Both the position numbers and the translations under genes were made by a program. From positions 1-45,488 of the forward strand of contig CAKNFP010000006.1 of NCBI GenBank assembly GCA_930633525.1: DNA of 45,488 nucleotides. The letters are read 5' to 3'. Of the stretch, positions 1 through 45,488 are shown piece after piece (positions within the stretch are counted from its first letter, which is position 1; each line of letters starts with the position of its first letter). Source of the DNA: Hyphomicrobiales bacterium. Its GTDB lineage: Bacteria; Pseudomonadota; Alphaproteobacteria; Rhizobiales; Beijerinckiaceae. The notes below the pieces were generated by a model that saw only the letters and a program-made list of their open reading frames with translations, made no database searches and had not been told where the DNA came from.

Positions 1-258
1 TGGGACCAGGATTGTCTCTCAACCGGCGCCGATGCCCTGAAGGCCGCGACGGACTATCTCGATCCGCGATATGGCGCATGCTGGGTGTTCGCAATGATGG
101 CCCGGTACCTCGCGGGTGTCGCGCGCCAGGAGCTCGGCGGCATTGAAGATGACAGGCTGACGGACCATGGCCTGATCTTCGCCGGCTTTCCCGAGCAGGC
201 TTCCTTTTCCCTTAAGCCCGGATCGCCAGGTTATCGGCGCGTAGATCTCAAGCTCTAA
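1..258 (+). CDS. Partial gene, 3' end only (unknown function)
   Basis: Frame 1 is open from the first base and ends with TAA at 256-258, giving the last 85 residues of a protein whose start lies outside the window. About three quarters of codons end in G or C, which supports this frame over the antisense reading. The segment ACWVFAMMARYLAGVA is hydrophobic and probably helical, and the tail GYRRVDLKL is polar. I do not recognise the family. The open gene at 45267-45488 leaves the right edge at a complete codon, so the two would join in frame as one protein of about 159 residues if the molecule is circular. It lies just upstream of the partition region. Confidence 0.55.
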   Translation, partial: WDQDCLSTGADALKAATDYLDPRYGACWVFAMMARYLAGVARQELGGIEDDRLTDHGLIFAGFPEQASFSLKPGSPGYRRVDLKL

Positions 259-281
259 GGTTCCCATCGACGGGCTGGATT

Positions 282-308
282 TCAATTGCGGCAGCCTGCC
301 GCGAATGA
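282..308. promoter_or_regulatory. 27-bp palindrome, copy A
   Basis: The arms are TCAATTGCGGCAG (282-294) and CTGCCGCGAATGA (296-308) around one central base. The inner GCGGCAG/CTGCCGC arms pair perfectly and the outer parts have two mismatches. It lies between the partial gene and parA. A nearly identical palindrome occurs at 3951-3977. This suggests a site for a dimeric DNA-binding protein of this replicon, such as a partition or replication protein, but no binding protein can be assigned from sequence alone. Confidence 0.6.
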
Positions 309-309
309 C

Positions 310-371
310 GCGCTTCCTTCGGCATTAAGGCGCTTCCTCTTTGTCGCTTTAACGCGCTTCCTCAAGGAAGC
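310..371. repeat. Three GCGCTTCCT repeats upstream of parA (candidate parS/operator)
   Basis: The 9-mer GCGCTTCCT occurs at 310-318, 330-338 and 354-362, with starts 20 and 24 bp apart, two of them preceded by TTAA-type bases. The last copy extends into a perfect inverted repeat, GCTTCCT (356-362) and AGGAAGC (365-371). ParA operons with small ribbon-helix-helix partners often have the centromere and operator as short direct repeats just upstream, and this array fits that arrangement. An iteron role is the alternative. The stretch 259-495 contains no gene. Confidence 0.55.
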
Positions 372-495
372 TCATTGATGTGATTGCATCCAAGAGCAAT
401 GGCAGGCACGCTCTGCAACGCGCTGCCACGGTGCTGCATCGTAATGTTTTGGCAACCAATCTAAGGCAGCTTCCGGCTTTATCTTCCCTCAGCTG

Positions 496-1182
496 ATGAG
501 AGTGCGAATGCCCGTCATTGTCGTTGCGAACCCCAAGGGCGGCGCCGGGAAATCCACGGCTACGTTGGTGTTGGGGACCGTCCTTGCGGAGCAGGGGGCG
601 AGCGTCACGATCCTGGATTGCGACCCGAATCGCCCGATATCCTCATGGAAAAAGGGGGGCACGGCGAATGCTGTCGAAGTGCTCGATAGCGTGACCGAGA
701 GCAATGTCGTCTCGATCCTCGATGAGCACCGAACCAAGCGGCAGTTCGTTCTGGTCGACCTGGAGGGGACTGCTAGCCGGCTCACGTCGCGCGCCTTGTC
801 GCGCGCGCACTTGGTCATCGTGCCGTTGCAGGCGAGCGCCGTCGACACCGAGCAAGCGGCGAGGGCGGTCCAGCTGATCCGGGAGGAAGAACAGTCGTTC
901 GAGCGGTCCATCCCGTTCCGCGTGCTGTTTACACGGACATCGCCACAGATCCCGACCCGCCTCGAAAAGGCGATTTCATCCGAGTTGGCTGGGGCTGGCA
1001 TCCCATCGTTCTCGACGCATCTACACGAGCGCATGCCGTATCGGGCAATGTTCTATTACCGCCAGGACCTGACCGAACTGGACCCGGCCGAAGTCAACGG
1101 GCTGGTGCAGGCCAGAGAGAATGCGGCGCGGCTTGCCGGCGAACTGGTTGAGATTCTGACCGAGGGGAGGGCGGCAGCGTGA
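496..1182 (+). CDS. parA: ParA-family partition ATPase
   Basis: This 228-residue protein has a deviant Walker A motif KGGAGKST at residues 14-21, then CDPNRP and the acidic stretch VLVDLEG, as in ParA/MinD/VirC1 ATPases. The length fits the short ParA class that lacks the N-terminal DNA-binding domain. Such proteins bind DNA non-specifically in the ATP form and move plasmid copies through a small centromere-binding partner. That partner is probably the next gene, which overlaps by four bases (GTGA). The start is either ATG 496 or ATG 508; neither has a strong ribosome-binding site. Repeats at 310-371 lie directly upstream and probably form the regulatory or centromere region. Confidence 0.9.
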
Positions 1183-1466
1183 ACACCCGCTTTGGATTCG
1201 ACCGTATCAACGACGTGAAGCCGGATGAGACGAACGCACCCGCCGCGCCGATCTCCAAGGTGGATGCCGCTGGCGAGCGCCACGGCTTTGTGAGCCGAGA
1301 GGCCAATGAGCGTCTTTTTAAGCGTGAGGCTCAGAAGGAGGCGACTGTCCCTCTCTCCATCCGCCCGCCGCTATCGGTAGCGAACCGGTTCATTACCTAC
1401 TGCAAGGATCGCCGACTGTCGTACTGGGAAGGCCTTGCGCAGCTGATGGATAAGGCCGGCGTCTGA
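1179..1466 (+). CDS. Small ParB-like partner of ParA
   Basis: A 95-residue hydrophilic protein starting at GTG 1179, overlapping the parA stop as GTGA, with GGGAGG eight bases upstream. The N-terminal half looks disordered. The C-terminal half ([21 protein letters not shown]) has the strand-helix-helix pattern of ribbon-helix-helix partition proteins. Position directly after a short ParA is the classic place for the centromere-binding protein and autorepressor of the partition operon. No closer family can be named from sequence alone. It probably binds the GCGCTTCCT repeats upstream of parA. Confidence 0.7.
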
Positions 1467-1469
1467 CGC

Positions 1470-2129
1470 TCATAGATCTGCGTTGAGCGCGCGGCCGACC
1501 GAGACGTGTGAAATCTTGTGGCCCATGGCGCCGAGGTGCCGGGCGATTTCGCGCATGGAAGCGCCGCCCGCTCGCAGGGCGCGGGCCTCGCTCAATGCCG
1601 CCTGTTGGTCATCATCCGGGAGGAGGGCGCCATCGTCTCCGATGCGATAGCCGAAGGGCACGGATCCACCGAGGTAGCGCCCGCGCTGTTTCTGGTCGCG
1701 CTTCACGTCGGCGATGCGCTCGCGGATGCGGTCACGCTCTGCCTCTGCGACGGCAGCCAGGATCGTGAAGACGAGCTTGGCGATCCCGTTGCCGGTCACG
1801 TCACCGCCCAAGTCGATCATATGGACGCCGACCTCCTGGTCCCGCAGCAGCTCCATCATCCGGAGCGCGTCGACGGCCGAGCGGAACATGCGGTCCAGCT
1901 TCGGGGTAACGATCATGTCGCCCGCCTTCACCACCTCGAGCAGCGCGGCACCCTGGGGACGCTCCGCGAGGTAGGTGGAACCGGATATGCCGCGCTCGAT
2001 GAAAATATGGTCGACCTCGTGGCCGTGCATGGAAGCGTAAGAGCGCACCTGCCGTTCCTGGGTGGTGAGGCTCTGGCCCTCCTCCGCCTGGGCTGTCGTG
2101 CTGACGCGGATGTAGCCAAAAACCGCCAT
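1470..2129 (-). CDS. Serine recombinase (resolvase/invertase family)
   Basis: A 219-residue small serine recombinase. Residues 1-10 end in YIRVS with the nucleophile Ser10, followed by the conserved KLDR (77-80) and Arg83 of the catalytic pocket and the long helix AAVAEAERDRIRERI. The C-terminus (GGASMREIARHLGAMGHKISHVSVGRAL) is a helix-turn-helix that reads the recombination site. The length is typical of the resolvase group. It converges on the partition operon, with stops only a few bases apart. On a plasmid its likely task is resolving multimers, and a palindromic candidate site sits 19-41 bp upstream of its start. A role in inversion or as a transposon remnant is less likely because no transposase is nearby. 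Confidence 0.92.
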   Translation of the reverse strand: MAVFGYIRVSTTAQAEEGQSLTTQERQVRSYASMHGHEVDHIFIERGISGSTYLAERPQGAALLEVVKAGDMIVTPKLDRMFRSAVDALRMMELLRDQEVGVHMIDLGGDVTGNGIAKLVFTILAAVAEAERDRIRERIADVKRDQKQRGRYLGGSVPFGYRIGDDGALLPDDDQQAALSEARALRAGGASMREIARHLGAMGHKISHVSVGRALNADL

Positions 2130-2147
2130 GTTAACCCCAAATCACCC

Positions 2148-2170
2148 GTTAACCTGCGTCGCAGATTAAC
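2148..2170. promoter_or_regulatory. Palindrome upstream of the resolvase (candidate res subsite)
   Basis: The arms are GTTAACCTGC (2148-2157) and GCAGATTAAC (2161-2170), ten bases each with one mismatch and a 3-base centre. A further GTTAAC lies at 2129-2134, at the resolvase start. Resolvases usually bind several such 20-30 bp subsites upstream of their own gene, which both recombines and autoregulates. The remaining subsites would lie in 2130-2238, which has no gene. Confidence 0.5.
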
Positions 2171-2238
2171 AGAGATGAGGGTTGTCTGTAAAGGTGCTGT
2201 AGCAGCTTAACAAATAGACGAGCCTTAGCTCACTCCGA

Positions 2239-3057
2239 TCAGTAAAAAAACATGTCGTCTAGGAGTTGTCTTTTCCATGCCCGCCCGAGTGTCATTTCTA
2301 TTTCAGCGCCAGTGGAGCCCTCTCGCCCTGCATATATGCCAATGAGCCACGGCTTCCCGGCTTCCACCCAAGCAGGCGTCCCGTCCACAGCAGACACTTC
2401 CTCACCAAAGTAAAGCACTGGTGCCCCTGACATCCCCTCGCGGGTGATGGCGTCAATTAGAATGACGGGGGAGTTGTCTAAAGCATTAAAAAGCGGTTCA
2501 GATGCTACAGAACCCCTTTTCCAAATCGGAAGCGCGCCTTGGATCGGTATCCCTCTTGGATACCCAAGGATGAACACGTCAGAACCTACGCGAGGGATGG
2601 CTGGCGAGGACTCTGTGAGGTCACGGTTCAGTATCATAAGGGATGGAATGCTTATAATTTTCCCCCGGATATCGTCAAAATCCGGGAGAATCCGGCTCAT
2701 GCGTATCATAGCAATGTCGACAATACGGTGCTCCCCAGTGTCTGAATCGTAGCCCTTGTGCGACTCCCATAAATCATTCTCAGCCGAAGAGATGAAGTGC
2801 TCCTCGTGTCTGAAATCGATAGTATGCTCCTCCTTATCGTAGATATTTATGTTGAATGAGATCCTGTTCGGTATGGCGGCATGCGGGTGAATACAACTGG
2901 TAGTTATCGCATTCCGCCCGGACAGAACGTGCCAGTTCGTTACAAGCGAAACCTCATCGCCGAATTGATAGAAAAAGCCTGTCGCGGAACTGATCTTCGT
3001 ATCATTGAAGTACGTCTCTATCCGCGTAACGGCAGCTGATTCAAGTCGCATTCGCAT
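2239..3057 (-). CDS. Trypsin-like serine protease
   Basis: The 272-residue product has the complete chymotrypsin-fold triad in order: His43 in TNWHVLSG, Asp114 in RIVDIAMI and Ser210 in GMSGAPV, with the oxyanion-loop glycine. A FILGYPRG strand lies between the last two, as in HtrA-like bacterial trypsin-like proteases. There is no signal peptide, PDZ domain or membrane segment, so it should act in the cytoplasm. Such stand-alone proteases are frequent accessory genes, sometimes in defence loci, but no effector partner is recognisable next to it. Base composition is more AT-rich than the flanking genes, suggesting separate acquisition. Confidence 0.85.
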   Translation of the reverse strand: MRMRLESAAVTRIETYFNDTKISSATGFFYQFGDEVSLVTNWHVLSGRNAITTSCIHPHAAIPNRISFNINIYDKEEHTIDFRHEEHFISSAENDLWESHKGYDSDTGEHRIVDIAMIRMSRILPDFDDIRGKIISIPSLMILNRDLTESSPAIPRVGSDVFILGYPRGIPIQGALPIWKRGSVASEPLFNALDNSPVILIDAITREGMSGAPVLYFGEEVSAVDGTPAWVEAGKPWLIGIYAGREGSTGAEIEMTLGRAWKRQLLDDMFFY

Positions 3058-3216
3058 AGGTCACTCCGGAACATCGCTTATCCATAGGGATGGGCGTCGA
3101 CCACATTGCGCGATTTGACTTCGTTCGCGCCAGAGGGCGGAATGGTTGATCGAGTCTCGCAGAGATTCGGAAGTGATTTGCGGAGAGATAGAGCCGAGCA
3201 GGGTCTAAAAAGCCAA

Positions 3217-3244
3217 AGGCTCCGGAGTTGGCGCTCCAGAGCCT
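3217..3244. terminator. Strong hairpin between protease and winged-helix gene
   Basis: AGGCTCCGGAG (3217-3227) pairs with CTCCAGAGCCT (3234-3244) with one mismatch and a 6-base loop. There is no long T-run on either side, so it may be an attenuator or operator rather than a plain terminator. The surrounding 3058-3375 contains no other gene. Confidence 0.4.
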
Positions 3245-3375
3245 CTGAAATCAGATAGGGACTTTCGTCTCCCGACAAAGGCGAATGTCCCATGGCTCTC
3301 AAAAGGAGTCAACGGGGGAATTGGCGTTTCTCCGATCGGTATGGCTTTGCCTGCGCGGCCCGGAGAAGGGCTGAT

Positions 3376-4143
3376 ATGTTCGCAGAAAGAATTGGTGCGG
3401 CCATTGATGGCGCGCGCACACTGACGCAACTTGACCACCTGTCGAAATCGATCTGGCAGGCGGTACTATCCGGGGCCGTTTCGGACGACGACGCGCAGCA
3501 CCTGGCGGAGCGCATCCATGCCAGTCGCGGCAAGACGCGCGCGGCCTATGTGCCGGTCGGCCTGCCACCTGGACGCCCGTCCATATTCCCACCGCGCAAA
3601 GCCCAGATCCCGACCGATCGGCAGAAGTCACGGTTGCGTCGCCGGCAACTCGCGGCTTCCGGGCCAATGCCGCCGCGCCTGGCCGCCATGTTCACCACAA
3701 GTGAGCTGTCCGCTATCAAAGTGATAGCAGATGAGGTGCGCGCCAAAGGGCACTGCGACCGCTCGATTGCGGAGATTGCCTCCCGCGCTGGTGTCGGCCG
3801 CACGACCGTGCAGAACGCTATTCGAATGGCAGCCCGCGAAGGCCTCGTGACGGTCCAGGAGCGGCGGCGGCAGGGGCAGAAGAACGAAACAAACATAGTC
3901 CGCGTCGTGTCAGCCGAATGGCGGGCTTGGCTGAGGACGAGGGCTGAGCGTCAATTGCGGCAGTCTGCCGCGATTGAAAGCCCGCAGACGACCACCTACC
4001 CAGAACAGCGGGCTATAGGGTTCAAAAACACGAACCCCACGGATATAAAAACAAAAACACGCTTAGCAGAAAACGAAGGCGAAGCAGCGGAGCTGTTGGG
4101 CTTCAATCCACAACCTATCATTTTCGGCAATGTGGAGAAGTAA
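3376..4143 (+). CDS. Winged-helix DNA-binding protein, plasmid type
   Basis: A basic protein of 255 residues from ATG 3376, which has GGAGAAGGG upstream. A longer form from ATG 3292 (283 residues) is possible but lacks a clear ribosome-binding site. The centre holds a helix-turn-helix (SIAEIASRAGVGRTTVQNA) followed by a basic wing (GLVTVQERRRQGQK), as in GntR-like and replication-protein winged helices. The N-terminal part is helical and the C-terminus polar. Related proteins occur on rhizobial plasmids and integrative elements. It could be a replication accessory factor or a regulator. The 27-bp palindrome at 3951-3977 lies inside its own coding sequence. Confidence 0.75.
   Translation: MFAERIGAAIDGARTLTQLDHLSKSIWQAVLSGAVSDDDAQHLAERIHASRGKTRAAYVPVGLPPGRPSIFPPRKAQIPTDRQKSRLRRRQLAASGPMPPRLAAMFTTSELSAIKVIADEVRAKGHCDRSIAEIASRAGVGRTTVQNAIRMAAREGLVTVQERRRQGQKNETNIVRVVSAEWRAWLRTRAERQLRQSAAIESPQTTTYPEQRAIGFKNTNPTDIKTKTRLAENEGEAAELLGFNPQPIIFGNVEK
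3951..3977. promoter_or_regulatory. 27-bp palindrome, copy B (inside a gene)
   Basis: TCAATTGCGGCAG (3951-3963) and CTGCCGCGATTGA (3965-3977) around a single T, with one mismatch. The left arm is identical to copy A at 282-294. It falls within the 3' part of the winged-helix gene, where it encodes roughly QLRQSAAIE. The match therefore survives in a coding and a non-coding setting, which argues for selection on the DNA site. Confidence 0.6.
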
Positions 4144-4458
4144 CGATGCATCATGCGGCTAGGATCTGGTGGTCCAAAATCCATAGATGGCATCCGATGG
4201 ATATGAGTGTCCTGCCTAATCAGTGCCCTGCCTGTCTATGGTCGCACCGCCTGAATGGCTGCATATCCAAGAGGGGGCTGGGATTGAGCGGCTTGTAAGT
4301 GAAGCGAAGGTCCTGGCCGTTACCGCCTCGCCGGGTATAGGCTTTTCTGTGCCGCCTCGATCGTGCGCAAACCAGAGAGCTGTGGGTTGAGCGTTACTTA
4401 AGTATTCTGCCCTAATGCAGGAGCGCGCCCCGCGAACAGACTTTGATGAACGCTGTGA
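4144..4458. other. Intergenic stretch, no supported gene
   Basis: About 315 bases between convergent genes. An open frame of 50 codons at 4146-4298 begins two bases after the preceding stop but has no ribosome-binding site or recognisable product, so it is not called. No clear terminator or repeat was seen. Confidence 0.5.
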
Positions 4459-5538
4459 TCAAGGAATGATCTGGGGAACTTCACTGATCGGATATCTAGA
4501 TTGCCTAAGGATGGAGAGTATTTCAGTCCGTGTATCCGTCCTACTGTTGAGATGGCTTTTGTACTCTATCCTCAACCTGCTCGCGCTAGAATCCGCAGAC
4601 AGCGCTATATCATTCACCATGTTCATCAATTCTGCGGGGGAGGATGCTCGCTCCAGACCCGGCGGCGCATCTTGCCCTAGGGAGGCTACTGCGGTCCCAA
4701 TTTGAGAGGCGAGGGTCATCGCTGACGAAATCATCGTTAAAGTCGCTGCCGTCGCTTGCGCCCGACGCGCTTTATCAAGAGCCTTCGCTAAATCCTCCTC
4801 AATGGACTTGATCTTGGCTTCGTCATCCACTTGCTTCTGCCGTAGGTTGGCAAGGTTTTCCCTGAGCCGCTGATCGCTCATCGCCTTTTCCAGATGAGCT
4901 GCTGCTGCTCCTAACGCCGCAACATCATTCGCTTTGTTTATTGATTGCAGAATTTTGTCGTCAGCAAAGGCCCGAGCACTCTCGGAAATCACGCCACGCG
5001 CGCTTCTCATTTCCGCTGTTAGGGCACGGTCAGCCCTTGAAAACCAAAGGAAATAACTTTTATCAAGATCCACAATAGCTCCACGCGCCGTAGTCACCTC
5101 TAGATGATCAAGCTGGCGATAAGCTAGATTGACCGCAGAAGGAGATGTCCCAGCTCCAAGTATAGAAACATCATTACCGACGACGGAATAAATTGGTGTT
5201 TCTCCTTGAAGCTTCTGAATATTAACGTGCACTAGTACTCCAACTTGTCCCGTGCTATCAAGAAGGTGAATAATTGAAGGCTCTTTACTTAACAAGGATT
5301 TGTCCACCACCTTTCGGATCAGAATTTCATTCAGACATCGGCACGCCTGCCGTGCCAGATTGGCTGCTGCAGAGATAGTGCGCCCGCGACCAACAAATGC
5401 AGGTGATTCAGGAGGCTGCGTCCTATCGACGGGCGGTAGGAGAACTGTCTCGACCCGCGCTGGAGTAGGGAAGGTGCAGTACAGAGCAATCGCAAAAAAG
5501 CCCACTGATTGAGTTATTTTAGCAAGGCAGTTGCTCAT
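4459..5538 (-). CDS. Exported coiled-coil protein, unknown function
   Basis: The start is taken at ATG 5538 because it overlaps the upstream stop as ATGA and gives a normal signal peptide (basic start, then SVGFFAIALYCTF, then a small-residue cleavage region). An upstream in-frame extension to 5688 lies inside the preceding gene and is unlikely to be used. The mature protein of about 330 residues has a globular N-terminal half and a long charged helix, roughly residues 210-265, followed by the apolar stretch AATLTMISSAMTLASQIG. That is a coiled coil leading into a possible membrane-active helix. I do not recognise the family. Overlap with the Tat-signal gene implies that the two products work together outside the cytoplasm. 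Confidence 0.7.
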   Translation of the reverse strand: MSNCLAKITQSVGFFAIALYCTFPTPARVETVLLPPVDRTQPPESPAFVGRGRTISAAANLARQACRCLNEILIRKVVDKSLLSKEPSIIHLLDSTGQVGVLVHVNIQKLQGETPIYSVVGNDVSILGAGTSPSAVNLAYRQLDHLEVTTARGAIVDLDKSYFLWFSRADRALTAEMRSARGVISESARAFADDKILQSINKANDVAALGAAAAHLEKAMSDQRLRENLANLRQKQVDDEAKIKSIEEDLAKALDKARRAQATAATLTMISSAMTLASQIGTAVASLGQDAPPGLERASSPAELMNMVNDIALSADSSASRLRIEYKSHLNSRTDTRTEILSILRQSRYPISEVPQIIP

Positions 5539-6878
5539 CGGTACAATCGCGTTAGGTCGGTGAGGTTTCTCTTTGCAACTTCGCACGCAGTCATTGTTCG
5601 CGCTCCGTATGCTATCCGGCTCCGTTCCAGGTTCACCGCTCCGATCATTTCGGATAACGATTTTATCGCCTCGTTCCCGTCGGCCCAATTTTTTAACGAA
5701 TACATCCTGTTTAGGCGATCTTGTGGCTTTGGCAGGTCTCCGACAGCCACTTGGCAGAGAGTGTCAGGGGGCAAGTTTACGTTGCCCGCCGGGAGCCGCT
5801 GCTCGGGTTCTTGGCGGAGGGACAGAAAGAGCACCCCGGTAGGCGTATCGTTATCCATGACCTCGGCCTCGATTAACGAGACTTTCCGGAAGATCCTCTC
5901 ATTCGGACCGTTCCTTCCCGGAGTGTCGATTGTCTCACTGCACCAAAGCATCGTTGTTCGCGATGATGCTGGCCAGATACGGGGAAAAAATCTTTCTTTG
6001 GGTTGCCCGTCCTCGTGCCTAGTTGGGGGGCACGGATGGCGTTGAGTGAAATGGCCAGGAGGTACATAGTCCCGCGCACCGGTACACGCTACCAATGCTT
6101 CTGTGCCAGGTATGAGTGTGAGCCGAGATCCAAGGGGGCTCTTAAGTATAGCGTCAATCGTTGCGACTAATCTTTGGTTGGCCTTCTGTGTGTATCCAGC
6201 CGCCGAATGCGGGCGCTTTTCATCGAGAATGGCATCAAGCCATGGCATGTAGATGTTATCTACTGTTCCTACGATTTCGGGATACCTGTATCCTAGTAAG
6301 TTCTTTAAGTTAACTTCCACGAAGGCTGTTGTAGAGGCAACGAGTGCAGTTGACGGATCCGAAGAATCCTGAACGTTAATCTCTTGGCGCGCCTTTTGAA
6401 GGCGAGACAGCAAAAAACGAAGATCGGCCTGGGTTAAGGGGTCGCGCTGCCAGTCCGTGAATATTTGGCTCGGATCTTTGTTAAGCAGCTTCTCGTGGTA
6501 TCCTTTTACAACGGCCAGCATTTCCAATTGTAACTTGCGTGTTGTTTCACGCTTCAGGAGCGCATCTATTTGGGTGGGCAAATCGTCGAGTCGTTTGTAC
6601 ACCTCGGCGAGGCGGTTCTGTATGTCGCTTAGCTTTGAAATCGAAACTTTCAGCAGCTCATAGTTGGCCGAGAGCATCGCGCCGACTCCGCCATCACTTT
6701 GGTTGTGGGCAGCAATCATGCCTGCGACTGCGGAGCCAACGGCCAGGGCTTCCATAGCCAAGGCCTTACCTTCTGTAGGAAAAGCGAAGGCTCCGGCGAC
6801 GCCTAATGGCAAAGCCCTAGTTAGTAGGGCGGTGGAAGTGATGCCTCGAAGAACGTTGCGACGATTGATGTCGGTCAT
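5535..6878 (-). CDS. Tat-signal exported helical protein, unknown function
   Basis: This 447-residue protein begins with a twin-arginine signal (NRRNVLRG, then the hydrophobic TSTALLTRALPLGVAGAFAF), so it should be exported folded. After the signal comes AVAGMIAA and a long amphipathic helical region, roughly residues 70-170, rich in Leu, Lys and Asp. The C-terminal part is mixed, with Cys residues. The helical hairpin plus apolar segment resembles the general shape of alpha-helical pore-forming proteins, but no motif proves this. It is the first gene of a two-gene operon with the coiled-coil protein downstream (ATGA overlap). Codon bias is weaker than in neighbouring genes, suggesting separate acquisition. 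Confidence 0.72.
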   Translation of the reverse strand: MTDINRRNVLRGITSTALLTRALPLGVAGAFAFPTEGKALAMEALAVGSAVAGMIAAHNQSDGGVGAMLSANYELLKVSISKLSDIQNRLAEVYKRLDDLPTQIDALLKRETTRKLQLEMLAVVKGYHEKLLNKDPSQIFTDWQRDPLTQADLRFLLSRLQKARQEINVQDSSDPSTALVASTTAFVEVNLKNLLGYRYPEIVGTVDNIYMPWLDAILDEKRPHSAAGYTQKANQRLVATIDAILKSPLGSRLTLIPGTEALVACTGARDYVPPGHFTQRHPCPPTRHEDGQPKERFFPRIWPASSRTTMLWCSETIDTPGRNGPNERIFRKVSLIEAEVMDNDTPTGVLFLSLRQEPEQRLPAGNVNLPPDTLCQVAVGDLPKPQDRLNRMYSLKNWADGNEAIKSLSEMIGAVNLERSRIAYGARTMTACEVAKRNLTDLTRLYR

Positions 6879-7024
6879 TGCACCCCCCGGCGCGAAAAAC
6901 CGTATCCAGCTTCGATAGTCCGACGATAGGCGCGACTACCAGTCGCGGTAAAAATTTTCCGCGCCCAAGCTTTTCAGTTAAAGTCGCACGAGATTTGACC
7001 GAATGCAACACGTTCGTGAGTCGT

Positions 7025-7234
7025 TCAGATTCGCTCTTTCGACTGGCTTGCAACGGCTTCGCGCACGCGGGCAAGGCAGCTTTGCATGCTGTCCAGGATC
7101 GCTTCGGCCGTCGCGGTAGGCTGGCCGCTGGCCCGCAATTCCCTGATGAAGTCACGTTGCCGGGCGCACCGCGCTTCGGCTTCTTTTACGTGCTCTGCTG
7201 ACACCGTGATCGTGGCGACCTTCGGCGTGAACAT
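7025..7234 (-). CDS. Small conserved alphaproteobacterial protein
   Basis: The start at ATG 7234 is fixed by GGAGGAAGAA immediately upstream; an in-frame extension to 7348 is unlikely. The product is 69 residues, mostly helical and charged, with the stretch RQRDFIRELRASGQPTATAE that I associate with small proteins widespread in Bradyrhizobium and relatives. Function is unknown. A perfect palindrome, CCATA and TATGG around one A (7292-7302), lies upstream and may be an operator. Confidence 0.75.
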   Translation of the reverse strand: MFTPKVATITVSAEHVKEAEARCARQRDFIRELRASGQPTATAEAILDSMQSCLARVREAVASQSKERI

Positions 7235-7396
7235 TTCTTCCTCCGTGGTCGAAACGAGGAACCGGCGAGCGCCGATCCAAGTTCCGATTTGCCATAATAT
7301 GGTATCGACCGCGATCAGGCGCGAGTGTGCTTCCACACGCTTCAACAACTATAGCCCTCCCCTCGCATATCTAGAGGTATTGGCGTATATTACGGC

Positions 7397-8305
7397 ATGC
7401 GAACGATTTGCTCCGCCGCGATCGATTCAGGCGGTCGCCATGCCATCATCGAGTACAAGGGCTACCGCGGTCGCCTCGTTCCTCCGGATCCAGAGGCCGG
7501 CTTGCCCTGCTATCGGATCGAGCCCGTCGAGGGGCCGTCTGGCTACTGGGAGGGAGCGATTGCCTGCGCTTCTCCGGACGTGGCTGAAAAGCAATTCCAA
7601 CTCGCCGTCAGAGGTCATATCCGCGTCGGCCGATATCGAAGGGCACGGCAGCGTGGCCCCCGACCATTCAGATGGCTCAACCTCGGTGAATGGGCGCAAC
7701 AGCTGGGAATCGAGCGAGATGTCGTGGCGTCCCTGCGCCGCGAGGATTTCGCTGACACTGCCGGCGTGCGCGCGCTCAGCCTGACGTTATACCAGCGTCC
7801 GAGGCGTGTTACGCGCGCTTTCGTCGACGAGTTCTCTCAGGGCGTCGACGACGATCACCTGATCGATATGCTTCTACCGGATGTCTGGGTGCCGGAACGG
7901 CTATGCCAGCGGTGGCTGGGTGATCGGGCCATACCGGTCGCCAAAGTGGCGCAACCTGCGCCAGATCCTCGCGGCCCCGCTGGCGCGACGATAACCCAAC
8001 CCGAAACCTCTCCCGTAGCTCGGCCTACGAGATCGGTAGAAGAAGACTTCAAGGCGTGGGTCGAATGGTGGGAGTTGGAAAGCCCGTCGTGGCATCCCGG
8101 CGAAGACATTGACCGTGAGTACCTAAAGAGCTGTGGCCACGTTCTCGACAGAGACTCGTATCGGTTGATGCGGTCAGAGTTCATCCGAGACAAGAAGCGC
8201 ATCCGCTCTGGTGCCCGCGTCAGATCCGCAAGGGAGGCTTTCGCAGCCACGCTTAATCGCGCGAAAGAATATTTTCGGCGTGATTCCGCGCTATTGTCCG
8301 CGTGA
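7397..8305 (+). CDS. Hypothetical protein, 302 residues
   Basis: Start at ATG 7397; no strong ribosome-binding site is visible. The N-terminal 75 residues look like a small beta-rich domain (HAIIEYKGYRGRLVPPDPEAG). The middle is basic (RRARQRGPRPFRW) and the C-terminal 90 residues are helical with many charged residues. No family was recognised. High GC at third positions supports coding. It opens the run of small phage-type genes that follows on the same strand. Confidence 0.65.
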   Translation: MRTICSAAIDSGGRHAIIEYKGYRGRLVPPDPEAGLPCYRIEPVEGPSGYWEGAIACASPDVAEKQFQLAVRGHIRVGRYRRARQRGPRPFRWLNLGEWAQQLGIERDVVASLRREDFADTAGVRALSLTLYQRPRRVTRAFVDEFSQGVDDDHLIDMLLPDVWVPERLCQRWLGDRAIPVAKVAQPAPDPRGPAGATITQPETSPVARPTRSVEEDFKAWVEWWELESPSWHPGEDIDREYLKSCGHVLDRDSYRLMRSEFIRDKKRIRSGARVRSAREAFAATLNRAKEYFRRDSALLSA

Positions 8306-8374
8306 TTTATCTAGACCTATCTAGTGCTCATACCCGATTGCGAGACCTCGCCGGGTTCACCGAAAGGGCACTCG

Positions 8375-8572
8375 ATGTCTACAGACTATATGACGCCTGA
8401 GGAGGCCGCGAAGTATATAAAGACCTCTTTGGCTAATCTGGCCAAGCGTCGCTGCGATGGCGATGGTCCTCCGTACATGCGGGTTGGCAGGCTGGTCCGT
8501 TACCGAAAATCCGATATCGACAACTGGATGAATGCTCGGCGTGTCGCCACTGGTGAGCGCCTGGCTGCGTAA
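8375..8572 (+). CDS. AlpA/excisionase-type helix-turn-helix protein
   Basis: ATG 8375 is chosen because GAAAGGG sits at proper spacing; an upstream in-frame start at 8324 is less likely. The 65-residue product fits the MerR-like helix-turn-helix of the AlpA/excisionase group: MTPEEAAKYIKTSLANLAKRR as the helices, then GPPYMRVGRLVRYRKSDIDNWM, the wing with the family's Y-R-x-S-D-I-D-x-W ending. Such proteins direct excision or regulate phage genes. No integrase is present in the window, so a regulatory role is more likely here. Confidence 0.85.
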   Translation: MSTDYMTPEEAAKYIKTSLANLAKRRCDGDGPPYMRVGRLVRYRKSDIDNWMNARRVATGERLAA

Positions 8573-8579
8573 AAGAAAA

Positions 8580-8608
8580 CCCGGCGCGACGGGCAAACGT
8601 CGGCCGGG
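8580..8608. terminator. GC-rich hairpin after the AlpA-like gene
   Basis: CCCGGC plus CGACG (8580-8591, one bulged G) pairs with CGTCG plus GCCGGG (8598-8608), an 11-bp stem with loop GGCAAA. No T-run follows, so it may act as a weak terminator or an RNA-stabilising element before the next small gene. Confidence 0.45.
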
Positions 8609-8624
8609 CATGGAGATTTAACAC

Positions 8625-8720
8625 ATGTCTATCTATCACTTCGCGCCCTCGCGGCGCAACGTTCTCGCACGCGGAATCGTGGAAAATCCCAACCTCTTCA
8701 TGGAGGTGGCGAATGCGTGA
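8625..8720 (+). CDS. Possible 31-residue small protein
   Basis: An open frame from ATG 8625 to TGA 8720 with TGGAG about ten bases upstream. Its end overlaps the start of the next gene by eight bases. Its product (MSIYHFAPSRRNVLARG and so on) shows nothing recognisable. Compact packing and GC-rich third positions make translation plausible. It may instead serve as a coupling leader. Confidence 0.35.
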   Translation: MSIYHFAPSRRNVLARGIVENPNLFMEVANA

Positions 8721-9018
8721 GGTCATTGCAATGAGGGTCCGCGTCGGTGAGGCCCCTGCCATCAAAGTCATTGGCCGCGTGGCCTGGACACTTAATGAGC
8801 TGCTTCTCGCTGGCGAAGAAGGGGTGACCACCCTGGGAAATTCCGCCCTGCGCTGGTCTGACTATGTCTTCAAGCTCCGGAAGAAGGGCATCGTAATAGA
8901 GACCATCGACGAAAAGCACGGCGGCCCGTTCAGTGGCACCCATGGCCGCTATGTGCTTCGCTCTGCCGTTGATGTTCTTGATGTTACGAGACAAGGGGAC
9001 CTGCGCGATGCTGCATGA
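8713..9018 (+). CDS. Winged-helix domain protein, phage type
   Basis: ATG 8713 is preceded by GGAGGTGGCGA. The 101-residue product contains a compact winged helix: RVAWTLNELLLAGEEGVTT, then LRWSDYVFKLRKKGIVIET, then the wing HGGPFSGTHGRYVLRS. The WSDYVFKLR...GI.IET.HGG..GTH.RYVL pattern is characteristic of the small winged-helix proteins found in alphaproteobacterial prophages and plasmids. It probably regulates or organises the small-gene cluster. It overlaps the next gene by 11 bases, so translation is coupled. Confidence 0.8.
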   Translation: MREVIAMRVRVGEAPAIKVIGRVAWTLNELLLAGEEGVTTLGNSALRWSDYVFKLRKKGIVIETIDEKHGGPFSGTHGRYVLRSAVDVLDVTRQGDLRDAA

Positions 9019-9274
9019 TCTCCCTGTCACTGTTAGCGAATGGCAGAAGAACGCGCGGGAGACTGTCCGCGTTCGTCTCGATGTTTTCCACGACCGCGCC
9101 ACGGTCGATGTGCGCACCTGGTATCGCGATGAGAAGAGCGGCGAACTATGCCCCGGCCGCGCCGGCATCACGCTTGCGGTGCGGCACCTGCCGGACCTCG
9201 CGGAAGGGGTCGCCCGTGCATTCGAAACAGCTCGAGCAGCTGGCCTGATCGAGGAGGAGACGCAACATGGATGA
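9008..9274 (+). CDS. PC4/p15-like coactivator domain protein
   Basis: Start ATG 9008; the end of the preceding gene overlaps it. The 88-residue product has the PC4 fold pattern: RVRLDVFHDRATVDVRTWYRD as consecutive beta strands with the WYRD motif, then GRAGITLAVRHLPDLAEGVARAF as the closing helix. Proteins of this family bind single-stranded DNA as dimers and are common as small genes in alphaproteobacterial phages and rhizobia. A role in replication or transcription of the element is likely. The next gene overlaps by eight bases and has GGAGGAGA upstream. Confidence 0.75.
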   Translation: MLHDLPVTVSEWQKNARETVRVRLDVFHDRATVDVRTWYRDEKSGELCPGRAGITLAVRHLPDLAEGVARAFETARAAGLIEEETQHG

Positions 9275-9506
9275 AATTGCGATGGAGGTTATAAAGGTCA
9301 ATCGCCAGGGCGAGGACGCGGATGGCAACGCCTACGACTTCATGGCCAGCCCGCAGATGATTGACGCAGGATATATGGTCAATACCCCAGTCGTTCTTGA
9401 ATATCCGGATGGCCGCTTGATCAGCGCCCACCGCGTTGGGGTTACGCCGGCCGGGATCGCCTTCTTGCAGGCCGAACTGGCGCGGCACAACGGCACCGCA
9501 GCGTGA
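9267..9506 (+). CDS. Small phage-type hypothetical protein
   Basis: ATG 9267 has GGAGGAGA nine bases upstream. The 79-residue product consists of short beta strands (MDEIAMEVIKVNRQG, NTPVVLEYPDGRLISAHRVGVTPAG) and ends in a helix (IAFLQAELARHNG). The segment VTPAGIAFLQAEL resembles the closing helix of small phage antirepressor-type proteins, but the match is weak. Part of the tightly packed run 8375-9506. Confidence 0.6.
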   Translation: MDEIAMEVIKVNRQGEDADGNAYDFMASPQMIDAGYMVNTPVVLEYPDGRLISAHRVGVTPAGIAFLQAELARHNGTAA

Positions 9507-9514
9507 CATAGCGG

Positions 9515-9538
9515 CGCCGCCCGGCGTTCTGGGCGGCG
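9515..9538. terminator. Perfect 8-bp GC hairpin ending the small-gene run
   Basis: CGCCGCCC (9515-9522) and GGGCGGCG (9531-9538) pair perfectly around an 8-base loop, just after the stop at 9506. It probably terminates or punctuates the 8375-9506 transcript. Only TTCC follows, so termination would be weak. Confidence 0.5.
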
Positions 9539-9570
9539 TTCCTGCGGACGCATGATCATTGGAGTTTCAT

Positions 9571-10104
9571 TTGACACATGGAGCGCTTGACAGCGGCGCC
9601 CTCGGCAAGCTCGTGCGGCTTCTCTCATCCGACCACGACGGGGAGGTCGTGAATGCAGCCCGCGCCATTGGGAGATCACTACAGGCTGCCGGTTCTGATT
9701 GGCACGAGCTGGCCGATCGGCTGAGCGGCGCGGCGCCGACAGCAAAAGCGAACGCCTTTGACGATGCTATGGCGTCCATGAACCGCTACCTCAACATGAA
9801 GGTTCAGGAGGTCGAGCGCGAGAACAGGGTTCTGCGAAAATGGCTGCAAGAGAGGAATAAGGAAGCCGAGAAGCGGCGCAAGTCCGGCGCCGCCCGATGG
9901 GGAAACCTGACCAGGCTGGAGCGCGTTGCCGAGCTCGATCTCATCGCCAAGGCCAAGTGGCTATCGGAGGGCGACCGGGCCTATGTGGACCGCCTTCGGC
10001 ACTGCCTGTTCTCGACACCGCATATCCAGACCGAGCCCGGCGACGCGAGATTTTTCAATCGTCTCATGGACAAGTCCGCGACGCAAAAGGAGCCCACAGC
10101 GTGA
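9571..10104 (+). CDS. Hypothetical protein with coiled-coil
   Basis: TTG 9571 is the best start: GGAG sits six bases upstream. An earlier TTG at 9559 overlaps that site. The 177-residue protein begins LGKLVRLLSSDHDGEVVNAARAI..., a pattern found in many short rhizobial hypothetical proteins. It continues with a DWHELADRL motif and a basic coiled coil (VQEVERENRVLRKWLQERNKE). Function unknown; a nucleic-acid-associated role is possible from its charge. The next gene overlaps as GTGA. Confidence 0.65.
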   Translation: MTHGALDSGALGKLVRLLSSDHDGEVVNAARAIGRSLQAAGSDWHELADRLSGAAPTAKANAFDDAMASMNRYLNMKVQEVERENRVLRKWLQERNKEAEKRRKSGAARWGNLTRLERVAELDLIAKAKWLSEGDRAYVDRLRHCLFSTPHIQTEPGDARFFNRLMDKSATQKEPTA

Positions 10105-10745
10105 AGCCCTGCGCATATTATCCGACGCCCTATGGCGTGACGATCCCGGTTTTCCTGGACCCAGACGATCCCGAAAACTTCTGGCACGACATTGATGGCT
10201 GCATGACTATGGCGGCGATCCACGGCAAGAAGGCGCGCGCTCGCTGCCGCAAAGCCATCAGGGGGGCGATGGGGAAAGGCGGGGTGCCGTTGGACCTCCT
10301 CTTGGAGCATGGAGGCCGGAAGGTTCCGCGTGTCGCGCTATGCCGGCCTGAGCGATCGGTCTACAAGGCCACGCTCGGCGGCGTCGGCATCGATGAGATA
10401 CTGGAAAACTGGGTCACGCTGGCGCTTGATCATCCCTCCTGGGACGAGCGCGCCGAAGGTCTTCTCAATGTCATTGAAGGCAATCTCACCTGGTCGAAGG
10501 ACTGGGACGCGCCGCCCGAGGTCTGCGCGCTCGGCATCGCCCACCTGCTGACAGCCGCGATCGAGCATTTGACGGAGGAGCACATTGATTGCCTGGAGGC
10601 GGCGGCGCTGTATGCGCTGACCCTACATCCGCAATGGGTCAATGCGGCGGTCGAATGGCTCTCACCGTTCAGTGAAACCTGGTTCGCTGACTGGATCGCT
10701 GATCGCCCGGCCTATCGGGAGCTGGCGCAGTTCTTGCCGGGTTGA
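10101..10745 (+). CDS. Hypothetical protein, 214 residues
   Basis: GTG 10101 overlaps the preceding stop as GTGA and has AAGGAG upstream; an in-frame extension to 9897 lies inside the preceding gene and is rejected. The product has an N-terminal motif FLDPDDPENFWHDIDGCMTMAAIHGKKARARCR, two clusters of Trp/Asp (LTWSKDWDAPPEVC) and a C-terminal helical part with several Trp. No family was recognised. Coupled expression with the coiled-coil gene suggests a shared role. Confidence 0.62.
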   Translation: MKPCAYYPTPYGVTIPVFLDPDDPENFWHDIDGCMTMAAIHGKKARARCRKAIRGAMGKGGVPLDLLLEHGGRKVPRVALCRPERSVYKATLGGVGIDEILENWVTLALDHPSWDERAEGLLNVIEGNLTWSKDWDAPPEVCALGIAHLLTAAIEHLTEEHIDCLEAAALYALTLHPQWVNAAVEWLSPFSETWFADWIADRPAYRELAQFLPG

Positions 10746-10902
10746 ATGATGATCTTCCCTCGTGGGTATCCGGGAATCCGTAAATATGATCACAAATCCG
10801 TGAACAAATGTTTTTATTAGAATATCTCCCTGCGTATAGATAGATCTCATTGGATCGCATGATGCGCTGATATTATCAAATACATAAAATCATGGGCATA
10901 GC

Positions 10903-10917
10903 CGTTGCATTGCAACG
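10903..10917. promoter_or_regulatory. Perfect palindrome upstream of the RHH gene
   Basis: CGTTGCA (10903-10909) and TGCAACG (10911-10917) around one T, 48 bp before the ATG at 10965. The AT-rich stretch 10746-10964 otherwise holds no gene and probably contains the promoter of the virion block. The palindrome is a natural operator for the ribbon-helix-helix protein encoded directly downstream. Confidence 0.5.
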
Positions 10918-10964
10918 TATCTCCATTGGCGGTTACTTTCGCAAAATTCACAATGGGGATTAAC

Positions 10965-11174
10965 ATGAGTGACACCCACCTTTCTTATGAGCGAACAATC
11001 GCCTTCCGGGCTCCGGATGGCCTGATCGCGTCCATGACCGCCGCCGCGCGGTCTCGCTTTATGAAACAATCTGAATTCATCCGGGCCGCACTGGTCGAGA
11101 AAATCTCGCGCGATCGGCAGTTGATCGTACAGGACGACACCGCGCTCGATCCTCGCGAAAGGCTGGAGGTGTAA
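10965..11174 (+). CDS. Ribbon-helix-helix (Arc/CopG-like) protein
   Basis: ATG 10965 has GGGGAT five bases upstream; an in-frame extension to 10905 crosses the palindromic operator and is unlikely. The 69-residue product fits the ribbon-helix-helix fold: a strand ERTIAFRAPDGL, then two helices IASMTAAARSRFM and QSEFIRAALVEKI. It is probably a repressor controlling the giant virion gene two bases downstream, through the palindrome 48 bp upstream. Confidence 0.7.
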   Translation: MSDTHLSYERTIAFRAPDGLIASMTAAARSRFMKQSEFIRAALVEKISRDRQLIVQDDTALDPRERLEV

Positions 11175-11176
11175 GC

Positions 11177-14100
11177 ATGTGCCTTGGCTCCAGCGGTTCT
11201 AAGTCGCAAGTTTCTACGAACTTCCTCGATCCATCGGTTGCGGCGGCCTACAACGATGTCATGGGCCGGGCGCGTGACGTCATCAACCAAGGCTACACGC
11301 CCTATCAAGGCGAACTCGTCGCTCCGCTAAATAACAACCAGCAGTGGGGCATCCAGGGCCTTGGGCAGCTCAAGGGCATTTCGGATCCCTATTTTGCCAC
11401 TGGCCAGCAGCAGCTCAACGGTGCGGCCACCGCCGCGCAATATGCGGGCGTGCCGTTGCAGTATGCCCAGACTAACCTCTCCAACGCGTCTACCTATGGC
11501 GGCAATGCGGGCGTCTATGGTGCGCAGGCAGGCCAATACGGGAATGCCGCCGCTGGTCTCGTGGGGAAGGCGACCGGATATGGCGACCAGGCTGCGCAGT
11601 ATGTGAACCAGGGGGTCGGCTACGCCAACACGGCTGCGAACGTCGGAAATCAGGCGCTCGGCTATGGGCAGCAAGCGGCCAACCTCGTCAATCAGGGGGC
11701 AGGCTACGGCTCACAGGCCGCGAATTATGTGAGCCAGGGCAACCAGTACGCCGGGCAGGCCGCGAACATTGCCAGCGGCGCACTCGGCTATGGTTCGCGA
11801 GCCGCCGACATGGCAGACCAGGGTGCGCAGTACGGCGCCCAGGGTGCGGGCTATATCTCACAGGGCAGTCAGTACGGCCAACAGGCCGCTGATTACGCGA
11901 ACCAGCTGGGCCAGACCAAAATTACGCCGATGGCGTTCTCCGCTCAGGCGCTCCAGCAGTACCTTGACCCCGGCCAGCAGGCCCTCGTCGATGCGACGAT
12001 GAACACGTTGCAGCGCCAGAATGCGGCGCAGCAGACGGCGCTCATGGGCAACGCGATTGCGAAGGGCGCATGGGGCGGTGATCGCGCTGGCGTGGCTCAG
12101 GCTGAATTGATGGGGCAGCAGGGCCTTGTAAATGCCCAGACCCTGGCTCAGCTGAACAGCCAGAACTATACGCAAGCTCTCAACATGTTTAACCAGCAGC
12201 AAGGTGTTGATCTCCAAGGCCAGTTAGCCAATGCGCAGAACTTGGGTCAGGCATCCGGCCTGTTGTCGAATATCGGCAGCCTCTACGGGCAATTTGGAAA
12301 TTCCATGTTCGATGCGGGTAACCTGCAAAACGCTCTTGCGGGAACGATGCTCGGCGCGGGAAACCTCCAGAACAGCGTTGCGAATACATATGCTGGTCTT
12401 GGTTCTCTCTCGAATCAGTTCGGCAACACGATGCTTGGCGCCGGTAGCCTGTATAACTCTCTTGCCGGTTCGATGAATAATACAGGCGCACTCGCCAACT
12501 CCGTTGCTGGCATGTATTCGGGCTTGGGCGGCTTGTCGAACCAGTTCGCTGGGACGCTTAATCAGACGGGCGCTCTCAATAATTCGCTCGCCAATACTAT
12601 GTTGGGCGGCGGAGAGCTGGCGCTCGGACAGGGCAACCTCGCCCTTGGCCAGGGCCAGCTGGAGAACTCGATTGCTGGGCAGCAGGCCAATCTAGCGAAC
12701 GCAGCGGCTCAGAACGCGCAGCTCCAGGCTCAGATTGCCGGCCAATATGGGTCGATGGGAACGGCAGCGCAGGATGCCGCGATGCAGGCTTATCTGGCGC
12801 AGATCCAGGGCGGCAACATTCAGCAGGCCAACCACCAGGACTGGATTGATTCCCAGGTCGCGCAATGGACCGCGCAGCAGCAGCACCCGTATGAAGCCGT
12901 TGGCTGGTACGGAAATTTGGCCACCGGCATTGGAGCCCAGACGCCGGGAACCTCTGTGACACGCGGAAGCGCGGACGGCGGGCGCATATCCGGATACGCG
13001 GACGGTGGCCATGTGATGCACCCTTCCGTGACGCGGGCGCTCGCCATCGCAGATAGACACCGGCCCGGTTATGCCCTCGGCGGGATCACGCGTCGCGACG
13101 ACGACAAGCGGCCCCTCGGAACCACGCCGTTGAGCATCGTGTCAGGCTCGCAGATCTCTGCTCGACCGTTCCAGGCCCCGGCCGCGCCTGATCTCATTTC
13201 GAAGCTGGCACAGGAGGAAAAACAACAGCAGGAGATGGCCGGAAAGGTGCTTCAGGCCGGGATGCCGATGATTAAAAACGTCGGCTCAAAAGCGCTTGGC
13301 TGGCTGACGGGGGCTCCGGGTGCGGGTGCCGCTGCGGGTGCGGCGGGGGCTACCGCTCCTCTCAGTATCGCACCTGCGGCTCAGATTGCAGGCGTGGGCG
13401 CGCTTGCGCCGACAGCGGTGGCCGCTCCCTCGATCGGGATGGGTGCCGCTGGTGCGGCTCCCATCGCTGGGCTGGCGGGTGCTGGTGCCGGGGCGGCTGG
13501 CGCCGCTGGAGCGGGTGCAGCTGCTGCTGCCGCGCCTGGGGCTGCGGCCGGCCTTGGCGCCACGCTCGGGTCGCTCGCGACCGGTGCGGGCGAGGTCCTG
13601 GCTACGATCCTGCCGTTTCTCGCGTTCTCCGATGAGCGGATGAAGGAGGATATCGAGCCCATCGGAGAGACTTACGACGGTCAGCCTCTGTATCGCTACC
13701 GCTTCAAGGGCGATCCAAAAACAGAGATCGGCCTACTCGCGCAGGACGTCGAGAAGACGAATCCGGATGCTGTCTATGACATCAACGGCGCGAAAATGGT
13801 CGACTACGGCCATGCCACAGAGAACGCGGCCGAGCGCGGTCACTACGCCTCGGGCGGCGTGGTGGACGGTATTCTTGGCGGGCTGCTTTCGAAGGGCCTG
13901 GCTGGGTCCGTGGGCGGGGATGGCAGCGCAATGGCGCTCGGCCCTGATAAGTTCGGGTTGCTCGGGGCACTCGGCGGGTTCAATGCCGGCGGCATCGTTC
14001 CTCCGGGCTCTCCTGGCCTCGGCGGAATGCCGGGGATGGCAGGCCTTGGGGCTTTCGGCTCTGCTCCTCCCTTTGCGATGGGAGGGCCTGTCCCGCGCAA

Positions 14101-15928
14101 CGGCGTGGCTCAGGCGTTGCTCGATATTGAGCCGGCCATCCGCAGTGTGAAGTCTCGGAACAGGCCGCACCTTCTCGCGGGCGTTCCGGACATCAGCCGC
14201 GCTAAGCCGTTCAAGAAGGGCCGGCGCTTTGCTGACGGCGGATCGGTCGACGACGAGCAGATTGATCTGCCGGCGCCTCCCCCGGTGTTGGCCGCGCCTC
14301 CTCAGGCCGCCTCGGCTCCTCGTCCCACTGGTGGAGATCCTGCCGCTGATGCGGTCGGGTTCTTCGTCAGGCAGGGATATTCGCCATCTCAGGCCGCTGG
14401 CTTCGTTGGAAACCTGATGGCCGAAAGTTCGCGCGGGCTCAACCCTCGGGCGGTGGGCGATAGTGGATCCGCTTATGGGTTGGCCCAGTGGCGGGATAAT
14501 CGCCGCAGCGATCTGATGGATTTTGCGAAGAGCCGGGGTCTCGATCCGAGCGCTCGCGATACCCAGCTGCGCTACGCCAATATGGAGTTGCAGACCTCGG
14601 AAGCTCCCGCCGCTGCTCGCCTCCGGTCGGCCAATACGACGGAACAGGCAGCGCAGGCCGCAACGGACTTCTTCCGTCCGCAAGGCTGGAAGCGGGGCGA
14701 CTCCTCCGGCGCTCTCCATCTTGATCGTCGTGTCCAGAATGCGCTTGATGTGGCCAAGCGCGTTGGTGCCGGCGCGGGTGGTTCCCCGACTGCGGTTGCT
14801 GACTTGCCGATGGCGGGCGCTGCCGAGGCAAGCCTGTCGGGCCAGGGTGATCTGGGAGCGCAGAAGGGCCTATTTGGCCTCGACCCGACGACCAGTGACG
14901 CCATCATGTCCCTCGCCAATGGCGTCCTTACGGGCCTCATGCTGGGGAACAAGAAGAACCCGGCTGCGGGCATCGGAGCTGCCGGCCTCGCTGGCTTGCA
15001 GACCTTCCAGGGCCTTCAGAACAGTCGCAATTCCTCGACTGAAAAAGCCATGAAACTGGCCATGGATATCCGCAAGCAACGGGAGGATGCGGACTTCCGC
15101 AATCGTCAGCTTGGGCTCACTGAACAGCAGCTTGGCCAAAGCGCTGCGCAGCACGCGGACGAGATGCGGTATCGGCGCGAAACGTCGGGCAAGCCCGACT
15201 ATACGATGGTGGGCGGTCGCGGTAAGGACGCCAACGGCGATGTCGTCGACGGCGCCTATGTGTTCGACAAGAATTCCGGCAAGACGGAGTTCAGGCCTGA
15301 TGTCGCGGTTACCAAGGCTCCGCCTCGGATGTTGCCTCAGTCGACGATCGGGCGGTTCAACCAGGTCGGTGAGAACCTTACCAATTGGGACGGCCTAAAG
15401 GACAAATTCAACGACAACTATGCAGGCTACGGCTCTGCGGGTGTCGGGAACATGGCCAATTGGATCGCCCGACAGACAGGCCTCGGCAACACCAACGCTG
15501 CGACATGGTGGCAAGATTACCAGCTCCAGGCCAACAAGACGCGAAACGAGCTGTTCGGTTCAGCCTTGACCGCGACGGAAAAGGGAGAATGGGACAAAGC
15601 TGCGATCAACCCCGGCATGCACCCGGATATGATCAGGGCGAACATTGGCATTCAGCAGCGGATTGCTCGAAATGCCGTGAAGCGGATGGCAGAGCCATAC
15701 CTGAAACAAGGGTATGACCCGGATGTCATCGAGTCCGCCATTGGCGTACCGCTGAGCGATATCGGCGCGACCGGCAAAGGCGGGAAGGGTTTCACCAAGA
15801 AAAATAGCGACGGTGACCCGTCTGCCGCTGCCCGTGAAGCCGCTCGGGCTGCCATTCAGGCCGGTGCTCCTCGGGATGCTGTGATCCAGCGTCTGCGGGA
15901 AAACGGCGTCGACACGGAGGGCCTGTAA
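11177..15928 (+). CDS. Giant phage virion protein: 14-residue repeats, S74-like domain, tail lysozyme
   Basis: ATG 11177 with GGAGGTG upstream gives 1583 residues. In order: N-terminus 1-120; nine tandem 14-residue repeats (121-246); a helical Gln/Ala-rich part; a second 14-residue array (360-485); an Ala/Gly-rich low-complexity stretch (about 710-805); an S74-like domain beginning SDERMKEDIEPIG (Ser818, Lys823) through IGLLAQDVEKTNPDAV; short YADGG, FADGG and YASGG motifs; and a phage tail-type lysozyme domain from about 1056, with GFVGNLMAESS giving candidate catalytic Glu1083 and GSAYGLAQW. S74 domains are normally C-terminal intramolecular chaperones that self-cleave, so the internal position is odd. 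Likely a tail or ejection protein that locally digests peptidoglycan during entry. The C-terminal 300 residues are unassigned. Confidence 0.82.
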   Translation: MCLGSSGSKSQVSTNFLDPSVAAAYNDVMGRARDVINQGYTPYQGELVAPLNNNQQWGIQGLGQLKGISDPYFATGQQQLNGAATAAQYAGVPLQYAQTNLSNASTYGGNAGVYGAQAGQYGNAAAGLVGKATGYGDQAAQYVNQGVGYANTAANVGNQALGYGQQAANLVNQGAGYGSQAANYVSQGNQYAGQAANIASGALGYGSRAADMADQGAQYGAQGAGYISQGSQYGQQAADYANQLGQTKITPMAFSAQALQQYLDPGQQALVDATMNTLQRQNAAQQTALMGNAIAKGAWGGDRAGVAQAELMGQQGLVNAQTLAQLNSQNYTQALNMFNQQQGVDLQGQLANAQNLGQASGLLSNIGSLYGQFGNSMFDAGNLQNALAGTMLGAGNLQNSVANTYAGLGSLSNQFGNTMLGAGSLYNSLAGSMNNTGALANSVAGMYSGLGGLSNQFAGTLNQTGALNNSLANTMLGGGELALGQGNLALGQGQLENSIAGQQANLANAAAQNAQLQAQIAGQYGSMGTAAQDAAMQAYLAQIQGGNIQQANHQDWIDSQVAQWTAQQQHPYEAVGWYGNLATGIGAQTPGTSVTRGSADGGRISGYADGGHVMHPSVTRALAIADRHRPGYALGGITRRDDDKRPLGTTPLSIVSGSQISARPFQAPAAPDLISKLAQEEKQQQEMAGKVLQAGMPMIKNVGSKALGWLTGAPGAGAAAGAAGATAPLSIAPAAQIAGVGALAPTAVAAPSIGMGAAGAAPIAGLAGAGAGAAGAAGAGAAAAAAPGAAAGLGATLGSLATGAGEVLATILPFLAFSDERMKEDIEPIGETYDGQPLYRYRFKGDPKTEIGLLAQDVEKTNPDAVYDINGAKMVDYGHATENAAERGHYASGGVVDGILGGLLSKGLAGSVGGDGSAMALGPDKFGLLGALGGFNAGGIVPPGSPGLGGMPGMAGLGAFGSAPPFAMGGPVPRNGVAQALLDIEPAIRSVKSRNRPHLLAGVPDISRAKPFKKGRRFADGGSVDDEQIDLPAPPPVLAAPPQAASAPRPTGGDPAADAVGFFVRQGYSPSQAAGFVGNLMAESSRGLNPRAVGDSGSAYGLAQWRDNRRSDLMDFAKSRGLDPSARDTQLRYANMELQTSEAPAAARLRSANTTEQAAQAATDFFRPQGWKRGDSSGALHLDRRVQNALDVAKRVGAGAGGSPTAVADLPMAGAAEASLSGQGDLGAQKGLFGLDPTTSDAIMSLANGVLTGLMLGNKKNPAAGIGAAGLAGLQTFQGLQNSRNSSTEKAMKLAMDIRKQREDADFRNRQLGLTEQQLGQSAAQHADEMRYRRETSGKPDYTMVGGRGKDANGDVVDGAYVFDKNSGKTEFRPDVAVTKAPPRMLPQSTIGRFNQVGENLTNWDGLKDKFNDNYAGYGSAGVGNMANWIARQTGLGNTNAATWWQDYQLQANKTRNELFGSALTATEKGEWDKAAINPGMHPDMIRANIGIQQRIARNAVKRMAEPYLKQGYDPDVIESAIGVPLSDIGATGKGGKGFTKKNSDGDPSAAAREAARAAIQAGAPRDAVIQRLRENGVDTEGL
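11537..11914 (+). repeat. Nine tandem 42-bp units encoding 14-residue repeats (array 1)
   Basis: Residues 121-246 of the giant protein divide into nine units of exactly 14 residues, mostly beginning YG and containing QAA at positions 4-6, for example YGSQAANYVSQGNQ and YGQQAADYANQLGQ. At DNA level the units are diverged, so the array is under protein-level selection and is not a recent slippage product. Fourteen residues equals two heptads, which fits a helical bundle or fibre. Confidence 0.85.
12254..12631 (+). repeat. Second 14-residue repeat array (array 2)
   Basis: Residues 360-485 form nine units of 14 residues with a different consensus, for example AGTMLGAGNLQNSV, GNTMLGAGSLYNSL and AGMYSGLGGLSNQF, with Leu/Val/Phe at the last position and an N-S/N-Q pair before it. 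The period equals that of array 1 although the sequence is unrelated at first sight. Confidence 0.82.
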
Positions 15929-15930
15929 CC

Positions 15931-18900
15931 ATGGCCATCAGTTTCGACGATCTTATCCCCGGCAACAACAACACTCCCGGCAGCGCGCCTGCCGGGGGCA
16001 TTTCCTTTGACGATCTGATCCCGAAAGCGGCGCCCGGTGGAGTCGGACAACCGCCGGCTCAGCCTGAATACAAAGATAGCGCCGTCTCGATCGCAACGCA
16101 GGTGCCGGTGGGCATCAACGATGCGCTCGCGACGGCAGCCGGCTTCCCAGTCGACGCCACGACATGGCTGCTCAACCGCATCCCTGGCGTGAATATCCAA
16201 GATCCTGTTGGCGGTTCCGGCACATTCAAAAAGGCCATGGGGCTGATCGGTGCCAATCCCGACGATCGACAGGCACGCACGGCGGCTGAGCGGATCGCAC
16301 GCGCTGGCGGCGAAGGCATCGGCATGATGGTTGCGCCAGAGGCTGCGGTCGGCCTGCTGTCAAAGGCTGGCGTGCTCGGTGGCCGCGCTCTCGAAACTCT
16401 CGGCTCTGTCTTCGGACGGGCGGAAACCGTTCCCTCTGTGGCTGCGAATGCTCTCATTGGCGGTGCGGGTGGTGCGACGGGTGGAGCGGCTGCCGAGGCC
16501 GTGCCTGAGCCGTATAAGCCCTATGCGGAGCTGGGCGGGAATCTCGTTGGTGGTACGGCGGCAGCCTTGGCCACTGCTGCGCCGCGCGTTGCTCGCGATC
16601 TGTTCGACCTCGGGGCACGGTACATCGAGCCGATGACGGCTGCGGGCCGCGAGCGCATCGCCGGCAAGCAACTCTCGGATAGTGCGACCAGCCCTTACGC
16701 TGTGCGGGATGCCTTGGAGGATCTGCCCCGCGAAGTCGTGCCCGGATCTCAGCCGACGACCTTCCAGCTTACCGGGGACATGGGCCTCGGCGCCCTTGAG
16801 CGCGACGTCGCGACGAAGAACCCGGCCGATTTCATGCAGCGCCGGGCGGACCAGAATGCGGCCCGGCTCGATCTCATGGACACGTTGCAGCCGAAAGGCA
16901 GCGCGGCCGACATTCCGACCTTGCTGCGATCCTCGCTCAAGAGTCTCGACGACGAAACGCAGCTCGCCGTTAATCGCGCATTGGAGGGCGCCCGCAACCG
17001 CACCAGTCAGATAGGTGGGACGCGTGCGCCAGAGGATTACGGGATCGGGTTGCGTTCGGCCTTGCAGAAGGCAGAGGATGGTGCCCGTACCCGTGAGCGT
17101 GGCCTGTGGCAGGCGATCGACCCTGACGGCACGCTGACCATTGATATGTCGCCCGTGAAGAAAGCGGCCGGCGACATCTACGGCAATATGTCGAAGGCGT
17201 CGCAAACCGGCCTCTCGCCTTTTGAGCGGGAGGTGAGCGGCCTGGTGGGAGGGTATCGGGGTGTCGAGCCCTTCCGCGAGCTTGCGGACCTCCGCAGCGC
17301 CGTCTCGGGCGCCATGCGGGCGGAACTGTCATCGCAGGGGAGAACGCCGGCCTATGCCCGCCTGTCGCGGTTGCGCGGGTCTATCGAAGACGGGATCCAG
17401 AACACCGCCGCTCAGCGTGCTATAAGCGACCAGCAATTTGCGACGCAGTTCGCAGATGAATTGGGGGGCTGGCGTGTCGATAACGCCGAAGCGATTAGCC
17501 GAGCTGGTGGCCGAGAAGCTGGTGGGGATGCCCCTGCCGGAACAGCAGGCATTCCTGGCGTTGGTAGAGCAGAAGGCGAAACTGCGTTCCGACTTCCAGA
17601 TGCTGGTGGCAATCAACACATACCGTCGAGAGTACCTGAGCCCGGCTCTTTCGCGGGCGGCGGGATCTCCTTCACGGACCTCATCCCCTCAAGCCCAGCA
17701 GGACTGACGCCGGCTCCGACTGGCCCGCGCACGGTCTCACGGACTGGAAGCCCGCTATCTCTATCGCAGTTCATCGCGCGTAACGGTGGCCTGGAGCTGA
17801 CCGGCGATGCGAAGGCGTCGGACTTCCACAAGGTCTTTGTCCCTGGTGGTGGCCCGCTGGCCCGCAAGTCCGGCCGCTCGATCGACGGCTTCTGGCGGGA
17901 AAAGCTGATCGATGCCGGATACCTCAAGCCGGATGCGGATGGCGGTAGCGCCCGCGATATCCGCAACGAGCTATTCGAGCTTCTACAGCGCGAGCGCCTG
18001 GGTGATCGGCAATTTTCTGTCCGCGACGAGGATCTGATCGCGGCACGGGGCGCCCGTGGCCACGAGGACGAACTCGCACATGAGGTGGAGCGAGCTGTCC
18101 AGCACATCCGGGAAGAAGCGGCCAAGGCTAGGCTTAACACGGACGATCACCCCGAACTCTATGACGCTGCCGAGATGATGGCGCGTGGATATGAAACAGA
18201 CTGGGATAAGGCGTTCGAACGGGCGATCCTTACTCGGCAACTATCGGATGACCGTCTCGCGCCGATGGCTCGCGAAGACTATACTCCGCCCTCGCAATGG
18301 GAGATGGACGATGCGCTACAGCGCGGATCAACACGGCCAGTACGCGGCGAAGCTGGAGCAGATGGCCCGGCGGGAACGCGATCCGGACCGGAAGAAGGAA
18401 TTGGAGGACCACGCGAGGAGTTTCCGTATGCTCCAGAAGCTGGCCAAGACGGCGCACTGGCGGCACCGGCCGGAACGTTCGACGGATCAGCAGTCGAGCG
18501 ACTGAATGCAGCCAATGCCGCCACCCGTGAACGTGTCGGGACTTTCGGCAAGGGCGCGGTAGGTCAGGCTCTCCGCTCACAGGGCATGAGCGGCAATTAC
18601 CGCCTCTCGGACGCCGGCGTCCCGAGCAAGTTTTTCCATAGTGGCCCGACTGGCTTCGAGGACGTGCAGGCCTTCCGCAAGGCAGCCGGAGACCCTGCAG
18701 CTTCGGCCATGCTCGGTGATTACGCGGCCTACAGTCTGCGACGGGCTGCGCTTCGCGACGACGGCACCCTCGACGCGGCCAAGTTCAACAGCTGGAAGCG
18801 CAGCCACGCTGAAGCCCTGCGCGCATTCCCCGAACTCGAGAAGCAATTCGGAGATGCCGCCAAGGCGGGCGATGCTATCGCCAAGGCGACAGCCGATCGC

Positions 18901-19722
18901 AAGAAGGCCCTCGATAACTATCAGGTGGGCGTGTTCGGAAAGCTCATTGGTGCGACCGAGCCGGACGATGTTGTTCGTATGGTTGGGGGCATCTTTGGCC
19001 AGAAGAATGCCTCGGCAACCATGGGCCGCCTTGCCCGTGAAGCCGAGAAGAACCCAGCGGCGAAAGACGGTCTCCGCAAGGCTGTCGCTGAATATATCAC
19101 CGGGCGTTATGTCGGGAACACGGAGGCTGCCACATCGGGCCGAAACCTGATGAAGGCGGACGCATTCCAGACCTTCCTGACGCACAACCGGGGCGCCCTC
19201 AACAAGGTGTTCACCGAAAGCGAGGTGAAGAACCTCGGCGCGCTGGCCATGGATCTGAAGCGCGCCAATCGCTCAATTACCGCGGTGAAACTCCCAGGCC
19301 AGTCGAACACGGCCCAGGACATCAAGGGCATGGTCGCGGAGAAATACAGCTGGCTCCGCTATCTCATGCGTGAGGGCGGGGCTGGTGCCACTGTGGGCTT
19401 CATCGCAGGTGGCCCCATGGCAGCGGCAGCGGGCGGTGCTCTCTCGGCAACCATGGGCGCCCTGCGGGATGCCGGCATTCGCAAGGCTGATGACCTGGTG
19501 AAGGCGGCCATGCTCAATCCGGACCTCGCGGCCGCCCTCCTGCGCAAGGTGCCGGACAAGATCACTCCCAACGCAGCAATCTCCCTGACGCAGCGGCTGA
19601 AGCGCCTCGCCGTCATCGACATGGCCGAAGAGGCCGGCCGTGAAATGCTCGAATATTTCGACAGCAAGCGCGGGGAGCAGAAATCGAAAGAAAGGACCAA
19701 GGCAAATGCTGGCGTTCGATAA
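15931..19722 (+). CDS. Large virion/ejection-type protein, 1263 residues
   Basis: ATG 15931 begins two bases after the previous stop. The motif ISFDDLIP occurs at residues 3-10 and 24-31 and, as ISFTDLIP, at 579-586, each after a Gly/Pro-rich linker. The first third has apolar helices (GIGMMVAPEAAVGLLSKAGVLGG, GGAGGATGGAAAEAV) and later parts are long amphipathic helices, ending in GAGATVGFIAGGPMAAAAGG and a basic tail. Size, repeats and position after a lysozyme-bearing protein fit an internal virion or DNA-ejection protein of a short-tailed phage, though no single domain proves it. Two Gly/Pro-rich linkers (about 515-590 and 793-860) are exactly where codon bias moves to another frame that encodes two small proteins, listed separately. 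Confidence 0.75.
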   Translation: MAISFDDLIPGNNNTPGSAPAGGISFDDLIPKAAPGGVGQPPAQPEYKDSAVSIATQVPVGINDALATAAGFPVDATTWLLNRIPGVNIQDPVGGSGTFKKAMGLIGANPDDRQARTAAERIARAGGEGIGMMVAPEAAVGLLSKAGVLGGRALETLGSVFGRAETVPSVAANALIGGAGGATGGAAAEAVPEPYKPYAELGGNLVGGTAAALATAAPRVARDLFDLGARYIEPMTAAGRERIAGKQLSDSATSPYAVRDALEDLPREVVPGSQPTTFQLTGDMGLGALERDVATKNPADFMQRRADQNAARLDLMDTLQPKGSAADIPTLLRSSLKSLDDETQLAVNRALEGARNRTSQIGGTRAPEDYGIGLRSALQKAEDGARTRERGLWQAIDPDGTLTIDMSPVKKAAGDIYGNMSKASQTGLSPFEREVSGLVGGYRGVEPFRELADLRSAVSGAMRAELSSQGRTPAYARLSRLRGSIEDGIQNTAAQRAISDQQFATQFADELGGWRVDNAEAISRAGGREAGGDAPAGTAGIPGVGRAEGETAFRLPDAGGNQHIPSRVPEPGSFAGGGISFTDLIPSSPAGLTPAPTGPRTVSRTGSPLSLSQFIARNGGLELTGDAKASDFHKVFVPGGGPLARKSGRSIDGFWREKLIDAGYLKPDADGGSARDIRNELFELLQRERLGDRQFSVRDEDLIAARGARGHEDELAHEVERAVQHIREEAAKARLNTDDHPELYDAAEMMARGYETDWDKAFERAILTRQLSDDRLAPMAREDYTPPSQWEMDDALQRGSTRPVRGEAGADGPAGTRSGPEEGIGGPREEFPYAPEAGQDGALAAPAGTFDGSAVERLNAANAATRERVGTFGKGAVGQALRSQGMSGNYRLSDAGVPSKFFHSGPTGFEDVQAFRKAAGDPAASAMLGDYAAYSLRRAALRDDGTLDAAKFNSWKRSHAEALRAFPELEKQFGDAAKAGDAIAKATADRKKALDNYQVGVFGKLIGATEPDDVVRMVGGIFGQKNASATMGRLAREAEKNPAAKDGLRKAVAEYITGRYVGNTEAATSGRNLMKADAFQTFLTHNRGALNKVFTESEVKNLGALAMDLKRANRSITAVKLPGQSNTAQDIKGMVAEKYSWLRYLMREGGAGATVGFIAGGPMAAAAGGALSATMGALRDAGIRKADDLVKAAMLNPDLAAALLRKVPDKITPNAAISLTQRLKRLAVIDMAEEAGREMLEYFDSKRGEQKSKERTKANAGVR
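17474..17707 (+). CDS. Nested small gene 1 (overprinted in the virion gene)
   Basis: GTG 17474 with GGGGGG upstream, stop at 17707, one frame away from the surrounding gene. The 77-residue product is well-formed and helical (PKRLAELVAEKLVGMPLPEQ, LVEQKAKLRSDFQMLVAINT), while the long frame encodes Gly/Pro/Ala-rich linker here. By hand count over the first 57-60 codons, third positions are about 77% G/C in this frame and about 37% in the long frame. That shift indicates selection on this product. Family and function are unknown. A frame-shifted host gene fused into the linker is the alternative. Confidence 0.65.
   Translation: MSITPKRLAELVAEKLVGMPLPEQQAFLALVEQKAKLRSDFQMLVAINTYRREYLSPALSRAAGSPSRTSSPQAQQD
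18311..18505 (+). CDS. Nested small gene 2 (overprinted in the virion gene)
   Basis: ATG 18311 with GGGAG upstream, stop at 18505, in the same alternative frame as nested gene 1. The 64-residue product (MRYSADQHGQYAAKLEQMAR, then ERDPDRKKELEDHARSFRML) resembles widespread small alphaproteobacterial helical proteins that start with YSA-x-x-H and carry a DP-x-R/K-x-x-EL core. I counted 54 of 64 codons ending in G/C in this frame against 28 of 64 in the long frame. The long frame here encodes Gly/Pro-rich linker. Function unknown. Confidence 0.68.
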   Translation: MRYSADQHGQYAAKLEQMARRERDPDRKKELEDHARSFRMLQKLAKTAHWRHRPERSTDQQSSD

Positions 19723-20125
19723 CGACAACGCCCCTGAGGACGATAGCGCGGCGGCGCGGGGCGATATCCCCGCATCGTCGATTGTCTTCGATCCTGCCCA
19801 GATTACTGAGGTGCGCCCGCTGCATGAAGCATGGGTGTTGCTGGCGAGCGAGGTTGGCCGACGCCGTGGTGAGAACCAGCCCGCGAATGAGATCATCCCG
19901 CTTATGGAGAAGCGGCAGGAAGTCGAGGCAAGGCTCGTCCAAGTGCCGGCCCGGTCCCTTGGCGACATCGCCCGCAAAATGACGATTGCCGCGCTCGCTG
20001 GCAGGGCCCGGCCATGGAGCCCACTGGAGCAGGCCATTCTGGAATCCGCCTTGACGGATCTCAGCTACATGGCGCCCGCGATCGAGGTCGAACTATCCCG
20101 ACCGGTGCCGGAGGTCGTCAATTGA
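19706..20125 (+). CDS. Phage-associated hypothetical protein, 139 residues
   Basis: ATG 19706 overlaps the end of the large virion gene by 17 bases and has AAGG upstream. The N-terminus is acidic and probably disordered (FDNDNAPEDDSAAARGD). The rest is helical, including LHEAWVLLASEVGRRRG and a conserved-looking core (EVEARLVQVPARSLGDIARKM). I associate this pattern with small proteins beside terminase-like genes in alphaproteobacterial prophages, but no function is known to me. It overlaps the next gene as TTGA. Confidence 0.65.
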   Translation: MLAFDNDNAPEDDSAAARGDIPASSIVFDPAQITEVRPLHEAWVLLASEVGRRRGENQPANEIIPLMEKRQEVEARLVQVPARSLGDIARKMTIAALAGRARPWSPLEQAILESALTDLSYMAPAIEVELSRPVPEVVN

Positions 20126-20610
20126 GACGGAAAGAAGCCGCGCAGATAGCACAGCAGAAAAAGGCTGATGCCTTTCTTGATGGGCTCCGGTCTGGCCTCT
20201 CTGTGTCTGGAGCCGCTTCCGCTGCCGGGATACCGAGGCGGACGGTTTACACGTGGCGCGATACGGATGACGCCTTTGCCGACGAATGGGACAAGGCTCT
20301 CGAAGAGGGCACGGATCTCATGGAGGACGAAGCGCTCCGCCGCGCTGTCACCGGTACGGATAAACCCGTGTTTCATGCGGGTCAGCAATGCGGAAAGATC
20401 CGGGAATATTCCGACACCCTCATGATCTTCATGCTGAAGGCTCGGCGCCCGGAGAAATATCGCGAGCGCGTCGACGTGAAGAGCAAGGCAGACGTGAATC
20501 TCACCGCATTCGAGAGCATGAGCGTCGATGAGCTGAGAGAGGAAGTCCGCCGGGGTGCGGCGCGTCTGGGGATCTCCCCGGAAGCTGCGGAGGAGGCCGG
20601 CAATGGCTGA
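20122..20610 (+). CDS. Terminase small-subunit-like protein
   Basis: TTG 20122 overlaps the previous stop (TTGA) and has GGAGG seven bases upstream, so this is preferred over an in-frame extension to 20014. The 162-residue product has an N-terminal helix-turn-helix (GLSVSGAASAAGIPRRTVYTWRD), a long acidic helix (EWDKALEEGTDLMEDEALRRAV) and the ending DTLMIFMLKARRPEKYRERVDV. That ending is typical of small terminase proteins that recognise packaging sites. The large terminase subunit is not in this window, so packaging function cannot be complete here. Confidence 0.75.
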   Translation: MRRKEAAQIAQQKKADAFLDGLRSGLSVSGAASAAGIPRRTVYTWRDTDDAFADEWDKALEEGTDLMEDEALRRAVTGTDKPVFHAGQQCGKIREYSDTLMIFMLKARRPEKYRERVDVKSKADVNLTAFESMSVDELREEVRRGAARLGISPEAAEEAGNG

Positions 20611-20842
20611 GGCCCTGACCCTGAATGACATCCTGCTCAAGGCCATCCTGGCGGCGGTCGTGCGTGAGGTTGTTTCTCAGTCCTGCCAGCCTGGCGCGGC
20701 GCAAGAGCGAATGGCTCTAAGTGCCGTTGCCGATCTCATGACCACTCTTCCTGACGGTCCAGAGCGTGCGCGTCTCCTCGCTGAGGTTGCTGAACTGATC
20801 GCGCTGCCGTCGTCCTACAAGGATCAAATCCCTCATGTCTGA
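20603..20842 (+). CDS. Small phage-associated hypothetical protein
   Basis: ATG 20603 with GGAGG upstream overlaps the small-terminase-like gene by eight bases. The 79-residue product is almost entirely helical (ILLKAILAAVVREVV, RMALSAVADLMTTL, ARLLAEVAELIAL). No family was recognised. It overlaps the GNAT gene downstream by eight bases. Confidence 0.6.
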   Translation: MAEALTLNDILLKAILAAVVREVVSQSCQPGAAQERMALSAVADLMTTLPDGPERARLLAEVAELIALPSSYKDQIPHV

Positions 20843-21608
20843 AACGACGCACACCCCCACGCCCGGCCTTTTCAGGCGCCTGAAGCAAGCCTTCCGCCGG
20901 CCAAATGACGCGCCATCGACGGTCGCCGAAAGTAACGCGGCTCGCCTGCTGGACTATGGCGCGAAACCCGATTTCCCCGGGTTCCTTCATCCCAAGGAGG
21001 TGGAAGGAACGGGCCCGGCCGAGCCAGTCGCGGATGGTGGACATTCTGCCCCTGATCCGCTCCCGCGCGTGCCTCGGCGGGAGGCCGAAAAGGTCGCGCC
21101 TGTGGCTCCAGTTCGCCCGGCTTCGATACCGGTTCGGATCGCCACGCCGGAGGACGAGGAAGGCGTCATGGAGCTATGCCGGTTGATGCACGCTGAGACG
21201 GCATTCTTCGCGCTGGATGAGAATCTTGTCCGGGAAATGATGCGGCCAAGCCTGCGCCAGGAGGGCGGCGTCGTCTGCGTCATTGGCGAACCGGGCAAGC
21301 TGGGGGCGATAATCAATCTCACCTTCCAGTCGCACTGGTACTCGCATGAGATGTTTCTGACAGACCGCATGACGTTCGTGCACCCAGACCATCGCAATAG
21401 CGACCACATCACGCGGCTGATCCAGTACGCCAAGACACTCGCGGATCTGAGCGGGTGCGCGCTCCTGCTGGGTATCACCTCTAGCAAGCGGACAGAGGCC
21501 AAGGTCCGCCTCCTGCGTCGAGAACTGGGCGAACCTGTCGGCGCGCTGTTCTTTTACGACGCTCGCCCCCGTGCTGAGGTAGTGGCGCCCCCGGCGCAGG
21601 CTGCTTAG
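20835..21608 (+). CDS. GNAT-family acetyltransferase, phage-associated
   Basis: The 257-residue product has a disordered Pro-rich N-terminal 95 residues followed by a GNAT domain: PVRIATPEDEEGVMELCRLMH as strand 1 and helix 1, the central strands (VVCVIGEPGKLGAIINL), the strand VHPDHRNSDHITRLIQYAK carrying the acetyl-CoA-binding turn (normally R/Q-x-x-G/A, here degenerate), and LLLGITSSKRTEAKVRLLRRELG. GNATs of this kind often lie next to virion genes of short-tailed alphaproteobacterial phages. The substrate is unknown. It converges on the minus-strand gene at 21605 with a 4-base overlap of ends. Confidence 0.75.
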   Translation: MSETTHTPTPGLFRRLKQAFRRPNDAPSTVAESNAARLLDYGAKPDFPGFLHPKEVEGTGPAEPVADGGHSAPDPLPRVPRREAEKVAPVAPVRPASIPVRIATPEDEEGVMELCRLMHAETAFFALDENLVREMMRPSLRQEGGVVCVIGEPGKLGAIINLTFQSHWYSHEMFLTDRMTFVHPDHRNSDHITRLIQYAKTLADLSGCALLLGITSSKRTEAKVRLLRRELGEPVGALFFYDARPRAEVVAPPAQAA

Positions 21609-21883
21609 TTCGCGGCGACGGAAGGTGGCGGCGTCAAGAGCGCGATCTGCTGGTTGAGCTGGTCCCGTAGGATGATGGCGGTTGGTAGATCGAGGCGAAG
21701 TCTGGCCGCGACCACGCGGTCAGGATCGACAGTTCCGTCCAGTTGCGGCGTGAACCTCGCCACCCCAAGCGTAACGTTCACCACTCCGTTGAACACGCCG
21801 ATGCCCATGACCTCATTCGCAAAAGTGACCTGCACGTTGTGAGGGTCAGTGATCGGATACTGGGCCGGCTTCGCATCGGACAT
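21605..21883 (-). CDS. Conserved small protein, paralogue of 25794-26066
   Basis: A 92-residue product with the pattern YPITDPHNVQVTFANEV, GIGVFNGVVNVTLGVARFTP and RLRLDLPTAIILRDQL. It shares most of these positions with the plus-strand gene at 25794. The fold appears to be beta strands with one C-terminal helix, and the family is unknown to me. Stops of this gene and the GNAT overlap head-on, so it lies at a module edge. The ATG at 21883 has TGGAGTTCACTC upstream on its strand. Confidence 0.65.
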   Translation of the reverse strand: MSDAKPAQYPITDPHNVQVTFANEVMGIGVFNGVVNVTLGVARFTPQLDGTVDPDRVVAARLRLDLPTAIILRDQLNQQIALLTPPPSVAAN

Positions 21884-21906
21884 GAGTGAACTCCAAGGAT
21901 TTTACG

Positions 21907-22101
21907 ATGGTCGATGACGACGATGAAACGCCAGCGATGAACCCCGCGCAAGGCAGAGGGCAGGACGAGGAGCCGCCACGGAAGTGCCCGGACTGCGGCT
22001 TTGTGGTGCCCCATGGGCGGAATGTCGGCTGTGGCGCGCTACAGTGCCCGCGGCGCTGGTCGTTCCATCCCATGCTGCCGCATGAGGAAAGCCCTGACTA
22101 A
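21907..22101 (+). CDS. Small zinc-ribbon-like protein
   Basis: ATG 21907 with AAGGA upstream is preferred to an in-frame start at 21886. The 64-residue product has a disordered acidic N-terminus and then CPDCGFVV...GCGALQCPRRW, i.e. CxxC followed by two further cysteines, plausible ligands for one zinc ion. It probably binds nucleic acid or protein; function unknown. Stops are convergent with HicB. Confidence 0.6.
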   Translation: MVDDDDETPAMNPAQGRGQDEEPPRKCPDCGFVVPHGRNVGCGALQCPRRWSFHPMLPHEESPD

Positions 22102-22433
22102 GCGGTCGCGGCTTCCTCGATCGTCTTCGCAACCCATTCATTCATGCTCTGGCCCTCGGCTGCGGCCCGCAACGCTGCTGCCTCATGCACCTTCGGCGGG
22201 ACGCGCAGGACGAATTTCCCCGAGAACTTCCGTGTCGGCTCTATGCCCTTCTCGGCGCATATCTCAAGGAATGTCTGGAGTGAGCGGCGGCCCTCCGTCT
22301 CCAGATCCCTCACGTTATCGGCGTAGAAATCCGCGCCGCCCGTCAGGTCTAGGAACTCGCCCCGGAACATCTGAATGTCAGGGTCGAACGACACAACCGC
22401 CTTGTGGGCGTCGATCTCGATCACGTTCTTCAT
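22098..22433 (-). CDS. hicB: HicB-family antitoxin
   Basis: ATG 22433 abuts the hicA stop (shared base, TGATG), which fixes the start. The 111-residue product has the partial RNase H-like fold of HicB (VIEIDAHKAVVSFDPDIQMFRGEFLDLTGGADFYADNVRDLE) and a C-terminal ribbon-helix-helix (FVLRVPPKVHEAAALRAAAEGQSMNEWVAKTI). It neutralises HicA and represses the operon through the RHH, probably at the inverted repeat 22714-22728. Confidence 0.9.
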   Translation of the reverse strand: MKNVIEIDAHKAVVSFDPDIQMFRGEFLDLTGGADFYADNVRDLETEGRRSLQTFLEICAEKGIEPTRKFSGKFVLRVPPKVHEAAALRAAAEGQSMNEWVAKTIEEAATA

Positions 22434-22702
22434 CACTTCACTCCATGGCTCGCAAGCCATCGCGATATGGCAGCCACCGCACCTTTGTCCGTATCAGGTG
22501 ATGGGTGCGGCCGGTGGAAGACCTGCACCTCATCGAACAGCACGACGGCAATGCGCGATCCGGCTCGCTCAGAAACCTCAGCGCCCAACGCCACGAATAG
22601 CGCCTCGATGTCCGACCAGCGGATGGTGCCGCTCACTGGCCGCGCATGAATTCGCTCCAGCGTCCGGGCATGTGCGCGCTTCAGTTTCTTGGTCGCTGTC
22701 AT
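22433..22702 (-). CDS. hicA: HicA-family mRNA interferase toxin
   Basis: The 89-residue basic protein contains IRWSDIEALFVALGAEVSER, then SRIAVVLFDEVQVFHRPHPS and the C-terminal DKGAVAAISRWLASHGV, the pattern of the HicA double-stranded-RNA-binding-like toxin with an active histidine (in FHRPHP). It is the first gene of the hicAB pair and would cleave mRNA when HicB is lost, stabilising the replicon. No strong ribosome-binding site precedes ATG 22702, so the message may be nearly leaderless. Confidence 0.9.
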   Translation of the reverse strand: MTATKKLKRAHARTLERIHARPVSGTIRWSDIEALFVALGAEVSERAGSRIAVVLFDEVQVFHRPHPSPDTDKGAVAAISRWLASHGVK

Positions 22703-22713
22703 GCCTCATGTAG

Positions 22714-22728
22714 TACCATAAATTGGTA
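22714..22728. promoter_or_regulatory. Inverted repeat upstream of hicA (operator)
   Basis: TACCA (22714-22718) and TGGTA (22724-22728) around TAAAT, ending 12 bases before the hicA start. The position fits autorepression by the HicB ribbon-helix-helix. Confidence 0.55.
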
Positions 22729-22753
22729 TCACAAGGCAATGAGCCCATGAACG

Positions 22754-22883
22754 CAAATGACAACATTTGAGAACATCCTCGGGGCCGCCCGGTGACGAAA
22801 AATGACGACATTTGATGACGTTCCGCCGGCCGCTTTCCTGGGGTAATCTGAAGCGGGGCCAATATTAAAAGATGCTAACATTT
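22754..22883. promoter_or_regulatory. Three ATG-N4-CAT operators between hicA and a membrane-protein gene
   Basis: CAAATG ACAA CATTTG at 22754-22769 is a perfect palindrome. AAATG ACGA CATTT at 22800-22813 is a second and ATG CTAA CATTT at 22872-22883 a weaker third, the last directly before the ribosome-binding site of the gene at 22898. Spacing of centres is 45 and 70 bp. These look like sites for one dimeric regulator. Confidence 0.5.
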
Positions 22884-22897
22884 TCGGGGGAGATTCC

Positions 22898-23125
22898 ATG
22901 AGGGATTTGTCGCGTCCGGCACGCTGGAACACCATACGTGCAGCCAAATGGGGCGCCTTGTTCGGGCTGGCCTATTTCGTCGCTATGTTCATAGGCGACG
23001 GCGTGCCATCCGACGCTGAGCGCATAGCCAGAGCCTTCGGCGGGCTCATTGGTGGCGTTATGGTTGGCGTGCTCCTGTTCGGCAGTGTGGCGGCCCTGCG
23101 CAATCTCATCCTGCGGGCGCAGTAG
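22898..23125 (+). CDS. Small two-helix membrane protein
   Basis: ATG 22898 has GGGGGAGA upstream. The 75-residue product has a basic N-terminus and two hydrophobic segments (WGALFGLAYFVAMFI, GLIGGVMVGVLLFGSVAAL) with a short polar loop, so it should sit in the inner membrane. Function unknown; superinfection exclusion or a toxin-like role are possibilities only. The putative operators at 22754-22883 suggest tight regulation. Confidence 0.65.
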   Translation: MRDLSRPARWNTIRAAKWGALFGLAYFVAMFIGDGVPSDAERIARAFGGLIGGVMVGVLLFGSVAALRNLILRAQ

Positions 23126-23792
23126 TCGCCATGTAACTTGTTACGGGGCGCCAGGGCGGATCGATCACTACGAGGCCGATCTCTAGATGCTTTGCTCGCT
23201 CAAGCGGTGTGAACATCAAAAATGCGATACACTCTGCCGATCCGCTGCGACTTTCGTGCTGGCGTCGGAACTCGCCGACAAGGAAGGCGACTCCCAGCGT
23301 CTCCAGCTCATGGATTGTGGCTGCCAGTTCAAGAGAATAGCGCGCCCTTTCCGCCTCGCCCCAATCAGGCCAGATCCCATCAAGCTGTTGAAAGACATCA
23401 ACGAGTTCTGCACAACGAGTAAGTGCCGCATCATTGATAGATGCCATATCTGTCATGGCGCCATCCCACGAATGGCCTAACGACATAAAATCACTTGCGC
23501 TCTGTATCCTGCGAAGTGGGACCTTAACTGTTCGCTCTAGTTTCTGTTGGACTTCGGCGGTGAAGCGATCGATTTCCTCCTGGGGAGCCTTACGAAATGC
23601 CTTCATATCCACGTCGAAGGCACGCGCCAGACTCAACAAAGTCTGCATTTGAGGGGTCACGTGTGCCCCCTCTATTTTTTCAATAGCTCGCTGAGAAACC
23701 CCAGATTCTTCAGACAGAGATTGCTGGGTCCATCCCTTCATTTCACGCAAGGTCCGGCACGCCCAAGCGATATGTTCTCGATCAAATTCCAT
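23106..23792 (-). CDS. XRE-family regulator with C-terminal domain
   Basis: ATG 23792 with GGAG upstream is preferred to an in-frame start at 23855. The 228-residue product has an N-terminal XRE helix-turn-helix (CRTLREMKGWTQQSLSEESGVSQRAIEKIEGAHVTP) followed by a helical linker and an unassigned C-terminal 130 residues, which include ELAATIHELETLGVAFLVGEF. The architecture fits a ligand- or stress-responsive regulator of an accessory element. It is divergent from 23936-24378, and the shared intergenic region contains operators. Confidence 0.8.
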   Translation of the reverse strand: MEFDREHIAWACRTLREMKGWTQQSLSEESGVSQRAIEKIEGAHVTPQMQTLLSLARAFDVDMKAFRKAPQEEIDRFTAEVQQKLERTVKVPLRRIQSASDFMSLGHSWDGAMTDMASINDAALTRCAELVDVFQQLDGIWPDWGEAERARYSLELAATIHELETLGVAFLVGEFRRQHESRSGSAECIAFLMFTPLERAKHLEIGLVVIDPPWRPVTSYMATTAPAG

Positions 23793-23908
23793 ATTGTGGT
23801 CTCCGTTGTTGATTGAACGATAATCCCACCGGAAAGAAGGCGTGTCTCCGACCACGTCCCGAACGTGTACCGAATTTCACATCAACGTACAGGAGGCATT
23901 GAAGAAAT

Positions 23909-23944
23909 TACGTCAATGGCGTATATATACTCACTATGAGTATA
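23909..23944. promoter_or_regulatory. Operators upstream of the orphan XRE operon
   Basis: TACGTCAATGGCG at 23909-23921 differs at only two positions from TATGTCAATGACG, which is repeated twice upstream of the RelE/XRE pair at 25633-25662. Immediately after it lies a perfect inverted repeat, TATACTC (23926-23932) and GAGTATA (23938-23944). The start at 23936 falls inside the latter, so binding there would block expression. Confidence 0.6.
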
Positions 23945-24160
23945 AGCCGAGACTATTCACTGAATGCGATTTCCGGACCCGAGGGGATAGCCGCCTCGGT
24001 GCCCGCGCTAGATCTCCTTACCCGGCAACCATATGAGCCGCTAACGGGCTTTCTCTGGCACCCCGAGGTGTTTCAGGCTGTCGTCGCCGCCGTGGTCATG
24101 GCGAAGCAGGAGAACGCTGCTCGGACTGCCCAGAAGGTGCAATGGGGAGCGGCTGCATGA
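23936..24160 (+). CDS. Small protein in the toxin position, unknown
   Basis: The open frame starts at ATG 23936, inside the palindrome, so its message would be leaderless or start later. The 74-residue product (LTGFLWHPEVFQAVVAAVVMAKQE and so on) shows no RelE-like pattern. It ends in an ATGA overlap with the XRE gene downstream. By analogy with the related pair at 24970-25622 this is where a toxin would sit. It may be a divergent toxin, a truncated one, or an unrelated gene. Confidence 0.45.
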   Translation: MSISRDYSLNAISGPEGIAASVPALDLLTRQPYEPLTGFLWHPEVFQAVVAAVVMAKQENAARTAQKVQWGAAA

Positions 24161-24378
24161 TGTCGGCCCCTGTCGTGCCTCAATGGGTCGATGTCTATGC
24201 GATCCGGGATCGTTGCCGCCTAACACAGGCCCAGTTTGCCGAGCGCATCGGTGTGCCTGTCGGGACGCTCCGTGGATGGGAACAGCGGCGACGGATGCCG
24301 GAAGGCCCTGCCCGTGTCCTGCTCGCTCTCCTCGATCAGAATCCGATGATCGTCGAGGAGCTGCTGTCGCGCTCGTGA
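24157..24378 (+). CDS. XRE antitoxin-like protein, paralogue of 24970-25272
   Basis: ATG 24157 overlaps the previous stop (ATGA) and has GGGAGC upstream. The 73-residue product is essentially one XRE helix-turn-helix: LTQAQFAERIGVPVGTLRGW, then EQRRRMPEGPARVLLALLD. About two thirds of its residues match the C-terminal part of the XRE antitoxin encoded at 24970-25272, but it lacks that protein's N-terminal 35 residues. It probably autoregulates through the operators at 23909-23944. Confidence 0.75.
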   Translation: MMSAPVVPQWVDVYAIRDRCRLTQAQFAERIGVPVGTLRGWEQRRRMPEGPARVLLALLDQNPMIVEELLSRS

Positions 24379-24556
24379 CGGCTCCGGGACCAAAACATTT
24401 TTAAAGGAAATTAAAGCGTCAGAGCGCTTTCAGTGCGCCCCCTCGGCTAAGTCGCGCATACAACATTCGTACAACATTTCACAACGTGGCCGGCGGGCTT
24501 CTTCCTCCCGAAAAAGGGATTGATGTCGGCGCTCCACTGTCCCGCGCGGCCCCCGC

Positions 24557-24892
24557 TCAGGCCGCGTCCAAGGTCGGGATCGCGGACACGTCAATCGTGC
24601 GCTGCGCTTCCCATAGATCGCGAGCCTGTTGTAGGCCGAGCCAGATATCCGGCCCGTTACCGAAGAGCTTTCCGAGGCGCACAGCGATTGCCGGCGTCAC
24701 GGCCTGCTTCTCCGACAAGATGTCATAAAGCGTCTGCCGGGAGATCCCGAGCAGGCTTGCAATCTCTACTTTGGTCTTCCCGGTGGTGGGGAGGACGTCC
24801 TCCCGCAGGATCGCGCCGGGATGGGTCGGGGCGCGGTCGGGGTCACGACGCGAGGTGTCCGCGGGGACGGTTCCTTTAGATGACTTGCGCAT
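24557..24892 (-). CDS. higA: HigA-type antitoxin without a visible HigB
   Basis: ATG 24892 is preferred to an in-frame extension to 24967 because that extension crosses the operator-like region. The 111-residue product is a HigA-type XRE protein: THPGAILREDVLPTTGKTKV, then EIASLLGISRQTLYDILSEK, then VRLGKLFGNGPDIWLGLQQARDLWEA, including the typical LG..FGN...WL.LQ..YDL-like ending. HigA usually follows higB, but no HigB-like frame lies beside it, so it may be solitary or a remnant. No ribosome-binding site precedes the ATG (leaderless). Confidence 0.85.
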   Translation of the reverse strand: MRKSSKGTVPADTSRRDPDRAPTHPGAILREDVLPTTGKTKVEIASLLGISRQTLYDILSEKQAVTPAIAVRLGKLFGNGPDIWLGLQQARDLWEAQRTIDVSAIPTLDAA

Positions 24893-24896
24893 GGTT

Positions 24897-24919
24897 GTAA
24901 GGTATGAGCTTACGCATAC
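24897..24919. promoter_or_regulatory. Overlapping inverted repeats before higA
   Basis: GTAAG/CTTAC (24897-24901, 24909-24913) and GTATG/CATAC (24902-24906, 24915-24919) interlock directly upstream of the higA start. They are plausible sites for HigA autorepression. Confidence 0.45.
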
Positions 24920-24969
24920 TCTGTCAAGAGTCGCCTTACACGAGGCGGCTTTGGCGCGTTCTCGCAACG

Positions 24970-25272
24970 CTATTCGACTGCTGCCCCCAGCGTCTCCTCA
25001 ACGATCCTCGGGTTTCGATCGAGAAGCGCGAGAAGGACACGAGCAGGCCCGTCCGGCGCTCGCCTCCCCTGCTCCCAGCCGCGCAACGTGCCGACAGGAA
25101 CGCCTATGCGGGCAGCGAAGCGGGGCTGAGACAGTTTTGATCGCGCGCGGATCGCCGCCACGTCGAGATGAGACGGCACATGCACGGCCAAGCCGGCCAC
25201 GTGCTCGCCTCGCGCATGGGCTCGCGCTTCGCGCAGCCCTTGCAAGATCCCGTTGAAATCTTCGTCCTTCAT
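24970..25272 (-). CDS. XRE-family antitoxin of a RelE/HigB-type pair
   Basis: The 100-residue product has an N-terminal helical part (FNGILQGLREARAHARGE) as in HigA/MqsA-like antitoxins that fold against a RelE toxin. It is followed by a helix-turn-helix (AIRARSKLSQPRFAARIGVP, then GTLRGWEQGRRAPDGPARVL). It overlaps the upstream toxin gene as ATGA. Antitoxin second is the order expected for HigBA-like modules. It probably binds the direct repeats at 25633-25662. Confidence 0.85.
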   Translation of the reverse strand: MKDEDFNGILQGLREARAHARGEHVAGLAVHVPSHLDVAAIRARSKLSQPRFAARIGVPVGTLRGWEQGRRAPDGPARVLLALLDRNPRIVEETLGAAVE

Positions 25273-25622
25273 TGCCTGCCTCCGAGTTCCCGCACCAGCG
25301 CCTCTGCCTCACGCGCCAGAATAGCGCGCTGATCGGCCGTCAGATCAGAAGCCTCGTTCTTCGCGAACACCCACAGGAGCGCTGCGGGATAGCGCTCCGA
25401 ATGGAAGAAATAGATCACGCGACCGCCGCCACGCTTTCCCCTGCCACCAAAGCCGATCCGGACTTTACGCAATCCGCCCGTTCCCTTGATGAGGTCGCCG
25501 ACGGTTGGGTCTGCCGCTATCAGCGAAACAATCGCCGCCCTCTCCTCATCCGAGATCAACAGCTTTGCTGCCTTCGTCAGATAGGCCGGAGTCTCGACGA
25601 CTGTGAGAAGGGGGCGATCCAT
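25269..25622 (-). CDS. RelE/HigB-family toxin
   Basis: ATG 25622 is chosen because an earlier ATG at 25640 lies inside an operator repeat. The 117-residue product fits the RelE fold: an N-terminal strand and helices (VVETPAYLTKAAKLLISDEERAAIVSLIA), the GTGGLRKVRIGF turn typical of RelE/HigB toxins, the basic GRGKRGGGRVIYFF strand and the closing ALLWVFAKNEASDLT. The product should be a ribosome-dependent mRNA endonuclease neutralised by the overlapping XRE antitoxin. Confidence 0.88.
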   Translation of the reverse strand: MDRPLLTVVETPAYLTKAAKLLISDEERAAIVSLIAADPTVGDLIKGTGGLRKVRIGFGGRGKRGGGRVIYFFHSERYPAALLWVFAKNEASDLTADQRAILAREAEALVRELGGRQ

Positions 25623-25632
25623 AGAGGGAATA

Positions 25633-25662
25633 TATGTCAATGACGTATGTATGTCAATGACG
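25633..25662. promoter_or_regulatory. 13-bp direct repeats upstream of the RelE toxin
   Basis: TATGTCAATGACG occurs at 25633-25645 and 25650-25662, 17 bp apart, overlapping the likely promoter of the pair. A two-mismatch copy lies at 23909-23921 before the related orphan XRE operon, which suggests cross-regulation. Confidence 0.65.
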
Positions 25663-25793
25663 CATGCTCATGCCGTTGCGTGGGCCTCGCCTCGTCCGTC
25701 TACCTCTGTCTAAAATAGATCGCCAAAGCTCGGCTGAAACAGGCCGTAAGTATCTACAGGAGTTATCTGTTTAATAGCTAACTAGGGGGCCAA

Positions 25794-26066
25794 ATGAGCA
25801 CTGAAATCCCGCTCGAATTTCCTATTACCGATCCCTATAACGTGCCCGTGACATTCGCGAGCGAGCTGCTTGGGATCGGATCCTTCAACGGCGTCGTGAA
25901 TGTCACCTTGGGTGCCGCGCGGTTCACTCCCAGCATGTCCGGCGTCGTCGATGCGGACCGGGTGATCGTCTCCCGGCTCCGGCTCGATCTGGTCACGGCA
26001 ACTGCATTGCGCGATGCCCTGACCGAGCACATTGAACGGATGGGCGGCGGATCGAGCTCAGCCTAG
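25794..26066 (+). CDS. Conserved small protein, paralogue of 21605-21883
   Basis: ATG 25794 has GGGGG upstream. The 90-residue product shares the pattern FPITDPYNVPVTFASEL, GIGSFNGVVNVTLGAARFTP and RLRLDLVTATALRDAL with the minus-strand gene at 21605. Family unknown to me. The two copies lie at opposite ends of the toxin-antitoxin cluster in opposite orientations. Confidence 0.68.
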   Translation: MSTEIPLEFPITDPYNVPVTFASELLGIGSFNGVVNVTLGAARFTPSMSGVVDADRVIVSRLRLDLVTATALRDALTEHIERMGGGSSSA

Positions 26067-26367
26067 AGAGATCTATCTCGCGCGCGTTATTGTCCGGAAA
26101 TAGATAAGGCCGCGGGTTTGCCGTAGCGTGCGGCGAACCTCAGAACGCTCATAAAATGGCTAGCGCGGCCCGCTGGCGCCCATCTCGGGAATCTGAGTGC
26201 ATCCGGCCTCACAAAAACGACCCGCCCGCTGATAGCCCCCTTTGGCCATCTGCGGGGCCTTCTATCGCATCGCGCCCGAGCGTCTCTCGCGGCCTTTCGA
26301 TGGCGTCCTGAACGGTGTCGCGGTATACTCCAGGCCGTTACCAACTCTGCGTGATGGCTATCCCTCT
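26067..26367. other. Intergenic stretch, nothing supported
   Basis: About 300 bases. An antisense open frame here has an arginine-rich composition typical of shadow frames. No hairpin with a T-run or repeat was found apart from short A/T-rich bases at its start. Confidence 0.5.
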
Positions 26368-26589
26368 ATGACAGATGACGCCTCGAGCAACGATGTCTCA
26401 CCGGAGGACTTGGCGTGGGCCGAAGGGTGGCTGGCAGAGAGCAAGAAGCCCTCGCGACAACGGAACCTGACCCCCGAACAAAGGCAACAGCTGGCGTACC
26501 TGTATCGCATGCTCCGCCGGGACTATTTCGAGGAGAAGCGGGGAGTGCCTCGTTCGATTCGAGAACGGGACGTCCGCTGGATATCGTAG
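26368..26589 (+). CDS. Small basic protein, related to 26639-27073
   Basis: ATG 26368 is preferred to an in-frame extension to 26242, which runs through an Arg-rich non-coding-like stretch. The 73-residue product contains WLAESKKPSRQRNLTPEQRQQ, then LAYLYRMLRRDYFEEK. Its neighbour repeats this core almost exactly, so the pair arose by duplication. No catalytic motif is visible; the basic helical character suggests nucleic-acid contact. Confidence 0.6.
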   Translation: MTDDASSNDVSPEDLAWAEGWLAESKKPSRQRNLTPEQRQQLAYLYRMLRRDYFEEKRGVPRSIRERDVRWIS

Positions 26590-26638
26590 CCGGGCATGCG
26601 CCACCCCAGCACACTTCACGTAAATACGAGACCGCTAC

Positions 26639-27073
26639 GTGACCCACGATTCCGAGACATCGAAGGCAGGCCTCTCACCGCAGAAAGAGTGGTCGGCAGA
26701 CGAGTGGTGGGCGGAGAAGACGAAGCCCTCGCGCCAGCGGAATTTAACGCCCTTGCAGAGGCAACAACGAGCCGATCTCCTGCGGCAGATCCGTCGGGCC
26801 AATTTCGGGGACAAATGGACCGGCCCTCAACCGCCGCACGAGTGGTGGAAAGACAAGGCGCTGAGGAAGCACCATAAGTGGCAATACCGCGTGAAGCACT
26901 GGACGCGAACGGAAAGACGCGAGCTGGCCAGGCAATATGCGCGGTTGCGGCGCGAGCGCCAGAAGTGGGAAATTTGGTGGGTCGGCCGGTATTCGGACAC
27001 CCTCACCCGTCTGATTTTCTCGCATGCTCCGAAGCGCCATGTACCCAGTCGGAACAAGACAGGCGACCTTTGA
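26639..27073 (+). CDS. Basic Trp-rich protein, paralogue of 26368-26589
   Basis: GTG 26639, without a clear ribosome-binding site. The 144-residue product starts like its neighbour (WWAEKTKPSRQRNLTPLQRQQ) and then adds a very basic, Trp-rich region (EWWKDKALRKHHKWQYRVKHW, RLRRERQKWEIWWVGRYS). Probably nucleic-acid binding; function unknown. A terminator-type hairpin follows at 27105. Confidence 0.6.
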   Translation: MTHDSETSKAGLSPQKEWSADEWWAEKTKPSRQRNLTPLQRQQRADLLRQIRRANFGDKWTGPQPPHEWWKDKALRKHHKWQYRVKHWTRTERRELARQYARLRRERQKWEIWWVGRYSDTLTRLIFSHAPKRHVPSRNKTGDL

Positions 27074-27104
27074 TTTCCTTTGATTGTTTTTCAAAGGGCA
27101 ATTT

Positions 27105-27131
27105 GCGCCACGGTGGCGCGAACTCTTTTTA
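27105..27131 (+). terminator. Intrinsic terminator after the basic-protein pair
   Basis: GCGCCAC (27105-27111) and GTGGCGC (27113-27119) pair perfectly around one G, followed by GAACTCTTTTT. It lies 32 bases after the stop at 27073. Confidence 0.65.
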
Positions 27132-27463
27132 GGGCAGCAAGAAACTCGTCATCACGCCCGTCGCGGCGACATCCTTGCCTTTAGGGCATGACAAAACTCC
27201 TCATGCCCGGGCTCGGAAGGGATCTCCCCTGACTGTTTCCTCGCTGTTATTACAGTTGGGCAGGTGACTTTTGTGGGCATTACGAACGCGTGCGCGAGGT
27301 GGCGTCTCCCCTCTTTTCCCCGCGTATTAACAGGGCGAGCCGCACTGCCCGTTATTCCCCGGTAGAAAACGGCGAAATAGCCTTTTTACAGTGTCCGGAA
27401 ATCCTGACGGCGTGCCTTCTCGCGCGCGGGCGCGTACTGGTCCGAAAACTCCGCCCACGTGCC

Positions 27464-27478
27464 CCTTGATGTTGCATG
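27464..27478. repeat. CCTTGATGTTGCATG repeat, copy 1 of 3
   Basis: This 15-mer recurs at 39325-39339 and 40599-40613, on both sides of the 413-residue candidate replication gene. With the two preceding C bases, copy 1 matches copy 3 over 17 bases. Confidence 0.6.
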
Positions 27479-27582
27479 CTCTCGGTGAAACGGCGCCAGT
27501 GGAATCGCACCCCTAAACTCGTGGGGTGACAAGGCGTTCAGCTGACCAAAGATGCGAAAAAAGGCTGAATGATTCGCGGGCG

Positions 27583-27630
27583 GCCACGGCTTAAGCGTCG
27601 CAGGTTGCGACGCATAAGATTGGCCGTGGC
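27583..27630. other. Large two-part stem-loop upstream of the GntR gene
   Basis: GCCACGGC (27583-27590) pairs with GCCGTGGC (27623-27630). Inside it, TTAAGCGTCGCA (27591-27602) pairs with TGCGACGCATAA (27606-27617) with one mismatch, loop GGT and a 5-base bulge GATTG. About 19 base pairs form in 48 bases. It may be a recombination or replication structure, a structured RNA or a boundary hairpin. Confidence 0.6.
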
Positions 27631-27808
27631 TTTTGGCATCTCAAGGGCGCGTCAGTGGGGGTAATGGACGAGATGTCAAGAATTCCCAGACCTGTTGGGG
27701 ATACGTAGGCCATTGCGGATCTGTGCGCAAAGTGCGCGTTTGCAATAATCGATTACTATAATGATTCCGATAGATTACGGAGAATTGGCGGCTTGAAAGC
27801 GAAGGCGC

Positions 27809-28531
27809 GTGACGAACGGTAGCCACGGAATGACCCTTCACCAGATAATCTTGAATGAGATCGAGGGCCGGATCGTGTCCGGGGAATGGCCCCCAGGGTT
27901 CCGTCTGCCGTTCGAGGTTCACTTGGCAGAGCATTACGGGTGCTCGCGAATGACCGTCAATAAGGTCATGACGCAGCTTGCAAAGGGCGGCTTGATCGAA
28001 CGCCACCGCAAGGCCGGCAGTTTCGTGACCCGGCCCCGCGCGCAATCGGCCGCGCTGGAGCTCCACGATATCGAGACTGAGGTGAAGTCACTCGGTCTGG
28101 CCTATAGCTATACTCTCCTCGTCCGCAAGGCGCGGCAATCCAATGCGGAAGACCGACGCTTGATGGAGTTGAGGGAAGCGATGCCGGTCATCGAGCTGCT
28201 GGCCATGCATCGTGCGGGTGAAAAGCCGTTCTGCGTGGAGGAGCGCCGCATCAACGCCGGTATTGTACCCGAGGCAATGGATGCGGATTTCACCGTAAAT
28301 GCGCCCGGTGGTTGGCTGATTGCACAGGTGCCGTGGAGCGCGGCAGAGAATCGGATACAGGCGATGCCCGCATCAGCCAAGATCGCGCGCCTGCTGGAGC
28401 GCTCTAGGGGCACGGCCTGTCTGGTGGTCGAGCGCCACACCTGGAACTCCACGGGGCCTGTTACCTTCGTACGCCTTACTTACGCGGGAGACAGCCACGC
28501 GCTGATTGCGCGCTTCGAGCCGTCTTCATGA
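27809..28531 (+). CDS. GntR-family (HutC/UTRA type) regulator
   Basis: The start is GTG 27809 or ATG 27830; neither ribosome-binding site is decisive. Up to 240 residues. The N-terminus is a GntR winged helix (GRIVSGEWPPGFRLPFEVHLAEHYGCSRMTVNKVMTQLAKGGLIERHRKAGSFV) and the C-terminal two thirds a UTRA ligand-binding domain of the HutC group (FCVEERRINAGIVPEAMDADF and ACLVVERHTWNSTGPVTFVRL are typical). Members are usually repressors released by the substrate or a catabolite. Here the likely targets are its own gene, the binding-protein gene 108 bp downstream and the lyase operon at 37029. Candidate operators are listed at 28535 and 37115. Confidence 0.9.
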   Translation: MTNGSHGMTLHQIILNEIEGRIVSGEWPPGFRLPFEVHLAEHYGCSRMTVNKVMTQLAKGGLIERHRKAGSFVTRPRAQSAALELHDIETEVKSLGLAYSYTLLVRKARQSNAEDRRLMELREAMPVIELLAMHRAGEKPFCVEERRINAGIVPEAMDADFTVNAPGGWLIAQVPWSAAENRIQAMPASAKIARLLERSRGTACLVVERHTWNSTGPVTFVRLTYAGDSHALIARFEPSS

Positions 28532-28534
28532 CGG

Positions 28535-28546
28535 TAGATATATCTA
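28535..28546. promoter_or_regulatory. TAGATA/TATCTA palindrome before the binding-protein gene
   Basis: A perfect 12-bp palindrome between the GntR stop and the solute-binding-protein start. Short AT-rich palindromes of this type are typical HutC-group operators. GTATATAC occurs at the matching place upstream of the lyase operon. Confidence 0.45.
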
Positions 28547-28639
28547 GACATAATAACCGGATTGGGTATCGTTTGAAGTGGCCCCGTCAACGGTGCCGCG
28601 CTTCAGGCAACATGTTGCTCAAAAAAAGGGGAGGAGACT

Positions 28640-30250
28640 ATGAAACTAGAACAGGTCTGGCGCAGGAGGGTAATTGTCGCCCTTGGCTCTGTGATACTCG
28701 CGCTTGGTTTCGGCACAGCGCATGCACAGGAGGCCAAGCCGCGTAGCGGTGGAGGGATGATCGTTGGCGTTAGCGCTGATCCAGGCGTCCTCAACGCCTC
28801 AATCAGCGCCAACCTCGTCGAGAAGACCATCTCGAGCAACGTGTTCAGCATGCTGATCCGGCTTGACAAGAAGTTCGCCCCGGTGCCGGATCTGGCTGAA
28901 AGCTGGGAGATTTCCGAGGACGGTCTCACCTATACTTTCCACCTGCGCGAGGGCGTGAAGTGGCACGACGGCAAGCCATTCACCTCCGAGGACGTCAAGT
29001 TCACGATCGACGAGGTCATCCTGCCATTCCACAGCCGCGGCGCGACCTATAAGGCGGTGATCGACGCCGTCGAAACGCCGGACGCTAAGACGGTCGTCAT
29101 CAAGCTGAAGAATTCCTTCGGCCCGCTGATGAACGCTCTCGGGTACGATTTCTTCATCCTCCCTAAGCACCTCTACGCCGGTACGGACATCAAGAACAAT
29201 CCGTATAATGCGAAGCCCGTCGGTACTGGTCCGTTCAAGTTCGTCAAGTGGGAAAAGGGTTCGCACGTCGCGCTCGAGCGCAATCCGGACTTCTACCTGC
29301 AGGGCAAGCCGTATCTTGATCGGCTGGTCTTCCAGACGATCCCCGACGCCGCGAGCCGCGTGCTGGCGCTGGAGTCCGGTGACATCGACTATCTGTCCTA
29401 CCAGTCCGTTCCTTCCTCGGCGGTGCCGCGCCTGAAGAAGAACGCTAACCTAGTCACCACTATTGAAGGGTTCGAGTCTCTCGCCTCGATCGGCATGCTG
29501 TCGATCAACGTCGAAAGCCCGATCCTGAAGGACGTGCGCGTGCGCAAGGCTCTGGCCTACGCCATGGACAAGAAGTTCATCGCCGAGCGCGCGGATTATT
29601 CTATCGGCAAGCCTGCGACCGGACCTATCGCATCCACGAGCTGGGCGTACAACACGAATGTCGAACTCTACGCGCACGACCCGAAGAAGGCTGCGGCGCT
29701 GCTCGACGAGGCCGGTTATCCCGTTAAAGCCGACGGCACGCGCTTCAAGCTGCGACTCATCGCCGATGGGGGCGTCGAGTTCCACCGCAAGGCGGCGGAA
29801 ATCCTCAAGGAGCAGTTCGCGCAGGTTGGAATCAATCTCGAACTGGAGCTTCTCGAGCGCAACGTCATGCTCGATCGTGTCTACGCCAAGCGCGACTTCG
29901 ACACGCAGATCCACATTTTCTCGACTGGAGCGGACCCGGCGATCGACGTCTCGCGGCTCTATGTCTCCTCCAACATCCGGCCGGTGAACTTCACCAATGC
30001 TTCCGGTTACCGGAACGAAACCGTCGACAAGTTGTTCGCCGAGGGCCAGAGTGCGTTCAAGGCTGAGGATCGAGCCAAAGCCTACCACGAGGCGCAGAAG
30101 ATCCTAGTAGACGAGCTTCCGGCGATCTGGCTGGAGGAAGTGGGCATTGTTGGCGTTTGGAACAAGAAGTTCCACGGCCTGCACGACTGGAGCGCCTATT
30201 CCTACTACACCTTCTGGGACGTTTGGACCGACGACGGCAAGAAGCAGTAG
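28640..30250 (+). CDS. Family-5 solute-binding protein of a peptide-type ABC importer
   Basis: ATG 28640 with GGGGAGGAG upstream. The 536-residue precursor has a signal peptide (VIVALGSVILALGFGTAHA, cleaved before QE), so the protein is periplasmic. The rest is a family-5 binding protein: MIVGVSADPGVLNASI, LAESWEISEDGLTYTFHLREGVKWHDGKP (family signature), PVGTGPFKFVKWEKG, DVRVRKALAYAMDKK, KKAAALLDEAGYPVK. Family members bind oligopeptides, but also opines, nickel complexes and aminopolycarboxylates. It stands apart from its transporter genes and converges on them, with a shared terminator between. Confidence 0.92.
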   Translation: MKLEQVWRRRVIVALGSVILALGFGTAHAQEAKPRSGGGMIVGVSADPGVLNASISANLVEKTISSNVFSMLIRLDKKFAPVPDLAESWEISEDGLTYTFHLREGVKWHDGKPFTSEDVKFTIDEVILPFHSRGATYKAVIDAVETPDAKTVVIKLKNSFGPLMNALGYDFFILPKHLYAGTDIKNNPYNAKPVGTGPFKFVKWEKGSHVALERNPDFYLQGKPYLDRLVFQTIPDAASRVLALESGDIDYLSYQSVPSSAVPRLKKNANLVTTIEGFESLASIGMLSINVESPILKDVRVRKALAYAMDKKFIAERADYSIGKPATGPIASTSWAYNTNVELYAHDPKKAAALLDEAGYPVKADGTRFKLRLIADGGVEFHRKAAEILKEQFAQVGINLELELLERNVMLDRVYAKRDFDTQIHIFSTGADPAIDVSRLYVSSNIRPVNFTNASGYRNETVDKLFAEGQSAFKAEDRAKAYHEAQKILVDELPAIWLEEVGIVGVWNKKFHGLHDWSAYSYYTFWDVWTDDGKKQ

Positions 30251-30273
30251 GACTGCTCTTGCCGACTAGGAAG

Positions 30274-30303
30274 GCGGCGACAGTTTCTTGTCGCCGCTTT
30301 TTT
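30274..30303 (+). terminator. Strong intrinsic terminator after the binding-protein gene
   Basis: GCGGCGACA (30274-30282) and TGTCGCCGC (30289-30297) pair perfectly with a 6-base loop and six T follow. On the other strand the stem is preceded by A residues, so it may also help stop the convergent operon. Confidence 0.9.
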
Positions 30304-30350
30304 GCGCGCACTCTCAATCGGTGTTCCACTCTGTGGCGCCGAACCGATGC

Positions 30351-31682
30351 TCAGACGTGAACTGCCCCTCGGATCATCTCGATCAGATCGGCGCTGTCCG
30401 CCCGCTCCCCGAGCGCGGCGAGACGCGCCTCGAGTCTGCCGGCATCCGCCCCGAGGTGATCGCGGCAGAGCACCGAGAGCCGCTCCATCACTTCATCCCC
30501 TTCCAGGCTGCGTAGGGGTTCGTTGCTCAGCGCTGTGGCGCCGTCGCTCCATGAAACATGGACATGGGCCATGCGTGGCCGCAGCGAAGGGTTCGAGATG
30601 CATTCGATCCTCGGATACCAGCCGACGACCTCCGGATCCCTCAGCCACTCGATCGGCAGCAGGACGTTCTCCGGATCACGGCCGGCGAGAAGCAGGGCGA
30701 TAGCGAAGACGACACTGAATTTTGCCTGCAACTGGTCGGCCGGATCGCGGATGCCCACGAGGTGGGCCGTCGGCGGATAGATCTCGACGCGCACCGAGGC
30801 GATGTCGCTAGTGGACCGTCCCGACGTGGCGAGGACATGCTGCATGCCCTCCAGCGGCTCGAAGCAGCCGAGGCAGAAAGGATAGCGCTTGTAGATGTTG
30901 CGCAGGATCGCCCAGCGCTCGCCAAGACCATCGGTGAGGGTGGTCTGCATCGCCGCGTCGTCGAACAGCTTCTCGTGCGGATAAGCGGCGTCCTGCCGGG
31001 CGAGCGCGGCGAGGAAACCCTTGGGGCCTTCGATTGCCTTGCTCGCCCCCTTCACGCCGAGCGCGGCCAGCTTCGCCGCCCGAACACCGCGCTCGGCGGC
31101 GAAACCGGAATGCAGGTGCTTGACCATGATGGCCGTGTTGTTGATGTCCTCCCACAGCCCGCCGGCCATGGTCGCGGCGAGGCCGATGGCGCTTGCAGTC
31201 TGCGCAGCGTCGAGACCATACGCGATGCTCGCTGCGACAGCCGAGGCTACCGTCCCGCAGGTGGCCGTAGATTGATGATAGTGATAGTGCCGCTCGCCGG
31301 CGGCGATGCTCAGGCGGATCGCGACCTCGTAGCCCACCGCCACCGCCGCAAGCAATCGCCCGTCGCTCGCAGAGACGCCCGACGCGGCCGCGAGGGCAGC
31401 GGCGACGACCACGGAGCCCGGGTGCATGGAGGTGTCGCGATGAACGTCATCGATCTCGTAGACGGTAGACAATGTCCCGAGTTGAAGCGCGAGAGCCTCT
31501 TCGTTCGTCGCGCCCCGGTAGCGCTTCAGCACCAGAGCGGTCTCGCTGTGCGTCCCATACAGAGCAGCGTGGAGGTGATCGCCGACGCACAGTCGCGCCC
31601 GATCGGCGACATCGATCGGCAAAGGGTTAACGGCAGCCGAACATGCGAAGTCTGCAAGACGCGACGAAATCGTTTCGATCAT
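30351..31682 (-). CDS. MmgE/PrpD family protein (candidate iminodisuccinate-type epimerase)
   Basis: The 443-residue protein has the MmgE/PrpD pattern: the N-terminal helix-rich domain with GTLSTVYEIDDVHRDTSMHPGSVVVAAALA, VGYEVAIRL, GLAATMAGGLWED, MVKHLHSGFAAERGVRAAKLAALG, then the smaller domain (YKRYPFCLGCFEPLEG, VEIYPPTAHLVGI, LQAKFSVVFAIALLLAG). Family members include 2-methylcitrate dehydratase, cis-aconitate decarboxylase and the iminodisuccinate epimerase of Agrobacterium tumefaciens BY6, about the same length. Last gene of the lyase-transporter operon, three bases after the ATPase stop. In this context an epimerase acting on an N-substituted aspartate is the most economical guess; dehydratase activity is the alternative. 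Confidence 0.9.
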   Translation of the reverse strand: MIETISSRLADFACSAAVNPLPIDVADRARLCVGDHLHAALYGTHSETALVLKRYRGATNEEALALQLGTLSTVYEIDDVHRDTSMHPGSVVVAAALAAASGVSASDGRLLAAVAVGYEVAIRLSIAAGERHYHYHQSTATCGTVASAVAASIAYGLDAAQTASAIGLAATMAGGLWEDINNTAIMVKHLHSGFAAERGVRAAKLAALGVKGASKAIEGPKGFLAALARQDAAYPHEKLFDDAAMQTTLTDGLGERWAILRNIYKRYPFCLGCFEPLEGMQHVLATSGRSTSDIASVRVEIYPPTAHLVGIRDPADQLQAKFSVVFAIALLLAGRDPENVLLPIEWLRDPEVVGWYPRIECISNPSLRPRMAHVHVSWSDGATALSNEPLRSLEGDEVMERLSVLCRDHLGADAGRLEARLAALGERADSADLIEMIRGAVHV

Positions 31683-31685
31683 GGG

Positions 31686-33695
31686 TCAGTAAAGATGGCA
31701 GGCCACATGGTGGCCGGGCTGCTGTTCGCGCCATTCCGGCATTTGAACACGGCAGGTTGGGAGTGCCTTTGGACAACGCGCGTGCAGATAGCATCCTGAT
31801 GGTAGCTTCAGGGGGGAGGGAGGCTCGCCGTTCATCAGTATGCGCTCGCGTGTGCGCGCCTTCTGCGGGTCCGGCAATGGAACCGATGAGACCAGCATCT
31901 GCGTGTAGGGCTGCAACGGCGCGGCCACGCCGAGCCTGGCGGGGGCGACCTCGAACAGTCGGCCAAGATACATAACGCCCATGCGGTCGGCGACCGTGCT
32001 GACGACGGCAAGGTCATGGGTGATCAGCAAGATCGTGAGGCCCATTTCTTTGCGTAATTCTTGCAGCAACCCAAGAATTTGAGCGCGAGTCGACATGTCG
32101 AGCGAGGAAACCGGCTCGTCAGCCACCAATACCTTAGGCTCCGCGGCCAGAGCCCTCGCCAGAACGACGCGTTGTCGCTGACCGCCCGATAACTCGTGCG
32201 GATGACGACCCATAAATTCCCGCGCCGGCGTAAGGCCGATCAGTTCTAGCAGTGAGATCGACCGCGCTTCGACCTCATCGCGGCTGCAGATCTTGTAGTT
32301 CAGCAAAGGCTGCGCGAGCGCGTGCCGTATCGTCTTACGCGGGTTGAGGGACGAATAGGGATCCTGGAACACCATCTGTGCGAGCGGCCTATCGCCGTTC
32401 GCCAGCCGCTCAGCAGGGTTCTGATTCCCGATGACGATGCGTCCGTCGCTGACCATTTCCAATCCTGCGACGAGCCGGCCAAGCGTCGACTTACCGCTCC
32501 CGCTTTCGCCAACAAGAGCGAATATCTCGCCCGGCTCGAGCACCAGCGAGACGGTGTTGAGCGCATGCACCGTCGCGTTGCCGCCGAACGCGCCGCCGCG
32601 GGCTGGGAAGTGCTTCTTGGCCGCTTCGATGGTGATGCTGGCCGCGGTGCTGCCATCCTTGCCGATGCGCATCGCGGAGAAGCGGCTCGCGCGGTGCGGC
32701 AGCGCACCTACTTCCACCGCAGGGCTCGCACCATCGCCGCCCGGGTGATAACAGCGGATCTGGCCGGCGGCCGTTGTTTCGAGAGGCGGTACGGTGGCCT
32801 CGCACTCCGCAGTCCTACGCGGACACCGCACCGCGAAGCGGCAGCCCGGGGGCGGCGTGCGGAGATTGGGCACTTCTCCGCCAATGGTGCGGAGGTCGCC
32901 AGCCTCCCCCACCGGGATCACGCATTCGATTAGCCCTTTGGTATAGGGATGCTGCGGATTGGCGAATATCTCCTCGACCGTGTTCTGCTCGACGAGTTGG
33001 CCCGCATACATCACGTAGACCCGATCGGCGAGCTCCGCCACCAGGCCAAAGTCATGCGTCACGAAGATCATGCCGCATCGCGTATGCTTCTGGATAGCCC
33101 GGATGAGATCGACGATTTGTGCCTGGATGGTCACGTCGAGCGCGGTCGTCGGTTCGTCGAGGATCAGGAGCTTCGGCCGTCGCGCAATCGCCATGGCGAT
33201 CAGGATGCGCTGGCGCATGCCGCCGGAAAGCTGGTGCGGGTAGGAGCGGATCACGCGCAGCGGATCGCCGATGCCGAGATCACCCAACAAAGTCGTGATC
33301 CGTTCTTTCACAGCCGGGTCACGCTCGAACCTGACGTGGCCATTGAAGGCCTCGCATATCTGCGCACCCACCGTAAGCAGCGGATTCAGATAGGTCATCG
33401 GGTCCTGGAAGACATAACCAACGGACGTTCCGCACAGTGCTCGCTGCTGCTCGGGCGAGAGCGTGTCGAGGTCTTTTCCATCGAAGACGATGCGGCCTTC
33501 CGTGCGCCGCCCCGGAGGCGGCAGCAGGTTGAAAAGTGACCGGACCGTTACCGATTTGCCGCAGCCGGATTCACCAACGATGCAGATGATTTCACCTGCC
33601 TCGACCCTCAAGTCGACACCTTCGACGGCGCGGGTTTTCTTGCCGTCGCCTAGCGGGAAGTCGACCGCCAGTCCTTGTACCTGGAGCAGGCTCAT
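31686..33695 (-). CDS. Fused double ABC ATPase (DppD-DppF type)
   Basis: ATG 33695 overlaps the permease stop (ATGA) and gives 669 residues. Two complete ABC domains are present: GESGCGKS 41-48, LSGGM 156-160, LILDEP 177-182; and GESGSGKS 396-403, LSGGQ 502-506, VADEP 524-528. Each is followed by the oligopeptide-type C-terminal region ([16 protein letters not shown] and [11 protein letters not shown] in the first; [15 protein letters not shown] and [10 protein letters not shown] in the second) with Cys residues. It replaces the separate DppD and DppF subunits, as GsiA does, and powers import by the two adjacent permeases. Upstream in-frame residues to 33809 belong to the permease gene region and are not used. 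Confidence 0.93.
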
Positions 33696-34525
33696 CTTGC
33701 GCTGCCTTTCTGACGCGGATCGAGCACGTCGTTGAGCCCGTCGCCCAATAGATTGAAGCCGAGTGTCGTCACCAAGATGGCAAGGCCCGGAAAGACGGCC
33801 ATCCACCACGCTTGGTTCAGGAAAGGCTGCGCGGCGAACAGGAGCTGCCCCCAGCTTACCTGATCGGGGTCACCGAGGCCGAGGAAGCTGAGGCTGGCTT
33901 CGGTTAGGATTGCACTGGCAATCTGCAACGAGGCCGTGACGATCACCGGCGGCAGCGCGTTCGGCAGGATTTCCGAAAAAATCAGGGCTCCCCGGGAGGC
34001 CCCCGCCAACCGGGCTGCGACGACGAAGTCTTGCCCGCGCAGCTTGAGGAATTCGGCTCTCACGATGCGCGCCGTATCGGACCAACTCAGGATACCGATG
34101 ACTAATACGATTTTAGTGAGCGAGGGACCGAAGAGCGCCACGATCAGGATGGCGAGGAAAAACTGCGGCACGACTTGGAATGCCTCGGCGACGCGCATAA
34201 AGAGTTCGTCGATCCTGCCGCCTACGAAGCCGGATATAGCACCGACGATGATGCCGATGACGGAGGCGAAGGCGGCAGCCGCAAAGCCTACGAGCAGAGA
34301 GACACGCGCACCGTGCGCCATACGCACGAACATGTCGCGGCCGAGATCATCGGTACCAAGGAGGCAGGCAGCGCTAGGCGGGCAAAAAGCCTCGGCACCG
34401 ATGTGGGTCGGAGAGCCTGTCAGCATCGGCCCGAGGATGCCAATCAGGGTCGCCAGGAGGACAAGGGTAAAGCCAACCGTTCCGGAGCGGCTGCGAAACA
34501 GGCGGTACCAGTTTTGAGCAATCAT
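33692..34525 (-). CDS. ABC permease, DppC/OppC type
   Basis: The 277-residue inner-membrane protein starts MIAQNWYRLFRSRSGTVGFTLVLLATL. It contains the periplasmic LLGTDDLGRDMFVRMAHGARVSLLVG signature of DppC-type permeases and the EAA loop VVAARLAGASRGALIFSEILPNALPPVI that contacts the ATPase. About six membrane helices. It lies 12 bases after the DppB-type gene and overlaps the ATPase gene as ATGA. Confidence 0.92.
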   Translation of the reverse strand: MIAQNWYRLFRSRSGTVGFTLVLLATLIGILGPMLTGSPTHIGAEAFCPPSAACLLGTDDLGRDMFVRMAHGARVSLLVGFAAAAFASVIGIIVGAISGFVGGRIDELFMRVAEAFQVVPQFFLAILIVALFGPSLTKIVLVIGILSWSDTARIVRAEFLKLRGQDFVVAARLAGASRGALIFSEILPNALPPVIVTASLQIASAILTEASLSFLGLGDPDQVSWGQLLFAAQPFLNQAWWMAVFPGLAILVTTLGFNLLGDGLNDVLDPRQKGSAR

Positions 34526-34537
34526 GATCCGGCTTTC

Positions 34538-35524
34538 TCAAGTGTAGCGGATGCGCGGATCGACGATGGCGTACAGGATATCCGTGATCAGATTGATGAG
34601 GATGACCACGATCGACGTCACCAGAATGATGCCAATAATAAGCGGGTAGTCGCGGGCGAGCACTCCGTCGTAGAGAAGGCGCCCCATACCCGGCCACGCG
34701 AACACCACCTCAACGAGCACTGATCCGGTCAGCATTGTGCCGATGTTCATGCCAATGATGGTAATGACCGGCAGGAGTGCGTTCGGCAACGCATGTCTGT
34801 AGAGCACAACCGGCTCCCTCACTCCCTTCGCGCGGGCAGTGGTCATGTAGTCGAGCCGCATCACCTGCATCATGCTGGCGCGTGTCATGCGGGTGGCGAG
34901 CGCGATGAAACGCATGCCCAGCGCCAACCCCGGCAAGATAAGGTGCATGCCGATGTCGAAAATCCGGCCAAAACCTTCTGCGGGAGCTCTAAGATTAAGC
35001 ATACCCTGCGTTGGCAGCCAACCGAGCTTGAGCGCAAACACGATCACTAGCAACTGGCCGAGCCAGAAGACCGGAACGGACCAGCCGAACAGTGCAAGGC
35101 CGGTTAAGCTGAGGTCTCCAACTGAATTGGGTGAGCGGGCCGCGATAACGCCGAGCAGAATGCCCAGGCCGATGAACAGCACCATCGTTGGAACCATCAG
35201 TATCATGGTAGCAGGGATGCGATCCAGGATGAGCTCGAGGACGGGCTCCCGATACCGGTAGGAAGCCCCCAAATCGCCTTGGAAGATCTTGCTGACATAG
35301 ATTGCGTATTGCTGGATCAGCGGCTTGTCGAGGCCGTATTCCCGGCGCAGTTCGGCAAGCTGCTCAGTGCCCATATCGGCATCGCCGGTAATGAAGCTGA
35401 GTGGGTCCCCAGGGGCGTTATGCACTAGGACGAAAACGACGGTCACTAAGGCGAAGATTGTCGGTATCGCGAACATCACGCGACGGCCGACGAACGCGAA
35501 GAACGGATTGATCCCGGGCCTCAT
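34538..35524 (-). CDS. ABC permease, DppB/OppB type
   Basis: The start is ATG 35524, with a G-run ten bases upstream. GTG 35533 overlaps the lyase stop as GTGA but has almost no spacing to the G-run. About 328 residues: first helix RRVMFAIPTIFALVTVVFVLVH, the family motif GDPLSFITGD and LRREYGLDKPLIQQY, FQGDLGASYRYREPV, six membrane helices and the EAA loop YMTTARAKGVREPVVLYRHALPNALLPVI. It pairs with the DppC-type subunit to form the channel. Confidence 0.92.
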   Translation of the reverse strand: MRPGINPFFAFVGRRVMFAIPTIFALVTVVFVLVHNAPGDPLSFITGDADMGTEQLAELRREYGLDKPLIQQYAIYVSKIFQGDLGASYRYREPVLELILDRIPATMILMVPTMVLFIGLGILLGVIAARSPNSVGDLSLTGLALFGWSVPVFWLGQLLVIVFALKLGWLPTQGMLNLRAPAEGFGRIFDIGMHLILPGLALGMRFIALATRMTRASMMQVMRLDYMTTARAKGVREPVVLYRHALPNALLPVITIIGMNIGTMLTGSVLVEVVFAWPGMGRLLYDGVLARDYPLIIGIILVTSIVVILINLITDILYAIVDPRIRYT

Positions 35525-35529
35525 CCGCT

Positions 35530-37029
35530 TCACGCCCCCACAATGGCGTCGATCGTATCTTCCAGCCGGCGGGCGCCCGAGGCCTGAGCCTTTTCGATCG
35601 CTTCGCTGCGGCTGCGGTCCAGCGCGATCCGTTCACGCGCCGCTTCTATCTGAGCAGCCACCTGTTCAGGTCCGGGGGAACCGACGATTCGCTCGCGATT
35701 GTGGAGCGATTGCAGGGGATCGATGGAGCCGCGGATATCTTCTTGCGTCACTGACAGTGCACGGCCGATGAGTCGGTCGGAAATCCTGTCTATATCAGCC
35801 GGAGTGATGTCGTCGGGCGCTTTGCCAGCATCGACAGATTCCCGTACTAGATGGGCGACGATCTGGTGTGCGTCGCGCCAGGGAATATGCGTCTTAAGCA
35901 TGAGCATTGCGGCAATGTCGGCCGCTTGGGTCCAACCATGGCCTGCCAGCGCCGCGAGTCGTTCGACGTTTACCGTCATAGTGGTGGTCATACCGTGAAG
36001 CATGGCCAGCATATCCTCGACCTCGTCCATGGCCTCGTAAAGCTGCCACGGACCCATCAGCGTATCTTCGAGCCCATCGGATTCGGCCTTGAGCAAGGTG
36101 AAAACACCGGACAGGCGGCCGATAGCTAGCGAAGCCTGCCCCCTGATCCAGGCCAGCGCCCAGGAGTTCTTCTTCTGGGGCATAATGCTGCTGGTGCTAC
36201 AATAGCTGTCGTGAAGCTCGAGGTATTTGAACTCTGTCGTGGTCCAGAGATAGAGGTCGTTAGCTACGCTCAGCGCATTGGAAATGCAGATCGCGATGAT
36301 GCTGTGTGCATGCAGGAGTGTGTCGAGATTGACCACCGCGTCGCGCGTGTTGCTCTGGACCTTGTCGAATCCCAGAAGCTCCGCGGTCCGCTGCCGCGAG
36401 ATCGGAAACGGCGAGCCGGTCATGATGCCGGAACCGGTAGGGCTTTCCCCAGCTTCTACGTAAAGCTCGCAGGCGCGCTCGGCGTCGCGGGCGAACATCG
36501 CCTCCCACGACATGAGCATGTGGCCGAACGAGGTGCACTGTGCATGCTGGCCGATGCTGTAGCAGGGCATGATCGTCAGAATGTGCCGCTCCGCGACATC
36601 GACGAGACCGCTGCGCAGATCGTTGAGGTGTGAAAGCAGGGAAGGAAGCCTGCGGCGCAGGTTGAAGCGCCAAGACATCGCGTCCAGGTCGCCGGAGGAC
36701 CGCCCGACATTGATCCAGCCGGCAAACTCCGCGCCGATGCTTTCCGTGAGATACGCTTCGCCGGAATGGCGGCCGCCGCCCATCCGATCGCGGACGACAT
36801 CGATCCCCTCTGCTTCCATGCGGCGCAGTCCGGATAGGATCGCGCGTGCGACGTCCGGCTTGATGAGGCCGGCCTCGAACAGCGCGATAGTGTGCGCCTT
36901 GTCGAAGGAATGGAACGCCGTATAGCTGCGCCGCAGATTGCTGATCGGCCCGGGATAGAAACGCTTCTGCAAAAGCGAATCGACTTGACCCGTCAGTCGA
37001 GCCCCAACCTGCCGCACAATGTCCGCCAT
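35530..37029 (-). CDS. Argininosuccinate-lyase-like C-N lyase (candidate IDS/EDDS-type lyase)
   Basis: ATG 37029 is preceded by GGGGAGGTAGG; an in-frame extension to 37152 has no such site. The 499-residue protein belongs to the aspartase/fumarase superfamily: GRSSGDLDAMSWRF near 109-122, YSIGQHAQCTSFGH (157-170), and the signature SSIMPQKKN (280-288) with catalytic Ser281. It departs from true ArgH in several conserved stretches (GRSSGD for GRSRND; Q-H-A-Q-C for Q-x-A-Q-P) and carries a C-terminal extension of about 40 residues. It heads an operon with an importer and an MmgE/PrpD protein, unlike arginine biosynthesis. It should release fumarate from an N-substituted aspartate. EDDS lyase and iminodisuccinate lyase are the closest functional models. 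Confidence 0.88.
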   Translation of the reverse strand: MADIVRQVGARLTGQVDSLLQKRFYPGPISNLRRSYTAFHSFDKAHTIALFEAGLIKPDVARAILSGLRRMEAEGIDVVRDRMGGGRHSGEAYLTESIGAEFAGWINVGRSSGDLDAMSWRFNLRRRLPSLLSHLNDLRSGLVDVAERHILTIMPCYSIGQHAQCTSFGHMLMSWEAMFARDAERACELYVEAGESPTGSGIMTGSPFPISRQRTAELLGFDKVQSNTRDAVVNLDTLLHAHSIIAICISNALSVANDLYLWTTTEFKYLELHDSYCSTSSIMPQKKNSWALAWIRGQASLAIGRLSGVFTLLKAESDGLEDTLMGPWQLYEAMDEVEDMLAMLHGMTTTMTVNVERLAALAGHGWTQAADIAAMLMLKTHIPWRDAHQIVAHLVRESVDAGKAPDDITPADIDRISDRLIGRALSVTQEDIRGSIDPLQSLHNRERIVGSPGPEQVAAQIEAARERIALDRSRSEAIEKAQASGARRLEDTIDAIVGA

Positions 37030-37114
37030 TCCTACCTCCCCAATGCAGTCTGTCGACCACCGGCTCATCAATCGGCGCGGCGAAAGCCAAGCCTGCGAGC
37101 TCTTATCCCTATAA

Positions 37115-37122
37115 GTATATAC
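37115..37122. promoter_or_regulatory. GTATATAC palindrome upstream of the lyase operon
   Basis: A perfect 8-bp palindrome, 86 bp before the lyase start, in an A/T-rich promoter-like stretch. Similar sites are bound by HutC-type regulators; compare the palindrome at 28535-28546. Confidence 0.4.
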
Positions 37123-37201
37123 ATGACAGGAGCGCGAATCGCCGTCAAGCACGTTACGCTTGGAGAGCCGATTGTGTGCTTTCGCTGAGTGCCGCGGGCT
37201 A

Positions 37202-37226
37202 AAGTATCCGTGTAATGCGGATACTT
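37202..37226. other. Perfect 9-bp inverted repeat at the edge of the catabolic island
   Basis: AAGTATCCG (37202-37210) and CGGATACTT (37218-37226) with loop TGTAATG. It lies between the small membrane-protein stop (37267) and the lyase promoter, so it may end the 37267-38914 transcript on the minus strand or be an operator. Confidence 0.5.
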
Positions 37227-37266
37227 CTGCAACGTCAGGGTATCACGACAGTCGTTATACCTTTGA

Positions 37267-37446
37267 TCAGCCGTCCTTCAGAAAATCCACGATAAGAATG
37301 CCCAGGGCGCTACCAGCCAAAGAAATGAGACTGACAGCAGCTAGGATGCCCATAGAGGGAGAGAGAACCCCGATGATCCAAGCCCCGATCCTCCCCAGCA
37401 CGGCAGCGCTTCCGACGATCCCCAGCAGCCCGCTAGCGTTCTTCAT
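37267..37446 (-). CDS. 59-residue small membrane protein
   Basis: ATG 37446 has GAGGGG seven bases upstream on its strand and the frame ends with TGA at 37267. The product starts MKNASGLLGIVGSAAVLG and has two hydrophobic stretches (IGAWIIGVLS, GILAAVSLISLAGSALGILIV) and a charged end DFLKDG. It is probably an inner-membrane protein. A holin-like or small phage membrane role is possible from context; no family was recognised. It is last in the minus-strand run 38914-37267. Confidence 0.6.
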   Translation of the reverse strand: MKNASGLLGIVGSAAVLGRIGAWIIGVLSPSMGILAAVSLISLAGSALGILIVDFLKDG

Positions 37447-37591
37447 CTGCCGCCCCTCGCGTTCTTTGTGCTTCGACGGTCGGCAGTAAAGCAGCGGCGC
37501 CTATTTCATGCAAAGCATAGGGGGCCGTTGCGATCCCGCCATGAGATGAAGGTGAGACTGTCAGGGTCATGCCTTCGGTCGCAACCATTTC

Positions 37592-37614
37592 AGAGTCGCA
37601 AATTTTGCGACTCT
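37592..37614. terminator. Perfect 10-bp hairpin overlapping a stop codon
   Basis: AGAGTCGCAA (37592-37601) and TTGCGACTCT (37605-37614) around ATT. It overlaps the stop of the ADP-ribosyltransferase-like gene (37613-37615). There is no T-run in the direction of that gene, so it may protect the mRNA 3' end rather than terminate. Confidence 0.5.
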
Positions 37615-38260
37615 ACTTCCTGCCCCAAGAGGAGGAAGCCAGCGGCTCGAAACGAGAGACGATTTGCACCTTGTTCAGTTTCCATCGGTCGACGATGAAC
37701 TCCTGCTCGTTCGATTCCAGATGGTCAGGGTGCAGGGCGCGGGCGCACAGGATCGCCTCTGGCGGCGCCAGCGTCTCGAGCACGACCGTTCCGCCACGCG
37801 ATTGCCTCCGGATCTCGGATTGGGCGAACGCCTCCGCCACATCCCGGCTAACGGTCCATGACGCGCCATAGCGGCGGTAACGGGCGTTCGCTGCCAGTTC
37901 TCCCCGCCAGAGCCGGACAGCCGGCCCCGAATAGCTTCGCAGCAGGACACGCAGCGCTCGTGCGAGAACACGGTCGTCGTTGACCATGGAGCGCAGGCTA
38001 TCGCCGTTCGAGGTGAACAGCATCAGGAAGGCGTCTTGGATCTCCGGAGCCGCTGGCGGCAGCCGTGCGATCCTCAGAAAGGCTTCTCGAGAAATGTAGA
38101 GGTCGGCTGCGTGGCAGATGGCCTGCAATGCGCGGTCGGCCTCCCCTCCCCTGACAGCGGCGACGACCTCGCGGATAGCTTGGCGGTTCTGCTCGCGCTC
38201 GCGGCGGATGTCTTCCATGAAAGCGGCAACGTCGGATGCCGAGGCGGCTGTCTGATCCAT
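37613..38260 (-). CDS. ADP-ribosyltransferase-like protein (R-S-E pattern)
   Basis: ATG 38260 is used; an in-frame extension to 38575 crosses the preceding gene. The 215-residue product has a helical N-terminal half and a C-terminal half fitting R-S-E mono-ADP-ribosyltransferases: Arg119 in VRLWRGE, SWT at 134-136 in place of STS, and E185-Q-E187 in NEQEFIVDR. Between them lie the usual AEAFA helix and the GGTVVLETLAPPEAILCA strands. No signal peptide, so it would act inside the cell or be delivered, for example with a virion. It could modify host or phage proteins. The assignment rests on motif order only. Confidence 0.6.
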   Translation of the reverse strand: MDQTAASASDVAAFMEDIRREREQNRQAIREVVAAVRGGEADRALQAICHAADLYISREAFLRIARLPPAAPEIQDAFLMLFTSNGDSLRSMVNDDRVLARALRVLLRSYSGPAVRLWRGELAANARYRRYGASWTVSRDVAEAFAQSEIRRQSRGGTVVLETLAPPEAILCARALHPDHLESNEQEFIVDRWKLNKVQIVSRFEPLASSSWGRK

Positions 38261-38295
38261 ACGGCTACATCTCGCGGGGTTGAGAACACGTGCCG

Positions 38296-38538
38296 TCACG
38301 CGGCCTTCCTCAGCCACCCATATACGCGTTGAGCGATTGTCGCCCGCGGCTCGAAGAGCCCTCCCGCTGGCCCGCAGCTCGCGCCATCCGATCGATATGA
38401 CACGCAGCTCCGCCACATACGCCCGTGGACCGGATCGAGCTTTCCCGTGTCCGGGTGCCGACACCATGGACCTTGAGGCGGGATAGAGCAGAAGCTGCGA
38501 GGCTGGAACCGATATCGGCAATCGCTGCATGGTTTCAT
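38296..38538 (-). CDS. Small Cys-rich protein
   Basis: ATG 38538 begins MKPCSDCRYRFQPRSFCS; the 80-residue product has six cysteines (CxxC near the start, then WCRHP, SCVSY, SCGPAGG) and a basic C-terminal helix ending YGWLRKAA. It probably binds zinc. In-frame residues upstream overlap the preceding gene and are not used. Function unknown. Part of the minus-strand run with the ADP-ribosyltransferase-like gene. Confidence 0.55.
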   Translation of the reverse strand: MKPCSDCRYRFQPRSFCSIPPQGPWCRHPDTGKLDPVHGRMWRSCVSYRSDGASCGPAGGLFEPRATIAQRVYGWLRKAA

Positions 38539-38575
38539 GGGTGTCGTTTGCAGGAACCGAACCTGCCCCACACAA

Positions 38576-38914
38576 TCAAGCCCTTGCCAGCCAATAGATG
38601 TCGCAGCCGCCCTCGGTCTCCTCGAGGCGATCGACAGCAAGGTTACGACGCGGGCGTTCAGTCGCGCTCGCCTGCACGGGCGGCCAGACCTGCCGCGTGC
38701 GCGCGCCGTTCGTGAACCAGTTGAGGATTGCCTTGATGTCTTCCTGCGGCATCGGGATTGGCTCTTGCTCGATCGGAGCATAAAGAGCCGGACCCAAGCG
38801 CTCACGCAGCGTCGGGTTCTTCGCCTTCCGCTCGCGCTCCCTCATGAGACACCAGTCAAAATAAGTCATGCCAAGGTCTTTCCATGGCTTTTTCCGAATT
38901 CGCTTCTCGGCCAT
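38576..38914 (-). CDS. Hypothetical basic protein, 112 residues
   Basis: ATG 38914 with AGGTGA upstream. The product begins MAEKRIRKKPWKDLGMTYFDW, and a middle segment PMPQEDIKAILNWFTNGAR is helical. No family was recognised. It is the first gene of the minus-strand group 38914-37267, with the AT-rich promoter-like stretch 38960-39050 upstream. Confidence 0.6.
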   Translation of the reverse strand: MAEKRIRKKPWKDLGMTYFDWCLMRERERKAKNPTLRERLGPALYAPIEQEPIPMPQEDIKAILNWFTNGARTRQVWPPVQASATERPRRNLAVDRLEETEGGCDIYWLARA

Positions 38915-39321
38915 ATGTCACCTATCGGCTATGGCGCGGCCCCGTCCATCAGCGATCGGCCCGCTATGTGATAGACTATACCATATATAGTATTGATATG
39001 CACGTACATCGCATTATATAGAGCTGATTTTTACACGAATCAGGCCGTATATGACGCTACGGTTACATGCTTAGGTGATGAACGTTGCTATCGGGCTCCC
39101 CTCGAATGCCTCTTGCAACAGTTCATGAGGGGCTGCTCCCTCTCATGGAGAGGGCGCCAGTTGCATATGGCATGGGTGCTCATCTCATAGGGTCAGGATC
39201 GGTCTCTGATCATTCCCTGACCGGTCGTCGATCGTACGCCGCTGAGCGAAGCGAAGCGGAATAGATGCTTTACGAGGAATTAGATCTTGATCCTCTTTGA
39301 CATCCTTTTATCTCCCTTGAT
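38915..39321. other. AT-rich non-coding region, candidate replication origin
   Basis: No supported gene in about 400 bases. 38965-39050 is strongly A/T-rich and contains several short palindromes (for example CCATATATAGTAT), a plausible unwinding region or promoter. A hairpin GGTCAGG/CCTGACC lies at 39191-39222. The 10-bp phased repeats at 39282-39330 follow, directly beside the 413-residue gene. Together these resemble an iteron origin, but no DnaA box was recognised. Confidence 0.45.
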
Positions 39322-39339
39322 TTACCTTGATGTTGCATG
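39282..39339. repeat. 10-bp phased TTGA repeats (iteron-like) ending in the 15-mer repeat
   Basis: TTGA stands at 39287, 39297, 39317 and 39327, exactly 10 bp apart with a degenerate unit (TTTA) at 39307. On the minus strand this reads as five TCAAGG-like decamers. The last runs into CCTTGATGTTGCATG (39325-39339), which also encodes the last codons of the 413-residue protein. Helical phasing on one DNA face is typical of binding arrays for replication initiators. Confidence 0.55.
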
Positions 39340-40563
39340 TTGGGCGGGACGTGCTTCGGCGGCCAAGGCCTCCAATTCGGCAGCCTTTTCAAGCCACTTG
39401 TCGGCCTTGCCATACCAAATGGTGGTTGCCGTCGTATTGGGGCGATAGCGTAGGCGGGCAATGCCAACCAGCTGAACATCCTTATATTTGGCGAGCACTG
39501 GCACTGCCATCTGGATCTGCTCTTTTGTCGTAGCGCGTGTCCACTGGTCTAGGCTCACCATGGCCCAAGACGCAAAAAATGCGGCATCTCGAATAGCCTG
39601 CTCGGCAGGTTCGCCGTTCTCAATTGGGAGCGGGTGGAATATTTCTCCGCCTTCGCTTTCCACCAGATGAGTGACAAAGTGAACTAGGCCATCCGCTTCT
39701 AGGATACTCCACGCGTCCCAGAAGATTTTGCCGCCATCTGCCGATGGTCGCTCGTGGCCCCGCAGACGTGTTGTAAACAAAGGGCTGTCGTTCCAAGACT
39801 TGGTGACGTGGGGCCGGAACCCCCACACAATGTATGGCCCGCGCCGCCCGACCTCGATCCGGTCGTAATGCTTCTGGATCATTTCACCACGCCGCCATGG
39901 TAGGCCGCCATCCGATGGTAGATCGTGGGAGTGGTACAGATCGCAAAAGATGCGAAGCGCTAAGGTGTTGCCAATCTGGCGGAGGCGCTCGAGTGGTGGG
40001 GTCTCATCTGCGGCCCCATCAACGACCACATTGGGAATCCAGATCCAATCAGCCGCCGCTGCCTCATCGGCATCGTAGGGGATGCCGACAAAATAGCGGT
40101 CCCCAACCTCCCGTGCGAGGCCGTCGCGCACTAAGAGTCGTCCTAGTGCACATGCCGATGTATCGCCCCATTTTTTCTCTGTGCTCGTCATCAATCGGAT
40201 GGGTGCGGCGCTGGCCCCCGTTGGCAAGATTGCATGTAACGAGGCCATATAGCCGGTGCGTGGGGGAGCGCCTTCGCAACCCGGAATTTCGATCGCTGGC
40301 TTCAGGTAATATCGCGGCTTCGCGCCGCCTTGCGTGATTGCTATCACACCGTGATCGACAAGGGCCTGGATTGCCTTCTTTGCCCGAGGCCTGCCGATTC
40401 CGGTGTAATTTTCAATAGCGTTGACCGACCAGCTCGTCGTTCGGTTGTCCCTCCCTGTGCCGCGCGCCATGACCAGGTATGAGGCAGCGGCGTTCATGCC
40501 GAGGTCGCAGACGAATGCCCACACGCGACGATCGATAGCGAAAAACTCTCCAGTCTTACTCAA
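39322..40563 (-). CDS. Candidate replication initiator with winged helix
   Basis: The start is TTG 40563 with AAAGGA upstream. The 413-residue product begins FFAIDRRVWAFVCDLGMNAAASYLVMARGTG, continues with a winged helix (SVNAIENYTGIGRPRAKKAIQALVDHGVI) and has a long mixed C-terminal part ending in a basic helix (KADKWLEKAAELEALAAEAR). The N-terminal design, in which a first helical domain is followed by a winged helix, is common in plasmid and phage replication proteins of alphaproteobacteria. The phased repeats at its 3' end and a 15-mer repeat on each side support a replication role. A regulator is the alternative. Confidence 0.6.
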   Translation of the reverse strand: MSKTGEFFAIDRRVWAFVCDLGMNAAASYLVMARGTGRDNRTTSWSVNAIENYTGIGRPRAKKAIQALVDHGVIAITQGGAKPRYYLKPAIEIPGCEGAPPRTGYMASLHAILPTGASAAPIRLMTSTEKKWGDTSACALGRLLVRDGLAREVGDRYFVGIPYDADEAAAADWIWIPNVVVDGAADETPPLERLRQIGNTLALRIFCDLYHSHDLPSDGGLPWRRGEMIQKHYDRIEVGRRGPYIVWGFRPHVTKSWNDSPLFTTRLRGHERPSADGGKIFWDAWSILEADGLVHFVTHLVESEGGEIFHPLPIENGEPAEQAIRDAAFFASWAMVSLDQWTRATTKEQIQMAVPVLAKYKDVQLVGIARLRYRPNTTATTIWYGKADKWLEKAAELEALAAEARPAQHATSR

Positions 40564-40598
40564 TGGCAGATCCTTTTCTGGGAACGTTCTGCCGTTCC

Positions 40599-40652
40599 CC
40601 TTGATGTTGCATGTTTCGGGGTTTGTTCTGACTGTCGGCGCAACTTGCGCCG
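40599..40652. promoter_or_regulatory. 15-mer repeat copy 3 and a palindrome before the candidate rep gene
   Basis: CCTTGATGTTGCATG at 40599-40613 lies 36 bases before the TTG start of the 413-residue gene. Next to it CGGCGCAA (40636-40643) and TTGCGCCG (40645-40652) form a perfect palindrome around one C. These probably control the candidate replication gene and may also terminate the ParB-like gene transcript. Confidence 0.5.
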
Positions 40653-40679
40653 GCTGTCATGGTGTCGGCACTCAGAGCA

Positions 40680-41888
40680 TTAATGCCGCCGGCCGTGCCG
40701 CTGCTTCCAGCCCTCCCCTGCGCCGGGGTAGGTCTTGGGGGCGTGCTTGGCAGCGATGAGGTGGGTCAGCTTGTCAGCGGGGCGGATGGTTTCGGACAAG
40801 TTGTCCGAAACTGCCGGATCAGAAACGACCGCAAGCGGTGCCGACGCTGCAGGAGTGTCGAAGCCTGCTGGGTTCGGCGCGTTGTAGACGGGGCGTTGCC
40901 CCGCTTTCCAAAGTGCCGCCGTATCTCGGATCATGAAGGCAATAGTGCGATGTTCCGCCAAGCCTTCGGCAATCAATTCTGCCAGCTTCTCCGTGTCCCC
41001 ATCGAACCGCTCAACGATTAGGGTGATGGCTTCCTGCAGCGCCTGGAACCTTTGAACCTTGCGCGCCACGGCTTCCGCTGGGGGTTCGCACTCATCGATC
41101 AGGTCAATGATGCCATGCCCGTCCGCCGGGGTTGGGCCTGCGCAGTTTTGCGCAGGGGCTGATGGCTGCCGCGCCGTCACCTTCTCGCCTGCTGCTGCCC
41201 GGTCGATGATCGGCTTGCGCTCCTCGGGGCTCAATTTGGCGAGCGCGTCCAGCTCAACGCCTTTATCCAGCGACGTGCCGGTGATGCGGTCTGCATCGGC
41301 CTTCAGGGCCTCTCCGCGCGCGGCATCGCGGCGGATAGTTCGCTCGTCACGGCCCGTAGCCTTGGCGGTCTGGGCGGTGAAAGAAACAGCGGACAAATTG
41401 TCCGTTGTTTTACCTCTCCCCGGACCACCTCGTTCGGTGACGTGCCTCGTCTCAGGATGCAGGGCCTCGTAAATCTCTTTGCGGCGGCTGGTCTGCCAGG
41501 ATACCTGCATCGGGGTCAGCTCTGCCCGGCACAGGTTCTCGTCGATCATTGCCAGCTCGGCGTGCAATTCGTCGTCAGTGGCGACAACGCAGGGCACTGA
41601 CACGAGTGCCAATTCGCGCGCGGCCTCATATCGATGCCGCCCGGCTACTATCTCCCAACCATCCACCTGCCTGCCGCTCTCTGTGATCTGGGCGGATCTC
41701 ACACGCAGCGGGTTGATGATGCCAAGCTCCCGGATGCTAGCTGCGAGGGCCTGGACGATGCCCTTGTTGACAGATCGGCCGTCGAGACGGGGCCGCATCT
41801 TCGCTAGCGGCAGCTGGACCAGATCCATTGCCGTTTTGACGGGGGAGACGCTGCCAGTCTCGGCAGCGGTCGATACGCTTCCTTCCAT
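40680..41888 (-). CDS. ParB-domain (ParB/Srx-like) protein
   Basis: The 402-residue product starts with a ParB N-terminal domain: MDLVQLPLAKMRPRLDGR, IVQALAASIRELGIINPLRV and the hallmark VAGRHRYEAAREL (81-93), followed by DENLCRAELTPMQVSWQ. The central part KATGRDERTIRRDAARGEAL is a helix-turn-helix-like segment found in ParB-like proteins of phages and plasmids. The C-terminal 150 residues are helical and low in complexity. It may bind specific DNA on this replicon or act as a ParB-like nuclease. The real partner of the ParA at 496 is more probably the small gene next to it. Two parS-like palindromes lie inside this gene. Confidence 0.82.
   Translation of the reverse strand: MEGSVSTAAETGSVSPVKTAMDLVQLPLAKMRPRLDGRSVNKGIVQALAASIRELGIINPLRVRSAQITESGRQVDGWEIVAGRHRYEAARELALVSVPCVVATDDELHAELAMIDENLCRAELTPMQVSWQTSRRKEIYEALHPETRHVTERGGPGRGKTTDNLSAVSFTAQTAKATGRDERTIRRDAARGEALKADADRITGTSLDKGVELDALAKLSPEERKPIIDRAAAGEKVTARQPSAPAQNCAGPTPADGHGIIDLIDECEPPAEAVARKVQRFQALQEAITLIVERFDGDTEKLAELIAEGLAEHRTIAFMIRDTAALWKAGQRPVYNAPNPAGFDTPAASAPLAVVSDPAVSDNLSETIRPADKLTHLIAAKHAPKTYPGAGEGWKQRHGRRH
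40789..40811. promoter_or_regulatory. 23-bp perfect palindrome inside the ParB-like gene (parS-like)
   Basis: GTTTCGGACAA (40789-40799) and TTGTCCGAAAC (40801-40811) pair perfectly around one G. The core CGGACAA-n-TTGTCCG recurs at 41390-41404 in the same gene. Both encode Asp-Asn-Leu-Ser with the otherwise less common Leu codon TTG. Confidence 0.55.
41390..41404. promoter_or_regulatory. Second CGGACAA-n-TTGTCCG palindrome
   Basis: Perfect 7-base arms around one A, about 600 bp from the first copy, both within the ParB-like gene. Partly explained by the coded residues TDNLS, but the arms extend beyond those codons in copy 1. Confidence 0.5.
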
Positions 41889-41924
41889 GCTTCGCGTACT
41901 CCATTTGTTCTAGGTGTAATCTGC

Positions 41925-42020
41925 CACACAGAGTGTGATGGGAGAAGATCTAGTCCCCCGAAGATCGGCAGGAATCTCTGATCGTTATGTGGATTTCGGG
42001 GGGTAGCTGCATATTGCAGC
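41925..42020. other. Hairpins between the XRE and ParB-like genes
   Basis: CACAC/GTGTG (41925-41937) and GCTGCA/TGCAGC (42006-42020) are perfect inverted repeats in the gene-free stretch 41889-42065. They may terminate the xre transcript or control the ParB-like gene. Confidence 0.4.
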
Positions 42021-42065
42021 CCTCCCCTATTGATCCCGCGCGTGAATCGGTTCGCCCGACTCAAC

Positions 42066-42365
42066 TCAGCCGTCGTTTTCGCTCGTCAGCTTGTCGGGCT
42101 TGATGCCTTCGCCGGAGGACGCTGCTTCGCGATCCCGAAGCCTGGCTCCCGCACCGCCGCCGTTCTCGTCAATGAACTGCACGCCATGCTTTTCAAGGGT
42201 CAGGCGGAGAAGCGCCTGGTTGCTGGTCCGCATGTCTTTTCCCTTCTCGAACGCACGGATGCTGACCACGCTCAACCCGACGTGCTCGGCAAGCTGCTGC
42301 TGTGTCCAATCGAGCAATGCTCGTGCTGCGCGGCACTGGGCGGGCTTCAGCGATACAGGAGACAT
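42066..42365 (-). CDS. XRE-family repressor
   Basis: ATG 42365 with AAAGGAAAG upstream is used; the frame is open to 42389 through its own operator. The 99-residue product has an XRE helix-turn-helix: LKPAQCRAARALLDWTQQQL, then AEHVGLSVVSIRAFEKGKDM. The C-terminus is disordered. It is divergent from the gene at 42458 and probably represses both directions through three AAAGGAAAG-type sites. Confidence 0.82.
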   Translation of the reverse strand: MSPVSLKPAQCRAARALLDWTQQQLAEHVGLSVVSIRAFEKGKDMRTSNQALLRLTLEKHGVQFIDENGGGAGARLRDREAASSGEGIKPDKLTSENDG

Positions 42366-42366
42366 A

Positions 42367-42453
42367 ACTTTCCTTTTTAGTAATTTCAAGCTTGATTTAG
42401 AAAGAATGATACTTTACTTTCCTTTTTAGCAGGTTTCGACCTGAAAAGGAAAG
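42367..42453. promoter_or_regulatory. Three XRE operators in a divergent promoter
   Basis: ACTTTCCTTTTTAG occurs at 42367-42380 and 42416-42429, and an inverted copy with one mismatch (CTGAAAAGGAAAG) at 42441-42453. CAGGT/ACCTG (42430-42443) forms a palindrome between the last two. The first site overlaps the ribosome-binding site and start of xre. The third covers the ribosome-binding site of the gene at 42458. This arrangement resembles a small lambda-like switch. Confidence 0.7.
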
Positions 42454-42457
42454 ATAG

Positions 42458-42772
42458 ATGAACGCCGTTGCTCCCGCCCCCGCAAAAATCGCCTTCGACC
42501 GCCGCGCCATCATGATCCGGGCGTGGATCATCCGTCGCACCAAGGGTGCCGGCATGAGCGAGGCACTGCGGAAGGCTTGGGCGGAAGCCAAGGCTCCGGC
42601 CCGTCCGTCTCTCGCTTCGATCGTCGAAAAGGCGGCAGCCAGCTTCGGCGCTCCGGTTCGCCGTCTTCCCTTCGAAACCGTCGACCCCTACCCGGCCCGC
42701 GTCTCGGCCGCCCAGGTCGCTGTCATGGCCCGCAACACCTATCGGGCTCGCTGGAGCTACGGCGCCCGGTAA
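42458..42772 (+). CDS. Small basic hypothetical protein
   Basis: ATG 42458 with AAAGGAAAG upstream, under the divergent XRE-controlled promoter. The 104-residue product is basic and helical (AIMIRAWIIRRTKGAGMSEALRKAWAEAK), with an Ala/Pro-rich middle and VSAAQVAVMARNTYRARWSY at the end. No family was recognised. First gene of the rightward run that continues to 44716. Confidence 0.62.
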   Translation: MNAVAPAPAKIAFDRRAIMIRAWIIRRTKGAGMSEALRKAWAEAKAPARPSLASIVEKAAASFGAPVRRLPFETVDPYPARVSAAQVAVMARNTYRARWSYGAR

Positions 42773-42799
42773 AGGCTGCCGCTATTCGTGGAGGCACTT

Positions 42800-43228
42800 A
42801 TGTCTGATTTCCGCGCTTTGATGTTCTTCGACCGCGTGCCGGTCGGCCACGTCGTGGAGACGGTCACGAACGATGACCATTTTCCTTATCTGCGCCGTGG
42901 CGAGCGTGTGCTCGTCGACAAGCACGAGATCGAGCCGATCGATGGCGAGCTGTTCCTCGTGGCGCGGGCCAATGGATCGGCTGACGTCGCCGAAACGTAC
43001 AAGGTCGACTGCGGCGCCGCGATCGGGCAGCGCTGGTGCACGCGATCCCTTAACCGCCCGCGCTCTTCTGATGACCTTATGCACTGGCTTCGCGACGGTC
43101 GCCATGTGCCGGTCGTCGATGGCCCATACAAGCCCGGCTTCCTCGAAGAGAAGATCCTCGGCCGCGTGGTCGGTCTCTATTCCGGTGCGAGCGTCGAAGC
43201 TCCGGCCAAGGGGACGCGTCATGGTTGA
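42800..43228 (+). CDS. S24/LexA-like fold protein, catalytic Ser apparently absent
   Basis: ATG 42800 with TGGAGG upstream. The 142-residue product has a peptidase S24-like core: DDHFPYLRRGERVLVDKHEIEPIDGELFLVARANGSADV matches GDSMEPTLRDGDLVLVD...PRDGDLYVV of LexA/CI C-terminal domains. The nucleophilic Ser of the D-S-M motif is replaced (N-D-D-H-F-P), so self-cleavage is unlikely. It may keep only the dimerisation role or be an unrelated beta protein. It overlaps the next gene by eight bases. Confidence 0.55.
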   Translation: MSDFRALMFFDRVPVGHVVETVTNDDHFPYLRRGERVLVDKHEIEPIDGELFLVARANGSADVAETYKVDCGAAIGQRWCTRSLNRPRSSDDLMHWLRDGRHVPVVDGPYKPGFLEEKILGRVVGLYSGASVEAPAKGTRHG

Positions 43229-44021
43229 TCTGTCCAGGCGTTCGCTCGTGGCCTATGCACCTTGCGCTGCTGTCATGTCGATCGGCGCACTCGCTTCTCG
43301 CGGCATAGCAAGCGTACCGCCGCCAGAAACAACCCCATCTGATTGCGCTCGCATCGCTTCGGAGCTGGCGGACCGGGTTACTGCCGCTCGTTCTGCTGCG
43401 GATGTAGCAGGCGATGAGCGGGATAGGGTTCTCACGGCAATCAATGCCGCGCCTGTCCCCGTCCCTTCAGCCCTGTATTGGCGGCCAGAGGACGATTACT
43501 TGGGCATCATGCCCCTTGGGAATCCTGGCCCGAACAATGGTCTTATCTACAAAGCTGAGACAGTTCGTCGCCTAATGGGACGCCAGCGTATGCGGGACAT
43601 TGTGCAGCCACACCCGGATCTCCCCGGTGATCAAATCATCCGTTGTGTGCCGGATGCGCCTGCGCAAGCTCGTGCAGAGGAGATCATCCACGCATGGAAC
43701 GCGTATCGTGATGCGAAGCACGAGCAAAAAGCGGCGCTTGGCTGGGATGAGGCAGATAGGGCCTACGATGCCGCACTCGATCAATTGGAGGTCGCGGCCT
43801 GCGCCCTTGTTGACCTTCTGTCTCCCAACATAGAGGCGATCAGAAGGAAGGCGGAAACGCTCGCTGTGATCGCCGATTGGGATCTCTTGGCGGCCGAAGC
43901 GAAGGAAGCTTCACTGGGGTTCGATCTCAGGATGGCCGTATCGATTGCCCGCGATATAGCAGGCTTCTTCGGGCTACTCGAAACCTCCACCGACGTCGCC
44001 GACGCGACGCAGATTGCATGA
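43221..44021 (+). CDS. Hypothetical protein with twin-arginine-like N-terminus (1)
   Basis: ATG 43221 with AAGGGGA upstream; an in-frame extension to 42873 is a shadow of the previous gene. The 266-residue product begins MVDLSRRSLVAYAPCAAVMSIGALA, a double Arg followed by a hydrophobic stretch, then mostly long helices with many Ala and acidic residues. The next gene starts with the same design. Function unknown. Confidence 0.6.
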   Translation: MVDLSRRSLVAYAPCAAVMSIGALASRGIASVPPPETTPSDCARIASELADRVTAARSAADVAGDERDRVLTAINAAPVPVPSALYWRPEDDYLGIMPLGNPGPNNGLIYKAETVRRLMGRQRMRDIVQPHPDLPGDQIIRCVPDAPAQARAEEIIHAWNAYRDAKHEQKAALGWDEADRAYDAALDQLEVAACALVDLLSPNIEAIRRKAETLAVIADWDLLAAEAKEASLGFDLRMAVSIARDIAGFFGLLETSTDVADATQIA

Positions 44022-44029
44022 GGGCTGAC

Positions 44030-44716
44030 ATGGTTGATCTCACACGGAGAATTGTCATGTCCGCCGCGTTCGCTATGGGAGCTGTTGCCGCTCCGCGCGC
44101 TATCGTCGAGCCGCCTCTACCGATGGAGGACCCTGCCCTAACCGCCGTGAATGCTGCTCGCACAGCGCGCATTGATGCCGCGAAGGCCAGCTTTGCGAGG
44201 GAAGCAGCGGTCACAGCCGTTCGAGATGCGGGCGCCGATATTCTACCATGCGTGCAAGTGTCAACGATGAAGGGCTATGAGGACGGTGCGCCTGTGGTTT
44301 GGCCTATAGTCGTTCGCAGTCATGCGGAGATCGATGCGTTCTATTCGCAGCAGCTTCATCACGTGGAGATGTTCGGGCGGAAGGCGCTGGAGAACATGCA
44401 GGCCAGGAAGGCGGCCCATCACGCGGCGGTGGATGCCGAGATCGAGCGACTTCGGCCAATCCATGAGGCGGCGGGTTATCGCGTCGCCTGTGATGAAGTG
44501 AAGCGTTCTGAGCGACGCGCGACGGACACTTTCATTGAGGCCATGACCACTGAGCCCCAAAGCCCCGCTGGCCTCTATGCTCTATGGCAGCTCATTTCAG
44601 ATGATCTAGGAGACTTGCCGGATGTGGGCTCGTCCATCTGCGAGGGTATAGACACTCTCGACAAAGCCCTCCGGGCCTTTCTCGGTGTGGATGAGCCCAA
44701 GTTGCACGACGCTTGA
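44030..44716 (+). CDS. Hypothetical protein with twin-arginine-like N-terminus (2)
   Basis: ATG 44030 with GAGGG upstream is preferred to ATG 44018, which overlaps the previous stop but lacks a ribosome-binding site. The 228-residue product begins MVDLTRRIVMSAAFAMGAVAAP, as in the preceding gene, followed by helices (ALTAVNAARTARIDAAKASF, HAEIDAFYSQQLHHVEMFGR). Overall similarity to its neighbour is low outside the start. Function unknown. Confidence 0.6.
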   Translation: MVDLTRRIVMSAAFAMGAVAAPRAIVEPPLPMEDPALTAVNAARTARIDAAKASFAREAAVTAVRDAGADILPCVQVSTMKGYEDGAPVVWPIVVRSHAEIDAFYSQQLHHVEMFGRKALENMQARKAAHHAAVDAEIERLRPIHEAAGYRVACDEVKRSERRATDTFIEAMTTEPQSPAGLYALWQLISDDLGDLPDVGSSICEGIDTLDKALRAFLGVDEPKLHDA

Positions 44717-44859
44717 GGCCGTCCGATGACGCGACACCTTAGCGCGCCAATTATTTCCACACTCATTCCAGCCACTCGAAAAAATCCACATCATTTCACC
44801 GCTAAATCCCGGTATAAACCGGTGCAGCGGGGGCTGATGTAATCGAGGACGACGCACGA

Positions 44860-45186
44860 ATGACCGTTGATACTCTGGACCCCGCCAACCCGCTCGATAC
44901 CTTTGACGCTGCCATAGCATGGCAGGGTCTGCCGCCGGATGACCAAGCCCGCATCGGGGCATTGGCCCTGGAGGTTGTCTTCGCGGGGTTCGTGTCTGGC
45001 TCTGCCTACGCTCCGGAGGATCGTCTTTTCGACCCTACCCTCCGGACCATTGCCGAGCATCGATCTGACGAGGTGCTGCTCGATCTATATGCGACTATCG
45101 AGACCGCCCTCCCCTCCCTTTTCGGGGCGTCTGGCCAGCACCCCGCATGGGCCACGGTCACGACTATCACTGATAGCGGTGTGTGA
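44860..45186 (+). CDS. Hypothetical protein, 108 residues
   Basis: ATG 44860 has only a distant GAGGA. The acidic product contains DTFDAAIAWQGLPPDDQARI and the helices GALALEVVFAGFVSG and SDEVLLDLYATIETALPSLFG. No family was recognised. The preceding 140 bases hold only short inverted repeats (for example CCGGTATAAACCGG). Confidence 0.55.
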   Translation: MTVDTLDPANPLDTFDAAIAWQGLPPDDQARIGALALEVVFAGFVSGSAYAPEDRLFDPTLRTIAEHRSDEVLLDLYATIETALPSLFGASGQHPAWATVTTITDSGV

Positions 45187-45266
45187 TCTGAAAGCAGGAT
45201 GCGAACCTATCTTTCGGCCGCGTCCACGCTAGGATCGGTTACGATTTCGCGGCCGGAGGGCATGCA

Positions 45267-45488
45267 GTGACAAAGCTGGAACGAGCCGTAGAGGCAGCAG
45301 CGAAGGCGCACTATGCACGCCAGGGGCACCGTGTGAGCTGGGAGAAGGCACCAGAGGAGTTGCGCCGGGAAATCCGCGCGCTCGTCCGTCCCGCTGCCGA
45401 GGCCGCCTTTGCGGTGGCGACCGAAAAGGGGTCACGCGACGCCGCGGCGAACCTGCGGGATGCGGGCTACCTCGTCATAAAGCCGATT
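45267..45488 (+). CDS. Partial gene, 5' end only, leaving the window
   Basis: GTG 45267 has GGAGG eight bases upstream. The 74 visible codons encode a charged helical protein (LERAVEAAAKAHYARQGHRV, APEELRREIRALVRPAAEAA, SRDAAANLRDAGYLVIKP). The frame is complete at the last base and would continue into the open frame 1 at 1-258 if the molecule is circular. No family was recognised. Confidence 0.6.
   Translation, partial: MTKLERAVEAAAKAHYARQGHRVSWEKAPEELRREIRALVRPAAEAAFAVATEKGSRDAAANLRDAGYLVIKPI

Follow-up and report, generated by a model that had tools for sequence, protein, structure and literature searches.

A lyase and MmgE/PrpD operon, probably for a substituted dicarboxylate, apparently carried on a phage-plasmid-like replicon of a Hyphomicrobiales bacterium

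Which compound is handled by an operon that joins a lyase of the argininosuccinate lyase (ArgH) superfamily to an MmgE/PrpD-family protein and a peptide-type importer? Such an operon lies in Hyphomicrobiales bacterium GCA_930633525.1, on contig CAKNFP010000006.1. The stretch analysed, 45,488 nt of the forward strand, is referred to here as the window. A preliminary description had proposed import, epimerisation and cleavage of a compound of the iminodisuccinate (IDS) or EDDS type. This recalls Agrobacterium tumefaciens BY6, for which an IDS epimerase plus a C-N lyase are described for iminodisuccinate (PMC7347537). Import, epimerisation and cleavage remains the best-supported class of function, but IDS or EDDS in particular is unproven as the substrate. 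Most likely, with a probability of roughly 0.5, the operon is an inducible catabolic set for an imported N-substituted aspartate or 3-methylaspartate.

Table 1. Coordinates of features in the window, with the basis of each assignment.
Feature	Coordinates	Strand	Basis or remark
ParA	508-1182		
Resolvase	1470-2129		
Replication-initiation-like protein	3292-4143		
Virion or tail-lysozyme protein, 1583 residues	11177-15928		
Terminase small subunit	20203-20610		
HutC-type GntR/UTRA repressor	27809-28531 (alternative start 27830)	+	TIGR02018
Candidate AT-rich operator	28535-28551	.	TAGATATATCTA palindrome running into TAGACAT; by eye and inverted-repeat scan
Family-5 solute-binding protein	28640-30250	+	SBP_bac_5, 325 bits
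Intrinsic-terminator-like hairpin and T run	30274-30303	+	Read by eye
MmgE/PrpD-family protein, candidate epimerase	30351-31682	-	Pfam
Fused DppD-DppF ATPase, peptide-type ABC importer	31686-33695	-	Two ABC_tran and two oligo_HPY stretches
DppC-type permease	33692-34525	-	BPD_transp_1, 107.9 bits
DppB-type permease	34538-35533	-	BPD_transp_1 and BPD_transp_1_N
ArgH-superfamily lyase, HSGE/SSGD clade	35530-37029	-	Lyase_1 and ASL_C2; tree; residue tables
Candidate HutC operator TGTATATACT	37114-37123	-	Canonical TGTA-N2-TACA with one change
ParB-domain protein	40680-41888		

All seven gene families at the locus were confirmed by Pfam. Two plus-strand genes, for the regulator and the binding protein, are convergent with a five-gene minus-strand operon that reads, from 37029, lyase, DppB, DppC, fused DppD-DppF and MmgE/PrpD. 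Successive spacings are a 4-nt overlap, a 12-nt gap, a 4-nt overlap and a 3-nt gap, and the terminator-like hairpin lies where the two units converge, 3' of the binding-protein gene. Each gene named in the preliminary description was found where it had been placed, and the last five do form the tight operon that it had claimed. Chance assembly of this gene set is excluded by matching sets in a second genome, G949, and in Bosea sp. BK604.

The start of the lyase, ATG 37029, is matched by the starts of close homologues in an alignment of 22, and on this start the serine of the SSIMPQKKN signature is Ser281. The same number had been put forward as a likeness to EDDS lyase; it is correct if translation begins at that ATG, but it is not special, the same serine being present in 22 of 22 ArgH rows. 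With ArgH the lyase shares its superfamily, its fold (model pLDDT 84.8) and this signature. It scores 288.8 bits against the NCBIfam argH model TIGR00838, narrowly above the cut-off of 279.5, so annotation pipelines name it ArgH, and members of its clade carry the name argininosuccinate lyase in public records. The model straddles its cut-off on close members of the clade, which makes such naming unreliable there: SSGD-clade lyases, including that of the window, score 288.8, 271.3, 234.0, 286.2 and 278.1 bits, and of four close relatives P0033 lies above the cut-off and P0004, P0029 and P0041 below it. The second NCBIfam match is XcbC, of coenzyme M synthesis, at 252 bits (cut-off 575).

Placement and active site both separate the lyase from ArgH. 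In a quick tree, a 50-row clade containing the window lyase split from 39 rows containing ArgH at SH-aLRT 100, so that the grouping with true ArgH named earlier as evidence against the proposal did not occur. Loci from a scan of genome contigs with IMPQKKN were used solely as outgroup (best 80 loci used, 25 put in the tree, 21 of these in the ArgH group); the scan gave mainly ArgH because the pattern is common to ArgH too. As had been noted from the motifs, the ArgH signature is accompanied by alterations: SRND reads SSGD, and NPD reads NSW. Arg112-Asn113 (EDDS lyase numbering) is RN in 22 of 22 ArgH rows, a table from which L009, one of the 21 scan loci, was omitted, and in 79 of the best 80 scan loci, which are mostly ArgH. 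SG replaces it in the window lyase and in 45 of 47 close relatives, the region being absent in the other two, and Trp stands at the Asp290 position in all 47. The operon also looks catabolic, unlike the setting of ArgH, and the genome encodes a separate ArgH at 580 bits.

The EDDS lyase of Chelativorans sp. BNC1 resembles the window lyase in superfamily, fold, Ser281 and 30.6% identity over 464 residues, but lies on the opposite side of the 100% branch, among the ArgH-side rows, on a long branch (1.91) whose placement the program flagged as unsure. Among the substrate-proximal residues given in PMC12363623 (R112, N113, Q159, N288, D290 and Y320), N288 alone is kept; the others read Ser, Gly, Ile, Trp and Leu, respectively. 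By its residues the lyase is distinct from both ArgH and EDDS lyase, and it apparently belongs to an uncharacterised branch of a well-known family. Close relatives reach down to about 51% identity across many contigs, and a paralogue lies on the second contig of the same genome (G000:C2:103936-105402).

Members of the MmgE/PrpD family include dehydratases and decarboxylases, such as 2-methylcitrate dehydratase and cis-aconitate decarboxylase. For a model of the window protein, IDS epimerase is the nearest fold, with IRG1 placed almost level by Foldseek, whereas the best PDB match by sequence is Bacillus subtilis IRG1 (98.6 bits, against 79.8 for IDS epimerase). No NCBIfam model matched, and 2-methylcitrate dehydratase (PrpD/MmgE) is neither an NCBIfam match nor the closest fold. 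In a quick tree with long branches and a weak backbone, 24 near MmgE/PrpD rows, including the window, formed one clade at 100, and IDS epimerase fell in a different set at 96. Identity to the BY6 enzyme is 22-24%, and its active-site Arg97, which aligns with R100 of bsIRG1, is Ser in the window protein and in 23 of 23 near relatives. The proposed bases of IDS epimerase are His99 and Tyr145 (PMC7347537). His99 is kept as H87 but does not discriminate, since all 42 other family rows have it too; Tyr145 aligns with Y133 in one alignment and is gapped in another, with Tyr133 adjacent. The earlier likening to IDS epimerase therefore holds for the fold, but not for the clade or for one active-site arginine. 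The comparison made here with the BY6 system covers its MmgE half.

Lyases of this kind are rare among the genomes searched. Matches at E 1e-90 or better were found in 3/397 genomes of the order, 1/398 of the phylum sample, 6/385 of the class and 7/298 of the family (each count including the window's own genome), as well as in 4/67 Bosea genomes, 1/2 of the order of G949 and 1/4 of the order of a further genome, G924. A close copy occurred only in G949 and Bosea sp. BK604 (G1276), the latter being the one case among 67 Bosea genomes. In G949 (L095) the order lyase-DppB-DppC-DppDF-MmgE is identical to that of the window operon. Bosea sp. BK604 (L113) carries lyase-DppB-DppC-MmgE, where DppC and MmgE are not separated by an ATPase gene; next come a HutC-type gene (49.8% identical) and a binding-protein gene (70% identical).

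Beyond these close copies, a PF03972 search of 14 genomes found an MmgE/PrpD gene within 5 kb of the lyase at five of nine clade loci (about 0.12 expected) and at none of six loci outside the clade. The five are the window, G949, G1276, G924 and G294; the four without are G000:C2, G1106, G1139 and G801. G949, G1106 and G1139 were put in the clade, and G1363 outside it, by alignment score and identity, none of them being tree rows, and the counts leave out two further places from the Bosea search (G1375 and G1407). The partners in G924, G294 and a Variovorax plasmid (NZ_LR594669.1) fall in other MmgE/PrpD clades, those of G924 and G294 being only 26-30% identical to the window protein. The pairing thus seems to have arisen repeatedly rather than to have been inherited as one unit. 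Circumstantial support comes from matching contigs of at least 9 kb by equal size, a criterion that can mislead: of 22 close lyases, 10 shared a contig with an MmgE relative and 11 with a binding-protein relative, and all three stood together on seven contigs, including one of Devosia faecipullorum. This count compared 47 of 120 lyases, 68 of 120 MmgE proteins and 37 of 120 binding proteins listed. P0025 and P0129 were rejected as sharing one 1886-base contig, which does not fit both genes and is under the 9-kb limit.

Neighbouring genes give clues to the substrate. In G924 (L097, L105; G924:C178), a 37% identical SSGD-clade lyase ends a single-direction cluster of methylaspartate ammonia-lyase, binding protein, MmgE/PrpD, DppB, C, D, F and lyase. 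The ammonia-lyase gene, seen at this one locus only, scores 458 bits against TIGR01502 (cut-off 286) and 410.8 bits against a solved enzyme. On the Variovorax plasmid (L100), an aspartate/glutamate racemase gene adjoins the lyase on the opposite strand, and the MmgE/PrpD gene is 3.1 kb downstream. Taken together, these two neighbourhoods point towards a substrate built on an aspartate-type skeleton, with its stereochemistry corrected. Upstream of the G949 operon, in the same direction, lie MttB, dimethylglycine-dehydrogenase-like and M24 genes (L095 1-12000; L104, G949:C136), which may be a sign of an N-methylated substrate or may form a neighbouring unit. Sister-group lyases lie near ureohydrolase genes, of the arginase family in G294:C28 (L093), where there is also an amidohydrolase gene, and annotated as agmatinase in Variovorax, which suggests that they act on guanidino-type substrates. 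Given these differing neighbours, the lyase clade probably covers several substrates.

The regulator scores 272.5 bits against the HutC model TIGR02018 (cut-off 220). Six HutC-type places in the genome, the window regulator included, exceed this cut-off, making it likely a specialised paralogue; none of the seven genes of the locus encodes a hut enzyme by Pfam. The HutC operator is described as TGTA-N2-TACA (PMC12977541). A similar site, and hence a candidate HutC operator on its sequence, precedes the lyase gene at 37114-37123; the right end of the stretch picked out earlier, 37122, falls inside it. The Bosea lyase promoter carries the exact palindrome TGTATATACA, and no HutC operator was seen in the region upstream of the G949 lyase. 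A looser pattern, GTNTANAC, occurs five times in the whole window against 2.2 expected, so the weight lies on the position and conservation of the site. The site at 28535-28551 is a weaker candidate than the lyase operator; a stretch similar to it precedes the Bosea binding-protein gene. The binding protein has oligopeptide-binding AppA as its top PDB match. In the EDTA importer of Chelativorans sp. BNC1, a peptide-type binding protein, EppA, with four cationic contacts, serves an ABC transporter for an aminopolycarboxylate (PMC7312458). An EppA-like identity was rejected for the window protein, EppA being absent from the 60 of 109 PDB matches listed.

The window spans contig C6 (45488 bases) completely, in a 6-contig, 7.16-Mb assembly. 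A 159-residue frame reads across the joined contig ends, suggesting that the contig is circular at 45.5 kb, and the ends show no exact terminal overlap longer than 10 bases. With partition, replication and phage structural genes alongside, the operon appears to ride as cargo on an element of phage-plasmid type. None of the contig proteins scanned was recognised as a capsid, portal or large terminase protein, and no plasmid record was matched by megablast of bases 1-22000. A repeat search of 20000-41000 revealed no clear ends of a mobile element flanking the operon among the 20 direct families listed out of at least 60. The contig is probably a circular 45.5-kb phage-plasmid-like replicon, in keeping with the mobile replicon proposed at the outset. 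Two small genes on it, 21605-21883 and 25794-26066, are alike in their first 40 residues (PITDPxNVxVTFAxExxGIGxFNGVVNVTLG), an apparent duplication.

How might these components work together? The HutC-type repressor would hold the operon off through an operator of the TGTA-N2-TACA type until an inducer arrives. The binding protein with DppB, DppC and the fused DppD-DppF would bring in a multiply charged small molecule in which a C4 or C5 dicarboxylate carries an amine or amino acid. The MmgE/PrpD protein may then invert a stereocentre that bears a carboxyl group, which would let the lyase use more isomers. With Ser281 as base, the lyase would release the amine by beta-elimination, yielding fumarate (or mesaconate) and an amine or amino acid, and both products could feed central metabolism.

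Several other readings must be weighed against this one. That the operon degrades the synthetic chelators IDS or EDDS themselves, by epimerase and C-N lyase, is improbable: EDDS lyase appears to fall outside the lyase clade and most of its contacts are lost, IDS epimerase falls outside the MmgE clade of the window, and the spread of relatives to about 51% identity suggests that the natural substrate predates these chelators. A misplaced arginine-biosynthesis ArgH beside a peptide importer would explain the passing of TIGR00838, but is hardly credible given the tree split, SSGD in place of SRND, close relatives under the cut-off and the genome's own ArgH. The MmgE/PrpD protein could instead add or remove water or act as a decarboxylase, for instance on an unsaturated acid released by the lyase. 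The characterised activities of the family and the IRG1 sequence match fit such a role, which nevertheless seems unlikely because the fold search puts IDS epimerase first, fumarate needs no such step and no NCBIfam model matches.

It is also rather doubtful that the lyase eliminates a thiol, a quaternary amine or a phosphate rather than a primary or secondary amine. S-(2-succino) lyase (2SL) is placed in the same lyase class I family and forms fumarate from a substituted succinate, with an importer in its locus (PMC9706529). Further points for such a leaving group are Trp at the position of Asp290, a residue near the substrate in EDDS lyase, the second-ranked XcbC match, and the MttB and dimethylglycine-dehydrogenase-like genes before the G949 lyase. 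However, the acetyltransferase and deacetylase partners of 2SL in the succinocysteine pathway are absent among the seven window genes, XcbC is far from its cut-off, MttB occurs at one locus only, and the methylaspartate ammonia-lyase of G924 points to nitrogen. Reference members of the 2SL clade are E0SKP1 and E6LDH5. An ergothionase-type trimethylamine lyase, an idea prompted by the HutC-type regulator, the conserved Trp residues and MttB in G949, was discarded, as no entry so named was among the 60 of 71 PDB matches listed for the A1 profile.

A further and less likely reading can be offered tentatively. The HSGE/SSGD clade could be an undescribed lyase family with an MmgE/PrpD epimerase partner for natural substituted dicarboxylates, carried as phage-plasmid cargo. 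Possible substrates include aminopolycarboxylates from fungi that resemble toxin A or aspergillomarasmine, or compounds whose bulky or quaternary leaving group fits against Trp290. Toxin A, aspergillomarasmines and lycomarasmine are described as natural N-substituted aspartates (PMC10792612). No paper in the collection searched treats mmge, argininosuccinate lyase and operon together, and by title and abstract opening none of the papers found there on IDS with lyase, or on the superfamily with coenzyme M, evidently describes the lyase clade.

In summary, two active-site residues common to all 22 ArgH rows are replaced in 45 of 47 close relatives of the window lyase, whose clade has members publicly named argininosuccinate lyase. 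If the clade is what it appears to be, it would supply new C-N lyases with a remodelled pocket, in a superfamily from which EDDS lyase is described as already serving in aminopolycarboxylic acid synthesis. If the recurring lyase-epimerase pair with its importer and operator is real, a natural pathway for N-substituted aspartates would become testable.
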